Positions 1-64,000 of a stretch of DNA of 64,000 bases are shown piece after piece (the first letter of the stretch is position 1; each line of letters opens with the position of its first letter). Position numbers and translations under genes: made by a program. The DNA is from Vicinamibacterales bacterium. Its GTDB lineage: Bacteria; Acidobacteriota; Vicinamibacteria; Vicinamibacterales; 2-12-FULL-66-21. The stretch is from NCBI GenBank assembly GCA_035699745.1, contig DASSPH010000072.1, forward strand, positions 1 through 64,000, written 5' to 3'. The notes beneath the pieces were generated by a model. That model was not told the origin of the DNA. It did no database searches and saw only the letters and a list, made by a program, of their open reading frames with translations.

Positions 1-129
1 CCGACATCGCGACGGGGCAACGATCCGGATGGGCGCCAGTTCACCATCGTCATCGACGCCCGAACCGCGGACGGCGCTACCGCAACCGCCACGACCTCGG
101 TGGTCGTGCCGCACGATCAGCGCAGATGA
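1..129 (+). CDS. C-terminal end of a truncated protein with an Ig/PKD-like tail
   Basis: The reading frame is open from the window's first base and stops with TGA, giving 42 residues of a longer protein. The tail reads like the last beta strands of an Ig-like or PKD-like domain: a GRQFTIVIDA strand, a DG turn, then a TTSVVVPHDQ strand. Endings like this are common in large secreted Acidobacteriota proteins with C-terminal Ig-like domains. The function cannot be read from this fragment. It converges on the hydroxypyruvate isomerase-like gene. Confidence 0.6.
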   Translation, partial: PTSRRGNDPDGRQFTIVIDARTADGATATATTSVVVPHDQRR

Positions 130-357
130 TCGCCGCGCGCGAGCCCGCGATAGACCTGCCGTCCGCTCGCCCGTCTCCGTCTCGTTAACGGATGGGTGAC
201 GATGGTTGTTGTTGATACGAATCAACTTGCGACTTCTACTGCAAGGGCCCTCCATGCAACGAGGGATTCGCCGAAGAATTCTCACCAAATTAGTTGGTTT
301 GAGGCCGACGTCTCCGGCCAGCACCGCGCCCGGCTCGCCGGACGTCGCCGGCAGAGC
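130..357. other. Intergenic region between convergent genes
   Basis: About 230 bp with no convincing gene. Small open frames here are antisense to the isomerase or lack family resemblance. Bases 200-300 are clearly poorer in G+C than their surroundings and hold the FNR-like palindrome at 221-236. No T-tract terminator is obvious. Confidence 0.5.
221..236. promoter_or_regulatory. FNR-consensus palindrome without an obvious target gene
   Basis: The sequence GTTGAT-ACGA-ATCAAC is a perfect inverted repeat and matches the textbook FNR/ANR consensus TTGAT-N4-ATCAA at every defined base. It lies between the 3' ends of two convergent genes, so no start codon sits where a class II activator site would serve it. 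It may regulate an unrecognised small RNA, act as a weak hairpin, or be chance. Confidence 0.35.
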
Positions 358-1230
358 TCACACGTCGCAGATCGTCACACCTTGTTTGAGTGACGCCAGT
401 ACGTCAGGCCGCGCCGGCACGAACTCCTGCGCGACATGCCCTGTGAAGCCGGTGTCGACGATGGCCTTCATGACGGCCGGGTAGTTGATCTCCTGCGTCT
501 CGTCGATCTCGTGGCGGCCGGGAACGCCGCCGGTGTGGTAGTGCGCGATGAAGGGATGGAACTTCTGAATCGTCGCGATGATGTCCCCCTCCATGATCTG
601 CATGTGGTAGATGTCGTAGAGCAGCTTGAAGTGCTCCGACCCGACGCGCTTGCACAATTCGACGCCCCACAGCGTGTGGTCGCACATGTAGTCGGGGTGG
701 TTGACTTTGCTGTTGAGCAGCTCCATCACGGCGAGCACCTTGTGCTTCTCGCAGATCCGCGCAATGCGCTTGAGGCCGATCGCGCAGTGCTCGAGCCCCT
801 GCTCGTCCGACATCCCGCCGCGATTGCCGGAGAAGCAGATGATGTTCTGAAATCCCGCGGCCGCCACCTTTGGCGCGGTGTCCTCGAAGAAGGCAGCGAT
901 CCGGTCGTGGTTCTCCAGGCGATTCAGGCCCGCCGTGATGCCCCCGGGAACGCCGCTGACCATCGCGCACGCCATGTCGTGTTTCTTCAGGGTCTCGAAG
1001 TCCTTCACCTCGAGCAGTTCGACCGACGCGAGGCCGAACCTCTTGCCCTCGCGGCAGAGATCGTCGAGGCTGACCTTGGGGTAACACCATTTGCAGACCG
1101 AGTGGCGCACCCGGCCTTTGAGCTGAATCCCGGCGGCGTCCAGACGTTCCGCCAGGGAGGCGATTGAGGCGGACAGGAATGCCGCGCCGCCCGCGACGCG
1201 GCCCAACGCCGAACGACGGGTCATCATCAT
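358..1230 (-). CDS. Tat-exported hydroxypyruvate isomerase-like TIM-barrel protein
   Basis: A 290-residue protein of the xylose isomerase-like TIM-barrel superfamily. The C-terminal half follows hydroxypyruvate isomerase (Hyi) closely: LLYDIYHMQIMEGD, VPGRHE, EINYPAVM. Likely metal ligands include the Glu of VMELLN, the Asp of LLYDIYH and the Glu of AQEF. The N-terminus (MMMTRRSALGRVAGGAAF) has a twin-arginine motif and hydrophobic stretch, so the enzyme is probably exported folded; ordinary Hyi is cytoplasmic. The start at 1230 follows a GAGAG ribosome-binding site; a longer frame to 1455 would run into the divergent gene. The substrate is inferred from family only; other sugar or keto-acid isomerase or epimerase activities are possible. 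Confidence 0.75.
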   Translation of the reverse strand: MMMTRRSALGRVAGGAAFLSASIASLAERLDAAGIQLKGRVRHSVCKWCYPKVSLDDLCREGKRFGLASVELLEVKDFETLKKHDMACAMVSGVPGGITAGLNRLENHDRIAAFFEDTAPKVAAAGFQNIICFSGNRGGMSDEQGLEHCAIGLKRIARICEKHKVLAVMELLNSKVNHPDYMCDHTLWGVELCKRVGSEHFKLLYDIYHMQIMEGDIIATIQKFHPFIAHYHTGGVPGRHEIDETQEINYPAVMKAIVDTGFTGHVAQEFVPARPDVLASLKQGVTICDV

Positions 1231-1309
1231 GGCTCTCGACTCCGGATCGCGCATCATACACGGCCTCTCCGCCCGTGGTTCACGGTATATGTTGAGACAA
1301 GGAGAAACT

Positions 1310-2215
1310 ATGTGCAAACCGACAGGCTTGATCGCAGCGATTGCCATCGTCGGCGTCTGTGGCAGCGGCATTCCATCGTCGGCGCAGGAGCCGAAGCTGC
1401 GGATCATCGCGTTCGGCGCGCATCCGGATGACAACGAGCTCCGGCTGGCGGGCACGGCCGCGAAGTGGGCCGCGCTCGGCCATCACGTCAAGTTCGTCTC
1501 GGTGACCAACGGCGACATCGGCCACTGGCGGGAGGCCGGCGGTCCTCTGGCGCGCCGCCGCACGCAGGAAGTCCAGCAGGCGGCGAAGCTTCTGGGGATC
1601 ACGACGCAGGTGCTGGATCTCCACGACGGCGAACTGGAACCGACGCTGGAGAACCGCCGGACGATTACACGCCTCATCCGCGACTGGAAGGCGGACATCG
1701 TGCTGGGACACCGGCCGGAAGATTACCACCCCGATCACCGGGCGGTCGGCGTACTCGTCCGGGACGCCTCGTATATGGTCACCGTCCCGTTCTTCTGCCC
1801 CGACACGCCCCACCTGGAGCGCAACCCCGTGTTCCTCTCGTACGAGGATCGCTTCACCCAGCCCGCTCCGCTCCGTGCCGACATCGTCGTGGCGATCGAT
1901 GACGTCGTGGAGAAGAAACTGGCGGCGGTGGAGGCGATGCCGTCGCAGTTCTACGAGGGCGGAGCGAACGGCGGCCCGGCCCTCGTACCCGACGACGAGC
2001 CAGGCAAAGCGCGCCGGAAGACGGAGGTTCGCGAGGGATTCAAGAGACGCTTCGCCGGCACCGCGCAGCGTTTCCGGGACAAGCTGCGCGAGCTGTACGG
2101 CGCGAAGCCGGGCGATGCCGTGCAGTATGCGGAAGCATTCGAGATCTCGGAATACGGACGCCGCCCGACCGCGGAGGAAATTCGACGGCTGTTCCCCTTC
2201 TTCGGCAAGCCGTAA
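1310..2215 (+). CDS. Secreted PIG-L/LmbE family deacetylase
   Basis: A 301-residue protein with a signal peptide of about 25 residues ending near SSAQ. It carries the zinc-binding AHPDD motif (AHPDDNELRLAG) and the second metal/active-site motif HPDHRAVG, both diagnostic of PIG-L/LmbE N-acetylglucosaminyl deacetylases. The family removes N-acetyl groups from GlcNAc conjugates; the substrate here is unknown and export suggests an extracytoplasmic glycan or glycoside. The ATG at 1310 is chosen because AAGGAG lies 6 bp upstream; an in-frame ATG at 1229 would overlap the divergent gene and lacks such a site. It is divergent from the isomerase, with under 80 bp between starts. Confidence 0.85.
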   Translation: MCKPTGLIAAIAIVGVCGSGIPSSAQEPKLRIIAFGAHPDDNELRLAGTAAKWAALGHHVKFVSVTNGDIGHWREAGGPLARRRTQEVQQAAKLLGITTQVLDLHDGELEPTLENRRTITRLIRDWKADIVLGHRPEDYHPDHRAVGVLVRDASYMVTVPFFCPDTPHLERNPVFLSYEDRFTQPAPLRADIVVAIDDVVEKKLAAVEAMPSQFYEGGANGGPALVPDDEPGKARRKTEVREGFKRRFAGTAQRFRDKLRELYGAKPGDAVQYAEAFEISEYGRRPTAEEIRRLFPFFGKP

Positions 2216-2276
2216 TTGCGCGTGTCAGAGGACGCAGATGCCGGATCGGCAGGGCATCTGTGGCTTTGGAGGGCGA

Positions 2277-3170
2277 ATGAGATCGAAACGGCAAATGCTG
2301 CTCGTCCTGGCGCTCGCCCTTGCCGCAATCGGCCGGCCTGACGAGAGTTCCGGTGCCGGCAAGACTGAGCAGGAGCCTCGTAAGCCGGACGACCCCGCGG
2401 TCTATGTCGCCCGCACGCTTTCGGTGAGCGCAGCGGGGCGCGATGCCTTCGTAGCATGCCTGCGGCAGAAAAAGCTTCCGGTCTGGCAACAGATGAAGCG
2501 TAACGGGCTGCTCGCAGACCACAGCGTGTTCGAGACCGTCTCGGTCCGCCTCGCGGCGCCCGACGTGCCCGCCTGGAACTTCCTGCTCCTGAGTCACCTC
2601 GAACCGTCGGCAACGCCTGAGACATTTTTCAAGGCCGAGGAGAATCGTGAGGGCGAGCGGCCGATCGGCACGCGCTGCGAGGATGCGCCCGGGATCGAGA
2701 CGCGCCGCGTGGAAGTACTTCGTTCGACCCCCAACTCTTATTACCCGAGGCCGGCCCCCGGGACCCGTCTGCCTGGTGCAGCCACGGAGTTCACGGTCCC
2801 GTTCATCGTGGAGTACATCGCGGTGCGGGACACACCGGAGGCGCTGAACGAATACCGGGAGACGATGCGGACGAACAACGGGCCGGCACTCGCGCAGCTC
2901 ATCCGGGACGACATGCTCTTGAATTTCATCGCGTTGGAGACCGTCTCCGTCAGGTACGCGCAGCCGGGCATGCCCGAATGGAACCAGATGCACCTCCGCG
3001 GGTACTTTCCCGACAAGGGACCTGTGCCGCCAGACGCCATGGATGCGGCGCTGCGGCGTATTAACCCGAAGAGCGGCGGGGCCGCCGGCATCTTCGGCCG
3101 CCTGGCCGCTATCCGGACGAAGCCGCGCGAGGACGTGGCGCGGCAACTGCCCGAACTGGCGGTCCGGTGA
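2277..3170 (+). CDS. Secreted protein with two copies of one domain
   Basis: A 297-residue protein of unknown function. The start at 2277 is preceded by GGAGGG. After a signal-peptide-like segment (residues 5-20) come two homologous halves: VYVARTLSV..., a helix, HSVFETVSVRLAAPDVPAWNF in the first; VEYIAVRDT..., a helix, FIALETVSVRYAQPGMPEWN in the second. The pattern of strand, helix and a conserved ETVSVR-x5-P-x-WN strand resembles a dimeric alpha/beta-barrel (ferredoxin-like) fold fused head to tail, but that is inference. It follows the PIG-L gene by about 60 bp on the same strand and may be cotranscribed. Confidence 0.7.
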   Translation: MRSKRQMLLVLALALAAIGRPDESSGAGKTEQEPRKPDDPAVYVARTLSVSAAGRDAFVACLRQKKLPVWQQMKRNGLLADHSVFETVSVRLAAPDVPAWNFLLLSHLEPSATPETFFKAEENREGERPIGTRCEDAPGIETRRVEVLRSTPNSYYPRPAPGTRLPGAATEFTVPFIVEYIAVRDTPEALNEYRETMRTNNGPALAQLIRDDMLLNFIALETVSVRYAQPGMPEWNQMHLRGYFPDKGPVPPDAMDAALRRINPKSGGAAGIFGRLAAIRTKPREDVARQLPELAVR

Positions 3171-3241
3171 CACGAGATCCATGCACGACTGACGACACCT
3201 GATCGTCCACCCTGGCGCACGGCTGCGATTATGCTGGGGCC

Positions 3242-4984
3242 ATGCGATGGATCCCGGCACTCGCGGTACTCGCTCTGGCGGCGGCGACGCTCGACCCGCA
3301 CCGCCCGACGCATAACGATCCCGTCACCATCCGCGTCGACACCGCCGTCAAGAAGGGACCGATGCATCCCTTCTGGGCCTGGTTCGGCCACGACGAGCCG
3401 AATTACACCTATACCCGGAACGGCCAGAAGCTGCTGTCGCAGCTACAGGCGCTGAGCCCGGTGCCCGTCTTCGTGCGCGTCCACAACCTGCTCACATCGG
3501 GCGACGGCACACACGCCCTGAAGTGGGGCTCGACGAACGTCTACACCGAGGACACCCGCGGCAACCCGGTCTATGACTGGACGATCCTCGACCGGATCGT
3601 GGACGCCTACGTGGCTCGCAGGATGAAGCCGTTCGTCCAGCTCGGCTTCATGCCCGAGGCGTTGTCGTCGGCGCCGGCGGGCGTGCCGTACCGGCATTTC
3701 TGGAAGCCCGGCGATCCCTACAACGACATCTACACGGGATGGACCTACGCGCCGAAGGACTACAAGAAGTGGGAAGAGCTCTGCTACCGGGTGACGCGCC
3801 ACTTCGTCGAGAAGTACGGCCGGCGCGAAGTCGAGAGCTGGTGGTTCGAGCTGTGGAACGAGCCTGACATCGGCTACTGGAGCGGCTCGGTCGGACCCGG
3901 CGGCGGCCGCGGCGATCCGCTGGCCGCACAGAAGGCGCAGACGCGCCGCGACGAGTTCAACCGGCTCTACGACTTCACGGTCGAGGGCGTGCGCCGCGCC
4001 CTGCCGTCGGCGCGGATCGGCGGGCCCGAAGTCACCGGCGGCGCGCAGAACATGCTGCGCTCGTTCCTGCAGCACACGTCGGCGGGCACCAACTACGCCA
4101 CCGGCCGGATCGGGACGCCGCTCGACGTCATCACCTTCCACGCCAAGGGCAGCCCCACCTTCGTCGACAATCGCGTCCGCATGGGCGTCGCCAGCCAGCT
4201 TCGCAGCATCAACAACCACTTCGCGGTCGTCAGGGAGTTTCCGATGTACGCGAAGACGCCGCTGGTGATCGGCGAGTCCGATCCGGAGGGCTGCGCCGCC
4301 TGCGGCGTCACCCATTACCCGCAGAACGGCTACCGCAACGGCACGATGTTTCCGACCTACACGGCGCTGCAGATCGCCCGCACCTACGAGCTGGCCGATC
4401 TGCACCAGGTGAACCTGCTCGGTGCCGTCACCTGGGCCTTCCTCTTCGAGGATCAGCCGTACTTCGATGGCTTCCGCGATCTCGCGACCAACGGCATCGC
4501 CAAGCCGGTGCTCAACACGTTCCGCATGCTCGGCCAGATGACCGGCGATCGCGTGGAAGCGATCAGCTCGGCGGGCCTCAGGGTCGAGGAGATTCGCGAC
4601 AAGGGCGTGCGCGGCGCGCCCGACATCTCCGCGCTGGCGGCACGGTCGGCGCGGTCGGCCACGGTCTTGATCTGGAACTATCACGACGACGACGTGCCGG
4701 CGCCGGCGGCGCCGATCGCGCTGACGATCGAGGGGCTGCCGGCCGGGCGCGCGACGCTGGCGCACAGCCGGATTGACGACACTCACAGCAATTCGTACGC
4801 GGCCTGGCTGAAGATGGGATCGCCGCAGGCGCCGACGCCCGCCCAGTACGAGCAACTGGAGCGGGCGAGCGCGCTGCAGCCGCTGACGCCGGCCCGGCCG
4901 GTGACGATCGGCCGCGACGGGCGCGTCACCGAGACGTTCGATCTCCCGCGCAAGAGTGTCTCGTTCGTCAAGCTGACCTGGTGA
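3242..4984 (+). CDS. GH39-type glycoside hydrolase (beta-xylosidase-like), secreted
   Basis: A 580-residue protein with an N-terminal signal peptide (residues 1-17). It matches glycoside hydrolase family 39: an (alpha/beta)8 barrel with the acid/base Glu in WFELWNEPD (about residue 207) and a probable nucleophile Glu in LVIGESDPEG (about 345), followed by a beta-sandwich tail (residues about 440-580). The family includes beta-xylosidases and alpha-L-iduronidases, both retaining enzymes. The CAAC sequence just after the nucleophile is unusual. The gene converges with a membrane glycosyltransferase-like gene only 13 bp away. A role in plant polysaccharide breakdown is inferred. Confidence 0.82.
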   Translation: MRWIPALAVLALAAATLDPHRPTHNDPVTIRVDTAVKKGPMHPFWAWFGHDEPNYTYTRNGQKLLSQLQALSPVPVFVRVHNLLTSGDGTHALKWGSTNVYTEDTRGNPVYDWTILDRIVDAYVARRMKPFVQLGFMPEALSSAPAGVPYRHFWKPGDPYNDIYTGWTYAPKDYKKWEELCYRVTRHFVEKYGRREVESWWFELWNEPDIGYWSGSVGPGGGRGDPLAAQKAQTRRDEFNRLYDFTVEGVRRALPSARIGGPEVTGGAQNMLRSFLQHTSAGTNYATGRIGTPLDVITFHAKGSPTFVDNRVRMGVASQLRSINNHFAVVREFPMYAKTPLVIGESDPEGCAACGVTHYPQNGYRNGTMFPTYTALQIARTYELADLHQVNLLGAVTWAFLFEDQPYFDGFRDLATNGIAKPVLNTFRMLGQMTGDRVEAISSAGLRVEEIRDKGVRGAPDISALAARSARSATVLIWNYHDDDVPAPAAPIALTIEGLPAGRATLAHSRIDDTHSNSYAAWLKMGSPQAPTPAQYEQLERASALQPLTPARPVTIGRDGRVTETFDLPRKSVSFVKLTW

Positions 4985-4997
4985 ATGTCAGTGCGCG

Positions 4998-7655
4998 CTA
5001 GTCGACGATCCGGATGCGGCAGCCCAACGATCGCCCGGCGATCGTCGCCCCCTGCTCCACTCTGAAGTTCACGACCGTGGTGGAGTCCGCGTTCGCCAGC
5101 GGCACGGTGACGATCCACCGTTCGTCGGGTGCGAGGTCCCGCGTCTCCGACCACGATCCGTGCGAGACGCGCACGCGGTTGCGCACGGAGACGTTCGACA
5201 CCTCGAGCCGGAGATCCGAACGTGAACCGTCGGTCGTCATCACCACATCGGGCTGACGTCCGCCGAGCACCCAGAAGCCGTCCGGTTCAACGGCGATGCG
5301 ATTGTCGATCGCGTAGATCGCGACGCGTCCGTAGCGCGCCGCCGCGCGCGCGCGTGTCGCCCCGGCCCACGTGTCCGCGAGGTGCCGGATCGGGACGGCC
5401 GCAACGGTGCGGATCGAGCCTGCGGCGGCCGCGTCGCCGGTCACGACGAGCCGCGACGCGCGGATCGGGAGATGAAAGCTGTAGGTGTTCTCGGCGGCCG
5501 CGGCCTGCCACGATTCCAGCGGCATGCCGGACTCGCCGATCGCCAGCCGGATTTCGCCGCGCGGCTCGGACGCGAACCGGAGGCGCAGCCGATAGTCGCC
5601 CGGCGGCACCTCATCGAGCGCCAACAGCACGCCGGGGCGCGGCGTCTCCAGCAGCGACGTGGACACCTCCATGCGCGGCAGCACGTCTTCCGCGGCGAAC
5701 ACGCGCAGCGGCAGGAACTGGACACCCCGCGGCGTCGCCCGGGGACTCTCACGCGCGATGAGCGCGAGCTGACTCCGCGTCGCCAGGACGTGCGGCGCTT
5801 GTGCGAACGCCCATGTGCCCGCGACCGCCGCCGACACGACCAGCACCACGGATCCCGCCGCGAGAGCCGGCCGGCCGAATCCCGCCGGCGTCCACCATCT
5901 GGCAATCCGCCGCGAGCCCCGCCACGCGAGGATCCAGATGCCGGCCCAGATCGCGGCGGGAACCAGCAGTTCCTTCACCACCGTGCCGCGGACCGGACCC
6001 TCGGCGGGTATGGCGCGAAAGTAGCTGGGGAATCCGCCCGGAAGGTTGACCAGCGGCGCCAGCCAGTCGAGCAACGCCGATCGGCCCAGCGCCGCGTTGT
6101 AGGCCAGCGTGCCCTGCGCGCCGAAGCCGAACGCGACGGCGATCAGGACGCTGACGACCAGGAGCGCCGCGCTCAGCGATCGGCCGAACCCGTCCTGCCT
6201 CGCCCACAGCGACGCGACGGTCACCGACATCGGAAACACCAGCGGCGTCAGATACCGCGCCGGCGTCGACGCTCCGAACCAGTCCGGAAATGCCGCGACC
6301 GCGACCACATAGGGCACGGTCAAGGCGGCGAGTTCGACGAGCAGACGCCTGTTCACTCTCCAGAGCGCCGCCGCGCCGGCGATCCACAGCGCGTGCACGG
6401 GAGCGTTTGGAATCAGCCCGAATTCCTGATCGGCCGCCAGTCCCGCCAGCCCGTCGAGGACGAGATCGAATCGCAGCGGGGCGCGAGCGTGGAACGGCGC
6501 CAGCGGATCGAGCGTGCCGTACAGCCGGCCGAAGAACAGCAGCCACGCGGCCGCGCTCACGCCGATGGGAAGCGCCAACGCGAGCAGGACCCTCCACCAT
6601 CGCCGCCAGCCGCCCGGCGCGCCGACGATCCGCGCCGCCACCGCCGCCAGGAGAATCACCGCCGCCGGCGCCAGCCGGATGTGCAGCCACGGCAGCAGTC
6701 CGATCCCGGCGCCAAGCGCCGCCGCGCCCACCGCCGAGAGCGACGCCGCGGTCAGCATCGCCAGCACGCCGGCGGCCAGCACCGTGCCCGCCACCGAATC
6801 GGGATAGACGAGCGTGCTGTGAAGGACCACCGGGGCGGTCAACGCGGAGGCGGCCCACGCAAACCAGGCGCTCGCCACGTTCGCGGTCAGCGCGTGCGCG
6901 GCCTTCCACACGAACAGCGTTCCCACGGCGCCAATCGCCGCGATCCACCACACGACCGCCCGGTAGCCGCCAATCGCGAGCGTGGGGGCGATCAGCACGG
7001 GCAGGCCTTGCCCGTGCAGCGAATACAACGCTCCATCCCTGGCCGGGGCTGCGTAATGAGGCCGCAGCAGACCGGCGTAGTAGGCCAGGTAGTCACCCCG
7101 TTCGTAGTTGTTCGACACCTCGAGGTCGCGATCGACCACGACGCTGTGTGCGATCAACAGGTAATGCGGCTCGTCCCCCGTCGGCGGCAGTTGCTGTCTG
7201 GCGTGGATCAGGAGCGACGCCACGAACGCGAGCGCGCACGCCATACGCGGTGCGACGCGTGCATCCAGGAGGAACTCGAACGCTCGCGGCTTGCCCGCGC
7301 GCAGCCACGGCGGCAGCGCGCATCCGGCGATCGCCATCCAGACGAGCACGACGATCGGACCAGTCCAGATGAGGAAGACGTCAGGAACGGGGACCGGCAG
7401 CCAGGGCAGCAGGATCAGCAGCGCCCAGCTCGCGACGTGCGTCGAACGTCCGAGCCTGCGGGCCCCGTGAACCACGGCGACGCTCGCCGCCAGCGAGATG
7501 CCGAGCGACCACAGGGGCGGAAGCAGTCCGATCCTCCGTCCGTCGACGGCGGCCGTCACGGCGAGTGAGCCGAACGACAGCCAGATGGCGAGGCCGGGCA
7601 GCAATGCGGTCAGAACAGAGACGAGTCGCGGCAATCGATCCTGCGCAGCCAGCAT
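4998..7655 (-). CDS. Large polytopic membrane protein, GT-C glycosyltransferase-like
   Basis: About 885 residues. Residues 1-570 hold many hydrophobic helices; the first periplasmic loop contains PPTGDEPHYL, the acidic DE motif expected of GT-C glycosyltransferases of the ArnT/PMT/GT39 type. The last 270 residues are a soluble beta-rich domain, probably periplasmic. Such enzymes move sugars from polyprenyl phosphate carriers to lipids or proteins outside the inner membrane; the substrate is unknown. The start is uncertain: ATG at 7655 is used, and a GTG at 7685 is possible; neither has a clear ribosome-binding site. The gene is divergent from merR. Confidence 0.65.
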   Translation of the reverse strand: MLAAQDRLPRLVSVLTALLPGLAIWLSFGSLAVTAAVDGRRIGLLPPLWSLGISLAASVAVVHGARRLGRSTHVASWALLILLPWLPVPVPDVFLIWTGPIVVLVWMAIAGCALPPWLRAGKPRAFEFLLDARVAPRMACALAFVASLLIHARQQLPPTGDEPHYLLIAHSVVVDRDLEVSNNYERGDYLAYYAGLLRPHYAAPARDGALYSLHGQGLPVLIAPTLAIGGYRAVVWWIAAIGAVGTLFVWKAAHALTANVASAWFAWAASALTAPVVLHSTLVYPDSVAGTVLAAGVLAMLTAASLSAVGAAALGAGIGLLPWLHIRLAPAAVILLAAVAARIVGAPGGWRRWWRVLLALALPIGVSAAAWLLFFGRLYGTLDPLAPFHARAPLRFDLVLDGLAGLAADQEFGLIPNAPVHALWIAGAAALWRVNRRLLVELAALTVPYVVAVAAFPDWFGASTPARYLTPLVFPMSVTVASLWARQDGFGRSLSAALLVVSVLIAVAFGFGAQGTLAYNAALGRSALLDWLAPLVNLPGGFPSYFRAIPAEGPVRGTVVKELLVPAAIWAGIWILAWRGSRRIARWWTPAGFGRPALAAGSVVLVVSAAVAGTWAFAQAPHVLATRSQLALIARESPRATPRGVQFLPLRVFAAEDVLPRMEVSTSLLETPRPGVLLALDEVPPGDYRLRLRFASEPRGEIRLAIGESGMPLESWQAAAAENTYSFHLPIRASRLVVTGDAAAAGSIRTVAAVPIRHLADTWAGATRARAAARYGRVAIYAIDNRIAVEPDGFWVLGGRQPDVVMTTDGSRSDLRLEVSNVSVRNRVRVSHGSWSETRDLAPDERWIVTVPLANADSTTVVNFRVEQGATIAGRSLGCRIRIVD

Positions 7656-7765
7656 AAGAGATACTGACGTCAGGACAGGCGCCACCGCGGAGCACGGGAC
7701 GGCGCTGTTTCTCTGGACGATCAGGCACCGCTGACGCGGCGCAAGGGCGTCAGGGTCGTCGCCGG

Positions 7766-7796
7766 TTGAGTCTGGAACGGTTCCAGGGTGTACGAT
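7766..7796 (+). promoter_or_regulatory. MerR-type promoter with 19-bp spacer and palindromic operator
   Basis: A -35-like TTGAGT (7766-7771) and -10-like TACGAT (7791-7796) are separated by exactly 19 bp, the stretched spacing typical of MerR-family target promoters. The spacer contains CTGGAAC-G-GTTCCAG (7772-7786), a perfect 7-1-7 inverted repeat, as expected for a MerR dimer site. Transcription would begin at about 7802-7803, i.e. at the GTG of the regulator gene. This suggests autoregulation; no separate effector gene is seen on this strand. Confidence 0.75.
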
Positions 7797-7801
7797 GGCC
7801 C

Positions 7802-8293
7802 GTGCCCGGACCAGGTTTCGGCATCGGCGAAGCGGCGCGGCGCGCCGGCGTCAGCCCGGATCTCATCCGCTACTACGAGCGCGTCGGGCTGCTGTCCCCC
7901 GCCCCCCGGACGGCCGGCGGGTTCCGCCGCTACTCGGAGGAGAGCGTCGCCCGAGTGCTGTTCGTGCGCCATGCCATCCGTTTCGGCTTCACCTCGAAGG
8001 AGCTGGCGGGTTTCCTGCGGGCGCGGGACAGGGGCAATCCGCCGTGTCGATCGGTGCGTGCCGCCGGGCAGCGGCTGCTCGAGGAGATGGACACGCAACT
8101 CGCACGCCTGCAGGAGTCCAGGACGGCCATGGCCGCGCTGCTGTCGGCGTGGGACGCGCGCCTCGAGGGCACGCCGGCGGGCGCGCCGGCGCACCTGCTG
8201 ACGATGGTTTCCCCCGCCACGCGCGCGACGGAAGGGAACGGTTCGCGGCCACGCCCGCGCGTGCGGCGAGCCTCAGTCGGTCTTCGAGACTGA
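7802..8293 (+). CDS. MerR-family transcriptional regulator
   Basis: A 163-residue regulator. Residues 6-70 are a MerR winged helix-turn-helix (FGIGEAARRAGVSPDLIRYYER...GFRRY), followed by the long dimerisation helix (about 85-125). The only cysteine, in GNPPCRSV at about residue 82, is where several metal-sensing members carry a ligand; the C-terminal Cys loop of CueR/ZntR is missing, so the inducer cannot be named. The GTG at 7802 is chosen since a TTG at 7766 lies in the -35 box and the ATG at 7795 is in another frame. The message is probably leaderless. The 3' end overlaps the convergent gene by about 20 bp. Confidence 0.82.
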   Translation: MPGPGFGIGEAARRAGVSPDLIRYYERVGLLSPAPRTAGGFRRYSEESVARVLFVRHAIRFGFTSKELAGFLRARDRGNPPCRSVRAAGQRLLEEMDTQLARLQESRTAMAALLSAWDARLEGTPAGAPAHLLTMVSPATRATEGNGSRPRPRVRRASVGLRD

Positions 8294-8797
8294 GGAGACG
8301 AGGATCTTCAGAAGCTCGGTGTAGCGCTGATCCGCCTCGGACAGCCGCTTCTCGTAGGCTTCCTTCGACAGCTTCATCCGTTTCCAGTCGCCGTCGAACA
8401 GCGTCTGCTTCGAGCCCTGCTCGTACATGACGTCCACGGCCTCGGTGTTCCCCTCCAGGCCGTCTCCGCCCATGTCCTGGAAGAACAGCTTGCCGTCGGC
8501 AACCGCTGCCGACTGGAGCTCGGCGTAGACCTCGGCGAACTGCTTGTGCGCAAGCTGCGACTCGACCAGCATCGGCGAGGTGTGCCGGCCGGCGACGACC
8601 AGCAGCTGGACGCCGGGAAACGCCATCGCCGCCACGAACCGGTCGGAGGCGGCCGGATCGCGAGCGGCCATCGTCTGCAGGCCGCGCTCGGCCATCACCG
8701 ACATCAGTTTCCTGGCAAGCTCCGGCGAAGCCGGCGGCGGCGGCGCGCCCGCCGCGCCAATCCCGAGGAGCGGAAGCAATAAGAACGCGAGCCGCAT
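8273..8797 (-). CDS. Small secreted protein of unknown function
   Basis: A 174-residue protein with a signal peptide (MRLAFLLLPLLGIGAAGA) and a mature part rich in charged helices; no enzyme motif is recognised. AGGAGG lies about 12 bp upstream of the ATG. It stands next to the azurin and Crp genes on the same strand as azurin, with about 195 bp between them, so it could belong to the nitrogen-oxide region or be independent. Confidence 0.7.
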   Translation of the reverse strand: MRLAFLLLPLLGIGAAGAPPPPASPELARKLMSVMAERGLQTMAARDPAASDRFVAAMAFPGVQLLVVAGRHTSPMLVESQLAHKQFAEVYAELQSAAVADGKLFFQDMGGDGLEGNTEAVDVMYEQGSKQTLFDGDWKRMKLSKEAYEKRLSEADQRYTELLKILVSSVSKTD

Positions 8798-8992
8798 GGC
8801 GACAGGACCTCCTGGGCAACGTCGCCCGCGGCGGGTGTCCCGCGGGTCAACGGGACTCGGCGTCTGCGCGTGCGACGTCGCCCACCGGTCAGCGTAGCCG
8901 CGCCCCCGGGCGAACGCTATCGGGTCGAGACGGTATTTTCGGCAGGCGCCGGTCAGGACCCTCGGCGGGGCCGGCGCGGCCCCGCCGGCGGG

Positions 8993-9448
8993 TCACTTCA
9001 CGACCAGCGTTCCTTTCATCCCGGACTGATAGTGGCCGGGGAACGAGCAGATGAACGGGTAGCGGCCGGGCTTGGCCGGCGCGGTGAATACCACCTGCAC
9101 CACTTCCCCCGCCCCGGCAAGCGCCGTGCGCGCAATCACGCTGCTCGTCATCGCCGGCGGGATGAAATCGGTGGCGCGGTGCGGCGCCCCTTCCGCGACC
9201 AGCTTGGCCACGTCGGTGCCGATCTTCAGCACCACGACGTTGTGCGCCATCGCGAGCTTGGGAAGCGCACTCTTGACCGTCAGGCGGATCCGGATCTGTT
9301 CACCGGGCCGCGCGGTCAGCGTCGGCACGCTGTATTTCATGTCGTCGGTGGCCACCAGATCGAGCGTGCGCGGCGGATCGGCGGCGGCGCGGGCGGCCGG
9401 GCCGGAAGCGGAGGCGAGGACCAATATGAGAGCGGCGCAGAGTCGCAT
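8993..9448 (-). CDS. Azurin/plastocyanin-like type 1 copper protein
   Basis: A 151-residue periplasmic cupredoxin with a signal peptide (residues 1-22). Type 1 copper ligands are visible: His69 (MAHNVVVL) and the C-terminal Cys134-x4-His139-x4-Met144 (ICSFPGHYQSGM), the azurin pattern. It would carry electrons in the periplasm, plausibly to nitrous oxide reductase encoded nearby. The start at 9448 has AGGAG about 10 bp upstream; an in-frame start at 9529 would cover the regulatory palindrome. The TATGAC-N4-GTCATA box centred 74 bp upstream is well placed to activate it. Confidence 0.88.
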   Translation of the reverse strand: MRLCAALILVLASASGPAARAAADPPRTLDLVATDDMKYSVPTLTARPGEQIRIRLTVKSALPKLAMAHNVVVLKIGTDVAKLVAEGAPHRATDFIPPAMTSSVIARTALAGAGEVVQVVFTAPAKPGRYPFICSFPGHYQSGMKGTLVVK

Positions 9449-9514
9449 GATGAGATCTCCTCGGAAAAAAGAACTGGCGTCCTGGCTAGCCTGCACCGGC
9501 GGCGGCGGCTGCGC

Positions 9515-9530
9515 TATGACGGTCGTCATA
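9515..9530. promoter_or_regulatory. Crp/Fnr-type box (TATGAC-N4-GTCATA) between azurin and crp
   Basis: TATGAC-GGTC-GTCATA, an inverted repeat with 6-bp half-sites around 4 bp, the geometry of FNR/DNR-family operators. The same half-sites recur at 16531-16546 upstream of nosZ and ric. For azurin, a class II site at -41.5 would put the start near 9481. For the crp gene the box overlaps a -10-like TACAAT (9529-9534), so binding should repress it. Confidence 0.7.
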
Positions 9531-9541
9531 CAATCGTCGGA
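9529..9541 (+). promoter_or_regulatory. Probable -10 of a leaderless crp/fnr-family transcript
   Basis: TACAAT at 9529-9534 is followed 7 bp later by the ATG at 9541, so the transcript would start at or next to the start codon. The hexamer shares bases with the Crp/Fnr palindrome. No convincing -35 is seen. Confidence 0.4.
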
Positions 9542-10239
9542 TGCGCCAGGACGTGGCGGAAGTCGAGGGGATCCTGCGGACGACGCCGGTGTTTCAGCGG
9601 CTGTCGCCCGAGGATCTGCGGACGGTCGCGCAGGCGGCCGCCGTCAAGCGGTACGAGAAGGGACAGGTCCTCTTCGAGCAGGACACGCCGTCGGACGCGT
9701 TCTACACCATTGCCTCGGGCCGCGTGAAGATCTTCAAGCTGCTGCCCAGCGGCAAGGAGGTCATCCTCGAGGTGTTCGGGAAGGGGGATCCGCTCGGCGC
9801 CGTGGCGGCCTATGACGGGCGGCCGTTTCCGGCGAGCGCGATCGCCCTGGAGGACACCGTCTGCGTCGTGATCCCGCGCGCCGTCTTCTTCCGGCTGCTG
9901 GAAGCGCATCCCTCGCTCGTCCGCGGGCTGATGCTCGGCCTGACGATGCGGCTGGTGGAACTGACCAACCGTGTGGCCGATCTGTCGGGGTCCCGCATCG
10001 AGCCCCGCTTCGCGCGGCTGTTCCTGAAGCTGGCCACCGACATGGGGCGCCAGGAGCGCGGCGGCACGTTCATCCCGCTCGCCCTCTCGCGGCAGGAGCT
10101 GGCCGACATGACCGGCACCACCATCGAGACGGCGATCCGGATCATGAGCCGGTGGAACAAGGACGCGATCGTCCACACCGACAAGGACGGGTTCGTCGTC
10201 CTCGATCGCGCCGCGCTCGCCGCCGCGGCGGGCGAGTGA
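9541..10239 (+). CDS. Crp/Fnr-family transcriptional regulator (DNR-like)
   Basis: A 232-residue regulator: cyclic-nucleotide-binding-like beta-roll (about 17-130), dimer helix (130-150) and C-terminal winged helix (about 182-205, SRQELADMTGTTIETAIRIMSRW). The recognition helix keeps the E-x3-R spacing of FNR-type proteins. There is no N-terminal cysteine cluster, so it is not an FNR-type iron-sulfur sensor; a DNR/NarR-like nitric oxide or haem-based sensor fits better. It sits between azurin and the cytochrome c at the end of the nos operon, and the matching palindromes upstream of itself, azurin, nosZ and ric make it the likely regulator of this island. Confidence 0.85.
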   Translation: MRQDVAEVEGILRTTPVFQRLSPEDLRTVAQAAAVKRYEKGQVLFEQDTPSDAFYTIASGRVKIFKLLPSGKEVILEVFGKGDPLGAVAAYDGRPFPASAIALEDTVCVVIPRAVFFRLLEAHPSLVRGLMLGLTMRLVELTNRVADLSGSRIEPRFARLFLKLATDMGRQERGGTFIPLALSRQELADMTGTTIETAIRIMSRWNKDAIVHTDKDGFVVLDRAALAAAAGE

Positions 10240-10250
10240 CCGCGGATCGC

Positions 10251-10685
10251 TCACCGGCCGGGCTCGCTCAGCGATCGGACGTAGGCGACGAGCGCCGCCA
10301 GGTCGTCGCCGTTGATCTGCGGATTGCTCGGCATCAGCGGCTTGCCCCTGATCGCGCCGCCCATCCTGATCACGTCGCCGATCTCCTTGTCGCTCAGCGT
10401 GCTCATGTAAGCGCGATCGGTGTGATCGCGCGGCGGCGGTTTGAGCACCCCGGCGCCGGGTCCGTCGCCCTTGCCGCTCTCGCCGTGACAGGCCGCGCAC
10501 GTCGTCTTGTACAAAGTGCGTCCGCGCTCGAGCGCCGCGGGCGTCGCTTTGGCCGGCGCCGCGGCGGCGGGCGGCGTTTTCCCATTCGGCGGTGCGTCAG
10601 ACGAGCCGTCCTCCGACGCGCACGCAATCGCGGCGGCGAGCGCGCCCACCGACAGCAGCATGACCAACCGTCTTCCTCTCTTCAT
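10251..10685 (-). CDS. Class I cytochrome c of the nos operon
   Basis: A 144-residue exported monohaem cytochrome: signal segment with a possible lipobox (AAIAC, Cys22), an Ala/Pro-rich linker, the haem site CAACH (63-67) and a likely axial Met in GKPLMPSNP (about 118). It is probably an electron donor to NosZ from the quinol pool or bc1 complex. GAGGAGGG precedes the start. The first 89 bases overlap the 3' end of the nosFY gene in another frame, implying tight translational coupling. Confidence 0.85.
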   Translation of the reverse strand: MKRGRRLVMLLSVGALAAAIACASEDGSSDAPPNGKTPPAAAAPAKATPAALERGRTLYKTTCAACHGESGKGDGPGAGVLKPPPRDHTDRAYMSTLSDKEIGDVIRMGGAIRGKPLMPSNPQINGDDLAALVAYVRSLSEPGR

Positions 10686-12201
10686 GACTACGGACCCTCC
10701 TCAGCGGACGTGAAAACGTGACGACTGCCGCGGCCACCGGCACGAGGCTCCAGCCGGCCAGCGCCCCGAGCAGCAGGGCGGCGGCGCCGGCCTGCGACAG
10801 GCGCGCCACGAGAAACGCGCCGGCCGGGCCGAGCAGATAGAGATCCGGCTCGAGCGCGAGCACGCCGAGCACCCGCGCCGCATCGACGGGATTGGCAACG
10901 AGCAGCGCCGAGACCGCCTGCACCGGCAGGCCGCTGAACGCGAGCGTGCCCATCAGCACCAGGTCGTAGAGCAGCACGAACGCGAACCAGACGAACACGG
11001 CCGTCCCCTGCGCCTGCACGCCCGATCGGCTCGTGACCGAGACGAGCAGGCCGATGCCCGCCATGGCGGCGGCGGCGAGCGCGGCGATGACGGGAAAAAT
11101 CAGGTAGTGCGCCAGCATCGAGGGCTCGGCGGCAACCGCGATCAGCACGCCTGCCGGCAGGAAGCCCGCGACGGTGGCGGCCGACACCGCGACCACCAGC
11201 CCGGCGTGCTTCCCGAGCAGCAGCTCCGTCCGCGTGAGCGGCTGCGCGAGCAGGTGCTCGAGCGTGCCGCGCTCCTGCTCGCCGGCGATCGACGCCGCAC
11301 CCATCAACACGGCGACGAGCGGCGCGAGCAGCAGGCACAGGTTCATCAACGTCGCGGTCGTCCGTCCGAACGCCTGCACCGCGAGCCCCGAGGCGCTGTC
11401 GAGCCCGGTGGCAGTGGCGGCGAACCCGAGCGCCGCGAGCAGCGCCGCATAGGCGATCACCCAGCGGTTGGTGATCGCGTCGCGCAGTTCCTTGCGTACG
11501 ATCGGCCGGATGCTGCCGCCCGGCGCGGACGGGAGCGCCGGCGCGCGCTGCGGCCATTCCCGGGTCCCGCGCCGCGTCACCGCGCTGACGCGGCCATCCT
11601 CCAACTGCACCTGGCAGTCGCCGGCCTCGATCAGCTCCTGCCCGGCGTGCGTCGAAACCAGCACCGTGCGCCCTTCGTCGGCCGCGGCCCGCAGGCGCTG
11701 CGCCAGCCATCGCCGGCTGGCGGCGTCGAGGCTCGCGGTCGGCTCGTCGAGCACGAGAATCTGCGGATCCGTGAGCAGCGCGAGCGCGAAGCCGAGACGC
11801 TGCCTCGCACCGCCCGACAGCTCGCCGACCCTGGTCTGCAGGTATCGGTCGAGACCGGCCTCGCTGACCAGCTCGACGCCGCGCTCCACCGAGGCGCGGC
11901 GGATGCCGGCGTAGAACTCGATCGTTTCCTTGACGGTGAGATCCGGGTGCAGCCCGCCGCTCTGCGGCATGTAACCGACCAGCGCGCGCACCGCGCGGCC
12001 GTCGGCCAGCGGATCGAGCCCGCCGATGCGGATCGACCCTTCGAAGCTGGTGATGCCGAGGAGGCAGCGCAGCAGCGTGGACTTGCCGGCGCCGTTCGCG
12101 CCGAGCAGGAGCGTCACTTCCCCCGGATACAGGTCCAGCGAGACGTCGGCGAGCGCCTCACGGCGGCCGTAGTTCTTGCGGACTCCCTCGATCGCAATCA
12201 T
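10597..12201 (-). CDS. NosF-NosY fusion: ABC ATPase joined to its permease
   Basis: A 534-residue protein joining two normally separate nos genes. Residues 1-205 are an ABC ATPase: Walker A GANGAGKS (34-41), signature LSGGARQRL (128-136), Walker B ILVLDEP (148-154), switch His in STHAGQE. After a 25-residue linker, residues 231-500 are a six-helix ABC-2-type permease (KELRDAITNRWVIAYAALL..., ...GEQERGTLEHLLAQPLTRTELLLGK) typical of NosY. With NosD it is needed for copper-site assembly in NosZ. The start overlaps the nosD stop as ATGA with GGAG upstream. The last 35 residues are basic and run over the start of the cytochrome gene. Confidence 0.85.
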   Translation of the reverse strand: MIAIEGVRKNYGRREALADVSLDLYPGEVTLLLGANGAGKSTLLRCLLGITSFEGSIRIGGLDPLADGRAVRALVGYMPQSGGLHPDLTVKETIEFYAGIRRASVERGVELVSEAGLDRYLQTRVGELSGGARQRLGFALALLTDPQILVLDEPTASLDAASRRWLAQRLRAAADEGRTVLVSTHAGQELIEAGDCQVQLEDGRVSAVTRRGTREWPQRAPALPSAPGGSIRPIVRKELRDAITNRWVIAYAALLAALGFAATATGLDSASGLAVQAFGRTTATLMNLCLLLAPLVAVLMGAASIAGEQERGTLEHLLAQPLTRTELLLGKHAGLVVAVSAATVAGFLPAGVLIAVAAEPSMLAHYLIFPVIAALAAAAMAGIGLLVSVTSRSGVQAQGTAVFVWFAFVLLYDLVLMGTLAFSGLPVQAVSALLVANPVDAARVLGVLALEPDLYLLGPAGAFLVARLSQAGAAALLLGALAGWSLVPVAAAVVTFSRPLRRVRSHEERKTVGHAAVGGRARRRDCVRVGGRLV

Positions 12202-14027
12202 CGCAGCACTCCGTTCACGGTCATGAGCGGGCGCTCGTCGACCAGCACCGGCGGCTGGCGGAAGAGCGGAAACAGGCGCGCCGCCGCCTCGAGCGCGAGA
12301 TGCGCCGGCGTATAGAGGAACGCCTGCGTCATCGGACTGCGCCGGATGAGAGCGTCGAGCGCGTCTTCGACGCGGTGCGGCTGATCGCCGATGCCGTCGC
12401 CGTCCGCGTCGTAGCCGCGATAGGCGCTCCAGGAATTGCCGCGGCCGTCCCGCGTCCACCGCATGCCCGCCGACAGCTGCCGTCCCAGCGGACGAACGTC
12501 GGCGAGGTTCTCCGCGATGCGGTTGCGTGTCAGGGTCAGCGCCGCGGTGCTCTGCAGCGCCAGGCCGGTCTCGTTGCCGGCGATGAGATTGCCGGCGAAC
12601 ACCGCTTCGCCGGTCCCGTCCGCCGGAACCGATTCGGCGTAGATGCCGACGCGATTGGCGACGATGTGATTGTCTTCCGCGATCAGCCCGCCGATGTCCT
12701 TCAACAGCACGCCGTAGGCGGCAGGGCCGGCCCGGTGCTCGCGGATGCGATTCCCTTTGAGCACCAGGCGGTCCGACATCATCAACGCGGCGCCGAGCAG
12801 ATTGGCGGCAGCCTCGTTCCCCTCGAAGCGCGCCTCGTGCGAATACATCGAGTGCAGGCCGTAGCGGCAGCGCGTCACCCGGTTGCCCGTGACCGTCACC
12901 CGATCGGTGAACGAGAGATAGATGCCGTCGCGGGCGTCGGCAATCTGGTTGGCGGCGATCTCGCTGTCGCGGAGATGCCAGGCGCTGATGCCATGGCCGG
13001 GGCGCGCGCCGTGCCGCTCGCCGGGAACGATCCGGTTGCCGCGCACGGTCACGTACGATCCGTTGCCGAGGTGGATGCCGAAATACACGTCGCGCACGTC
13101 GTTCTGCTCGATGCGGTGGCCGTTGCCGGTGGCCTTGATTCCGGCCGCCTCCTCGGTGACGTCGCGCCCGCTGTTGCGCACCGCGAATCCGCGGAAGGTC
13201 ACCTGGTCGCCCGTGATCGTCACCACGCTCCCCCTGCCGCCGCCGTCGATGGTGACGGCCCCCTCGGCGGTGAGCGTGAGCGGCCCGCGAATGGCAATCG
13301 GGCCCGCGTAGTGGCCGGCGGGCACGACGACCGTGGCGCCGCGCGGCGCGGCGTCGATGCGCGCTTGGAGCGCGCCGGCGGATTGTGCCGACAGCTGCGC
13401 CGGTCCGAGCAGGAGCACGGCCAGCCCCGCGGCGACGCCCAGGCCGGCGTCCCTGCTCGGGCGGGTGCCCCGGCGCAGGAAGCCGTTGCTGATGCGCTCG
13501 GCGAGGACGAGCAGCACGGCGGCAGCCACCAGGCTCCAGAAGCCCCACGACACCATCCCGTGCGACTCGAAGTTCCCCATGTGCGTCTCGCCGAGCACGA
13601 GCGGCGTGAACGGCTTGAGGCGGATCGGCGCTTTCGGATCGAGGCTGTGGCCGAACGAATAGAGGCGCCACTGCAGATCCGCCAGGATCGACAGCGGCAC
13701 CGCCACCGTCGCCGCCACCGCCGCCCGCCGGACCCACCGGTGCAGCGGCGACAGCAGGGTCAGCGCCAGCAGAAAGGCGATGCCGATCGGGAACAGCGAC
13801 GTCTCGAGCGCCGGCGCTTCGATCGGCGGCATGCCGATGTAGTGGTTGAGGATGCTCAGCTCGCGGACGTCGCCGGTCATCCCGGTGCCGAAGACGTGCA
13901 GGAACAGGCCGTGGCGATACTGCGGGGCCTCCATCTTCAGCGTCCACAGCGGCAGCTGCGTCGACAGTCCGATCAGCGCCGCGGCGGCGGCGGCGACCGA
14001 GAAACGGATCGCGCGTGCGGATCTCAT
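12198..14027 (-). CDS. nosD: NosD fused to an N-terminal four-helix membrane domain (NosB-like)
   Basis: A 609-residue protein. Residues 1-180 hold four predicted transmembrane helices (about 9-25, 78-96, 102-119, 158-177) with a conserved-looking loop KMEAPQYRHGLFLHVFG...LNHYIGMPPIE. In clade II nos clusters a separate membrane protein, NosB, usually stands near nosZ, and this half may be its equivalent. A fifth hydrophobic stretch (195-213, ending AQLSAQ) looks like the old NosD signal peptide. Residues 215-605 are the NosD right-handed beta-helix (repeated NRI, GNxI and NxI turns) that helps deliver or assemble NosZ copper. It overlaps nosL and nosFY by ATGA. Confidence 0.87.
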   Translation of the reverse strand: MRSARAIRFSVAAAAAALIGLSTQLPLWTLKMEAPQYRHGLFLHVFGTGMTGDVRELSILNHYIGMPPIEAPALETSLFPIGIAFLLALTLLSPLHRWVRRAAVAATVAVPLSILADLQWRLYSFGHSLDPKAPIRLKPFTPLVLGETHMGNFESHGMVSWGFWSLVAAAVLLVLAERISNGFLRRGTRPSRDAGLGVAAGLAVLLLGPAQLSAQSAGALQARIDAAPRGATVVVPAGHYAGPIAIRGPLTLTAEGAVTIDGGGRGSVVTITGDQVTFRGFAVRNSGRDVTEEAAGIKATGNGHRIEQNDVRDVYFGIHLGNGSYVTVRGNRIVPGERHGARPGHGISAWHLRDSEIAANQIADARDGIYLSFTDRVTVTGNRVTRCRYGLHSMYSHEARFEGNEAAANLLGAALMMSDRLVLKGNRIREHRAGPAAYGVLLKDIGGLIAEDNHIVANRVGIYAESVPADGTGEAVFAGNLIAGNETGLALQSTAALTLTRNRIAENLADVRPLGRQLSAGMRWTRDGRGNSWSAYRGYDADGDGIGDQPHRVEDALDALIRRSPMTQAFLYTPAHLALEAAARLFPLFRQPPVLVDERPLMTVNGVLR

Positions 14028-14464
14028 CGGCGTTCTCCCCTTCGCTGCAACAGCCCGCCCAGCGTCGCCACGGCTTCTCCGCGGTGCTGCCGCGCGGCGG
14101 CGGTGGCCGACGCCAGGTCGCGGTAGGCGAGAATGCCGCCGCCCATCGGCGTCCGGATGGCGGGCGAGACGGCGAATGCCGCGACGCTGCCGTCGATCCA
14201 CCCGCCGTCCGCCGCATCGTGAAACCAGAAGCGCATCGTGCGCCTCTCCTCTTTGCGCGCCGCGGCGACGAGGCAGCCGATGTCGTCGAACACTCGCGCG
14301 TCCGAATCGGCGGCCTGGTACGCCGCGGCGTAGATCCGCTCGCTGATCAACATCCCGCAGTGGCTGCAGGCGCTGCGATCGATCTCGATCGCCGGCGGAC
14401 CGTCGGCTGCCGTCCGGCAACCGGCGGCGGCGAGCACCGCGAAGACGATGAACGCGAGACGCAT
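14024..14464 (-). CDS. nosL: NosL copper-binding lipoprotein
   Basis: A 146-residue outer-membrane or periplasm-facing lipoprotein with lipobox LAAAGC (Cys16) and the NosL hallmark C-S-H-C-G-M (Cys33, Cys36, Met38), which binds Cu(I) for delivery to NosZ. It follows nosZ by 7 bp and overlaps nosD by ATGA, so it is within the nos operon. Its ribosome-binding site (GAGG) lies across the nosZ stop codon. Confidence 0.9.
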   Translation of the reverse strand: MRLAFIVFAVLAAAGCRTAADGPPAIEIDRSACSHCGMLISERIYAAAYQAADSDARVFDDIGCLVAAARKEERRTMRFWFHDAADGGWIDGSVAAFAVSPAIRTPMGGGILAYRDLASATAAARQHRGEAVATLGGLLQRRGERR

Positions 14465-14471
14465 CGGAGCC

Positions 14472-16466
14472 TCACTTCTCGACGATCAGCCAGCCCTGCA
14501 TCTCGAGATGCAGCGCCGAGCAGAATTCCGTGCAGTAGAAGGAGTAGGTGCCCGGCTTGTCGGCGGTGAACTCCACCGTCGTCGTCTCGCCGGGATCGAG
14601 GCTGACCATGACGTTCTTGGTCGGGACGGCGAAGCCGTGCGTCGCGTCCGGGGTCGATTCCGCGTTGGTGAGATGGACGATGACCTTGTCCCCCACCTTG
14701 GCGCTGACGATGTCGGGCGTGAAGTGGCTGCGCACCACGTTCATCCAGACTTCCACCACGCCCGGGCGGCGGACGATGCGCGCTTCCTTCTCGCCGGCGA
14801 TCGAGTCCGGCGACTTGCGGTTGGACGCGGGGGACACGCCGGCCTGGTAGACCTCGTGCGCCTTCAGCGTGTCGGCCTTGATCAGCTGCGCGTAGTGCGG
14901 CTCGCCGAACCCGATCGGCATGTCCGCGAGCAGCTCCATCTTCGGACCGGAGATGTCGATCAGCTGGAAGTTCTGCGGATGCAGCGGGCCGACGTTGGTG
15001 TGGCGATCGATCGACCACTTGTTCATCGCGATCAGGTACTTGCCCTGCGGATCCATCGTGTCCCCCTGCGTCGTGGCGAGGTGGCCGATGTTGTAGTGGA
15101 TCGAGACCTTGTCGACGAGCTTGAACGCCTGGTCCTTCGGATGGTACGGCTCGCCGAGCGTCCACTTGGCGACGGCGCTCTCGAGATACAGGCTGGTGTA
15201 GGCGTTCCCCTGATTGTCGTACTGCGTGTGCAGCGGGCCGGCGCCGAGCTCCACCTTGCCGGCGACCACCGCGTCGAACTTGAGGATCGGCACGCCGTAG
15301 CGGTCCTTGCCCTCGAAGGTGCGCGCCTCGATGGCCTTCTTGATCAGATCGATGCTGTAGACCGTGGCGTGCGGATCGAGCTTGCCGGCGACGGTGATGT
15401 AGTCCCCCTTCGGCGCGATGTCGACGCCGTGCGGGCTGCGCGGCTCGGGGGCGAGATACAGCACGCCTTCGGCGATCGCGGTTTCCAGCGGGATGACGCG
15501 GATGCCGTTCAACTCGGTGAACTTGCCGGCGCCGACCACCTGTTCGGCCTTCTTCCAGTTGATGATGTGCAGGTAATCGAAGTCGAGCTGCGAGGCGCCG
15601 ACTTCAATCGGCGGCTTGCCCTGCTGGATGCCGCCGGTCGCCATCTCGACGTTGTACGAGTTGATGAAGGCGAAGCCGTCGCTCGCCCCCTTGCCGGCGT
15701 CCGCCAGGTCCTGCGTGTACGGCGGCAGCTCGATCTGGAAGCTCTTCGCCAGGTCCATCCGCCCGGTCTGGGGGTCGACGGAGACGAAGGTCGAGTAGCC
15801 GCGATAGATGTCGGCGTAGCGATTGAGGTGGTCGTCCAGCGTGACGGTCTGGCCGCGGCTGGCGTTCCAGGCCTTCAGCGCCGGCACCTTCGACGAGATG
15901 TGCACGTACTGCGTGTCCGGCGTCGCGAAGATGCCGCCGTGCGAGGTCTGCAGGTTGGGCACCTGCAGGATCTGCTTGGCGCGGAAATCGGAGAGGTCGA
16001 CCATGCCGATCCGGCCGTGCGCGCGATCGTTGATGTAGAGCCAGCGGCCGTCGTACTTGCCGCCGGTCTCGCTGAGCGCCGGATGGTGCGAGTCGCCCCA
16101 GCGGAGCGGTTCCTTCGTCCCCTGGCCCGCCAGCGCCATCTCCGACCAGTCGGCGCCGTAGCCGTAGCCCTGCCACGGCTCGGGGGTGAAGACCGCGATC
16201 GTCTTCATCAGGCGCATCGAGGGCACGCCGATCACGTGCACCTGCCCGGAGTGGCCGCCGGACGCGAACAGCATGTATTCGTCGCGGCCGCCGGGCGGCA
16301 CGAACGTCTTGATCGCGCGGGCGGCGTCCTCGGGCGCGAGGCCGCGCGACTGCGCGAGAGCCAGCAGCTGGGCCTGTCCGCCGACCGCGGACCGCCGGCT
16401 GCACGCACCGATCGCCGCCGCCGCGATCAGCGTCAGCGTTATTCCCAGCAGCAACACTTTCTTCAT
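14472..16466 (-). CDS. nosZ: Nitrous oxide reductase, clade II (atypical) NosZ
   Basis: A 664-residue periplasmic enzyme reducing N2O to N2. The N-terminus is Sec-type, with a possible lipobox (AIGAC, Cys22), not the Tat type of clade I. The motif DSHHPALSETGGKYDG has the clade II pattern. Residues 40-550 form the CuZ beta-propeller (His in SHHP, TSHGG, DRH, GEPHY); the C-terminal cupredoxin carries the CuA ligands in CTEFCSALHLEM (Cys645, Cys649, His653, Met656). The ATG at 16466 has GGAGG 7 bp upstream. It heads the operon nosZ-nosL-nosD-nosFY-cytochrome c; no nosR or nosX is present, as usual for clade II. Confidence 0.95.
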   Translation of the reverse strand: MKKVLLLGITLTLIAAAAIGACSRRSAVGGQAQLLALAQSRGLAPEDAARAIKTFVPPGGRDEYMLFASGGHSGQVHVIGVPSMRLMKTIAVFTPEPWQGYGYGADWSEMALAGQGTKEPLRWGDSHHPALSETGGKYDGRWLYINDRAHGRIGMVDLSDFRAKQILQVPNLQTSHGGIFATPDTQYVHISSKVPALKAWNASRGQTVTLDDHLNRYADIYRGYSTFVSVDPQTGRMDLAKSFQIELPPYTQDLADAGKGASDGFAFINSYNVEMATGGIQQGKPPIEVGASQLDFDYLHIINWKKAEQVVGAGKFTELNGIRVIPLETAIAEGVLYLAPEPRSPHGVDIAPKGDYITVAGKLDPHATVYSIDLIKKAIEARTFEGKDRYGVPILKFDAVVAGKVELGAGPLHTQYDNQGNAYTSLYLESAVAKWTLGEPYHPKDQAFKLVDKVSIHYNIGHLATTQGDTMDPQGKYLIAMNKWSIDRHTNVGPLHPQNFQLIDISGPKMELLADMPIGFGEPHYAQLIKADTLKAHEVYQAGVSPASNRKSPDSIAGEKEARIVRRPGVVEVWMNVVRSHFTPDIVSAKVGDKVIVHLTNAESTPDATHGFAVPTKNVMVSLDPGETTTVEFTADKPGTYSFYCTEFCSALHLEMQGWLIVEK

Positions 16467-16496
16467 CACTCGCCTCCGTTCAGCGGACGACTGTTT

Positions 16497-16546
16497 TCAG
16501 TGGAGTATTCGCCGCCGCGGCGCGCCCGCCTATGACGCGCGTCATA
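16497..16546 (-). promoter_or_regulatory. nosZ promoter, class II Crp/Fnr architecture
   Basis: On the minus strand a -10-like AATACT spans 16509-16504. A start 7 bp on, at 16497, would place the TATGAC-GCGC-GTCATA palindrome (16531-16546) centred at exactly -41.5, the standard class II activator position. The leader would be about 30 bases. There is no -35 match, consistent with dependence on an activator. Confidence 0.65.
16531..16546. promoter_or_regulatory. Crp/Fnr-type box (TATGAC-N4-GTCATA) between nosZ and ric
   Basis: TATGAC-GCGC-GTCATA is a perfect 16-bp palindrome with the same half-sites as the box at 9515-9530. It lies 56 bp from the ric start and 64 bp from the nosZ start and could serve both. 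For ric a class II start would fall near 16580, just before the GAGGGA ribosome-binding site; the -10 there (around TGTTAC) is weak. Confidence 0.7.
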
Positions 16547-16594
16547 CGCGGCGCAACTCGGTCCTGTTACCGTGGCGCGCAGAGGGAAACACCC

Positions 16595-17317
16595 ATGCAC
16601 TTCACAGGCGATTCGACAATCGGCGACATCGTCGCCGAGGATTTCCGCACGGCTGCCGTGTTCCAGCAGTTCGGCATCGACTTCTGCTGCGGCGGCCGCC
16701 ACACCCTTGCCGAGGCGTGCCGCGAACGGAATGCCGACCCCGAGGCGGTCCTCGCCGCGCTGACGCGGAGCTGCAGCGCCGCCGGGACCGCGCCGAAGTT
16801 CGACGCGTGGTCGCCGGAGACGCTCATCGGCTACGTCGTGGGCACGCATCACGCCTACGTCCGGCGCGCGCTGCCGACGCTGCTGGCGCACACCCGCAAG
16901 CTGGCGGCGGCGCACGGCACCAACCATCCCGAGCTGCACGAGGTGATGCGGCTGGTCGAGCAGGTCGCCGGCGAAATGACCTCGCACATGGCCAAGGAAG
17001 AGCAGATCCTGTTCCCCTACATCGCCGAGATCGCCGAGGCCGCAGACGACGGCCGGGCCGCGCCGCGCGCCCCGTTCGGATCGATCGACAACCCGATCGC
17101 GATGATGGAGCGCGAGCACGAAGACGCCGGCGCGGCGATGGCGGAGATCCGCCGGCTCACGGGCGGCTACACCGTCCCGGCGGACGGCTGCACGACCTAT
17201 CGCGTCACCTTCCGCGAGCTCGAAGCGTTCGAGAGCGATCTGCACACGCACGTGCACCTCGAGAACAACATCCTGTTCCCCAAGGCCCGGCGCCTGGCGG
17301 AGGGCCGCCGCGCCTGA
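16595..17317 (+). CDS. RIC-type iron-sulfur cluster repair protein (YtfE/ScdA family)
   Basis: A 240-residue di-iron protein. Residues 1-60 are the ScdA N-terminal domain with the FCCGG motif (Cys31-Cys32); residues 75-235 are a hemerythrin-like four-helix bundle with His and Glu ligands (GTHHAYVRR, HMAKEEQILFPYI, EREHEDAG, HTHVHLENNILFPKA). The family restores Fe-S clusters damaged by nitric oxide or oxidants and may release NO-bound iron. Divergent placement from nosZ and a shared palindrome fit a role in nitrosative stress. GAGGGA lies 7 bp before the ATG; an in-frame start at 16532 would sit inside the palindrome. Confidence 0.9.
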   Translation: MHFTGDSTIGDIVAEDFRTAAVFQQFGIDFCCGGRHTLAEACRERNADPEAVLAALTRSCSAAGTAPKFDAWSPETLIGYVVGTHHAYVRRALPTLLAHTRKLAAAHGTNHPELHEVMRLVEQVAGEMTSHMAKEEQILFPYIAEIAEAADDGRAAPRAPFGSIDNPIAMMEREHEDAGAAMAEIRRLTGGYTVPADGCTTYRVTFRELEAFESDLHTHVHLENNILFPKARRLAEGRRA

Positions 17318-17346
17318 CGGCCGCGGCGGACCTGACGCGCGTCCGG

Positions 17347-18714
17347 CTACCGCGTCGATGCGAGGGTGAGACCGAACTTCTCGATGCGGTAGCGAATCTG
17401 GTCCCGGTTCAACCCGAGGAACGTGCCGGCCTTGGTCTGGTTGCCGCCGCTCCGCTTGAGCGCCTGGACGACGAGGCTGCGTTCCAGTTCCTCGAGATCG
17501 ACACCGGTCGCCGGCAGGCCGAATTCCTCCGCTGCGCTGGCCGTCGTCGCCGACAGCGTGAAGTCGCGGGCGTCGAGACGGTCGCCGTCCGACAGCAGCA
17601 TCGCGCGCTCGATCACGTTGCGAAGCTCGCGCACGTTGCCGGGCCAGCCGTAGCCGCGCAGCATGGCGTGCGCCGCCGGCGTCGCCCCCTGCACCCGCTT
17701 CCTGAACTCGGTGTTGAACCCGTCGATGAAGTACTCGACCAGGAGCGGAATGTCGTCCGGCCGCGATCGCAGCGGCGGGATGTCGACCGGCAGCACGTTC
17801 AGCCGGAAGAACAGGTCGGCGCGGAACCGGTGCCGCGCCACTTCTTCGTCGAGATTCCGGTTCGTCGCCGCGACGACGCGGACGTCGACGTGGATGTCCT
17901 GCGAGCCGCCGACGCGCTTGAAGCTCTTCTCCTCGAGGAACCGCAACAGCTTGGCCTGCAGGCCCGCCGTCATCTCGGCGATCTCGTCGAGGAACACCGT
18001 GCCGCCGTCGGCCGCTTCGAGCAGCCCCTTCTTCTGGAGCCGCGCGTCGGTGAAGGCGCCGCGCTCGTGCCCGAACAGCTCGCTCTCGAGCAGGTGCTCG
18101 GGCAGCGCCGAACAGGTGATGTTCATGAAGGGGCGCGACGCGCGGGCGCTCGCGTAGTGGATGATCTTGGCGACGAGATCCTTGCCGGTCCCGCTCTCAC
18201 CCGTCAGCAGGACCGTCGAGGCCGGACTCGCCGCCACCCGCCCGACCAGCGATCGCAGCGATCGAATCTCCGCCGATTCGCCGACCAGGCGCTGCAGGCT
18301 GTACGGACGCGCCGCATTGGTGCGGTACTGCCGCACCTCTCGCCGCAGCCGCGTCGTTTCCAGCGCGCGTTCGACGGTCGCCGCGACTTCATCGAGGTTG
18401 AACGGCTTGTGCGCGAAGTGATACGCCCCCTGCTTCATCGCCTCGACGGCGGTGTCGACGCTGGCGTACGCGGTCAGCATCACGACGAGGACGTCCTGGT
18501 CGAAGTCCTTCATCTTGCGCAGCACGCTCAGCCCGTCCGTGTCAGGCAGCCGGTAATCGAGCAGGACCAGATCGACGCCTTCGGCCAGCTTGTCCATCGC
18601 TTCCTGGCCGGTCTCCGCCTCCAGCACCGAGTAGCCCTCGGCGCTGAGACGCTCCTTCAAGGACCATCGGATCAAAGGTTCGTCATCGACGACGAGAATG
18701 CTGGCTTTCCCCAT
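17347..18714 (-). CDS. NtrC-family sigma-54 response regulator
   Basis: A 455-residue response regulator: receiver (1-120; phospho-acceptor Asp53 in LLDYRLPDTDG), AAA+ domain (about 145-380; Walker A GESGTGKD, Walker B GGTVFLDEI), and Fis-type helix-turn-helix (about 410-450, GGNQTKAGTFLGLNRDQIRYRIEKFG). The sigma-54 contact loop reads GAFTDA where the consensus is GAFTGA, a variant seen in other members. No partner histidine kinase is adjacent. It is convergent with ric; a link to nitrogen oxides is only positional. Confidence 0.9.
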   Translation of the reverse strand: MGKASILVVDDEPLIRWSLKERLSAEGYSVLEAETGQEAMDKLAEGVDLVLLDYRLPDTDGLSVLRKMKDFDQDVLVVMLTAYASVDTAVEAMKQGAYHFAHKPFNLDEVAATVERALETTRLRREVRQYRTNAARPYSLQRLVGESAEIRSLRSLVGRVAASPASTVLLTGESGTGKDLVAKIIHYASARASRPFMNITCSALPEHLLESELFGHERGAFTDARLQKKGLLEAADGGTVFLDEIAEMTAGLQAKLLRFLEEKSFKRVGGSQDIHVDVRVVAATNRNLDEEVARHRFRADLFFRLNVLPVDIPPLRSRPDDIPLLVEYFIDGFNTEFRKRVQGATPAAHAMLRGYGWPGNVRELRNVIERAMLLSDGDRLDARDFTLSATTASAAEEFGLPATGVDLEELERSLVVQALKRSGGNQTKAGTFLGLNRDQIRYRIEKFGLTLASTR

Positions 18715-18874
18715 GGTGCGCGGCTATTGCACCTGAAATGCCGCCGCCGGGCGGTGACTTTACGGGGGTTTCGGGACGATCGCGCCGCGGCGGCCGCGGA
18801 CTTTTCCCCGCAGATCGGGAATAGTCCGCATCGAGGCCCCGATGGGTGCCGTGATGGTGGCGGCGGAAGGGCGG

Positions 18875-19069
18875 CTACTCGGCAGGGGGTTCTGAATCAG
18901 CGGCGCGCCGATCGCCGCCGTTGTAGCGGAGCGCGGCGTGCTCGGCAACCAGCCGGCGGCTGCGTTCGTGCGCGCGGCGCGTGGCGTCCACCTGCTGGCG
19001 GAGCCGCTCGGTCTCCCGGTGCAACGCCTCAATCAGCCGTTCGATGTCCCGGCGCTCGTGCTCCTGCAC
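18875..19069 (-). CDS. Small coiled-coil protein
   Basis: A 64-residue, highly charged protein predicted to be one long amphipathic helix (residues 3-48, repeated E/R/L heptads such as RRDIERLIEALHRETERLRQQV). The start is GTG at 19069 with no clear ribosome-binding site. Function unknown. Its composition and amphipathic pattern argue that it is a real gene. It is divergent from another small helical protein at 19187. Confidence 0.55.
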   Translation of the reverse strand: MQEHERRDIERLIEALHRETERLRQQVDATRRAHERSRRLVAEHAALRYNGGDRRAADSEPPAE

Positions 19070-19186
19070 GGAACGAAACTAGGACATCTGATTCCCGGCG
19101 TCAAAGTCAGCTTCAGATTTTCCGCCGCGCGCCAGCTCATCACCGGGAGCGCCGGCCGGGCATATGATCGACTCCGGAGCGTGACC

Positions 19187-19378
19187 ATGACCGAATCTCT
19201 GGCGGACGAGCACGCCCGGCTGCGGGAACGCATGCGCGAGCTCCAGGCGGAACACGCCCGGCTGGAAGCGACTCCGGGCGACATCGCGGCCCACGTCGCG
19301 CACCGCGCCCACCTGCACACGCAGATCGAAGCACTGCGCGCCCATATCGAGCGGATCAAGCGCGACGCCGCGCGGTAG
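19187..19378 (+). CDS. Small coiled-coil protein
   Basis: A 63-residue helical protein (two helices, residues 3-28 and 33-60, with heptads such as HARLRERMRELQAEHARLE and HLHTQIEALRAHIERIK), resembling a helical hairpin like DUF465/YdcH proteins. GGAG lies 9 bp before the ATG at 19187. Function unknown. Confidence 0.6.
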   Translation: MTESLADEHARLRERMRELQAEHARLEATPGDIAAHVAHRAHLHTQIEALRAHIERIKRDAAR

Positions 19379-19404
19379 CCGGCCGGAGGGTTCCCCCGGC
19401 CGGC
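19378..19404. terminator. Hairpin between convergent small genes
   Basis: GCCGGCCGG (19378-19386) pairs perfectly with CCGGCCGGC (19396-19404) around a 9-base loop. It begins at the last base of the upstream gene's stop codon and lies before the convergent gene's end at 19411, so it could end transcription from both sides. There is no T-tract. Confidence 0.5.
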
Positions 19405-19410
19405 GGCGGC

Positions 19411-19662
19411 TCAGGCCGATCGGCGGCCGCCCTGCGCGCTGGCGTACGTCCTGCCATCGGTCGCAAGGTGGCCGTCGTCGACCAGCGTGCCCAGCACCCG
19501 CTCGCAGTAGACGATGTCGATACTGAACAGGCGGGCCGCCTGCGGCAGCGTCAGCATCATGCCGGGCATCTCCCGGAACTCCGCTTGGATGCGCGCGCGC
19601 AGCCGCTGCTCGTCGGCGGCGGCGTCGCGCGCTGGCGTCGGCGCAGAGAGTAGGTGTCGCAT
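19411..19662 (-). CDS. Small winged-helix-like protein
   Basis: An 83-residue protein. After a variable N-terminus, residues 25-75 read as a helix-turn-helix or winged-helix: EFREMPGMMLTLPQAARLFSIDIVYC..., then VLGTLVDDGHLATDGRTYA, like the DNA-binding wing of small Acidobacteriota proteins of unknown role. The ATG at 19662 is favoured over an upstream in-frame ATG at 19692 that would overlap the neighbouring gene's end. DNA binding is inferred. Confidence 0.55.
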   Translation of the reverse strand: MRHLLSAPTPARDAAADEQRLRARIQAEFREMPGMMLTLPQAARLFSIDIVYCERVLGTLVDDGHLATDGRTYASAQGGRRSA

Positions 19663-19688
19663 GGCTGTTCGCCGGCCCACCTCAGCAA

Positions 19689-20885
19689 TCACCGTACCGG
19701 GCCGCCCGCCTGGGTGATGGTGACCACCTTGTCGCGGACGACGATCCGCCCCGTCCGTGCCGAGGGGCCGTCGTTCGGCGCGACCGAGAACGCCACCGGG
19801 TTATCGCCGGATCGCGGCATGCTGCTGGTGATCGTGATCCACGACACCTCGGACCGCGCCGTCCACACACAGCGGTCCTGGGTCGCGCCGCCGCAGGTGA
19901 GCGGCTCGCTCTGCTGCAGCACGTCGAACGACGCCGATCCGCCGGCCGCCGGGATGTCAATCGCCGCGCGGCTGACGCCGTAGCGGCATCCCGCCTGGGC
20001 CACCTGGATGTTCTGGCCCGCGGTCGGCGTCGGCCATCGCACCTCCACCATGCCGCTGCGCGGCGCGTCGTAGTTGTCCGAATACGCGATCGATATCGTC
20101 GCCGAGCCGGTCCCCGACGTGCCGCTCGGCACACCGAGCCACGACGCCGCCGGCGCCGCCGTCCACGGACACGTCGGCTCCGTGGCGATGGTTGCCGTCA
20201 CGGTGCCGCCGGGCATGCAGGGCGTGAACGACACCGGCGCCACGGAGTACTTGCATGACCCGAGGTCGCCGGACTGCCTGACGGTGAAGCTGCGCCCGGC
20301 GATCGTCAGCGTCGCGGTCCGGCCTGGAATCTCGAACTGGCGGGACACGGTGTACGACACGGTGCCGCTGCCGGTGCCCTGCGCACCACGATCGATCGTC
20401 ACCCATCCGGCGCCGCTGCTCGCGGTCCACGAGCACTCGCCCGGGGCGCTGACGGTGACCGTGCCGGAACCGCCGTCCTTCGTGAAGTCGGCGCTCGCCG
20501 GCGACAACTCGTAAGTGCACGCCGTCGGCGCGCGTCCTTCCTGGTTGATCGCGTGCGTCTGGCCGCCGATGGTCACCGTGCCGTTTCGCGCCGCCGCGGC
20601 CGCATTCGACGTGACCGAATACGTCACGCTGCCGGGACCGGTCCCGTTCGCGGGAGCCGTGATGCTGATCCATCCGGCGCTCGCCGCGGCGGTCCAGGCG
20701 CAGCCGGCAGCCGTGGTCACGTTGATCGTGCCGTTGCCGCCGTTGCTGGGGATGGTCGCGCTTGCCGGAGAGATGGTGTACGTGCAGGTCGGCGTGGGCT
20801 CGGAGGGGGACGAATCCGTGCCGCACGCGACGAAGACGGCCAGTGCCGCCGTCATGAGGCCGCATGCCAAGAGTCTTACCTTCAT
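19689..20885 (-). CDS. BACON-repeat lipoprotein
   Basis: A 398-residue lipoprotein: lipobox VACG (Cys21), a short Ser/Pro linker, then four tandem all-beta repeats of about 90 residues (about 32-118, 120-205, 208-298, 299-395). Each repeat has a CxYxISPASA-type opening strand, a conserved C-x-WTA strand with a following AGWI/SWI strand, and a TITQAG-type closing strand, the pattern of BACON domains. BACON domains are thought to bind carbohydrate or mucin-like glycans; no catalytic domain is present. Surface exposure is likely. Confidence 0.82.
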   Translation of the reverse strand: MKVRLLACGLMTAALAVFVACGTDSSPSEPTPTCTYTISPASATIPSNGGNGTINVTTAAGCAWTAAASAGWISITAPANGTGPGSVTYSVTSNAAAAARNGTVTIGGQTHAINQEGRAPTACTYELSPASADFTKDGGSGTVTVSAPGECSWTASSGAGWVTIDRGAQGTGSGTVSYTVSRQFEIPGRTATLTIAGRSFTVRQSGDLGSCKYSVAPVSFTPCMPGGTVTATIATEPTCPWTAAPAASWLGVPSGTSGTGSATISIAYSDNYDAPRSGMVEVRWPTPTAGQNIQVAQAGCRYGVSRAAIDIPAAGGSASFDVLQQSEPLTCGGATQDRCVWTARSEVSWITITSSMPRSGDNPVAFSVAPNDGPSARTGRIVVRDKVVTITQAGGPVR

Positions 20886-21026
20886 GAAGCACCTTTCCGG
20901 TGGACCAGAGCAAATGGGGATCCAGCGGAAAGCGCCTGCCGCACACCAGCCGGCGGGAAGGTCTCGCCGAAAACTCCGCGGCGATCGGGAAATTCACGCG
21001 ACGGCGGCCTGGATCGGCCGGCCGCC

Positions 21027-25577
<4,551 letters not shown>

Positions 25578-25646
25578 TCAGCTGTCAGTTCTCAGCTGTC
25601 AGTTCTCAGCTCTCAGCTCTCAGGCTGGGAGCTGGGAGCTGACACC
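25578..25646. repeat. Heptamer tandem repeat forming a hairpin between convergent genes
   Basis: Starting one base after the receptor's stop, the sequence runs in 7-bp units: TCAGCTG, TCAGTTC, TCAGCTG, TCAGTTC, TCAGCTC, TCAGCTC, then TGGGAGC twice and TGACACC. The arm 25606-25623 pairs with 25625-25642 over 18 bp with two G-T wobbles, so transcripts from either side can fold. It fills the gap before the convergent gene ending at 25651. Confidence 0.75.
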
Positions 25647-25650
25647 TGTC

Positions 25651-26202
25651 CTACCGCCTCGCCAGCGCGCGCTCCAGTTCATCCAACTGCTGGTTGATCG
25701 CGTTCCAGCGCCCCTGCTCGGTCGTCAGATCCCCCATCAACTGCGATTCTTCGGCGATATACCGGTTCAGCGTCGCCGCCGCGGTGGCGATCTTCCCCTT
25801 CACCCCTCCGATCAGCAGCGTCGCCATGTCGGCTTCCTCGCGTGCGCCGGTGGACGCCGACCGCTTCTCCTCCAGCAGCGCGGCCTCGAGCTGCTTCTGC
25901 TCCGACTGGAGCCGGGTGAGCTCCTGCTGCGCCTCGCCGATCCGGTCGCGCACCGTATCGAGGCGGCGGATCATGTTCGAGATCCGCGTTTCCTGGAGCT
26001 GCAGCCGCGAGGCGAACAGCTGCACCCGTGGTCCGGCGCTCGCCATCTGCTCCATTGCCGCGCGCAGCCCCCTCACCTCCGCGAGGAGCGCCGGCAGCAC
26101 GTCTTCGCGCGCCGCCGGCGCCGCGGACTGCCCCGAGACGCCGACTGCGCCCGCCACGATCACCGCCGCCGCCAGCCATCGTCCGCTGCTCTGCAGATCC
26201 AT
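25651..26202 (-). CDS. Secreted coiled-coil protein of unknown function
   Basis: A 183-residue protein with a signal peptide (about 1-25, ending GVSGQ) and a mature part that is almost all helix with heptads (about 50-110 and 135-180; RLDTVRDRIGEAQQELTRLQSEQKQLEAALL). No known domain beyond coiled coil. The ATG at 26202 has a GAGG site upstream. It is divergent from the oligopeptidase. Confidence 0.7.
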   Translation of the reverse strand: MDLQSSGRWLAAAVIVAGAVGVSGQSAAPAAREDVLPALLAEVRGLRAAMEQMASAGPRVQLFASRLQLQETRISNMIRRLDTVRDRIGEAQQELTRLQSEQKQLEAALLEEKRSASTGAREEADMATLLIGGVKGKIATAAATLNRYIAEESQLMGDLTTEQGRWNAINQQLDELERALARR

Positions 26203-26226
26203 GAGTCCACCTCGTCTCCGGGAGTC

Positions 26227-26235
26227 TGGCATAAT
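26227..26235 (+). promoter_or_regulatory. Possible extended -10 upstream of the oligopeptidase
   Basis: TGGCATAAT fits an extended -10 (TGn plus CATAAT). Transcription would begin near 26242, about 22 bases before the ATG and ahead of the GGGAG ribosome-binding site. No clear -35. Confidence 0.4.
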
Positions 26236-26263
26236 CCACAACGCCCGTTGGGAGATTTCAGCC

Positions 26264-28436
<2,173 letters not shown>

Positions 28437-28437
<1 letters not shown>

Positions 28438-29309
28438 TGCTGCCCGGACGCGCCGGGGCCGCGCTGGGACTCGCACTGGCGTCGCTGGCCGCCGCCACGG
28501 CGGCGACGGCGGCCCGCGATCAGAAGCTGGCGCTGGTGACGGTGGCCGCGGATCACACCAAGCCCGCCGCCGCCCTGTCGCCCGCGGACTTCAAGATCAC
28601 GGAAGAGGGGGGCAGCGTCGAGGTGATCGAGGCCGTTCCGGCCCGCGATCCGCTGTCGATCGTCCTGCTCGTCGACACGGCGCTGCCCTCCGACGGCAGC
28701 GCCGTCACGCCCGAGCTGCGCCGGGCGCTCAAGGCGTTCGTCGCGGCGATCAACGCCGGCGATCCGTCGGCGCAGATCGCGCTCTATCGCGTCGAAAACG
28801 CGGCCATGCCGGTGAAGGATTTCACGCCGGCGCGAGCGGAGCTGGACGCGGGGATCGATCTGCTCGCCTCGGGGACCGAGCCACGGAGCAAGATGCTCGA
28901 AGGAGTGGTGTTCGCCGCGAAGCTGGTCGCCGCCCGGCCGGCGCCGCGGCGGGCGATCGTCTGCGTCTCGATCGGCACCGCCGAAGGGACGTCGCTGAAT
29001 CCCAGGAGCGTGTCCGACACGGTGCGCAACGCCGGCGCCACGCTGTGGGTGGTGTCGGTGCAGAACTCGCGCGACGCGCCGCTGACCAACCGCGATACGG
29101 TGTGGACGCGCGCGACCGAGGACACCGGCGGCCTCCGCCACAACGTCGTCCAGGCGACGCGGCTCGACGGGCCGCTGCAGGCGGTCGCCAACAGCCTGCT
29201 CTCGCAGTACTTCCTGAAGATGTCGCGCTCGCGCGACGGCGTCAGCAAGGGGTTCAAGGGGACGACGGCCGCCGGCGCTGCTGTCCTCTTTACGCGCTGG
29301 ATGCGCTGA
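28437..29309 (+). CDS. Secreted VWFA-related domain protein
   Basis: A 290-residue protein with a signal peptide (1-26). Residues 30-70 are a short beta region (LVTVAADHTKPAAALSPADFKITEEGG) typical of Acidobacteriota VWFA-related proteins; residues 72-270 follow a von Willebrand A fold with LSIVLLVDTALPSDGS in place of the classic DxSxS metal site (Asp-Thr-Ala-Leu), so metal binding may be lost. The start overlaps the oligopeptidase stop as TGATG, with GGAGGG upstream, suggesting cotranslation. Role unknown. Confidence 0.75.
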
Positions 29310-29314
29310 GACGT

Positions 29315-29572
29315 TTTAATCGAAGGAGTCGAAGGACGGCGAAGGAGCGAAGGAGCGAAGGAGCGTTGGGATCTGTCGGTCGAAGGAATCGAAGGGCGAA
29401 GGGCGAAGGGTCGAAGGGCGAAGGGTCGAAGGACCACAACCCCGATCGATGTTCGACGAGACTCGCTGAGCCCCTTCGACCTTCGCCCCTTCGAACTGCA
29501 AGACGAGCCTCCTTCGAATCTCCTTCGAATCTCCTTCGCCTCCTTCGCCATCCTTCGATTCCTTCGATTAAA
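29315..29572. repeat. Long GAAGG repeat region folding into a giant hairpin
   Basis: About 258 bp of CGAAGGAG/CGAAGGG units on the left and their complement on the right, between two convergent genes. The outer 33-bp arms (29315-29347 and 29540-29572) pair with only two mismatches, both G-T wobbles in RNA. An inner GAAGGGCGAAGG-type arm (about 29390-29431) pairs with CCTTCG units around 29474-29491. The right arm includes the symporter's stop codon. It may terminate transcription in both directions. Confidence 0.8.
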
Positions 29573-31205
29573 CCGACAGCATCAGCGCCGTCACCGCGAC
29601 GAGCATCACCACGAGCACCCAGGCAATGCCGAAGCCGGCGAGATCCTCGCGGAACACTCCCCATCCGCGCGCGGCCGCGACCTGCGGCGCGCGAAGCAGG
29701 TTGACGAGCAGCAGCGGCTGGTGAGCGCCTGCCCCGGGGCCGCTGTCGTCACTCGACGTCTCCATCCGCTCGAAGAACGAACCGACCGCGCCGGCCGGCT
29801 CCGGCGGGGTCAGCAGGCTGACGACGACCAGCGCCGCGACGCCGGCGAGCAGCGCCGCCAGAAACACAGTGGCGTCCCAGTGATCCAGCCGCTGCCCGGT
29901 CGCGGCATACAGCACGAAGTTCACGGCGAGCGCCGTCAGCATGCTGGCGAGCGCACCCCAGCGGTTGGCGCGCCGCCAGATGAGACCGCCGAGCACGCTG
30001 ATGCCGACGAAGGTGGCCATCGTCTCCGTCAGCAGGAACGTGTAGAGCACGCTCTGGATCAGGAAGAGCGCGTACAGCACGCCGAGAATCGTGATCGCCA
30101 GGCCGCTGATGCGCCCCGCCCAGAGATAGTGGTGATCGGACCGCCCCGGCGCCAGCCGGTGACGGTACAGCCCTTCGGTGAACAGCGCCCCGCTGTCGAC
30201 GAGAAACGCCGAGCAGGTGGACATGTTCGCCGCCAGGATCGAGGCGATCATCAGCCCGAGCGCGCCGGGAAAGAGCAGCTGCCGGCAGGCGTAGCCGAAG
30301 GCGTCCTCGGCATCCGCGAGCGGCGTGTGTCCCTGAGCCACCATCGCCGCGACGATCAGGCCGACCAGCATCCAGCCCACGGTGCAGACGCGCTTGACGA
30401 AGTTGCCGTAGAACATGCCGACGCGGCACGTCCGCTCGTTCCTGCCGGTTCCGACCGCGGCGATCTGGTGCGGCATCGCCATGATCCCGACCAGCCCGTT
30501 GAGCGTCAGCATGGCGATCACCCACGGCCCGATGCCCGACGGCGTCGCGAGCGAGAAGCGGTATGGCTCGAGCACCGCCTTCATGCCATCCAGCCCGCCC
30601 ACCGCGCTCCAGCCGAGCGGAATCAGCAGAAAGGACAGCACGATGATCAGGAATCCCTGGAAGAGATCCGTCCACGCCGCGGCGATCAGTCCACCGACGA
30701 GGCTGTAGAGCATGAACAGCACCGTCATCGCCACGATGATTTCGTTGACGCCGACGCCGCCGCCGGTCGCCTGGCTGATCACCTTGCCGGCTCCCTTCAG
30801 CATGCTGCCGGTGTTGATGATCAGGAAGCAGAGCGCGAACACGATGTAGATGCCGCCCATCCACGCGCCGTAGCGATCCTCGGTGAACTCCGCCATCGTC
30901 GTCCGCCGCACGCGGCGGAAGACCGGCGCCATGATCCAGAAGAACGGCGTGACGAAGAGGTTCTTCCACTGAAACCAGATCGCCGAGGCGCCGGACGTGT
31001 AGACCGCGCCGGCGAGCGCCACCGGCATCTCGGCGTGCGTGCCGACGCCGAACGTCTGGCCGATCATGATCCACGGCCCGAAGCGCCGGCCGCCGAGGAA
31101 GTACTCACCGGTGCGGCGCACGTGCCAGCCGACCACCAGCCCGATGGCGGTGATGACGACGAAGTAGGCGCCGATGACGATCCAGTCGAGGGAGGAAATG
31201 TTCAT
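29568..31205 (-). CDS. Sodium:solute symporter (SSS family)
   Basis: A 545-residue inner-membrane transporter with about 13 transmembrane helices. Early helices carry the SSS pattern (DWIVIGAYFVVITAIGLVVGW, YFLGGRRFGPWIMIGQTFGVGTHAEMP), with sodium-site-like residues in helix 8 (ANMSTCSAFLVDSGALFTE). It lies 27 bp after nagA on the same strand, so GlcNAc or a related amino sugar is a plausible substrate; this is inferred from context. No ribosome-binding site is visible before the ATG because the gap is filled by 8-bp repeats. Confidence 0.82.
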   Translation of the reverse strand: MNISSLDWIVIGAYFVVITAIGLVVGWHVRRTGEYFLGGRRFGPWIMIGQTFGVGTHAEMPVALAGAVYTSGASAIWFQWKNLFVTPFFWIMAPVFRRVRRTTMAEFTEDRYGAWMGGIYIVFALCFLIINTGSMLKGAGKVISQATGGGVGVNEIIVAMTVLFMLYSLVGGLIAAAWTDLFQGFLIIVLSFLLIPLGWSAVGGLDGMKAVLEPYRFSLATPSGIGPWVIAMLTLNGLVGIMAMPHQIAAVGTGRNERTCRVGMFYGNFVKRVCTVGWMLVGLIVAAMVAQGHTPLADAEDAFGYACRQLLFPGALGLMIASILAANMSTCSAFLVDSGALFTEGLYRHRLAPGRSDHHYLWAGRISGLAITILGVLYALFLIQSVLYTFLLTETMATFVGISVLGGLIWRRANRWGALASMLTALAVNFVLYAATGQRLDHWDATVFLAALLAGVAALVVVSLLTPPEPAGAVGSFFERMETSSDDSGPGAGAHQPLLLVNLLRAPQVAAARGWGVFREDLAGFGIAWVLVVMLVAVTALMLSV

Positions 31206-31206
31206 T

Positions 31207-31230
31207 GGGTGATCGGGTGATCGGGCGATC
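31207..31230. repeat. Octamer tandem repeat in the nagA-symporter gap
   Basis: Three adjacent 8-bp units, GGGTGATC, GGGTGATC and GGGCGATC, occupy almost the whole 27-bp gap. On the coding strand they read GATCGCCC-GATCACCC-GATCACCC immediately before the ATG, leaving no Shine-Dalgarno site. Confidence 0.7.
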
Positions 31231-31232
31231 GG

Positions 31233-32210
31233 TCAGTCGTGAACGTGGCGGACGTGCAGTTCGCACGCCTCGGGGTCCCAGTCGGCCGTGACGGTGCCGC
31301 CGGGGGTGAGGCCGAGATACGCGGCCGGAATCGTGGATGCCATCGGAATCACCTCGTCGAGCGGCAGCCCGCTGAAACGGACCATGTTGCCGATCGCGCG
31401 GTCGAGCGTCAGGCTCGACCCCGCGAGATAGGGCGTGTCCGGCAGCGACACGCGGCCGTCGTCTCCAAGCACACAGTCGACGCCGCCGATCGTGAAGCGG
31501 CCGGGCGCGCAGCCGGCGGCGGCGATCGCGTCCGTGATCAGGATCGTCCGCCCGGCGCCCTTGGCCCGCGCCATCGCCTTGACGGTCGCCGGCGGCAGAT
31601 GATGGCCGTCCACGATCAGGCTCGCGACTATATCGTCCGCGGCAAGCAATTCCCAGATCGGATTGGGATGGCGCGGCAGCGTGGCGGCGCAGCCGTTGCC
31701 GAGATGGGTCGCCAGCGTGGCGCCGGCGCCGATCGCGTCGCGGATCTGCTGCGCCGATGCCGCGGTATGGCCGATGGCGACGCGGACCCCTGCGGCCGCG
31801 AGATGCTCGACCAGAGGGAGCGCTCCGGGCACTTCCGGCGCCAGCGTGACGAGCAGAATGCGCCCGTCCGCCGCGTCCTGCCGCCGCTGGAAGTCGTCGA
31901 TGCTGGCGGCGGTGATGTGCTCGCGCGGATGCGCGCCGCGGGGGCCGTCCTGGGGCGAGAGATACGGCCCTTCCATGTGCAGGCCCGCGATCGCGGGATC
32001 GGACATCCGCGCCAGGGTGCGGGCGCCGGCGGCGAACCGCTCGAACGAGGAGGTGATGAGGGTGGGCAGGCAGCGCGTCACGCCGCTGGCGCGCATGCGC
32101 TCGAGCGCCGCCGCGCAGCGCTCGGCGGAGAGCGACGGACCGTTGAAGTCGACGCCGCCGAATCCGTTGACCTGGAGATCGAACAGCCCCGGCAGCTGCA
32201 GGCGTCGCAC
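31233..32210 (-). CDS. nagA: N-acetylglucosamine-6-phosphate deacetylase
   Basis: A 325-residue amidohydrolase (TIM barrel) removing acetate from GlcNAc-6-phosphate. It has DLQVNGFGGVDFNG, as in E. coli NagA, in place of the HxH metal motif; HMEGPYLSPQ with the metal Glu; metal His in VAIGHTAAS and ATHLGNG; the substrate loop VDGHHLPP; and the catalytic Asp in ILITDAIAA. The start is GTG at 32210; a -10-like TATAGA just upstream would make it nearly leaderless, and no ribosome-binding site is seen. It leads an operon with the symporter; a ROK kinase lies upstream. Confidence 0.9.
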   Translation of the reverse strand: MRRLQLPGLFDLQVNGFGGVDFNGPSLSAERCAAALERMRASGVTRCLPTLITSSFERFAAGARTLARMSDPAIAGLHMEGPYLSPQDGPRGAHPREHITAASIDDFQRRQDAADGRILLVTLAPEVPGALPLVEHLAAAGVRVAIGHTAASAQQIRDAIGAGATLATHLGNGCAATLPRHPNPIWELLAADDIVASLIVDGHHLPPATVKAMARAKGAGRTILITDAIAAAGCAPGRFTIGGVDCVLGDDGRVSLPDTPYLAGSSLTLDRAIGNMVRFSGLPLDEVIPMASTIPAAYLGLTPGGTVTADWDPEACELHVRHVHD

Positions 32211-32211
32211 G

Positions 32212-32224
32212 AAGGAAATCTATA
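32212..32224 (-). promoter_or_regulatory. Probable -10 of a leaderless nagA transcript
   Basis: TATAGA (32224-32219 on the minus strand) would start transcription near 32212, two bases before the GTG of nagA. No good -35. Confidence 0.4.
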
Positions 32225-32261
32225 TCAGCGACGCCGGAAGGACGGTCGGAAAACGCGCGGA

Positions 32262-32933
32262 CTACCGCTTGTGCCCGATCAGGGCCACGCGTCCGCTGCA
32301 GTCCGTCACCGGGTTTCCGCAGAAGGCCTCGATGGCGCGGACCGGCAGCGGTTCCGGAAACGTGAACGTCTTCACGTCCCGATCCACGATCGCCAGCCGC
32401 AGCACGACGCTCAAGTCGTCTGTAGTCACCACGCTGTAGACGACGCGGTCGTGGCCTGCCTCGAGCGAAATGAACGTCGCATCCAAGCCGTCGGGATAAT
32501 TGAAGTTCATCTGCTTCGAGACGCCAGGCTCGAGGTTCGCGAACTCGCCGAAAGAGGAGAAGTCCGGGCGTCGTGGCTTGATGCTGATCTCAAACGTCCC
32601 CTTCGGACTGACGAGCAGGTTGCCGAGATCGTCGAACGCCAGGCGGCTCGCGGCGGTGGCGATGCTGCCGAGGCGGGTGCTGTTGGTCCCGTCCAGCGTG
32701 ACGGTATTGCCGGCGGGATCGAGCTTCACCGTCGGCGTGCCGCTGATTTGCAGCGAGGAATTGGTGACGTTCACGTTGGCGGTCCCCACTTCGTGCACCG
32801 GCAGTGGATTGTTGAGAACCGTGACCGGCGCGGACCCCTGGCCGACTGCGGTCCGGGGCTGGAGCAGGGCGGCAAGGAATGCACAGACCGACACGAGCAG
32901 GAGAACGGCGAAGGCCCGTTTCAGTGACCGCAT
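32262..32933 (-). CDS. Secreted protein of unknown function
   Basis: A 223-residue protein with a signal peptide (about 1-32, ending AVGQ) and a beta-rich mature part: NVNVTNSSLQISGTP, VKLDPAGNTVTLDG, then a second half with a C-terminal pair of Cys (EAFCGNPVTDCSG) that may form a disulfide. GAGGAG precedes the ATG. It sits between the ROK gene and nagA on the same strand, though its role in amino-sugar use, if any, is unknown. Confidence 0.7.
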   Translation of the reverse strand: MRSLKRAFAVLLLVSVCAFLAALLQPRTAVGQGSAPVTVLNNPLPVHEVGTANVNVTNSSLQISGTPTVKLDPAGNTVTLDGTNSTRLGSIATAASRLAFDDLGNLLVSPKGTFEISIKPRRPDFSSFGEFANLEPGVSKQMNFNYPDGLDATFISLEAGHDRVVYSVVTTDDLSVVLRLAIVDRDVKTFTFPEPLPVRAIEAFCGNPVTDCSGRVALIGHKR

Positions 32934-33060
32934 GGTGTCTCCTCTCTGACGACGCCCGCACTCTAGCGGGGGTGAGGGCGGCCGCCAAGCACCAAAGCAC
33001 GCCGCGCGGCGGGGGCGCGCAATGGTGTGAGATGACGCACTCGAGACAGCTCGATCGCCG

Positions 33061-34077
33061 TTATGCGCGGGCTGCGCGCAGGCCGAAGACCCGCGTCGCT
33101 TCGAGCGCGGCGCCGCGCGCGCCGGCGGTGTCGCCGTCGGGCATCAGTTCGATCCGCGGCTCCTGTTCCGCGCGCTGTGCCGGCATGCCGACGCGGACCT
33201 CGTCGAGGAACCAGCGGCGGAATCCCGGCGACGCCTCGAGCGCCCCGCCGCCGATCAGGAAGCCGTCCGGATCGAAGAGGTTGACCATCTGGTCGAGGAA
33301 CAACGCCAGGGCGCGCGCCTGCGCCCGGAAGATGTCGCGCGACATCGCGTCCCCTTCGTCCGCCAGGCTGCGCACCCTGGTCGCGGCCCGGGCCGGTTCG
33401 ACGCCGTGGAGCGGATGGCCGGGATAGCGCGCGAGAAAGTAAGGCAGCAGCGTCTGCCGGATTCCGGTCAACGAACAGAGCGACTCGAGATCACCGGTGC
33501 GGCCGCAGTTGCAGGGGGGCGCCAGATCCTCGAGTCCCGCGATCGATCGCCAGGGAATCAGCACATGCCCCACTTCCCCGCCGAAGCCGTTCCGCCCGGT
33601 CACCAGCCGCCCGTCGACGACGATGCCGCCGCCCGTGCCGGTGCCGATGATGACGGAGATGCTCGATCCGCCGTCGGATCCGAAAACCGCGGTGTGCCCC
33701 CAGAGCGCCGCCGCGTTGCCGTCGTTCAGATAGGTGACGGAACGTCCCAGCCGCGCCTCGAGCTGCCCGCGCAGATCGAACCCCGCCCACGCCGGGTGCG
33801 CGAAGTTGGTCGAACCCTTCGCGCTCAGGACGCCGACGGCGCTGGCGGGCCCGGGCGTGTCGAGGCCGATCGCCGCGATCGCAGCCGGGTCCACGCCCGC
33901 CCGGCCGGCCGCCATCGCGAGCCCGTCGGCAATCTGCTGGAGGGTGACCTCCGGCCCCTGCGTGACCAGGGCGGGGTGCTCACACAAGCCGTTGATGAGA
34001 AACTGCCCGCGCGCCGAATCGAGCAGCGTGTAATTGACGGCGGTGCCGCCGAGATCGATCCCCGCGACAATCGACAT
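33061..34077 (-). CDS. ROK-family sugar kinase with an altered zinc motif
   Basis: A 338-residue ROK protein without an N-terminal helix-turn-helix, so a kinase rather than a repressor. It has the ATP phosphate motif GIDLGGTAVNYTL, catalytic Asp in YLNDGNAAAL, and IIGTGTGGGIV. The zinc motif normally reads CxCGxxGCxE; here it is CNCGRTGDLE, with Asp replacing the third Cys, while the preceding GGEVGH His is kept. Phosphorylation of GlcNAc or glucosamine fits the nearby NagA but is inferred. It overlaps no neighbour and converges on nothing; the RND gene lies just downstream. Confidence 0.83.
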   Translation of the reverse strand: MSIVAGIDLGGTAVNYTLLDSARGQFLINGLCEHPALVTQGPEVTLQQIADGLAMAAGRAGVDPAAIAAIGLDTPGPASAVGVLSAKGSTNFAHPAWAGFDLRGQLEARLGRSVTYLNDGNAAALWGHTAVFGSDGGSSISVIIGTGTGGGIVVDGRLVTGRNGFGGEVGHVLIPWRSIAGLEDLAPPCNCGRTGDLESLCSLTGIRQTLLPYFLARYPGHPLHGVEPARAATRVRSLADEGDAMSRDIFRAQARALALFLDQMVNLFDPDGFLIGGGALEASPGFRRWFLDEVRVGMPAQRAEQEPRIELMPDGDTAGARGAALEATRVFGLRAARA

Positions 34078-34111
34078 GGTCCTCGCTCCGCGCCGATGAT
34101 ACCCCGGCGGG

Positions 34112-37100
34112 TCAGCGTTCGAGGTGTTCGGGTGTGGCGGGGAGCGCCGGGCCGGGAATCGGCGCCGGCCGCGGCCGCAGCAGCCTGCGCAGCGGATTGA
34201 ACAGGTCGCTCGGCCGCAGCGCGCGCAGGCCGTCGAAGTACGAGTAGACCACCGGGGTGATCAGCAGCGTCAGCAGCAGGCACAGGATCTGGCCGCCGAT
34301 GATCGTCACCGCCATCGACGCCCGCGAGCCCGATCCGGCGCCGCGGCCGAACGCAATCGGCAGCATGCCGGCCACGATCGCGATGGTGGTCATCAGGATG
34401 GGCCGCAGCCGGACGCGGTTCGCCTGGATCATCGCCTGGTGGCGATCCAGGTTCATCTCCCGCAGCGTGTTGGTGTAGTCGACCTGCAGGATCGAGTTCT
34501 TCTTGACGACGCCGAACAGCATCATCAGGCCGATGGCGCTGTAGACGTTGATGGTCATGCCGAACGCCATCAGCGCCAGCAGCCCGGCGGGCAGGCTGAG
34601 CGGCAGCGACGTCATGATCGTCAGGGGGTGGATGAAGCTGTTGAACTGCGACGCCAGCACCATGTAGATGAACACGATCGACAGGATGATGGCGATCATG
34701 AAGTCGTTCCCCGCCTGGCTGAGGGTGCGCGCGCTGCCGCCGAACGTCACCTGATAGCCGGCCTTGAGTCCCAGCTCGCCGACTTTGTCGCGCGCCTGAG
34801 CGATCGCGTCGCCGAGGGTGATCTTCAGGCGATCGAGATTGGCGTTGACCGAGATCTGGCGCATGCGGTTGAAGCGATCGATCGATCCCGGCGCGCTGCC
34901 CATGGTGAGATGCGCGACGTCGGTCAGGCGGACCATCCGCCCGCCCGCTGCGGGGACGAAGATGTCCCCCATCGTCCGCGGATCGTTGCGGAACCTCTCG
35001 TCGAGCCGCAGCCGGACGCTGAACTGCTCGTCGCCGTCCTTGAACTTCGAGACCTCCTCGCCGCCGACCAGCGTCCGCATCGTCGACGACAAGGTGTCGA
35101 CCGAGACGCCGAGGTCCGCGGCGCGGTCGCGATCGACGGTGATGCGCATCTCGGGCTGCGTCGCCTCGAAGCTGGTGTCGGCGTCGGTGACGCCGTCGAT
35201 CTCCCGTACCTTCTCGAGCAGGGTCTGCGCGTATTGCTGGAGCTGCTCGACGTCGGGGCCCTGCACGATCATGCTGAGACGGTTGGTGCTGCCCCCGCCG
35301 CCGCCGCGCCCGCCGCCGCCGCTCGACGCGCCGGAGATGTCGGTGCCGCCCGACACGCTGATCCGCGCGTTCTTGTACTTGCTGAGCGCCCGCCGCGTCA
35401 CCTGCATCAGCTCCTGCTGGGACTGCTCGCGTTCCTCCAGCGGCTTGAGCTGGATCGAGTAGTTGCCGCTGCCGTTCTGGATCGAGGTCAGCATCGCCGC
35501 CAGGTTGTCGCCGAGCGCGGCGCGCAGCTCCCCTTCGATCGGCGTCATGTACTCGAGCGTCCGCTCGTAGCTGGTGCCGCGCGGCAGCCGCAGGTTCACG
35601 CTGAACTCGCTCTGATCGTCGTCGGGCACCAGCTCCTTGCCGACCAGCGGGTAGAGAAACGCCGCCGAGACGACGACGGCGGCGGCGATGCCCAGCATCA
35701 CCGGCCGGTGCGCCAGCGACCACTCCAGCATGGTCGTGTACCGGCGATCGAGCCAGGCGTAGAACCCGCGCTCCTTGGTCTTGCCGTGGCCCGCCGCCGC
35801 GTCCTCCGGCCGCAGCCACCACGCGCACAGCGCGGGCGTCAGCGTGAACGACACGAACATCGACAGCAGGATCGCGGTCGCCGAGGTGATGCCGAAGCTG
35901 AAGAAGTAGCGGCCGACCTGCCCGGTCATGAACGCGACCGGCACGAAGATGACCACCAGCGACAGCGTCGTCGCCATGACCGCCAGCCCGATCTCCGACG
36001 TCGCGTCGATCGCCGCCTGGCGGGGCGACATTCCCTTCTCTTCCACGTACCTGAAGATGTTCTCCAGCACGACGATGGCGTCGTCGATGACGATGCCGGT
36101 GGCGAGCGACAGCGCCAGCATCGTCATGTTGTTCAGCGTGAAGCCGAACGGCCGCATGAACGCGAAGGTGCCGATGATCGAGATCGGGATCGCCAGGCCG
36201 GCGATCAGCGTGACGCGCCAGTTGCGGATGAACACGAACACGACGACGGCGGCGAGGATGCCGCCGAAGATGAGGTGGTGCTGGATCTCCTCGAAGGACT
36301 TGCGGATGAACAGCGACTGGTCGCGGCGCGGCAGGACGCGGATGTCGGACGGCAGCGCCGCCTGGATGCGCTCGAGGCGCGCCAGGACGCGGTCGACGAC
36401 CTCGACGGTATTGGTGCCGGTCTGCTTGCGGATCGAGAGCGAGACCGCGTTCTCGCCGTCGAGGCGGGTCTGGCTGCGGACCTCTTCGATCGAGTCGGTG
36501 ACGCGCGCGACGTCGCCGACGCGGATCACCGAACCGTCTTTGTACGAAAGGACGATCTGGTCGAACTCATTGACGGTGCGGAGGCGCCCCATCGTCCGCA
36601 TCGAGATCTCCGAGGGGCCGGCGATGAACGTGCCGCCGGGGATCTCCGTGTTCTGCCGTTCCACCGCGGCGGCGACCTGCTGCACGGTCAGCCCGTAGGC
36701 GTTGAGGCGGTTGGGGTCGAGCAGGATGCGGATCTCGCGGCGGCGATCGCCCATCAGCGAGACTTCGCCGACGTCCTGCACGGTCTCCAGCACTTCTTTG
36801 ATCTGCTTGTCGGCGATCTCGGTGATCTCTTTCGGCGAGCGGTTCGAGACGACGGCCAGCGTGAGGATCGGCGCCTGGTCGGGATCGAACTTGCTGACCA
36901 CCGGCGGCGTGGTGTCGCGCGGGAAGCGCACCGTCGCGACCTTGTCGCGCACGTCCTGCGTCGCCGCCTCGATCTCGCGCTCGAGGGTGAAGGTGATGGT
37001 GCAGTTGCCGTTGCCCTGCGAGGAGCTGCACCGCAGCTCGTCGATGCCGTTGATCGTGTTGACCGCCGCCTCGATCGGCTTGGTGATCGTCGTCTCGATC

Positions 37101-37273
37101 TCCTCGGCGCTGGCGCCGGGAAGGCTGGCGCGGACGTTCACCGTCGGCGAATCGGTGCGCGGCATCAGGTCGAGCCCGAGGTCCTGGTACGAGAACCAGC
37201 CGAGCACGACGAGCGCCGCGCTCATCATCACGGCGAAGACGGGCCGCTTGACGCTGACTTCCGCGAGCTTCAC
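34112..37273 (-). CDS. HAE1-type RND multidrug efflux transporter
   Basis: A 1053-residue inner-membrane RND pump (AcrB/MexB-like): 12 transmembrane helices with two large periplasmic loops. The start MKLAEVSVKRPVFAVMMSAALVVLGWFSYQDL and PGASAEEIETTITKPIEAAVNTI are typical, and the TM4 proton relay is in TGIVIDDAIVVLEN (two adjacent Asp). A Gly-rich loop (SGASSGGGGRGGGGGS, about residue 645) is unusual. The start is GTG, overlapping the adaptor's stop as GTGA. An outer-membrane partner is not adjacent. Substrate unknown. Confidence 0.92.
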   Translation of the reverse strand: MKLAEVSVKRPVFAVMMSAALVVLGWFSYQDLGLDLMPRTDSPTVNVRASLPGASAEEIETTITKPIEAAVNTINGIDELRCSSSQGNGNCTITFTLEREIEAATQDVRDKVATVRFPRDTTPPVVSKFDPDQAPILTLAVVSNRSPKEITEIADKQIKEVLETVQDVGEVSLMGDRRREIRILLDPNRLNAYGLTVQQVAAAVERQNTEIPGGTFIAGPSEISMRTMGRLRTVNEFDQIVLSYKDGSVIRVGDVARVTDSIEEVRSQTRLDGENAVSLSIRKQTGTNTVEVVDRVLARLERIQAALPSDIRVLPRRDQSLFIRKSFEEIQHHLIFGGILAAVVVFVFIRNWRVTLIAGLAIPISIIGTFAFMRPFGFTLNNMTMLALSLATGIVIDDAIVVLENIFRYVEEKGMSPRQAAIDATSEIGLAVMATTLSLVVIFVPVAFMTGQVGRYFFSFGITSATAILLSMFVSFTLTPALCAWWLRPEDAAAGHGKTKERGFYAWLDRRYTTMLEWSLAHRPVMLGIAAAVVVSAAFLYPLVGKELVPDDDQSEFSVNLRLPRGTSYERTLEYMTPIEGELRAALGDNLAAMLTSIQNGSGNYSIQLKPLEEREQSQQELMQVTRRALSKYKNARISVSGGTDISGASSGGGGRGGGGGSTNRLSMIVQGPDVEQLQQYAQTLLEKVREIDGVTDADTSFEATQPEMRITVDRDRAADLGVSVDTLSSTMRTLVGGEEVSKFKDGDEQFSVRLRLDERFRNDPRTMGDIFVPAAGGRMVRLTDVAHLTMGSAPGSIDRFNRMRQISVNANLDRLKITLGDAIAQARDKVGELGLKAGYQVTFGGSARTLSQAGNDFMIAIILSIVFIYMVLASQFNSFIHPLTIMTSLPLSLPAGLLALMAFGMTINVYSAIGLMMLFGVVKKNSILQVDYTNTLREMNLDRHQAMIQANRVRLRPILMTTIAIVAGMLPIAFGRGAGSGSRASMAVTIIGGQILCLLLTLLITPVVYSYFDGLRALRPSDLFNPLRRLLRPRPAPIPGPALPATPEHLER

Positions 37274-38595
37274 AGGTCGCCTCCGCCGCCCGGGCCGCGC
37301 CGGCCGCTGCGGCCCGCGCCGCCCTGGCCCCGGCGTCCGCCGCCGCCCCGTGCGCCGCCCGAGCCCGCCGCGGAATTGTCGGCGTCGACGCGCACGCCGG
37401 TGGCCAGCTCGTTCAACCGGCTGTTGGCGAGCGTCTCGTCACCCTTCAAGCCGCCGAGGATCTCCCACAAGTTCTGCTGGCGGACGCCGAGCTCGACCGT
37501 CTGCTGGGTGATCCTGCCGTCCTTGACCACGTAGACCGAGGACACGCCGGCGAACGTCGACACCGCGCTGTCGGGGACCGCCATGACGTTGTCGTCCTTG
37601 CGGGTGAGAATCACTCCCTTGGCGAAGAACCCGGGTTTCAGCCGCCGGTCGGTGTTGTCGACGATCGCCTCGACGGTGAACGTCCGCATCGTCTGATCGA
37701 GCGCCGGACTGACGTGCTCGATCCGCCCGCGGAACACCTGGTCGCCGAACGACTCGACGCGGAACTGGACTTCGAGGCCCGGCTGAATCACGCCGGCGTG
37801 CCGTTCCTGCACGCCGGTCCGCAGCTTCAGCGGATCGATCTGGACGATGGTGGCGACCGGCGTGCGCTCGCCGATGAACTCGCCGACCTGCACGAGGCGC
37901 TCGGAGACGATGCCGCTGATCGGCGCCCGCACGATCGCGTCCTTCAGCTGTTTCACCGCGAGATCGTAGGCGGCGCGGCGATCCTGGAGCAGCGCCTTCT
38001 GGCCGCGCGCGTTGTCCACCGCCGACTGGTAGGCCGCTTCGGCGACTTTCAACCGCGTCTCGGCGGTCTGCAGGTCGACCGGCGAGATCAGGCCGCGGGC
38101 CGAGAGCGCCTTGGCGCGCTCGGCCGCCGCGCGGGCGTCTTCGCGGCTGGCGAGGGCGTTCCTCACCGAGCCGATGTCGTCGTCCGCCGGCGGCGTGTCG
38201 TTGCCGTCGAGGGCGCCGTGCATGCCGAGCTGCGCGCGCGTCTGCCGCAGCGCGCTCTCGGCGCGGGCGGCGGCGAGCTTCAGCTCCTGCTCGTCGATCC
38301 GTACCAGCGGATCCCCGGCGCGGACCTCCCGGCCGATGTCCACGAGGACGCTGCGGACGACACCCGCGGCTTCGGCGCTGACGCGGGCCTGGTCGGGGGA
38401 CAGCAGCGTCCCGGCCAGGTCCACCTGGCGCTGGACCGCCATCCGCTGGACGGTCGTGGTTCGAACAGCGACCGCGGGGCCGCCGCGGCGGTTCTGCGTC
38501 GCTGCCTGCTGGCTGCAGGCCGGCGCCAGCAGCGCCGCACACAGCGCGCACAGCCCCCAGACGGCACTGCGGGAGGAGAGAGAAGAGACACCCAT
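37270..38595 (-). CDS. RND periplasmic adaptor (membrane fusion protein)
   Basis: A 441-residue adaptor with an N-terminal signal and possible lipobox (APAC, Cys27), a lipoyl/barrel-sandwich half (PDQARVSAEAAGVVRSVLVDIGREVRAGDPLVRID), a long helical hairpin (about 110-215), the second lipoyl half (AIVRAPISGIVSERLVQVGEF), beta-barrel and membrane-proximal domains. The tail after about residue 405 is nearly all Gly and Arg (ARGGGGRRGQGGAGRSGRR), which is unusual. The start at 38595 has AAGGA upstream; longer frames lack support. Coupled to the RND gene by GTGA. Confidence 0.88.
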   Translation of the reverse strand: MGVSSLSSRSAVWGLCALCAALLAPACSQQAATQNRRGGPAVAVRTTTVQRMAVQRQVDLAGTLLSPDQARVSAEAAGVVRSVLVDIGREVRAGDPLVRIDEQELKLAAARAESALRQTRAQLGMHGALDGNDTPPADDDIGSVRNALASREDARAAAERAKALSARGLISPVDLQTAETRLKVAEAAYQSAVDNARGQKALLQDRRAAYDLAVKQLKDAIVRAPISGIVSERLVQVGEFIGERTPVATIVQIDPLKLRTGVQERHAGVIQPGLEVQFRVESFGDQVFRGRIEHVSPALDQTMRTFTVEAIVDNTDRRLKPGFFAKGVILTRKDDNVMAVPDSAVSTFAGVSSVYVVKDGRITQQTVELGVRQQNLWEILGGLKGDETLANSRLNELATGVRVDADNSAAGSGGARGGGGRRGQGGAGRSGRRGPGGGGDL

Positions 38596-38642
38596 GGGTC
38601 CTTGGTCAATACGCCTTCGGCCGGCCGGCCGTTTCTCAGCAC

Positions 38643-38648
38643 TACAAT
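38643..38648 (+). promoter_or_regulatory. Candidate -10 upstream of the second Oar-like receptor
   Basis: TACAAT, with AAGGGA (ribosome-binding site) just after it and the ATG at 38663. No clear -35; modest support. Confidence 0.35.
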
Positions 38649-38662
38649 GTAAGGGATCCCAC

Positions 38663-41600
38663 ATGATTGCCTTGCTTTCACTCTGCCTCGTCGTCTTCGG
38701 CGCGGCGCCGGCGCTCGCCCAGACCTCCGCCACCCTCACGGGTACGATTACCGATACATCCGGCGGCGCCCTCCCCGGCGTCGCGCTGACCCTGCGCAAT
38801 ACCGGCACCGGACTGACCCGGGCCGCGACCAGCACGCCCGAGGGCCGTTTCGTGTTTGCCGGCATCCCTGCCGGCGCCTACGACCTTCGCGCCGAACTCT
38901 CCGGCTTCCGCCCTGTCGTCCGCCAGGGGCTGACGGTCACCGTCGCACAGTCGCTGACGGTGCCGCTCGTCATGGAAGTGGGCGGGGTGGAACAGGCGGT
39001 GACCGTCTCCGGCGGCGCATCGGCGGTGAACACGGCCACCTCCGAGCTGAGCTTTCTCGTCGGCGAGCAGGCGATCGAAACGCTGCCGCTGAACGGACGC
39101 AATTTCACCGATCTGGCGCTCCTCCAGCCCGGGGTGCTCGCCTATCCGTCCCGCGACGGCGGATCCGTCGTCGCGCACGGGCTCGGGATGAGCGTGAACG
39201 GCCAGGATTACCGATCGAACGTGTACCTGCTCGACGGCACGCTGCAGAACGACTTCACCAACGGACCGGCGGGCAGCGCGGCGGGGACCACGCTCGGCCT
39301 GGAAGCGATCCGCGAGTTCCGCGTCGAGTCCAACGCCTACAGCGCGGAGTTCGGGCGCAACTACGGCGGCCAGATCAACGTCCTGACCAAGTCGGGCACG
39401 AATACGTTGCGCGGCAGCGCGTTCGAGTTCCATCGCAACGACGCGCTCGACGCGCGCAACTACTTCGACGTGGCCGGCAAGCCGGACTTCACGCGCAACC
39501 AGTTCGGCGCCTCCCTCGGCGGTCCGCTGCAGGAGGATCGGCTGTTCTATTTCGCCGCCTACGAAGGGCTGCGCGAGCGGCTCGGCAAGACGATCAGCAG
39601 CTTCGTGCCCGACCTCAACGCGCGCAACGGCATCCTGCCGGACGGTCCGGTCGCGATCAGCGACGTCGTCCGCCCCTATCTCAACGCCATTCCGCAACCG
39701 ACGGGGACGCCGATCGGCGGCGGCCTCGCCCCGCACACCTTCGGGTTCGAGCAGAAGCTGGATCAGACGTTCCTGCAGGGGCGCGTCGACTACCAGGCGG
39801 GACCGGCGCACCAGTTCTTCGCGCGCCACACCTACGACGACGGCGAGCAGCGGCTGCCCACGGACTATCCGGCGTTCCCGCGCTCGTTCATCTCGACCAA
39901 CCAGTTCTTCACCGCCGAATACCGCAACGTGCGGTCCGAGCGGACGCTGCAGACGGCGCGCTTCGGGTACAGCCGCACGCGGGTCGGGCAGAACGTCGAA
40001 GCCAATCTGGCGTCGCCGCTGCCGCCGTTCGTCGCCGGCCGCGGCCTCGTCGGCGACATCGACATCGGCGGCATGCAGCGCTTCGGCCCGCAGAGCTCGG
40101 CGAATCTCCGCCTCGCGCAGAACGTGTACAGCGGCCAGTACGACGTGACGCACACGCGCGGCCGCCACCTGTTCAAGGCCGGCGCGCTGGTCGAGCGCTA
40201 CCGCGACTTCATGACCAACCCGACCTTCAGCCTCGGGATCTACACCTTCGCGAACGTCCGCGCGTTCCTCGAGAATCGCGCCACCCGTTTCGTCGGCCTG
40301 TCGCCCCAGGGAGACATCGATCGCGACTGGCCGTGGACGCTGTTCGGCGGCTACGTGCAGGACACGATGTCGGTGAACCGCCGCCTCACGCTGAACGCGG
40401 GGCTGCGCTACGAAACGACGACGATGCCGATCGACACCGCAGGGCGGGATTCCGCGCTGGTCCGGCTCTCGGATGCCGCCCCGACGGTCGGCCGTCTCTA
40501 CGAGGGCCCCGGGCGTGCGAACCTCTCACCGCGCGCCGGCGCGGCGTGGGACGTCTTCGGCGACGGATCCACGTCGGTCCGCGGCGGGTACGGCCTTTAC
40601 TTCGGAACGACCGTGCAGCAGAACCTGATCGTGACGGTGACGAATCCGCCGTCGACGCCGCGGTTCGTCATCGGCGCCCCGTCGTTCCCCTCTCCTCCGT
40701 TCGATCGCGGCATCGGCAACACGATCCGGCCGATGCAGTGGGATCTGCAGAGTCCGCGGCTGCACGTGTGGAACGTGAGCGCGCAGCGTGCGCTCCCCGG
40801 CGCGGTCATCGCCACCATCGGCTACGCCGGATCACGCGGCACCCACCTGTATCGCAACACCGACGTCAACATCCCGGCGCCGTCGGCGACGGCGGACGGC
40901 CGCCCGTTCTTCGCCGCCGGGCTGCTGCGGCCGAACCGGAACTTCGGCACCATCGAGCTGAAGAGCAGCGACGGCGACTCGTGGTATCGCGCGCTGATCG
41001 TCGAGCTGCGCCGCACGTGGCAGGCCGGGCTGTCGCTGCAGTCCTCGTACACGTGGTCGCGGACCGAAGACACCACGCAGGCCTCGACGTTCTTCTCCGA
41101 CTCGACCAACGGGACGACGGTCGCGTTTCCGGAAGTGATCGCCGGCTACAACCAGGGGCCGGCCGACTGGGACACGCCGCACACGCTCGTGGTCAACATG
41201 ACGTGGGACGTCCCGTTCGCGCGGGATCTCAGCGGCGCGGCGCGGGCGCTGCTGGACGGGTGGCAAGTGTCGGCGATCGGCACGTTCCGCAGCGGTCAGC
41301 CGCTGACGGTGTTCGTCCAGAACAACTGGTCGCGATCGCAGTGGTCGCCGTCCATCTCCCCGACGTCGGGCCTCGATCGTCCCGACCTCGCGCCCGGACG
41401 ATCCGCGGGCAGCGCGGTGCTCGGACGGCCCGACCAGTGGTTCGATCCGTCGGCGTTCGTGCTGCAGCCGCAGGGGACGCTGGGCAACAGTCCGCGCGGC
41501 GCGTTCCGCGGCCCGGATCTCCGGACGGTGGACATCGCCGCGGTCCGGCGGCTCGGCGTCGGCGGCGGGGCCCGCGTCGAGCTGCGGCTCGAGGTCTTCA

Positions 41601-41752
41601 ATCTCTTCAACCGCGCCAACTTCGGCAATCCGACGCTGATTGCCTTCGCCGGCGCGGCCGCGAACGAAGCGCCGCTCGCCAGCTTCGGGCGCATTCGAGC
41701 CACCGTGACGTCCGCGCGGCAGATGCAGCTGGGTGCTCGTATCACGTTCTGA
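38663..41752 (+). CDS. Oar-like TonB-dependent outer-membrane protein
   Basis: A 1029-residue protein with signal peptide (1-20, ending ALAQ), carboxypeptidase-regulatory-like domain (24-105, LTGTITDTSGGALPGVALTL...), plug (about 110-230, LNGRNFTDLALLQPG, YGGQINVLTKSGTN) and beta-barrel ending QLGARITF. Same architecture as the receptor at 22194. AAGGGA lies 8 bp before the ATG. It is divergent from the RND adaptor and converges with a third receptor. Confidence 0.87.
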   Translation: MIALLSLCLVVFGAAPALAQTSATLTGTITDTSGGALPGVALTLRNTGTGLTRAATSTPEGRFVFAGIPAGAYDLRAELSGFRPVVRQGLTVTVAQSLTVPLVMEVGGVEQAVTVSGGASAVNTATSELSFLVGEQAIETLPLNGRNFTDLALLQPGVLAYPSRDGGSVVAHGLGMSVNGQDYRSNVYLLDGTLQNDFTNGPAGSAAGTTLGLEAIREFRVESNAYSAEFGRNYGGQINVLTKSGTNTLRGSAFEFHRNDALDARNYFDVAGKPDFTRNQFGASLGGPLQEDRLFYFAAYEGLRERLGKTISSFVPDLNARNGILPDGPVAISDVVRPYLNAIPQPTGTPIGGGLAPHTFGFEQKLDQTFLQGRVDYQAGPAHQFFARHTYDDGEQRLPTDYPAFPRSFISTNQFFTAEYRNVRSERTLQTARFGYSRTRVGQNVEANLASPLPPFVAGRGLVGDIDIGGMQRFGPQSSANLRLAQNVYSGQYDVTHTRGRHLFKAGALVERYRDFMTNPTFSLGIYTFANVRAFLENRATRFVGLSPQGDIDRDWPWTLFGGYVQDTMSVNRRLTLNAGLRYETTTMPIDTAGRDSALVRLSDAAPTVGRLYEGPGRANLSPRAGAAWDVFGDGSTSVRGGYGLYFGTTVQQNLIVTVTNPPSTPRFVIGAPSFPSPPFDRGIGNTIRPMQWDLQSPRLHVWNVSAQRALPGAVIATIGYAGSRGTHLYRNTDVNIPAPSATADGRPFFAAGLLRPNRNFGTIELKSSDGDSWYRALIVELRRTWQAGLSLQSSYTWSRTEDTTQASTFFSDSTNGTTVAFPEVIAGYNQGPADWDTPHTLVVNMTWDVPFARDLSGAARALLDGWQVSAIGTFRSGQPLTVFVQNNWSRSQWSPSISPTSGLDRPDLAPGRSAGSAVLGRPDQWFDPSAFVLQPQGTLGNSPRGAFRGPDLRTVDIAAVRRLGVGGGARVELRLEVFNLFNRANFGNPTLIAFAGAAANEAPLASFGRIRATVTSARQMQLGARITF

Positions 41753-41755
41753 TCC

Positions 41756-41785
41756 GGTAACCGGTAACCGGTAACCGGTTACCGG
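41756..41785. repeat. GGTAACC heptamer repeat and palindrome between convergent receptors
   Basis: Three direct GGTAACC units (41756-41776) are followed by the inverted unit GGTTACC (41777-41783). The last pair with flanks makes CCGGTAACCGGTTACCGG (41768-41785), a perfect 18-bp palindrome. It occupies most of the 35-bp gap between two convergent receptor genes. Confidence 0.8.
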
Positions 41786-41787
41786 TC

Positions 41788-44616
41788 TCAGAACTGCACG
41801 CGGACGCCGAACCTGACGATCCGCGGGTTCATCACTTCGGCGACCCGGTTGAAGTTCGACGCCGAGACGTCGTAGATCCGGCCGAGCACGAAGCCGTGGT
41901 TGAACACGTTGAAGATGTCGACGTCGAGCGCGACGCTGCCGCGGCCGAAGGTGAACATCTTCTCGAGGCGCGCGTCGAGCGACTTCAGCGTCGGCAGGCG
42001 GTGCTTGCCGATGCTGCCGGCGTTGACCAGCACGTCCTTGGTCGAATACACCGGATCGTTGGTGCCGACGTCGTTCGAGTAGAACATCTGGGCGAAGCCC
42101 TGGCGCAGCAGGAAGTTGCCGCCGACGTTGATGCCCCATCGCCACTGGTAGTAGCCGTTGGCGACGAACTGGTAGCTCGGGAGCGTCATGTAGATCTGCG
42201 ACTTGCCGCTGCCCGCCGTCGGCACGGTCACCAGCCCGCCGTTGACCTGCGGATCGTTGGTCAGCGGCGTCGGATCGACGATCGCCGTCGCCGGGTCGTC
42301 GAAGTACTCGCGCGAGCGGTTCCACGAGAAGCCGAACCGCGCCATCCAGTTGTTGCGCAGCCGCTTGGTCGCGGCGAGCTCGAGCCCGTTGTAGGCGCGG
42401 TGATACCCCTTCCGGTTCGCCGTCAGCGTGCCGGCGCCGTCGGGAGCCCGGTCCTCGCGCAGCGCGTAATACGGCACGTCGTACGGCGTCCCGTCCGGCA
42501 GCGTGCCGGTCAGGCGGCCGTCCTCGACGTAATCGGCCGAGGTCGCGCCGATCGGCGGCGCCTGGTTCCACCACTGGTTCACGTAGCGGCGCCAGGTATA
42601 GGCCGCCGACATGGCGAAGCCGGGGAACAGCTCCCGATCGACGCCGAACACCACTTCGTGCGTCCGCGGCGCGCTGTAGTCGTCCGCGATCCGGTTCACG
42701 ACTCTCGCCGGGTTCGACGGGTCGATGTTCTTGGCGAACAGGAACGGGCCGAGCTCGCCCGGCTCGATGTTGAAGTTGCGGTTGCGGTCGACGGCGAGAT
42801 AGTAGGCGTAGGCGAAGCTCGCGGACGAGATGTTCCCCGCCACCGGCGCGGCGAGCTGGCTGGCGTACGCCGAGTAGCTGGCGCGGGCAACCGTCTTGCG
42901 CTCCGCGCCCAGCGCGTAGGCCAGGCCGGCGCGCGGCGACAGCGTGTTCCACACCACCGCGTTCTTGACCGCGGGCGCGCTCACGCCGGGCAGCACCGCC
43001 GGCACCACCGGATGCGCCTCGACGGTGATCGCATCGACCGAACTGGTCGCGCGATCGAAGCGCAGCGAGCCGTTCAGCGTCAGGCGATCCAGCGTCACGG
43101 TGTCGCCGGCGTAGACGGAGGTGTAGAACGCGCGATTCACCTGATGGTACGGGCGGATCGGGATGGCGAGCGTCGTGCCGGCGGCGTCGAGCTGGATGTC
43201 GAGGAAATCGCCGGCGTAGCGCGTCGTCTGATCGTCCGTGTAGCGGCGCGCCGACGCGCCGGCGCGCAGCTCGTGCCGGCCGCGGAACCAGTTCGCGTCG
43301 CCGTTGAACACGATCTGCGGCCGATCGTTGTCGCTGAACACGTTGCTGTTGTGGTACACGCCGTCGGCGTCGATGAACACCTGGCCGTTGTCGAGGCCGC
43401 CTTTCGGTGTCAGCGTGAACGGACCGTTCACGTGCGCGCCGCGCGCGGTCACGAACAGCGTGCTGCCGATCGTGCCGCTCACCTCGCCCTTGTACATCTT
43501 CGACGGACCGTCCTGGATGAAGGTCGTCTCCGGCGGGTTGAACGGACCGGCGCCGCGGCCGTCCTTCTTCTTGTTGCCCGAGAAGAACGTGAAGTTGCCG
43601 CGCCACGCGCCGCTGAAGGCGTACTGCGTCTTGGCGCCGACGTCCTCGAGCGTCGTCTTGTCGGGGAAGCCGTCCAGCGTCTGGATGTCGACGTCGGTGC
43701 GCCCGTACGAGCCCCACGCCCACCAGCGATCGCGGACGAGCGGCCCGCCGGCCTCGCCGCCGTAGTCGGCATACTTGGTCATGCGGTTCCCCTTCCCGCT
43801 GACCCCGCCGAGCGCCTCGACGAGCTCCTGCGGCAGGTTGTTGCCCTGCAGGTCCTTGTTCTCGTAATAGGTTCGCGCCGACCCGTGTACCGTGTTCGAC
43901 CCGGACTTGAGCACGACGTTCATCTGCACGCCGGGCGTCGCCTGGCGCGCGTCGCTGCCCCCCGTCGTGACCTGCATCTCCTGGAACATGTCGAAGTCGT
44001 AATAGCTCGGGGAGGAGCCCAGAGCGGTCATGTCCGTGATCGGGATCCCGTCCATGTACCAGGTGTTGTCCCCCGCCGTCGCCCCCTTCGCGATGTAATT
44101 CGACTGCTGCCCCGACTCGGATCCGCCGACGTTCACGCGATCGACGATGACGCCCGGAATCGTCTGCAGCACCACCCAGGGATCGCGCGCGGACGGAATG
44201 TTCTGCAGCTCCTGGCTGCTGACGCTGGTCGAGATCGCCTGTCGCGTCGGCTCGATGATCGGCACGTCGACGGAGACCTGCACCTGTTCCTGCACCCCCT
44301 GCACGAGCAGCGTGATCCTGAGCGGGATCGCGCTCCCGGCGCTGACCGGCAGCGCGCGATTCAGATAGTCGGCGAATCCCTGAAGCTTTGCCCGCAGCTG
44401 GTAGGTGCCGGAGATGAGGTTGAGCAGGTGCGCCTGCCCTTGCGCATCGGTGACGGCGGACTGGGTCTGCGGCCCGGTCACGTCGACGGCGACGCCCGGC
44501 AGGACGGCGCCGCTGCTGTCCGTGATCGTGACGTCGATGCGCCCCGTGAACACCTGCGCGCGAGCCGGTCCGACCACCGCGAGGACCAGGGCCAGCACCA
44601 ACATGGCCTTCTTCAT
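41788..44616 (-). CDS. Oar-like TonB-dependent outer-membrane protein
   Basis: A 942-residue protein with signal peptide (1-20, ending ARAQ), carboxypeptidase-regulatory-like domain (24-105, DVTITDSSGAVLPGVAVDV...), plug (about 110-260; QQSNYIAKGATAGDNTWYMDGIP, ATPGVQMNVVLKSGSNTVHG) and beta-barrel ending RFGVRVQF. It is the most diverged of the three receptors here, with a different plug that has no NGR motif. GGAGGCG precedes the ATG at 44616. Confidence 0.87.
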   Translation of the reverse strand: MKKAMLVLALVLAVVGPARAQVFTGRIDVTITDSSGAVLPGVAVDVTGPQTQSAVTDAQGQAHLLNLISGTYQLRAKLQGFADYLNRALPVSAGSAIPLRITLLVQGVQEQVQVSVDVPIIEPTRQAISTSVSSQELQNIPSARDPWVVLQTIPGVIVDRVNVGGSESGQQSNYIAKGATAGDNTWYMDGIPITDMTALGSSPSYYDFDMFQEMQVTTGGSDARQATPGVQMNVVLKSGSNTVHGSARTYYENKDLQGNNLPQELVEALGGVSGKGNRMTKYADYGGEAGGPLVRDRWWAWGSYGRTDVDIQTLDGFPDKTTLEDVGAKTQYAFSGAWRGNFTFFSGNKKKDGRGAGPFNPPETTFIQDGPSKMYKGEVSGTIGSTLFVTARGAHVNGPFTLTPKGGLDNGQVFIDADGVYHNSNVFSDNDRPQIVFNGDANWFRGRHELRAGASARRYTDDQTTRYAGDFLDIQLDAAGTTLAIPIRPYHQVNRAFYTSVYAGDTVTLDRLTLNGSLRFDRATSSVDAITVEAHPVVPAVLPGVSAPAVKNAVVWNTLSPRAGLAYALGAERKTVARASYSAYASQLAAPVAGNISSASFAYAYYLAVDRNRNFNIEPGELGPFLFAKNIDPSNPARVVNRIADDYSAPRTHEVVFGVDRELFPGFAMSAAYTWRRYVNQWWNQAPPIGATSADYVEDGRLTGTLPDGTPYDVPYYALREDRAPDGAGTLTANRKGYHRAYNGLELAATKRLRNNWMARFGFSWNRSREYFDDPATAIVDPTPLTNDPQVNGGLVTVPTAGSGKSQIYMTLPSYQFVANGYYQWRWGINVGGNFLLRQGFAQMFYSNDVGTNDPVYSTKDVLVNAGSIGKHRLPTLKSLDARLEKMFTFGRGSVALDVDIFNVFNHGFVLGRIYDVSASNFNRVAEVMNPRIVRFGVRVQF

Positions 44617-44977
44617 CTGATTCGCCTCCAATGTGCGGACGCCGCCTGCAGGCCCGCCGTGCCCTTCGATGAGCAAGCGAAGTGCCGCGAACGCGGGGGA
44701 CGGTCCGCCGCGTCCCGTCTGCGCCGCGTTTTGTGACGAAACGACCGCGCAGCGTGACAGGGGCTGGCGCGTCCGGGATCGCTCAAACTCGGCCATGGCC
44801 CGGCGGTACGAGTCGCGGCGCCGAGACTGTCGCCGGATTCAACAAACCGGAGCGCGGCATCCGGGAAACCATACGCCGCCTGCCCCTGCACCCGTCCCTC
44901 GAACGTACACGAACTGCGTCCGGCGAGTGTGTCACCGAATTGTCATGCCGGGGTCGGTTGCGGGCCAGGGAGTGTGT
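44617..44977. other. Intergenic region between divergent receptor and efflux genes
   Basis: About 360 bp, probably holding promoters for both sides. I see no gene with family resemblance; open frames here are rich in Arg/Pro/Ala and look like chance. A TTGTCA at 44939-44944 has no good -10 partner. Confidence 0.4.
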
Positions 44978-46336
44978 GTGTACAAGTTACGCGCGATGCG
45001 TGCGCCCGTGGTCCTCGTGATGGCCGCATTGGCCGGATGCGCAACGGCATCGCCGCCCGCCGCGCAGCTGCCTGCGCAGCTTTCCGTCGCCAGTCGATCG
45101 GCGGGCGACACGGCTGTCTCGATCCCCGCCGGCGTATCACTGGCCGACGGCCTGTCTCCCGACGAGGCGGTCGCGATCGCGCTCTGGAACAACGCGGACT
45201 TCCGCCTTCAGCTGGCCGACCTCGGCTTCGCGCGCGCGGATTTGCTCGAGGCGGGCCTGCTCAGAAACCCGGTGCTGTCGCTCCTCTTTCCGGTGGGCCC
45301 GAAGCAGTTCGAGGGGACGCTTCGTCTGCCGATCGAGGTGTTGTGGGAGCGGCCGCGGCGGGTGGCGGCCGCCCGGCTGGCATTCGAACGGGCTGCCAAG
45401 GGCCTCGAGCAGTACGGGCTCAATCTCGTGGCGGACGTCGAGATCGCCCACGCGGACCTCGCGCTGGCGCAGGCGCGCGCCGATCTCGCGGCGACCGCCG
45501 CCACCGAGTTCGAGGCGATTCGCGCCATCGCCGACAGCCGGCTTCGGGCGGGCGACATCAGCGAGCTGGAGGCACAGACCGCGCGGGTCGACGCCGCGCG
45601 CGCCCGGCAGGAGGCCGAGCGCGCCACGTACGATGTCGCGGTGCGCGCCAACGCGCTGCGCGCGCGCCTCGGTCTGGCGATGGATCCGGCGGGGGCGGCG
45701 CTGACCGTGCCGCAGAGCCGTGCCGGCACCCTGCCGGCGGACGACCGCTGCGGCGACCGTCCGGGCCTGCTCGAACGACTCACCCGCGACGCGCTGGCGT
45801 CGCGACCCGAGGTCCGCGCCGCCGAGATCGCCATCGAAGCAGCGGGCGCGCGTCTCGGCTGGGAAAAGGCGCGCGTGGCCACGCTCACCGCCGTCCTCGA
45901 CGCCAACGGCGCCGGCCGCGAAGGATTCGAGGCCGGACCCGGACTTGATGTCGCGCTGCCGGTGTTCGACCGCAACCAGGGGAACCGGGCGCGCGCCGCG
46001 GCGGAGATGGAACGCGCCAGTCTCGCCTACGTGGCGGTGCGGCAGCGGGTCACGACCGAGCTCGTGGAAGCGCTGACTCTCGCCGCGCACGCGCGCTCGG
46101 CGCGGACGGCGTGGCAGCAGGCGGTGGTCGCGCCGCTCGAGGATCAGGTGCGCCTCGCGCGCCGCGCGTTCGAAGCCGGAGACGTCTCCAGCCTGTTCGT
46201 GCTCGAGACGGCGCGCCGGCTCACCGACGCGCGGCTGCGCGCAAGGGACATCGACGCCGATCTGGCACGGGCCACGGCCCGCGTCGAACGAGCGGTGGGG
46301 CGGCCCTGCGCCGCGCGAGGACAAAATGAACGGTAG
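44978..46336 (+). CDS. Outer-membrane efflux lipoprotein (TolC/CusC family)
   Basis: A 452-residue outer-membrane factor with lipobox ALAGC and two copies of the TolC-type helical repeat (about 55-240 and 260-440). Motifs include LSPDEAVAIALWNN and VALPVFDRNQGNRARA. It should form the exit duct for the adaptor and RND pump that follow. The GTG at 44978 is chosen since AGGGAG lies 5 bp upstream; the ATG at 44996 is an alternative. The stop overlaps the next gene's start by 11 bp. Confidence 0.87.
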   Translation: MYKLRAMRAPVVLVMAALAGCATASPPAAQLPAQLSVASRSAGDTAVSIPAGVSLADGLSPDEAVAIALWNNADFRLQLADLGFARADLLEAGLLRNPVLSLLFPVGPKQFEGTLRLPIEVLWERPRRVAAARLAFERAAKGLEQYGLNLVADVEIAHADLALAQARADLAATAATEFEAIRAIADSRLRAGDISELEAQTARVDAARARQEAERATYDVAVRANALRARLGLAMDPAGAALTVPQSRAGTLPADDRCGDRPGLLERLTRDALASRPEVRAAEIAIEAAGARLGWEKARVATLTAVLDANGAGREGFEAGPGLDVALPVFDRNQGNRARAAAEMERASLAYVAVRQRVTTELVEALTLAAHARSARTAWQQAVVAPLEDQVRLARRAFEAGDVSSLFVLETARRLTDARLRARDIDADLARATARVERAVGRPCAARGQNER

Positions 46337-47531
46337 TGTCCCGAGCCGATTGCGGCGCGCCGCCGCCGTGACTGCGCTGGCGGCGCTCGCCGGCGGCTGC
46401 AGCGGCGGGCCCCCTCCGGCGGCGCCGGCCGCGGCGAAACCGGCGACCGTCACGGCGCCGGCGAAGGAAGCGGAGCTGACGTCGGTCAAGCTCGCACCCG
46501 ACGCGGAGAAGCGGCTCGGCATCGTGACCGTGGCGGTCGAACGCAAGGCCGTCGCCGGCACGCGCAGCCTCGGCGGCGAGATCGAGGCGCCGTCCGGCAA
46601 CGCCGTCGTCATCACCGCTCCCTCCGCCGGGCTGCTGCACGCGCCGGCCGGGATGCCGATCGCCGGCGCGGCCGTGACGAAAGGGCAGCTCCTCTTCCGC
46701 CTCATGCCGCTCTCGGCGAGCGAACGTGACGCGCCGGTAATCAGTCAACAGGCGGTCGACACCGCCACGGCGCGGCGGGACACGGCGGCGAAACGGGTGC
46801 AGCGGACCGAGCAGCTGCTCGAGGACGGGGCGGCGAGCCGCCGGCAGCTCGAAGAAGCGCAAGAGGCGCTCTCGGTCGCCGAAGCGGAACTGAAAGCCGC
46901 GGTCGATCGGCGCACGCTGACGACGCGGAGCGGAACGACGGACGCCGGCATCCGTCTGGAAGCTCCGCAGCGCGGCGTGATCCAGGCGGTCCACGTCCGC
47001 GAGGGGCAGACCGTTGCCGCGTCGGCGCCGCTCGTCGATCTCGTCGCCATGGACTCGGTCTGGGTCCGCGTGCCGGTCTATGCCGGCGAGATCCGCGCCA
47101 TCGACCCGAACGCGCCGGCCCGGGTGCTGCCGCTCGGCGAGCCGCCCGATGCGGAAGGCTTCGCGGCCCGCCCGATGCCGGCGCCGCCGTCGGCAAACCC
47201 GAGGACCGCCGAAGTCGATCTGTATTTCTCGATGACCAACACGCCACCCGGCCGCCGCTTCCGCCCCGGCGAGCGCGTCGCGGTGCGTCTCACGCGCCTC
47301 GACACGACGACGGGCCTCGTCGTGCCGGCGGCCGCGCTGCTGCACGACGCGTACGGAGGCACCTGGGTGTATGTCGCGCGCGAGCCTCACGTCTACGCAC
47401 GGGTGCGCGTCGTCGTCAGCGACATCAGCGGCGGCCTGGCGCTGCTCGGCGCCGGCCCGCCGATCGGCGCCCGCGTGGTCACCGACGGCGCCGCGGAACT
47501 CTTCGGCGTCGAATTCGGGGTCGGCAAGTAG
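46326..47531 (+). CDS. RND periplasmic adaptor, CusB/CzcB-like
   Basis: A 401-residue adaptor lipoprotein (lipobox LAGGC) with lipoyl halves ([52 protein letters not shown]), a helical hairpin (about 135-200), beta-barrel and membrane-proximal domain. It lacks an obvious Met-rich N-terminal metal site, so the metal of this system is uncertain. GAGGA precedes the ATG; it overlaps the outer-membrane gene and is followed by the pump 12 bp later. Confidence 0.85.
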
Positions 47532-47543
47532 CCGAATCGATCG

Positions 47544-50500
47544 ATGCGCTGGATCGTCCACACCGCTCTGCGTCTCCGTCTCGTCATCGTCGCGCTCGCC
47601 GTGGTGCTCATCGTCGCCGGGGCGCAGGCGGCCCGCGACACACCGCTCGACGTCTTCCCCGAGTTCGCGCCGCCGCTGGTCGAGATCCAGACCGAAGCCC
47701 CCGGGCTCTCCTCCGCGGAAGTCGAGAGCCTCGTCAGCGCGCCGATCGAGACCGCCATGAACGGCGTGGCCGATCTCAGGACGCTGCGGTCGAAGTCGGT
47801 GCTCGGGCTCTCCTCCGTGGTGCTGATCTTCACGGAGGGCACCAAGCTGCTGGAGGCCCGGCAGCTGGTGCAGGAGCGCTTGCTGCGCATCGCCGCCGCG
47901 CTGCCCGCGGCGGCCCATCCGCCGGTGATCCTCTCGCCGCTGTCCTCGCTCAGCCGGGTGATGAAGATCGGCCTCACCTCGAAGAAGCTGTCGCAGGTCG
48001 AACTGACGACGCTCGCCAAGTGGACGGTGAGGCCGCGGCTGATGTCCATCCCCGGGGTGGCCAACGTGGCGATCTGGGGTCAGCGCGATCGACAGCTGCA
48101 GGTGCTCGTCGATCCGGCGCGCCTGCGGGCAAGCAACGTTTCGCTGGCCGAGATTGTCACTGCCGCGCGCGAAGGCACGTCCACCGCCTCCGGCGGCTTC
48201 CTCGAGACCGCACAGCAGCGGCTGGCGGTCGCGCACGCGCCCGCGGTATCGAGCGTCGCCGACCTGCGGCAGATTCTCGTCGCCAGGCCCGGCAGCGCGA
48301 CGGCGGGCCCCGGCGGGCTGCGCGTCGGCGACGTCGCTGACGTCGTCGAGGGCTTCCCCCCGCCGATCGGCGACGCGATCGTCAACGACGTGCCCGGTCT
48401 GCTGCTGATTGTCGAGAAGCACCCCGACGGCAATACGCTGCAAGTGTCGCGCGACGTCGAAGCGGCGCTGGCGGCGCTCACGCCGGCCCTGCCGGACGTC
48501 GAAGTCGATCCGACGATCTTCCGCCCGGCGACATTCATCGAGCTGTCGCTGCGCCATCTCAATCAGGCGCTGCTCCTCGGCTGCCTTCTGGTGGTCGTCG
48601 TCCTCGCCGTGTTCCTCTACGACTGGCGCACGGCGCTCATCAGCATCGTCGCCATTCCGTTGTCGCTGATCACCGCGGCACTGCTCCTCCGCTACCGGGG
48701 CGGCACGCTCGATACGATGGTCATCGCCGGCCTGATCATCGCGCTGGGTGAAGTCGTGGACGACGCGATCATCGATGTGGAGAACATCGTCCGGCGCCTC
48801 CGGCTGAACGCCGCGCTGCCGAACCCGCAGCCGGCGTCGCGCGTCGTGCTGGACGCCTCGATCGAAGTCCGCAGCGCCGTGGTCTACGGCAGCATGATCG
48901 TGGTGCTGGTGTTCATTCCCGTGTTCCTGCTCGAAGGGCTCGCCGGGTCGTTCTTCCGGCCGCTTGCGCTGTCGTACGTGCTCGCGATCCTGGCCTCCCT
49001 GGCGGTGGCCCTGACGGTCACTCCGGCGATGGCGCTGATGCTGCTGCCGAAACACCTGCACGCGCGCGAGGCGCCGGCGGTGACCTGGCTGAAGGCGCGC
49101 TACCGGCGAATCCTGCCGTCGCTCATCGACGCGCCGCGGCGGGCGATCGCCATCATCGCGGCCGCGCTGCTGGCGAGCGCGGCGGCGTTCCCGTGGCTCG
49201 GCGAAGAGTTCCTGCCGCACTTCAAGGAATATGACTTCCTGATGCACTGGGTCGAGAAACCGGCAACGTCGCTCGACGCGATGCGCCGGATCACGGTGCG
49301 CGCGAGCCAGGAGCTGCGCGCGATCCCGGGCGTGCGCAATTTCGGTTCGCACATCGGCCGCGCCGAAGTCGCGGACGAAGTCGTCGGCATCAACTTCACG
49401 GAACTGTGGATCAGCCTCGATCGCAGCGTCGATTACGAGGCGACGGTGGCGAAGATCCAGGCGGTCGTCGACGGCTATCCCGGGCTGACCCGGGATCTGC
49501 TGACGTATCTGCGCGAGCGCATCAAGGAAGTCCTGACCGGGTCGAGCGCGACCATCGTCGTGCGCATCTTCGGTCCCGATCTCGGCGAACTGGGTGTCCG
49601 GGCGGGCGAGGTGCGGCAGGCGTTGTCCGGCATCGACGGCGTCGCCGATCTGACGCAGCAGCAGTTGACGCTGGTGCCGCAGGTGCTCGTGCGGCTGCAG
49701 CCCGATCGCGCCCGGATTGCCGGCGTCACGCCGCAGCGGGTGCGGGAGACCGTCGCAACCGTGCTCCAGGGAACGAAGGTCGGCGAGATCTACGACCAGC
49801 AGATGATCTTCGACGTCGTCGTGCGCGGCGTGCCGGCGGTCCGCTCGGACCTCTTTGCCATCAAGCGGCTGCCGGTCGAAACCGTCGCCGGCGGCTACGT
49901 GCCCCTGGACGCGGTCGCCGAGGTGTCGCTCACGCCGACGCCCAACGAGATCACGCGCGAAGGCGGGTCGCGGCGCATCGACGTGACGACGAACGTGAAG
50001 GGACGCGACCTCGGCGCGGTGGCCCGCGACATCCAGGCGGCGCTGGCGCACGTCCCGTTCAAAGCCGGGTATCACGCGGAGGTCCTCGGGGAATTCGCCG
50101 CGCGTGAAGCCTCGCAGCGGCGCCTGCTGATGCTGGGTCTTCTGTCGCTGCTCGGCATCCTGCTGGTGCTCCACGCGGATTTCGGATCGGGACGCCTCGT
50201 CGCGCTCGTGGCGCTGACGCTGCCGTTCGCGCTGATCGGCGGCGTCGCGGCGGCGTTTCTGTCAGGCGGCGTGCTCTCGCTGGGATCGCTGGTCGGATTC
50301 GTCACCGTGCTCGGTATCGCGGCGCGCAACGGCATCATGCTGGTCAGCCACTATCGGCACCTGCAGGAGGAGGAAGGGGTCCCGTTCGGGCGGCAGCTGG
50401 TGCTGCGCGGCGCGGAAGAGCGGCTGGCGCCGATCCTGATGACGGCGCTCGCGACCGGGCTCGCGCTCGTTCCGATCGTGGCCGGCGGCAGCCGCTCCGG

Positions 50501-50681
50501 CCAGGAAGTCGAGCATCCAATGGCGGTGGTCATTCTCGGCGGACTGTTCACATCCACCGTGCTGAACCTCTTCCTGCTGCCCGCTCTATTCCTGCGCTAC
50601 GGCCGCGTTTCAGCGGCTGAGGAACCCGTCCTTGCAGCCAGGTCCGGTTGTGAGGGGCCTGGGTCTCCGCGGAACCAGTGA
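47544..50681 (+). CDS. Heavy-metal-type RND efflux pump (CusA/CzcA family)
   Basis: A 1045-residue pump with HME-RND features: start [48 protein letters not shown], and a TM4 motif [17 protein letters not shown] with the proton-relay acidic residues. Twelve transmembrane helices. Together with the preceding genes it forms a full tripartite exporter for Cu, Ag, Zn, Co or Ni ions, or another substrate; the metal cannot be read from sequence alone. No CusF-like chaperone or metal regulator is adjacent. Confidence 0.9.
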
Positions 50682-50754
50682 CGAGCGCCGGCACGATTCA
50701 CGGCGCTGGCGCCGATCGAAGGAGCGGCGGCGCGGCGATCGCCGGCGCGCCGGC

Positions 50755-51291
50755 ATGCGCACGCTGCTGCTCACGGCCGCGACGCTGTCCATGCCCAGCG
50801 CCGCAAGGGTCGTCACCTCGACCGTAAGCGACATCCGTCAGAAACAGCCGAGCGTCTCGTACACGATCGATCGCATCGTGGCCCCGATCGACCCCCGATC
50901 CGCCTACGACGACATCGTTCTCGAGGCGGCGCGGTTGTACCGCCTCGACCCGCACATGATCCGCGCGGTCATGCAGGCGGAATCGGGCTTCAACGCGCTG
51001 GCGGTCTCCCCCGTGGGAGCGCTCGGCCTGATGCAGTTGATGCCGCCGGTGGCGGCGGAACTCGGCGTCAGCGATCCGCTCGACCCGCGGGAGAACATCA
51101 TGGCCGGAGCGCGCTACCTGCGGCAACTGCTCGACGCGCACCGCGGCGACGAGCGCCTCGCGCTGGCGAGCTACAACGCCGGGCCCGGCAACGTCGCGAA
51201 GTATGGCCGCATCCCGCCGTTCAGGGAAACGCAGAACTACGTCAGGAAAGTCACCGCGCTGATGTCGGAGGCGCGGTCACAGGGCAACTGA
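50755..51291 (+). CDS. Lytic transglycosylase (SLT domain)
   Basis: A 178-residue murein hydrolase with signal-like start (MRTLLLTAATLSMPSAARV) and an SLT domain (about 55-165): catalytic Glu in MQAESGFNALAVS, then GALGLMQLMPPVA, the ENIMAGARYLRQLL helix and LALASYNAGPGNV. It cleaves peptidoglycan glycan strands, perhaps making room for the tripartite pumps upstream. The start is uncertain: no good ribosome-binding site, and the frame is open further upstream into the pump's end. Confidence 0.83.
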   Translation: MRTLLLTAATLSMPSAARVVTSTVSDIRQKQPSVSYTIDRIVAPIDPRSAYDDIVLEAARLYRLDPHMIRAVMQAESGFNALAVSPVGALGLMQLMPPVAAELGVSDPLDPRENIMAGARYLRQLLDAHRGDERLALASYNAGPGNVAKYGRIPPFRETQNYVRKVTALMSEARSQGN

Positions 51292-52155
51292 GCGGTCGCG
51301 CGGGCCGAGGACGATGAGCGCCACGAGACTGATCCAGGCGCCGCCGGTCGACACGCCGTCGACCCAGTGCCATCCCGAGGGGCGGGCCGTCGCCACGCGG
51401 CGGCACTCGGCCGCCACGGGAGCAAGCAGCGCCGGCGGTCCGAACACCTCGCCGCGGCTGTCGCAGGCCACGGTACGTCCGCTTCGGATGGCCTCGAACA
51501 TGCCGTCGCGCGAACGGCCGGTCACGAAGAGAAACGTCCGGTTCACCCCGAGCGGCGTGTAGTAATGGAAATCGCTGCCGCCGAACGGCGCGAGTGCCGG
51601 ACGCCGCGCGACGGCCTGCCTGATGAACGGCGCCGTCTGCGCGACGGTGTCCCTGGAGGACGCGGCCTCGAACCCGTCGACGGCGGCGAGGGCGGCAGCG
51701 TCCCAGGCGGAGGGCACCGGACCCAGGGGATGCGCCGCGATCGCGAGGCCGCCTTGCGCGTGAATCGCGGCGGCGGCCTGCACCGGCGACTGGCGCCACG
51801 GCACGACCTCGCGAACCCCAATCGCCGCGATGTGGTACCCCGACGACGTCAGCTCGATCCCGGGGAGCACGATCGTGCCGTCGAACGACGAACCGAAACG
51901 CTGCGCGACGCGCCACGAGAACAGGCTGTTGTGATTCGTCAACGCGATCGCGTCGAGGTCCCGGCGGCGCGCTTCGCCGGCCAGATCCCACGGCAGCAGG
52001 CCGCCGTCACCGGGGAAGCTGTGAACGTGGAAGTCGGCGGCGAGCACGGTGTAGCCGCCGGCCGTGAGCGGCGGACGCTCCACCGCGGCGCCGCCGGCCG
52101 CGCCCAGCGCGATGCAGCCGATGAGCCCGACCCATGCGATCACGCGCGCCGTCAC
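51277..52155 (-). CDS. Membrane-associated PHP-domain phosphoesterase-like protein
   Basis: A 292-residue protein with an N-terminal hydrophobic segment (about 4-22) and PHP metal motifs: DFHVHSFPGDG, LTNHNSL, the metal Glu in LPGIELTS, IAAHPLG and GGSDFHYY. A C-terminal hydrophobic segment (AWISLVALIVLG) may be a second anchor. PHP proteins are metal-dependent phosphoesterases; the substrate is unknown. The GTG at 52155 overlaps the upstream gene's stop as GTGA. Confidence 0.8.
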   Translation of the reverse strand: MTARVIAWVGLIGCIALGAAGGAAVERPPLTAGGYTVLAADFHVHSFPGDGGLLPWDLAGEARRRDLDAIALTNHNSLFSWRVAQRFGSSFDGTIVLPGIELTSSGYHIAAIGVREVVPWRQSPVQAAAAIHAQGGLAIAAHPLGPVPSAWDAAALAAVDGFEAASSRDTVAQTAPFIRQAVARRPALAPFGGSDFHYYTPLGVNRTFLFVTGRSRDGMFEAIRSGRTVACDSRGEVFGPPALLAPVAAECRRVATARPSGWHWVDGVSTGGAWISLVALIVLGPRDRSVAL

Positions 52156-52751
52156 GGCGCGGCGAACCACTGCGCCAGCGCGCCCACGATGCGCGGCTGG
52201 AGCGCGACGCTGGCGCCGTACAGCACGCCGAGGGTCGTCCAGGTGATCGCCTGATGGACCGCGGTGCGCCACACCGCGCCGCGGCCATCCAGGCGCAGCA
52301 CTTCGCGGAAGAAGGCCCTGATCGCCCGCACCGTGATGGCGAGCGGGATCAACGCCAGCGGCAGGAGCGGGAGCAGCGGCCGTCCGGCCGGCGCCGGCAT
52401 CGCGGCGGCGCCGAGCATCCACAGCGACCAGGGTGCGTGACTCGCGAAAAACAGATCCAGGGCGCGCGGGATGCCGACGGTTCGCCGCGCCGGCGCGGCC
52501 ACGACCACGAACGCGATGGCGATCTGCAGCACGATCACGAACGACCACGCCGCCGTCGTGCGAAGGACGAGCGCCGGCGTGACGTGCCCGGTCCCCGCGA
52601 TTGCCATCGACAGGCCGATCGCCAGACAGGCGAGGAGCGGCCGTCGCAGCCAGGCCGCCGGACGGAGCGGCGACGGCTGGCGCGCGAGCATCGCGTAGGT
52701 GCGCACGGGCGCGGCGATCAGCCGCAGTTCCGGTGTCATCGAAGACGTCAT
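52152..52751 (-). CDS. Yip1-like integral membrane protein
   Basis: About 199 residues with five predicted helices (about 42-62, 70-98, 112-135, 140-160, 175-195), resembling bacterial Yip1-domain proteins (RTYAMLARQPSPLRPAAWLRRPLL). Function unknown. The start could be 52751 or 52739. It is cotranscribed with the PHP gene (GTGA overlap) and divergent from the racemase. Confidence 0.6.
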   Translation of the reverse strand: MTSSMTPELRLIAAPVRTYAMLARQPSPLRPAAWLRRPLLACLAIGLSMAIAGTGHVTPALVLRTTAAWSFVIVLQIAIAFVVVAAPARRTVGIPRALDLFFASHAPWSLWMLGAAAMPAPAGRPLLPLLPLALIPLAITVRAIRAFFREVLRLDGRGAVWRTAVHQAITWTTLGVLYGASVALQPRIVGALAQWFAAP

Positions 52752-52756
52752 CGTAA

Positions 52757-52771
52757 TACGATCGCCGGCGA
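52757..52771 (+). promoter_or_regulatory. Probable -10 of a leaderless racemase transcript
   Basis: TACGAT (52757-52762) is followed 8 bp later by the ATG at 52771, giving a start at or next to the codon. The same hexamer serves merR. No good -35. Confidence 0.4.
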
Positions 52772-53823
52772 TGCGACTCTCATCGATGATTGCGGCGGTG
52801 GATCTGCACGCGTGCGGCGAGCCCGGGCGGGTGATCGTCGGCGGCGTGCGCGACGTGCCGGGGCGCACGATGTTCGACAAGATGCAGCACCTGGCGCGCC
52901 ACGAGGACGGGCTGCGCAAGCGGATGCTGCGCGAGCCGCGCGGCTACCCGGCGGCGAACTGCAACCTCGTGCTGCCGCCGACGCGGCCGGAGGCCGACGC
53001 CGGGTTCGTCATCATGGAGCAGGTCGAGTACCCGCCGATGTCGGGCACGAATACGATCTGCGTGACCACCGCGCTCCTCGAGACCGGGATGATTCCGATG
53101 CGGGAACCGGTCACCACCCTGACCCTCGAGACTCCCGCCGGGTTGATCGGCGTCCGCGCCGAGTGCCGCGGCGGCAAGGTCACCCGCGTCGCCTTCCGCA
53201 ACGTTCCCGCGTTCGCGGTTCACCTCGACGCCGTCATCGAGGTGAAGACGCTCGGCCGCGTCACCGTCGATGTCGCCTGGGGCGGCATGTTCTACGTCAT
53301 CGCCGACGCGGCGCCGTTCGGGCTCCGGCTCACGCCCGACGAGGGGCGCGACATCACCCGCATCGGCGAGCTGATCAAGGCCGCGGCACAGGAGCAGCTG
53401 CCCGTCGTCCATCCCGAGAATCCGGAGATCCGCGACGTCACCATCGCCCAGCTCTCGGGCCCCCCGGTGGTGCCGGAGAATCACCGCCGCAACGCCGTCG
53501 TCGTCTCCACCGGCAAGCTCGATTGGGATCGTCCGTCGACGTGGACCGGCGCGATCGATCGCTCGCCGTGCGGCACCGGGACGTGCGCCAGGATGGCGGC
53601 GCTGCACGCGCGCGGCGCGCTCGCCCTCGGCCAGCCGTTCCGCCACGAGGGCATCCTCGGCACGGTGTTCACGGGCACGCTGCTGGAGGAAACGACCGTC
53701 GGGCCGCATCGCGCCGTCGTCCCCGAACTGGCCGGGACTGCCTGGATCACCGGCTTCGCTCAGTACGTGGTCGATCCGCAGGATCCGTTCCCGGAGGGGT
53801 TCACCGTCGGCGATATCTGGTGA
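52771..53823 (+). CDS. Proline racemase-family enzyme with Ser/Cys active site
   Basis: A 350-residue enzyme of the proline racemase/hydroxyproline epimerase family. The second catalytic Cys is present in DRSPCGTGT (Cys267). The first catalytic position, Cys in proline racemase (MCGH), is Ser91 here, in YPPMSGTNTI, and the following Gly-His is Gly-Thr. Family members with Ser/Cys or Thr/Cys pairs include 4-hydroxyproline epimerases and trans-3-hydroxyproline dehydratases, so true proline racemization is unlikely. A start at 52786 is also possible. It is divergent from the Yip1/PHP pair. Confidence 0.85.
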   Translation: MRLSSMIAAVDLHACGEPGRVIVGGVRDVPGRTMFDKMQHLARHEDGLRKRMLREPRGYPAANCNLVLPPTRPEADAGFVIMEQVEYPPMSGTNTICVTTALLETGMIPMREPVTTLTLETPAGLIGVRAECRGGKVTRVAFRNVPAFAVHLDAVIEVKTLGRVTVDVAWGGMFYVIADAAPFGLRLTPDEGRDITRIGELIKAAAQEQLPVVHPENPEIRDVTIAQLSGPPVVPENHRRNAVVVSTGKLDWDRPSTWTGAIDRSPCGTGTCARMAALHARGALALGQPFRHEGILGTVFTGTLLEETTVGPHRAVVPELAGTAWITGFAQYVVDPQDPFPEGFTVGDIW

Positions 53824-53832
53824 GCGGAGAGC

Positions 53833-55431
53833 CTAGCGGGCGAGGACGCTGCTGACCGCGGTGGCCAGCGCGCCCGGGGCGACCGGCTTGGTGAGGTGCA
53901 GACGGAAGCCGGCGGCGAGCGCGCGGCGTTTGTCCTGCGGACGGCCGTGGCTGGTGAGGGCGATCACCGGAATCGCGCCGCCGCGCGACTTCGGCCGCAC
54001 CGACAACTGCTCCATCAGCCGGTAGCCGTCCTCGTCGGGCAGGCCGATGTCGCAGATGATCACGTCCGGCAGCTGGCGGACGGCGGCCGCCGCGTCGAGC
54101 GCGGAGAGCGCGTCGCGCGAGGAGGCTGCCAGCGTGATCATCACGCCGAATTCCTGCAGTGCCGCGGTGACGAGGCCGCGTCCATCCGCCGCTCCCTCGA
54201 CGAGGAGGGCGCGCCGGCCGGACAGCGCTGCCGGATCCGCTTCCCCGGCCTCGCTCGCGTCGTCGGCCGTCAGCTCGGTGCGCGCCGGGAAGGTGACGGT
54301 GAACGTGCTGCCCTGCCCCTCCACACTCGCCGCGCTGACCTGCCCGCCATGCAGCTCGACGAGCTGCCGCACCAGCGACAGCCCCAGCCCCAGGCCGCCG
54401 TGCCGGCGGCTCGACGAGGAGTCGGCCTGGCGGAAGCGCTCGAACATCTGCGGCAGGAAGTCCGGAGAGACGCCGCGGCCGGTGTCCTCGACCCACAGCC
54501 GGAGGAGGTCGCCGTCGCGAGCGATGCCCAGCGTGACGCGGCCGCCCGTCTCGGTGAACTTCACCGCGTTGGAGAGCAGGTTCCAGACGATCTGCTGCAT
54601 GCGATCCGGATCGCCCATCATCCACGGCTCGGCGGTGTCGATCTTGGTGAGCAGCGAGATCCCCTTGGCGGTCGCGGCCGGCGACACGACGTCGATGGCG
54701 CTGATCGCGATGTTCGCCAGATCCACCGGCTGCATCTCGAGGCGGAGCTTGCCGCTCATGATGCGCGCCATGTCGAGCATGTCGTCGATCAAGCGCGTCT
54801 GCGCCACGGCGTTGCGATCGATCACCTGCAGCGCGCGGGTCAGCATCGCCGGGTCGACCTGGCGCCCGAGCAGAATCTTCGTCCACCCGAGGACGGCGTT
54901 GAGCGGCGTGCGGATCTCGTGCGACAGGGTCGCCAGGAACTCGTCCTTGACGCGCACCGCCTCCTCGGCGACGCTGCGCGCCGTCTCGGCCGCCTCGATC
55001 TGACGCCGCATCTCGCGTTCGGTGATCACCCGGTCGCTCACGTCCTCGACGATGGCGATGGTGCCGACGATCGCGCCATCCACTTCGAGCGGGGCGATGC
55101 GCACGGTCTGCGCGCTCTCCATCTGTCCGGCAGCCGCCGGAATCAGGTAGCGGTGGAAGCGGTGGGAGAGCACGCGGGGCTCGCCGGCGAGCGCGGCGCG
55201 GAAGTGAACGTCCAGGCCGCGCGCCTCGATGTCGGGCACCACCTCGACCAGCCGGCGGCCGACGGCGTCGGCCGCAGCGATGCCGCTGTGTTCTTCCAGG
55301 TGGCGGTTCCAGCTCCGGATCACCAGGGCGGCGTCCGTCGTGAGGATGCCCTGCACGGTGAGGTCGTCGAACCAGCGCAGCATCGCGGTGGTCAGCAGAT
55401 CCGGCCGGCCGACCGCGAGCGGCTGGTTCAC
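53833..55431 (-). CDS. PAS hybrid histidine kinase
   Basis: A 532-residue cytoplasmic kinase: PAS domain (about 25-145), His-kinase dimerisation domain with H-box FLATLSHEIRTPLN, ATPase domain (N box NLLSNAVKFTETGG, DTGRGVSP, GLGLGLSLVRQLV) and a C-terminal receiver (about 405-525, phospho-acceptor Asp in IICDIGLPDEDG). It has no membrane segments. It is the last gene of the chemosensory operon, overlapping cheC as GTGA. Its PAS domain is closely related to that of the HEAT-repeat protein in the same operon. The receiver is poorly conserved at its start (VEGAADG). Confidence 0.85.
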   Translation of the reverse strand: MNQPLAVGRPDLLTTAMLRWFDDLTVQGILTTDAALVIRSWNRHLEEHSGIAAADAVGRRLVEVVPDIEARGLDVHFRAALAGEPRVLSHRFHRYLIPAAAGQMESAQTVRIAPLEVDGAIVGTIAIVEDVSDRVITEREMRRQIEAAETARSVAEEAVRVKDEFLATLSHEIRTPLNAVLGWTKILLGRQVDPAMLTRALQVIDRNAVAQTRLIDDMLDMARIMSGKLRLEMQPVDLANIAISAIDVVSPAATAKGISLLTKIDTAEPWMMGDPDRMQQIVWNLLSNAVKFTETGGRVTLGIARDGDLLRLWVEDTGRGVSPDFLPQMFERFRQADSSSSRRHGGLGLGLSLVRQLVELHGGQVSAASVEGQGSTFTVTFPARTELTADDASEAGEADPAALSGRRALLVEGAADGRGLVTAALQEFGVMITLAASSRDALSALDAAAAVRQLPDVIICDIGLPDEDGYRLMEQLSVRPKSRGGAIPVIALTSHGRPQDKRRALAAGFRLHLTKPVAPGALATAVSSVLAR

Positions 55432-56048
55432 GCGCGCCCCTCGCGGTGCTCCCATTCCTCGACGGCGCGGATCAGACGGTCCAGCGATGCGACGCTGAGG
55501 ACGATCACCAGATAGCCTTTCACTTCCGCGTCGCGGAGCTTGAAGCCGGCGTGGACGACGAGGGCGTAGCGCAGCCCTTCGCGATTGACCAGCAGCGAGC
55601 GCATGACCTCGTGGAGCGTGTCGAGATTGAGACGCGGCACCGAGAACGAGACCTGCACCTTCAGGATGTTGCCGAAGGTGCCGAGGCAGGCGTTGAGCAG
55701 GATGTTGCCGACCTCGGTGAGCACTTCGCGCGCCGACGCGTCGAGCGGCAGCGGCAGCGGCGGCTCGCTGGTGAGCAGCTCCTTCAGCATGCCGGCTGCG
55801 TGGTAGTCGAGGATCAGCAGCGCGTCGCCGCCCACCGGGCCGGAAAAGATCTGGTGCACGCTGGCGACTTCGTCCGTGAGCACCGCCTGCAGCGCCTTGT
55901 TCAGCTCGTCGATGGGGTGCACCGACACCTGCGGCACCTCGAGGAGCACCCGGTGGCCGGTGAGCTGCGACAACGACGACGCGGCGCGGCCGAAGCCGAT
56001 GTTCAGCAGCTCGATCAGCGCGTCCTGCTGCGTCTGAGTCAGTTCCAC
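55428..56048 (-). CDS. cheC: CheC-family CheY-phosphatase
   Basis: A 206-residue CheC-type protein with two phosphatase motifs: ALIELLNIGFGRAASSL (E-x2-N ahead of a conserved Pro) and VLTEVGNILLNACLG (E-x2-N, again followed by Pro). Both active sites being present fits CheC rather than single-site CheX or CheZ. It would remove phosphate from the CheY-like receiver encoded just upstream. Start GTG at 56048 overlaps the receiver gene by 10 bp. Confidence 0.83.
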   Translation of the reverse strand: MELTQTQQDALIELLNIGFGRAASSLSQLTGHRVLLEVPQVSVHPIDELNKALQAVLTDEVASVHQIFSGPVGGDALLILDYHAAGMLKELLTSEPPLPLPLDASAREVLTEVGNILLNACLGTFGNILKVQVSFSVPRLNLDTLHEVMRSLLVNREGLRYALVVHAGFKLRDAEVKGYLVIVLSVASLDRLIRAVEEWEHREGRA

Positions 56049-56416
56049 GGCGTCGTGCCCTTCAGGACCTGCTCGATCGTTGCGACCACCTCGCCCGGAG
56101 GAGCCGGTTTGTTGATGAAGCCGGCGGCGCCCGCCGCCTGCACCATGTCGCGCGACGACGTCTGCACGTCGGCCGTCACGACGATGACCCGCGCCATCGG
56201 ATCCATTTCGCGCAGCTTTTCCAGCACGTCGAGCCCGTACATGCCTTTCATGACCAGGTCGAGCAGGACGACGTCCGGCTTGTCGACGGCGAAGCGCTCG
56301 AGCGCCGAGAGGCCGTCTTCCGCCTCGACGACGTCGTAGCCTGCCTGCTCGAGCACGCGGCGAGTGCTGCGGCGGGCGAGGCCCGAATCGTCCACCAACA
56401 GCACCTTCGGACTCAT
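56039..56416 (-). CDS. CheY-like single-domain response regulator
   Basis: A 125-residue receiver with acidic pair (LLVDDSG), phospho-acceptor Asp in VVLLDLVMKGMYG, Thr (VIVVTAD) and Lys (FINKPAPP). No output domain. It overlaps cheB as ATGA and cheC by 10 bp, so its partners are the operon's CheA and CheC. The output is unknown; no flagellar gene is in view. Confidence 0.88.
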   Translation of the reverse strand: MSPKVLLVDDSGLARRSTRRVLEQAGYDVVEAEDGLSALERFAVDKPDVVLLDLVMKGMYGLDVLEKLREMDPMARVIVVTADVQTSSRDMVQAAGAAGFINKPAPPGEVVATIEQVLKGTTPWN

Positions 56417-57447
56417 ACGCGCTCCATGATCGCCTGCGCGATCCGTTCCAAGGGCACGGCGGCGTCGCTGAGCCCCGCCTCGACCACGGAACGGGGCATG
56501 CCATAGACGACGCAGCTTTCTTCGGCTTCCGTAAGGATACCGCCGCCGCGGGCCTTGATCCATGCCGCCCCCTCGCGGCCGTCGGCCCCCATGCCGGTCA
56601 TCACCACGCCGAGCGCGCGCTCCCCGTAGACCTCCGCGGCCGACTGAAACAGGGCGTCCACGGAGGGGCGATGCGGCGTGTCGAGGGGACGGATGTCGAG
56701 GTGGGTCCGCACGCTCGCGCCGTCGCGGCGCAGGCTGAGATGGCGTCCCGCCGGAGCGAGGAACACGGTGCCGGGCTCGACGAGCTGGCCGGCCGAGGCC
56801 TCCACCACGCGCAGCCGCGACATCTCGTCCAGCTTGCGCGCATACATCTCGGTGTAGCCCAGCGGCATGTGCAGCACCATCGCGACCGGCACGGGGAAGT
56901 CTTCGGGCAGCGCCGGGATCACGGCCTTCAGCGCCTGCGGACCGCCGGTGGAGACGCCAATCACCACCACGTCGTAGGTGCCGCGGCCTCGCGCCGGCGA
57001 GGCCACGATCGCCGGCAGCGGCGTGCCGCGCGCGACGGCGCGCCGCGGCGCGTGGGCCGCGGCTTTCACCTTCTCGACCAGTTCCTCGGCCATGTCCATC
57101 AGCCGCTCGGTGGCGAGCGCGGTCGGCTTCTGGACGAAGTCGACGGCCCCGGCGTCCAGCGCCGCGAGCACCTGCTCCCCCGCGCCGTCCGCGATGCTGA
57201 TGATCACGATCGGCAGCGGGCGGCGCGCCATCTGCTCGCGCACGTAGGTCACGCCGTCCATCTGCGGCATGTTCAGATCGCAGGTGACGACGTCGGGATT
57301 GAGCTCGGCGGTGAGATCGAGGGCCTCCCGTCCGTCGCGCGCCGCCGCGACGACTTCGATGAACGGGCTGCGCCCGAGCATCTCGGTGACGACCTTGCGC
57401 ACGTAGGCGGAATCATCCACCACGAGCACGCGCACTATCTCAGGCAT
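56413..57447 (-). CDS. cheB: CheB methylesterase
   Basis: A 344-residue response regulator-methylesterase: receiver (1-120, Asp in VVTCDLNMPQMDG), linker, and esterase domain (about 155-344) with catalytic Ser in VIGVSTGGP, His in VLHMPLG and Asp in GMGADGREG. It removes methyl groups from receptor glutamates and can deamidate glutamines. AGAGGAG lies 4 bp before the ATG. Confidence 0.92.
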   Translation of the reverse strand: MPEIVRVLVVDDSAYVRKVVTEMLGRSPFIEVVAAARDGREALDLTAELNPDVVTCDLNMPQMDGVTYVREQMARRPLPIVIISIADGAGEQVLAALDAGAVDFVQKPTALATERLMDMAEELVEKVKAAAHAPRRAVARGTPLPAIVASPARGRGTYDVVVIGVSTGGPQALKAVIPALPEDFPVPVAMVLHMPLGYTEMYARKLDEMSRLRVVEASAGQLVEPGTVFLAPAGRHLSLRRDGASVRTHLDIRPLDTPHRPSVDALFQSAAEVYGERALGVVMTGMGADGREGAAWIKARGGGILTEAEESCVVYGMPRSVVEAGLSDAAVPLERIAQAIMERV

Positions 57448-57467
57448 CGGCTCCTCTTACCCTTCGC

Positions 57468-58310
57468 TCAGCGCTTGACATACACGAACGCACCGCCGAT
57501 CTCCTGCAGTTCGAACCTGGTCTGCAGCCGCATCAGCGACTCGGAGGCGCCGAGACACAAGTAGCCCGGCGTGGGCATGGCGCGCTCGAACTGCGCGACC
57601 GCCTGCACGATCGCGGCCGGTGAAAAATAGATGAACAGGTTGCGGCAGAAGACGATCGGGGCGCGGACGACAGCGGCGGTCTCCGCTTCCGACAGCAGAT
57701 TGACGACGCTCCACGACGTGATGCGCCGCTGGAGCGACGGCTGGACGATCCACTGGTCGCCGTCGCGCGTGAAGTAGCGCGCCTGCAGCGCCGGGGGAAG
57801 GCTGCGGAACGCCCGCTGACGGAATCGTCCGCCGCGCGCCTTTGCGATCGCCGCCGCGCTGGCGTCGGCCGCGTGAATCTCGATCCGGGCGCGGGAAAAG
57901 AGCCCAGCCTCCTCGAGCGCCATCGCGATGGTGAGCGGTTCCTCGCCGGTCGCGCAGGGAAGGCTGCAGATGCGGATCGGCTGCGACGGCGCCGCGGCGA
58001 GCAGCGCCGGGACGACGTGGGTGACGACTGCCTGCACCTGATCGATCTCGCGCCAGAAGTAGGTCTCCGGCACCGACAGCGCGTCCATGAGGCGGCCCCA
58101 TTCGCCCGCCGCGGCATCGTCGTACTTGAGCAGGTAGTAGTAGTCGATGAACGAGTCGAAGCCGCGTTCGACGACCAGGGGGGACACGCGGTCGGCGAGC
58201 ATCTCCAGGCGCGCGTCGTCGTAGAAGAGGCCGGCGCGCTCGTGAATCAGATCGCGCAGCAGCGGCAGCGCGCTGGTCGAGAGACCCAGACCGTCGGCGT
58301 GCGGGGCCAT
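57468..58310 (-). CDS. cheR: CheR methyltransferase
   Basis: A 280-residue SAM-dependent receptor methyltransferase: N-terminal helical domain (about 10-80, YDDARLEMLADRVSPLV) and catalytic domain with the SAM motif ICSLPCATGEEPLTIAM, the conserved ETYFWRE and FCRNLFIYF. It follows the PAS-HEAT gene by 8 bp. Confidence 0.9.
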   Translation of the reverse strand: MAPHADGLGLSTSALPLLRDLIHERAGLFYDDARLEMLADRVSPLVVERGFDSFIDYYYLLKYDDAAAGEWGRLMDALSVPETYFWREIDQVQAVVTHVVPALLAAAPSQPIRICSLPCATGEEPLTIAMALEEAGLFSRARIEIHAADASAAAIAKARGGRFRQRAFRSLPPALQARYFTRDGDQWIVQPSLQRRITSWSVVNLLSEAETAAVVRAPIVFCRNLFIYFSPAAIVQAVAQFERAMPTPGYLCLGASESLMRLQTRFELQEIGGAFVYVKR

Positions 58311-58318
58311 CGCGGCGG

Positions 58319-61039
58319 TTACCGATCCTCATGGCCGTCGCCGACGAGCGGCGCATCGGTGGCGCGGCCCAGCGCCGCGGCGGCGGCGCGCCGCACCGCG
58401 CGGGACGAGTCCTCGCGCGCCATTCGCGCGAAGAGCCGCAGCGTGCCGCGCGCGCCCAGGCGATCGAGCGCGGTCACCGCCGCTTCACGCACCGCGGCGT
58501 CGGCATCCTCGAGCGCCGTGCGGAGCGCGGCCGAGGCGTCGGGATGGCGCAGCCGCGCCAGGACGTCGATCGTCGCGAGGCGCACGTCCGGCTGCAGGTG
58601 AGACAGGCCGTCGGCAATGGTCGCGATGCGCGATTCGGGCAGCCGCGCCAGCGCCGCCACGCTGGCATCGCGGCGCGCCGGATCCGCCGTCAGCGCGAGC
58701 AGCGCGGCGGCGGCGCGGGCAAACGGATCGCCGCTGCGGCCGGCGATGGCCCCGAGCGCCTCGATCGCCGCCGCGGCGACCGCGGCGTCGGTGTCGGCGC
58801 CGGCGGTCCAGGCCAGCGCATCGACGGCGTCCGGCGCTGCGCTGGCGCGCAGCCCGGCGACCGCCGCCGTTCGGCGCATCGCGTCCGGCGCCCGGAGGGC
58901 GTTCTTCAAGGCGGCTCTGGCGCGATCGGCATCGAAGCGGCCGAGCGCGCGGAGCGCGGCGGCCGCGAGGTCGGTTTCCGCATCGCCGGCATACTGCAGC
59001 AGCACGTCGAGCGCCGCCGGCTCGCCGATCGCGCCGAACGATTCCAGCGCCGCAATCCGCACGTGCATCGCCGGATCGGCGGCGGCGAGGGCGGACAGCC
59101 GCTCGAGCGCCGACCCGTCGCGAATCTCGCCGAGCGATCGCACGGCGTAGTAGCGGACCCAGGGATCGCCGTCCTGCAGCGCGCGGCGCAACGGCTCGCG
59201 CGCGGCGGCGGACGCCAGGTGCGCCAGCGCCTGCGCCGCGGCGGCGCGCACCCGCGCCGCGGGATCGTCGAGCGCGCGGGCGAGCTGCGCGGCCACGCGC
59301 GGGTCGTCCAGGTACGGCAGATGCTCCACGGCCGCGCGGCGCACGGCGTCGTCCGCGTCCGCGCAGCGCTCGATCAGCGTGTCGACGCAGTCCGGATAGC
59401 CGAAGTAGCCGGCAATGCGGACCGCCGATTCCCTCGTGCGCGGGTCGGGAGAGGACAACAGCGCCGCGACCCGGGATGCCATTGCCGGATGGCCGAGCGA
59501 GTTGAGCGCGCCGATCGCGGCCTGCCGCACCGCGGCGTCCTGGTGCGAGAGGAGCGGCAGCAGCGCCTCGAACGACGAGGGATCGCCGATGCGCGCCAGC
59601 GCCGACGCGGCGGCGACGATCTCCCGACGCGGACGATCGAGCGTGGCGGCGAGCGCCGGCGCCGCCCGCCGATCGCCGATCCGGCCGAGCGCGGCGATCG
59701 CCGCCAGCCGCACGTCCGCGTCGTCGGCGCGCAGCTGCTCGACGAGCGTGTCGACGATCCCCGCGCTCGCCTCGCGGCGCGCGATCGCTTCGATCACCGC
59801 CGAACGCACCGTCGGCTGGCCGAGCAGACGCGCCAGCGCGCGCTCGACCGCCGGGCCGCGGAGCCAGCCGAGCACCGTGACCAGTCCCGGCAGGTCGTCC
59901 GCGCTCGCGGCATCCACCGCGTCGAGCAGGCGCTGCGCGCCGGACGGGGCGATCGCCGCCTGCAGTTCCGAGACGATCAGCGCGCCCCCCGCGTAGTGCT
60001 CCTCGTAGCGCTCGTAGATGCGGGCCAGCGCCCGCGCGACCGGTGCCGCATGCCCGGTCTCGTTCACCACCGCCGCGAGCGGCGCCACCGCTTCCGCGCC
60101 GCCGAGCTCGCCGAGCGCGTCCGCCACCGGCTGCGTGATGTCGGGCCGGCGCAGCAGCGGAATCAGCCGCGGCACCACCCGCGCGTCGTGAATCCGCGCG
60201 AGCGCATCGACCGCCGGGAACACCAGGAAGAAGTCGTCGGATTCGGCGAGGTCGGCGAGCGCGTCGACGGCGTCGCCGGCGCGCATGCGGCCGAGCGCCT
60301 CGATCGCATGGAAGCGGACGTTGATGTCGGGATCCTGCAGCGCGGCCATCAGCGCCTCGACCGCGCCCGCGGTCTGGCGCTCGCCGAGCGCGAGCGCCGC
60401 CTGCATCCGCAGCCCCGGATCCGGATCGGCCATCAGCGTGACGAGCGGTCCGGTGAGATCCAGCTCCGACGCCGCGAGCAGCTGCAGCGCGCTGCTCAGC
60501 ACGTTGAAGTCACGATGCTCCACCCGCAGCGCCTCGACCAGCGCATGGAACAGGTCCGGATCCGCCTCGCGCGACAGTTCGCTGATCGCCGTCCGCCGCA
60601 CCGTCCAGTCGTCGGCGCGCAGCCCTTCGGTGAGCTCGCGCTCGCGGTCGATCCGCGCGGTGACATCCTCGACCGTCGCCATCACCCCGACGATCCCGGT
60701 GCCCTCGCGGAGCGGCCCGAGCGTCACGCGCTGCTGCATCCGATCGAAGAATCTCGACGGCTGCCGCGGCGGACACGGCACGAGGTAATGGTGGAACGCG
60801 GGCGCGAGCACCTGCACCTCGCCCGTCGCCAGCACCCGGGCGAAGCGCTGCAGGAATCCGCGGGCCTCCAGATCGGGGACGACGTCCGCGAGGGGACGGC
60901 CGACCGCGTCGGCGGCGGCAATCCCGGTGCTGGCAGCCAGCCAGCCGTCCCACGTGCGGACGACCAGCGCGGCATCCACGGTGAGGATGCCGAGCGGCAC
61001 GGGCGCGCCGCCCCCGGATTGCTCCGGCGGGGCGATCAA
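58319..61039 (-). CDS. PAS domain-HEAT repeat protein in the chemosensory operon
   Basis: A 906-residue protein. Residues about 15-135 are a PAS domain; residues 140-895 are a continuous run of about two dozen HEAT/PBS-lyase-like repeats of about 31 residues (recurring VRxAAxxALGxIGD). HEAT solenoids usually bind proteins, so the molecule could link a PAS signal to the receptor array. Myxococcus Che7 also includes a HEAT-repeat protein, but the PAS fusion is unusual. The start is TTG at 61039, overlapping the receptor's stop; GTG at 61000 is an alternative. Its PAS is paralogous to that of the hybrid kinase ([10 protein letters not shown], then VVPDLEARG). Confidence 0.83.
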
Positions 61040-63114
61040 TGCGGTTTCGTCGACAGGCTATCGACGATGCTGGTCAACGCCTGGGCCGAACGGACCAGAT
61101 CGGCCGTGCTCTCGCGCGTCTGCCGGACGCCCGCGGCGTTGCGATCCGAGATGCGGCGCAATTCCCCGAGATCCTCGAGGACCGAGGAGGCCGCCTGCGA
61201 GTGCTCCTTGTTGGCGACGGTGATGCCCTTGATCTGTTTCGCGGTATTCGCCGCCGCGGCGGTCATGTCTTTCATCGCCCGCGCCTGCTCCCTCAGCGCT
61301 TTGGCGGACTGATCCGCCTGCTGCCGCATCGAGGCCGCCGCCGCCGCGATCTGCACCGACGCCGCGCTCTGCTCCGACATCGACTTGGTGACGCCGGCGA
61401 CCATCCGGGTGAGACCGTCGGCAGCCTTGACGATCTCCTCCGTCGAGACCGCCTGCTGCGACACCGCGCGGGTCGTCGCCGCCGCGCCGCGCCGCATCAC
61501 CTCGTTGGCCTGCGCGATCTCGGCGGCGCTCTTCGCCTGCTCCGACATCGCCTTGCGCAGCTGCACCGCCAGCCTGGACGTGCCGTTGGCCGCCTTGAGG
61601 ATGTCGCGCGAGGCGCGTCCCTGCTCGCCGACCGCCTTGGTGACCTCCTGCGCGATCTTCCGCATCTGCGTGGTCGCCTGGACGATCTGCGCCGCACCGG
61701 TGGCCTGCTCGGCGGTCGCGGTGGCGATGATTCGCGCCTGATCGGTCGTCGCCGCGATCGCCGCCGCCACCGACTGCCCGGTGCTCCGCTGCTCCGCCGT
61801 CGCCGCGGCGATCTGTGCCGCCAGCGTCACCGTTTCCGAGACGCCGTTGAGGATCTTCTTCAGTCCCGAGGCCCCCGCTTCGGCCAGCACGCTGCTCTCG
61901 TCGGCGACGCGCAGCCCGTCGTTCGAGGCGGTCACCGCGTCGTGCGAGACTTCCTGGAGCGCCTTGATGATCGCGGCGATGTCGGCGGTGGCCTTCGCCG
62001 AGCGATCCGCCAGGTTGCGGATCTCTTCCGCCACCACCGCGAAGCCGCGGCCGGCGTCGCCGGCCCGCGCCGCTTCGATCGAGGCATTCAGCGACAGCAG
62101 GTTGGTGCGTTCGGCGATCAGATTGATCGTGTCGACGATCGACGTGATGTCGCCGGTGCGCTTGCCCATCTCGCGCATCACCGCCGCCGACTGCACCATC
62201 GATTCGCGCATCCGCCCGATCCCCTGGATCGAGCGCTGCAGCGAGGCGCCCCCTTCCTCGGCGTCGTGCGAGACCCGGCGCGAGACTTCCTCGGCCGAGC
62301 GCGCCAGCGCCGCCACCGACGCGATCGAGCGCTCCATCTGCGTGGCGCTGACGCCGGCGTCGCGGGCCACGTCGCTGATCCGCGTGCCGCTCTGCGCCAC
62401 CCCCTGCACCGACCGCGACATCTGCTCGATCGCGGAGGCGTTCTGCTCGACCGCCGTCGCCAGCCGTTCGGTCATCGCGCCGACTTCCTCGACCGACGCC
62501 GCCATCTCGTTCACCGACGACGACGTCTCCTCCGCCGCGGCGGCGAGATCGTCGGTGCTGGCCGAGACTTCCTTGATCGAGCTGGCCATCTCGTTCACCG
62601 CGCTCCCCGTCTGCTCGACGGAGGTCGTCAGGCCCTCGGTGTCGCGCGCCACGCCGCGCACCGTCCCGGCCATCGCCGCGATCGAAGCGCTCACCTGCTG
62701 CGCCGCCGCCGCCATCTCCTGGGCGGTCGCGGTGACGTGCTGGATCGACGACGCGCTCTGCTCGATCGAGGTCGAGGTCTGGGTCACCGCCGACGACAGG
62801 CTCGTCGTATTCGCGGTCACCTGCTCGATCGATGCCGCCATCTCGTTGATCGAGGAGACCAGCTCCTCGGCCGAGACCGCCACCGATTCGGCCTGGCTGG
62901 AGGTCTCCTTCAGCGACGCGGCCATCTGATTGACGCTCGCGGCGGCGCGATCCATCGCCCGCAGCTGGACGTCCGCCCCTTCGGCGACATCCTCGGTGAT
63001 GCGGCTGATCGCGCCGGCGGTGGCGGTCAGCTGCTGCGCCTCGCTCATCACCAGCCGCGAATCGAAGCGCGGCGCGACGCGGGTGGCGCGGCCGTTGATC
63101 TTACGGGTTGCCAT
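61036..63114 (-). CDS. Soluble methyl-accepting chemotaxis-type receptor
   Basis: A 692-residue receptor with no transmembrane segment, HAMP or sensor domain. It is one long coiled coil; the conserved hairpin tip is [23 protein letters not shown] (about 340), with [18 protein letters not shown] after it. The arms before and after the tip are about 330 and 340 residues, with many repeated 14-residue blocks (e.g. [12 protein letters not shown]), and potential methylation Gln/Glu pairs. It should form a cytoplasmic array with CheA and CheW. AGAGG lies 7 bp before the ATG at 63114; ATG at 63129 overlaps the cheW stop and is possible. Confidence 0.87.
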
Positions 63115-63125
63115 GGCGTGCCTCT

Positions 63126-63578
63126 TCATGCATGGGTTTCGAGCACCGGATCGCTGAACGTGAGGACCGCCTCCAGGTTCAGCACGAGAATCAGGCGATC
63201 GCCGATGTTGGCGACGCCTTCGAGATACCGGCCGCTCAGGCCGGTCAGCGCCGCCGCCGGCGGCTGGATCGTCGAGGGATCGATCGACGCGAACTCGCGC
63301 GCCGCGTCCACCACCAGCCCCACCGTCCGGCCGCCGGCCCGGACGACGAGCAGGCGGGTCGACAGATCGTAGGGCGCGCGCTCGAAGCCGAAGCGCGCCC
63401 GCAGGTTCAGCGCCGGCACGACTTCGCCGCGCGAGAACACCACGCCGTCGAGGAACGCGGTCGCGTTCGGCACGGCGGTGACGTCTTCGATCATCTCGAC
63501 GTGCGCGACGTCGCGGCTCCGCACGGCGTAGGTGGTCCCGGCAAGGGCAAACAGGATGAACGTCTCGGCCGCCGCCAT
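63126..63578 (-). CDS. cheW: CheW coupling protein
   Basis: A 150-residue SH3-like CheW ([61 protein letters not shown]) that links receptor to CheA. Its ATG overlaps the cheA stop as ATGA. Confidence 0.9.
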
Positions 63579-64000
63579 CAGCGCCCTCCTGGTTCGGCCG
63601 TCCGCGCCGCGCGCGCCCGTGCGTGCCGCGCCAGATCGGGCAGGTTGAGGATCAGCACCACGCGGCCGTCGCCGAGATCCGTCGCCCCGGCGACGCCGTC
63701 GGCCTGCACCATTGCGTCGGACATGCCGCGGACCACGATCTCGCGCTGCCCGCTCACGCGATCCACCGCGATGCCCACCGCATCCTGGCCGGAGCCGACC
63801 ACGAACGCGTGCAGCGCCCGCCGCGGCCGTTCGGCGAGGCCGAACAGCCGGCTGAGCCGCACCAGCGGCAGCGACCCGCCGCGGAAGGGCACGATCTCGT
63901 GCCGCTCGACCGCGCGGATCGACGCCGGATCCACTTCGACGATCTCCCGCACGTTCCCCTGCGGCACCGCGAACGTCCGCTCGCCGACATGGGCGATGAA
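63578..64000 (-). CDS. cheA: CheA histidine kinase, C-terminal regulatory domain (cut by window end)
   Basis: The frame is open to the window edge and gives 140 residues of the CheW-like C-terminal domain of Che[21 protein letters not shown], the receptor/CheW interface [15 protein letters not shown], and [19 protein letters not shown]. The kinase and P1 domains lie beyond the window. It is upstream of cheW and overlaps it, so it leads or lies early in the operon. Confidence 0.85.

Follow-up and report, generated by a model that had tools for sequence, protein, structure and literature searches.

The window, i.e., the whole stretch of 64,000 nucleotides analysed here, carries a nitrogen-oxide island with two copies of one palindrome, TATGAC-N4-GTCATA (hereafter the box), in its intergenic regions. 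The features of the island are as follows, with offsets counted from the box edge and positions relative to the transcription start referring to the box centre:

8993..9451, minus strand: azurin-like cupredoxin, 152 aa (Pfam Copper-bind)
9488..9493, minus strand: CAGGCT, weak -10-like hexamer of azurin, at +37 (-41.5)
9515..9530, no strand: box 1, TATGACGGTCGTCATA, between azurin and crp
9529..9534, plus strand: TACAAT, -10-like hexamer of a predicted leaderless crp promoter, 12 bp before the crp ATG and overlapping box 1
9541..10239, plus strand: crp, CRP/FNR-family regulator, 232 aa (Pfam cNMP_binding and HTH_Crp_2), predicted binder of both boxes
10251..10685, minus strand: c-type cytochrome ending the nos gene run (Pfam Cytochrom_C)
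10597..12201, minus strand: nosF-nosY fusion, ATPase and permease in a single reading frame (Pfam ABC_tran at 17-156, ABC2_membrane_2 at 234-498)
12198..14027, minus strand: nosD, downstream of nosL (TIGR04247, 340.1 bits, cut-off 300)
14024..14464, minus strand: nosL, downstream of nosZ (Pfam NosL, 32 bits, cut-off 24)
14472..16466, minus strand: nosZ, Sec-dependent nitrous-oxide reductase (TIGR04246, 781.8 bits, cut-off 625)
16504..16509, minus strand: AATACT, -10 hexamer of nosZ, at +37 (-41.5)
16531..16546, no strand: box 2, TATGACGCGCGTCATA, between nosZ and ric
16568..16573, plus strand: TACCGT, -10 hexamer of ric, assigned from its sequence, its +37 offset (-41.5) and the class-wide spacing
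16595..17317, plus strand: ric, ScdA/YtfE-type iron-sulfur repair di-iron protein, 240 aa (TIGR03652, 239.4 bits, cut-off 204.7)

The start codon of ric is the ATG at 16595. The azurin-like protein scored 58.9 bits with the NCBIfam azurin model, under its cut-off of 105.1. The Sec-dependent, TIGR04246-type nosZ is taken here to belong to clade II.

Both palindromes lie where an earlier sequence-only reading of this DNA had placed them, and its view that no other such pair of half-sites exists in the window was borne out by a scan that found, apart from the two exact boxes, no site with fewer than three mismatches. At up to three mismatches, the window held six matches against a chance mean of 4.64; thus, only the two exact boxes carry weight there. 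The search was extended to the whole 6.30 Mb genome (6,304,472 bases), where these two were the only exact copies. Two further sites were found at one mismatch (reversed control: 0), giving four sites at up to one mismatch against none in the reversed control, whereas the 17 sites at up to two mismatches were matched by 16 in the control. Thirteen two-mismatch sites were found in the genome, and a positioned hexamer accompanied only 1 of the 11 that were examined. Weaker palindromes (two to three mismatches) in the window and the genome were dropped as noise because they occurred at chance frequency. The one-mismatch sites lie 2.2 kb from each other on another contig (C30) and precede a methyltransferase/COX1-like gene group and a radical-SAM/NarK/molybdopterin-reductase group. 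All four sites at up to one mismatch stand before genes with a hexamer at +37 (CATACT and GATACT on C30). With two exact and two one-mismatch sites, the motif is not common across the genome without a link to nitrogen-oxide genes, and the original observation was confirmed and proved to be understated.

The exact box occurred at 165 sites across the 193 class genomes that were compared, against 2 sites for the control. An ortholog of the regulator (at least 52% identity) was present in 65 genomes, and the exact box was found in 57 of these 65 but in only 6 of the 128 without it (Fisher p 5e-33); counted by genus, the co-occurrence was 37/41 versus 4/63 (p 4e-19). G099 and G100 gave partial matches (60% over 84 residues and 47% over 139, respectively), which were scored as no ortholog, and both genomes lack the box. 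No exact box was found in 8 of the 65 ortholog-bearing genomes; 7 of these carry a one-mismatch box, and two of the 7 also match the control. This comparison supports the proposal that the two boxes tie azurin, crp, nosZ and ric into a single regulon.

The relation between box and nosZ varied among relatives. Of the 40 class genomes with nosZ, 17 had an exact box that could be placed either at nosZ itself or where its gene run begins. Thirty nosZ loci were examined out of 41 matches in these 40 genomes, and the notion that nosZ always has the box directly upstream was rejected, an exact upstream box being present at 4 of the 30. Genomes with this arrangement are G000, G113, G011 and G092, with G096 as a fifth, and in G066 the box lies one gene upstream of nosZ. 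In 11 genomes, the box stands approximately 5.1–5.8 kb upstream of nosZ and heads a one-strand run of FAD/FeS oxidoreductase, cytochrome b, cytochrome c and nosZ, most of these runs including a gene at the Rieske position (gene families verified in one genome, G148). G110 was dropped as a run-head case because an opposite-strand gene lies between. One-mismatch boxes nearer nosZ were also seen in that genome.

The nosZ hexamer AATACT begins at 37 bp, counted from the edge of the box; with the hexamer assigned to -12 to -7, the box would be centred at -41.5. This agrees with the position predicted from the window, and the 37 bp spacing was also dominant in relatives, two of which (G113 and G011) share the identical hexamer and spacing. 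Flanks were read for 155 of the 165 class boxes, the 10 unread being, by count, in G155 (3), G169 (4), G171 (1) and G172 (2). The pattern AnnnT at +37 or +38 (-41.5/-42.5) was present on at least one side of 136 of the 155 boxes, compared with a mean of 17 and a maximum of 28 at control offset pairs. Of 310 box orientations, 62 had TAnnnT at +37, where the background averaged 0.53, and, once similar flanks were removed, 90 of 143 scored at +37. A positioned -10 faced nosZ in 5/5 cases, ric in 21/22 and the FAD/FeS oxidoreductase that heads nos runs in 15/15. At boxes next to crp-type genes, which include paralogues (e.g., G081, 36% identity), it faced the gene in 1/16 and lay on the opposite side in 14/16. 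Among 47 orthologs, a leaderless-type crp promoter was recognisable in 15 from a TAnnnT at -12 and in 27 when any position from -15 to -12 was allowed. At CRP/FNR promoters, class II activators classically sit at -41.5, and the use of that position here is supported by the comparison across the 193 genomes. We read this geometry as suggesting class II activation of the targets together with repression of the regulator gene. As box 1 lies over the predicted leaderless crp promoter, its effect on crp is probably repression, not activation.

The regulator combines a cNMP-binding-type domain (PF00027, 88.3 bits) with a following Crp-type helix-turn-helix (PF13545, 57.2 bits), both over cut-off, and its AlphaFold model (pLDDT 89.4, pTM 0.61) is accompanied by fold-search matches to GlxR, CRP, DNR and FNR. 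C108 is the only cysteine in its 232 residues, so there is no cysteine cluster, as had been noted. CRP/FNR superfamily sites are palindromes with a TGA-N6-TCA core; the box contains this core, and binding by such a protein is predicted. The recognition helix TT(I/V)ETxIR was near-invariant in 48 orthologs. At the position equivalent to CRP residue 180 (Ile195 in the regulator), 45 of them had Ile and 3 had Val.

The regulator passed none of the tests applied here for FNR, CRP, a DNR box or an HcpR box. CRP and GlxR were the nearest solved structures by both fold and sequence (GlxR, 87.5 bits), but the NCBIfam CRP score was 56.2 bits against a cut-off of 266, and the equivalent of CRP R180 is Ile. 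CRP contacts cAMP through E72, R82 and S83; their equivalents in our own alignment are A87, P97 and A98 (in 46, 47 and 48 of the 48 orthologs), so the cAMP-contact residues of CRP are not those of the regulator. FNR shares the fold and the -41.5 activator geometry seen at the boxes here, but it has an N-terminal cysteine cluster that the regulator lacks, and the NCBIfam Fnr score was 51.9 bits against a cut-off of 228. DNR, which senses NO by way of heme, resembles the regulator in its proposed target class (nos and related genes) and in having no Fe-S cluster, and a solved DNR structure proved to be related (71.1 bits in phmmer). Within one mismatch, the only DNR box in the window was an exact copy at 212-225, far from the island, and the classic FNR/DNR box, found in 131 of the 193 class genomes, showed no link to the regulator by eye.

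In the part of the study by Rodionov et al. (2005; PMC1274295) drawn on here, the DNR box is given as TTGATnnnnATCAA, from which the site here, TATGACnnnnGTCATA, differs. The earlier label “DNR-like” thus holds by analogy for the missing Fe-S cysteine cluster and not for the box, and the altered recognition specificity proposed with it was supported across the 193 genomes. NnrR is likewise a CRP/FNR regulator of denitrification genes, but its box in the same source, ctTTGcgnnnncgCAAag, is not the one found here. A likeness in site was seen with HcpR, a CRP/FNR-family protein with hcp as its core target that, in the same part of that study, has no Fe-S cysteine motif and is associated with nitrogen-oxide and redox genes. 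The HcpR box, wyTTGACnnnnGTCAArw, described there from delta-proteobacteria and two cyanobacteria, shares TGACnnnnGTCA and the spacing with the box here, but TGAC is preceded by A here and by T in HcpR, and at the position corresponding to CRP 180 the regulator has Ile where HcpR has Ser or Pro (PMC1274295). The regulator and its box thus lack the HcpR pairing of Ser or Pro at 180 with a TTGACnnnnGTCAA site.

What the sequences themselves show is that the boxes exist and are rare, that the -10 lies at a fixed spacing, that the boxes co-occur with the regulator and that the helix is conserved. From this we infer that the protein binds, which way it regulates and what it senses, and we put the probability that the local CRP/FNR regulator binds the box, activates targets at -41.5 and represses crp at about 0.87. 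The protein encoded at 9541-10239 would bind TATGAC-N4-GTCATA as a dimer and, centred at -41.5 before nosZ, ric, azurin and the two C30 gene groups, would recruit RNA polymerase (class II activation). N2O reduction, iron-sulfur repair, the NarK/molybdopterin-reductase group and electron carriers would thereby be switched on, and at box 1, which covers the predicted leaderless crp promoter, the active protein would repress crp and activate the divergent azurin. NO sensing by the regulator is plausible, and the signal is probably NO, another nitrogen oxide or low oxygen. The two palindromes are part of a small but genuine control network found in dozens of related genomes; through it, a CRP/FNR-type protein with a DNA code of its own most likely turns nitrous-oxide and other nitrogen-oxide genes on and its own gene down.

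Alternatively, the boxes might be real operators bound by a different CRP/FNR paralogue or by some unrelated protein, with the adjacent crp merely a target. The six box-bearing class genomes without an ortholog at 52% identity or more favour this possibility; a profile search of five of them left three without a match at E <= 1e-15. So do genomes outside the class, where 23 of the 32 box-bearing genomes (among 350) had no strong homologue. However, the 40 exact sites there exceed the control (21 sites, hand count) only about twofold, so many of the 23 are expected by chance, and no phylum-wide regulon is claimed. A strong homologue was present in 26 of these 350 genomes, of which 9 had the exact box and 17 had none; among the other 324, 23 had it (p 1.5e-4). 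Among 14 box-bearing genomes examined from outside the class, 8 had diverged homologues with the recognition helix, which also recurred in G169; in 4 of the 14, no such helix was found among the homologues. The same helix type in G302 (TTIET) and G483 (TTLET), which have a strong homologue and no exact box, shows that the helix is no guarantee of an exact box. Together with the genus-level co-occurrence and the single match to the regulator at E <= 1e-20 in the source genome, the helix evidence makes a different binder improbable.

Slightly less probable still is a regulator that acts mainly as a repressor, its boxes blocking promoters until a signal releases the protein. Toward crp-type genes, the box does lie over or beside the predicted promoter, but at the targets the interval between the box and the downstream -10 is constant (+37/+38), something that a repressor would not need, and it matches the classic class II activator site. 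Matches at two to three mismatches do arise at chance frequency, yet that two similar palindromes lack regulatory meaning is hardly credible given 165 exact class sites versus 2 control sites, with a positioned -10.

Beyond regulation by the local protein, we lean, at somewhat better than even odds, towards a broader view that joins several elements. The regulator and its relatives may form a separate CRP/FNR subfamily, present in about one third of the sampled class genomes and sporadic in a few further lineages of the phylum, with its own helix-to-box code in which Ile 180, Glu 181, Ile 184 and Arg 185 would read T-A-TGA-C. One palindrome would act oppositely on its two sides, by class II activation of a divergent respiratory gene and repression of a leaderless regulator mRNA. 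The signal would be sensed without an Fe-S cluster or cAMP, and in many genomes N2O reduction would have the protein as its dedicated regulator.

Carriers of this nosZ type are regarded as important N2O sinks. In the open-access literature, we found no paper describing the TATGAC-N4-GTCATA box or its regulon. The pairing of Ile at 180 with A in the box would add a new residue-to-base pair to the CRP/FNR residue-base correlation published in the part of the study considered here (PMC1274295). With a one-line operator and a fixed promoter geometry, the regulon should be predictable from sequence in relatives that have perhaps never been cultured.

A motif search bore out the sequence-only reading, which had described two exact copies of the palindrome TATGAC-N4-GTCATA (the box) and no further pair in the window; every other window match had at least three mismatches. 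The elements concerned are as follows.

9515-9530, exact box, between azurin and crp
9541-10239 (+), crp, a 232-aa CRP/FNR-family regulator predicted to bind both boxes
10597-12201 (-), nosF and nosY as a single 534-aa reading frame, ATPase plus permease
16531-16546, exact box, between nosZ and ric (iron-sulfur repair di-iron protein)

Throughout the 6.30 Mb genome, the exact box was found only at these two positions, and two one-mismatch boxes were located 2.2 kb apart on another contig, C30 (16114 and 18350). The reversed-pattern control gave no match in the whole genome at up to one mismatch; with up to two mismatches allowed, box matches were at the control level (17 vs 16). One exact FNR/DNR-type box, TTGATACGAATCAA, was present at 212-225 of the window, distant from the nitrogen-oxide genes.

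Across 193 sampled genomes of the class, box and regulator co-occurred strongly. Orthologs, called at ≥ 52% identity across nearly the full length, with a gap in identities below, were found in 65 genomes (partial matches in G099 and G100 were scored as absent), and 63 genomes contained 165 exact boxes (control: 2). Both were present in 57 genomes, the ortholog only in eight, the box only in six and neither in 122 (p 5e-33); the corresponding genus-level counts were 37, 4, 4 and 59 (p 4e-19). Seven of the eight ortholog genomes without an exact box had a one-mismatch site, although two of these seven also matched the control. In one genus (loci L205-L207; G169, G171 and G172), three of four sampled members carried 2-5 exact boxes without a close ortholog. 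Of these, G169 has five boxes and lacks any ortholog closer than a 41% homologue, which retains the helix type described below.

The regulator satisfied the CRP/FNR superfamily definition and fell under every equivalog cut-off in the NCBIfam scan. GlxR and mycobacterial CRP were its nearest solved structures by sequence and by fold; the whole-chain TM was about 0.5, so the domain arrangement in the single-chain model is not reliable. As previously noted, a cysteine cluster is lacking; the single cysteine, C108, is present in 42 of 48 orthologs and could have a role in sensing. In our own alignment to CRP, the recognition helix has Ile at R180, Glu at E181, Ile at G184 and Arg at R185. The first (I195) was retained in 45/48 orthologs, with Val in three, and E196, I199 and R200 were each invariant (48/48). 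Outside the class, 14 of 32 box-bearing genomes were examined for the helix: TT(I/V)ETxIR occurred in homologues at 39%-58% identity in eight, variants occurred in G372 (STETAIR) and G523 (TTTETAIR), and no such helix was found in G240, G251, G404 or G216. G302 and G483 have the same type of helix yet no exact box, which argues against an exclusive helix-box link. Residues 180 and 181 have been correlated with box bases, and the residue-base pairs given in the part of that source available to us do not include Ile-A (Rodionov et al. 2005, PMC1274295). No description of the box was found in literature on the motif, the lineage or nosZ regulation, a search mostly outside subscription journals, so this absence is not proof.

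Flanks of 155 boxes were read for promoter geometry, with offsets measured from the box edge to the start of a -10-like hexamer. In a promoter-free analysis, A at +38 and T at +42 were the strongest columns beyond the box and its immediate edge, and T at +37 was weaker. TAnnnT started at +37 in 62/310 orientations and at +38 in 22 (other offsets: mean 0.53). At least one side had AnnnT at +37 or +38 in 136/155 boxes (control offset pairs: mean 17, maximum 28). If the hexamer represents -12 to -7, the box centre lies at -41.5 or -42.5, and a centre at about these positions is that of a class II activator. In the window, the hexamers of nosZ (AATACT) and ric (TACCGT) keep the +37 rule, and that of azurin (CAGGCT) does so weakly; the AATACT earlier proposed to place the nosZ box at -41.5 sits at the class-wide spacing.

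The regulator's own promoter differed: the +37/+38 spacing faced crp-type genes in 1/16 cases and the opposite side in 14/16. The hexamer TACAAT shares bases with the box upstream of crp in the window, and its last base is separated from the ATG by 6 bp. Of 47 ortholog upstream regions, 15 had TAnnnT 12 bp ahead of the presumed start codon, 27 had it anywhere between -15 and -12, and a Shine-Dalgarno-like 4-mer was present in only seven. The gene thus appears leaderless in many members; from the spacing asymmetry, TAnnnT near the start and few Shine-Dalgarno sequences, we infer that crp mRNA is probably leaderless and repressed by its own product.

To predict targets, one plausible gene per box side was chosen with a simple score based on codon positions; the resulting 290 picks were clustered, and cluster representatives were scanned against Pfam and NCBIfam.

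Predicted target families of the box
ric, 22 picks
crp-type genes, 16
FAD/FeS oxidoreductase, 15
diheme cytochrome c, 14
radical-SAM proteins, two clusters, 11 and 5
cytochromes c, two clusters, 7 and 6
4Fe-4S membrane protein, 6
nosZ, 5
hemerythrin-PAS, 4
COX15, 4
COX2-like protein, 4 (score under cut-off)
groups of three, including multicopper oxidase, cytochrome b/FeS protein, CopD, fasciclin and alginate-export porin
NorB, 2

Some three-pick groups had no clear link, and many of the 95 singletons are probably not genuine targets.

Both C30 boxes had a gene-facing hexamer at +37 (CATACT, GATACT). Behind one of them come genes for a methyltransferase, a 67-aa protein with no family and a COX1-like membrane protein (weak match, 20.5 bits, under the cut-off of 34.8). 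The group behind the other encodes a radical-SAM protein (NF045502, 204.7 bits vs cut-off 125), a NarK-family transporter (TIGR00886, 222 bits, under 311.7), a molybdopterin oxidoreductase whose nearest family is NasC (760 bits, under 1100), and iron-sulfur, Rieske-type and Fur/PerR-like proteins, the best NCBIfam matches of these three all being under curated cut-offs. Given the NarK and NasC similarity, the oxidoreductase may be a nitrate reductase. At L005:11717-13978, the C terminus of a NarK-family transporter is extended by a long membrane region, giving 753 aa in all, and a NasC-like molybdopterin oxidoreductase adjoins it.

An exact box stood at nosZ or the head of its run in 17/40 nosZ genomes, comprising 16/32 with the ortholog and 1/8 without; in the other 23, none was placed there, contig ends being a possible cause. 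The box was immediately upstream of nosZ in G000, G113, G011, G092 and G096, and one gene intervened in G066. The G011 nosZ (L272, match from 1131; 84% identical) is preceded by an intact box and AATACT and contains one in-frame TAG, which may reflect a sequencing error or gene decay. Upstream of nosZ in G110, a pair of one-mismatch boxes spaced by 114 bp (L303:2733 and L303:2847) occupies the region separating divergent genes; on its nosZ-facing side, the second box has CAGCCT at +37. In 11 genomes (G001, G064, G086, G097, G101, G102, G103, G111, G115, G146 and G148), the exact box headed a one-strand run of FAD/FeS oxidoreductase, cytochrome b, cytochrome c and nosZ, usually with a Rieske-position gene after the oxidoreductase; families were scanned in G148 and assigned by position and sequence start in the other ten. 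Such runs are seen at L300:275-7240 and, similarly, in L301, L302 and L304-L311. This arrangement ahead of nosZ suggests that electrons reach N2O reductase by a bc-like route.
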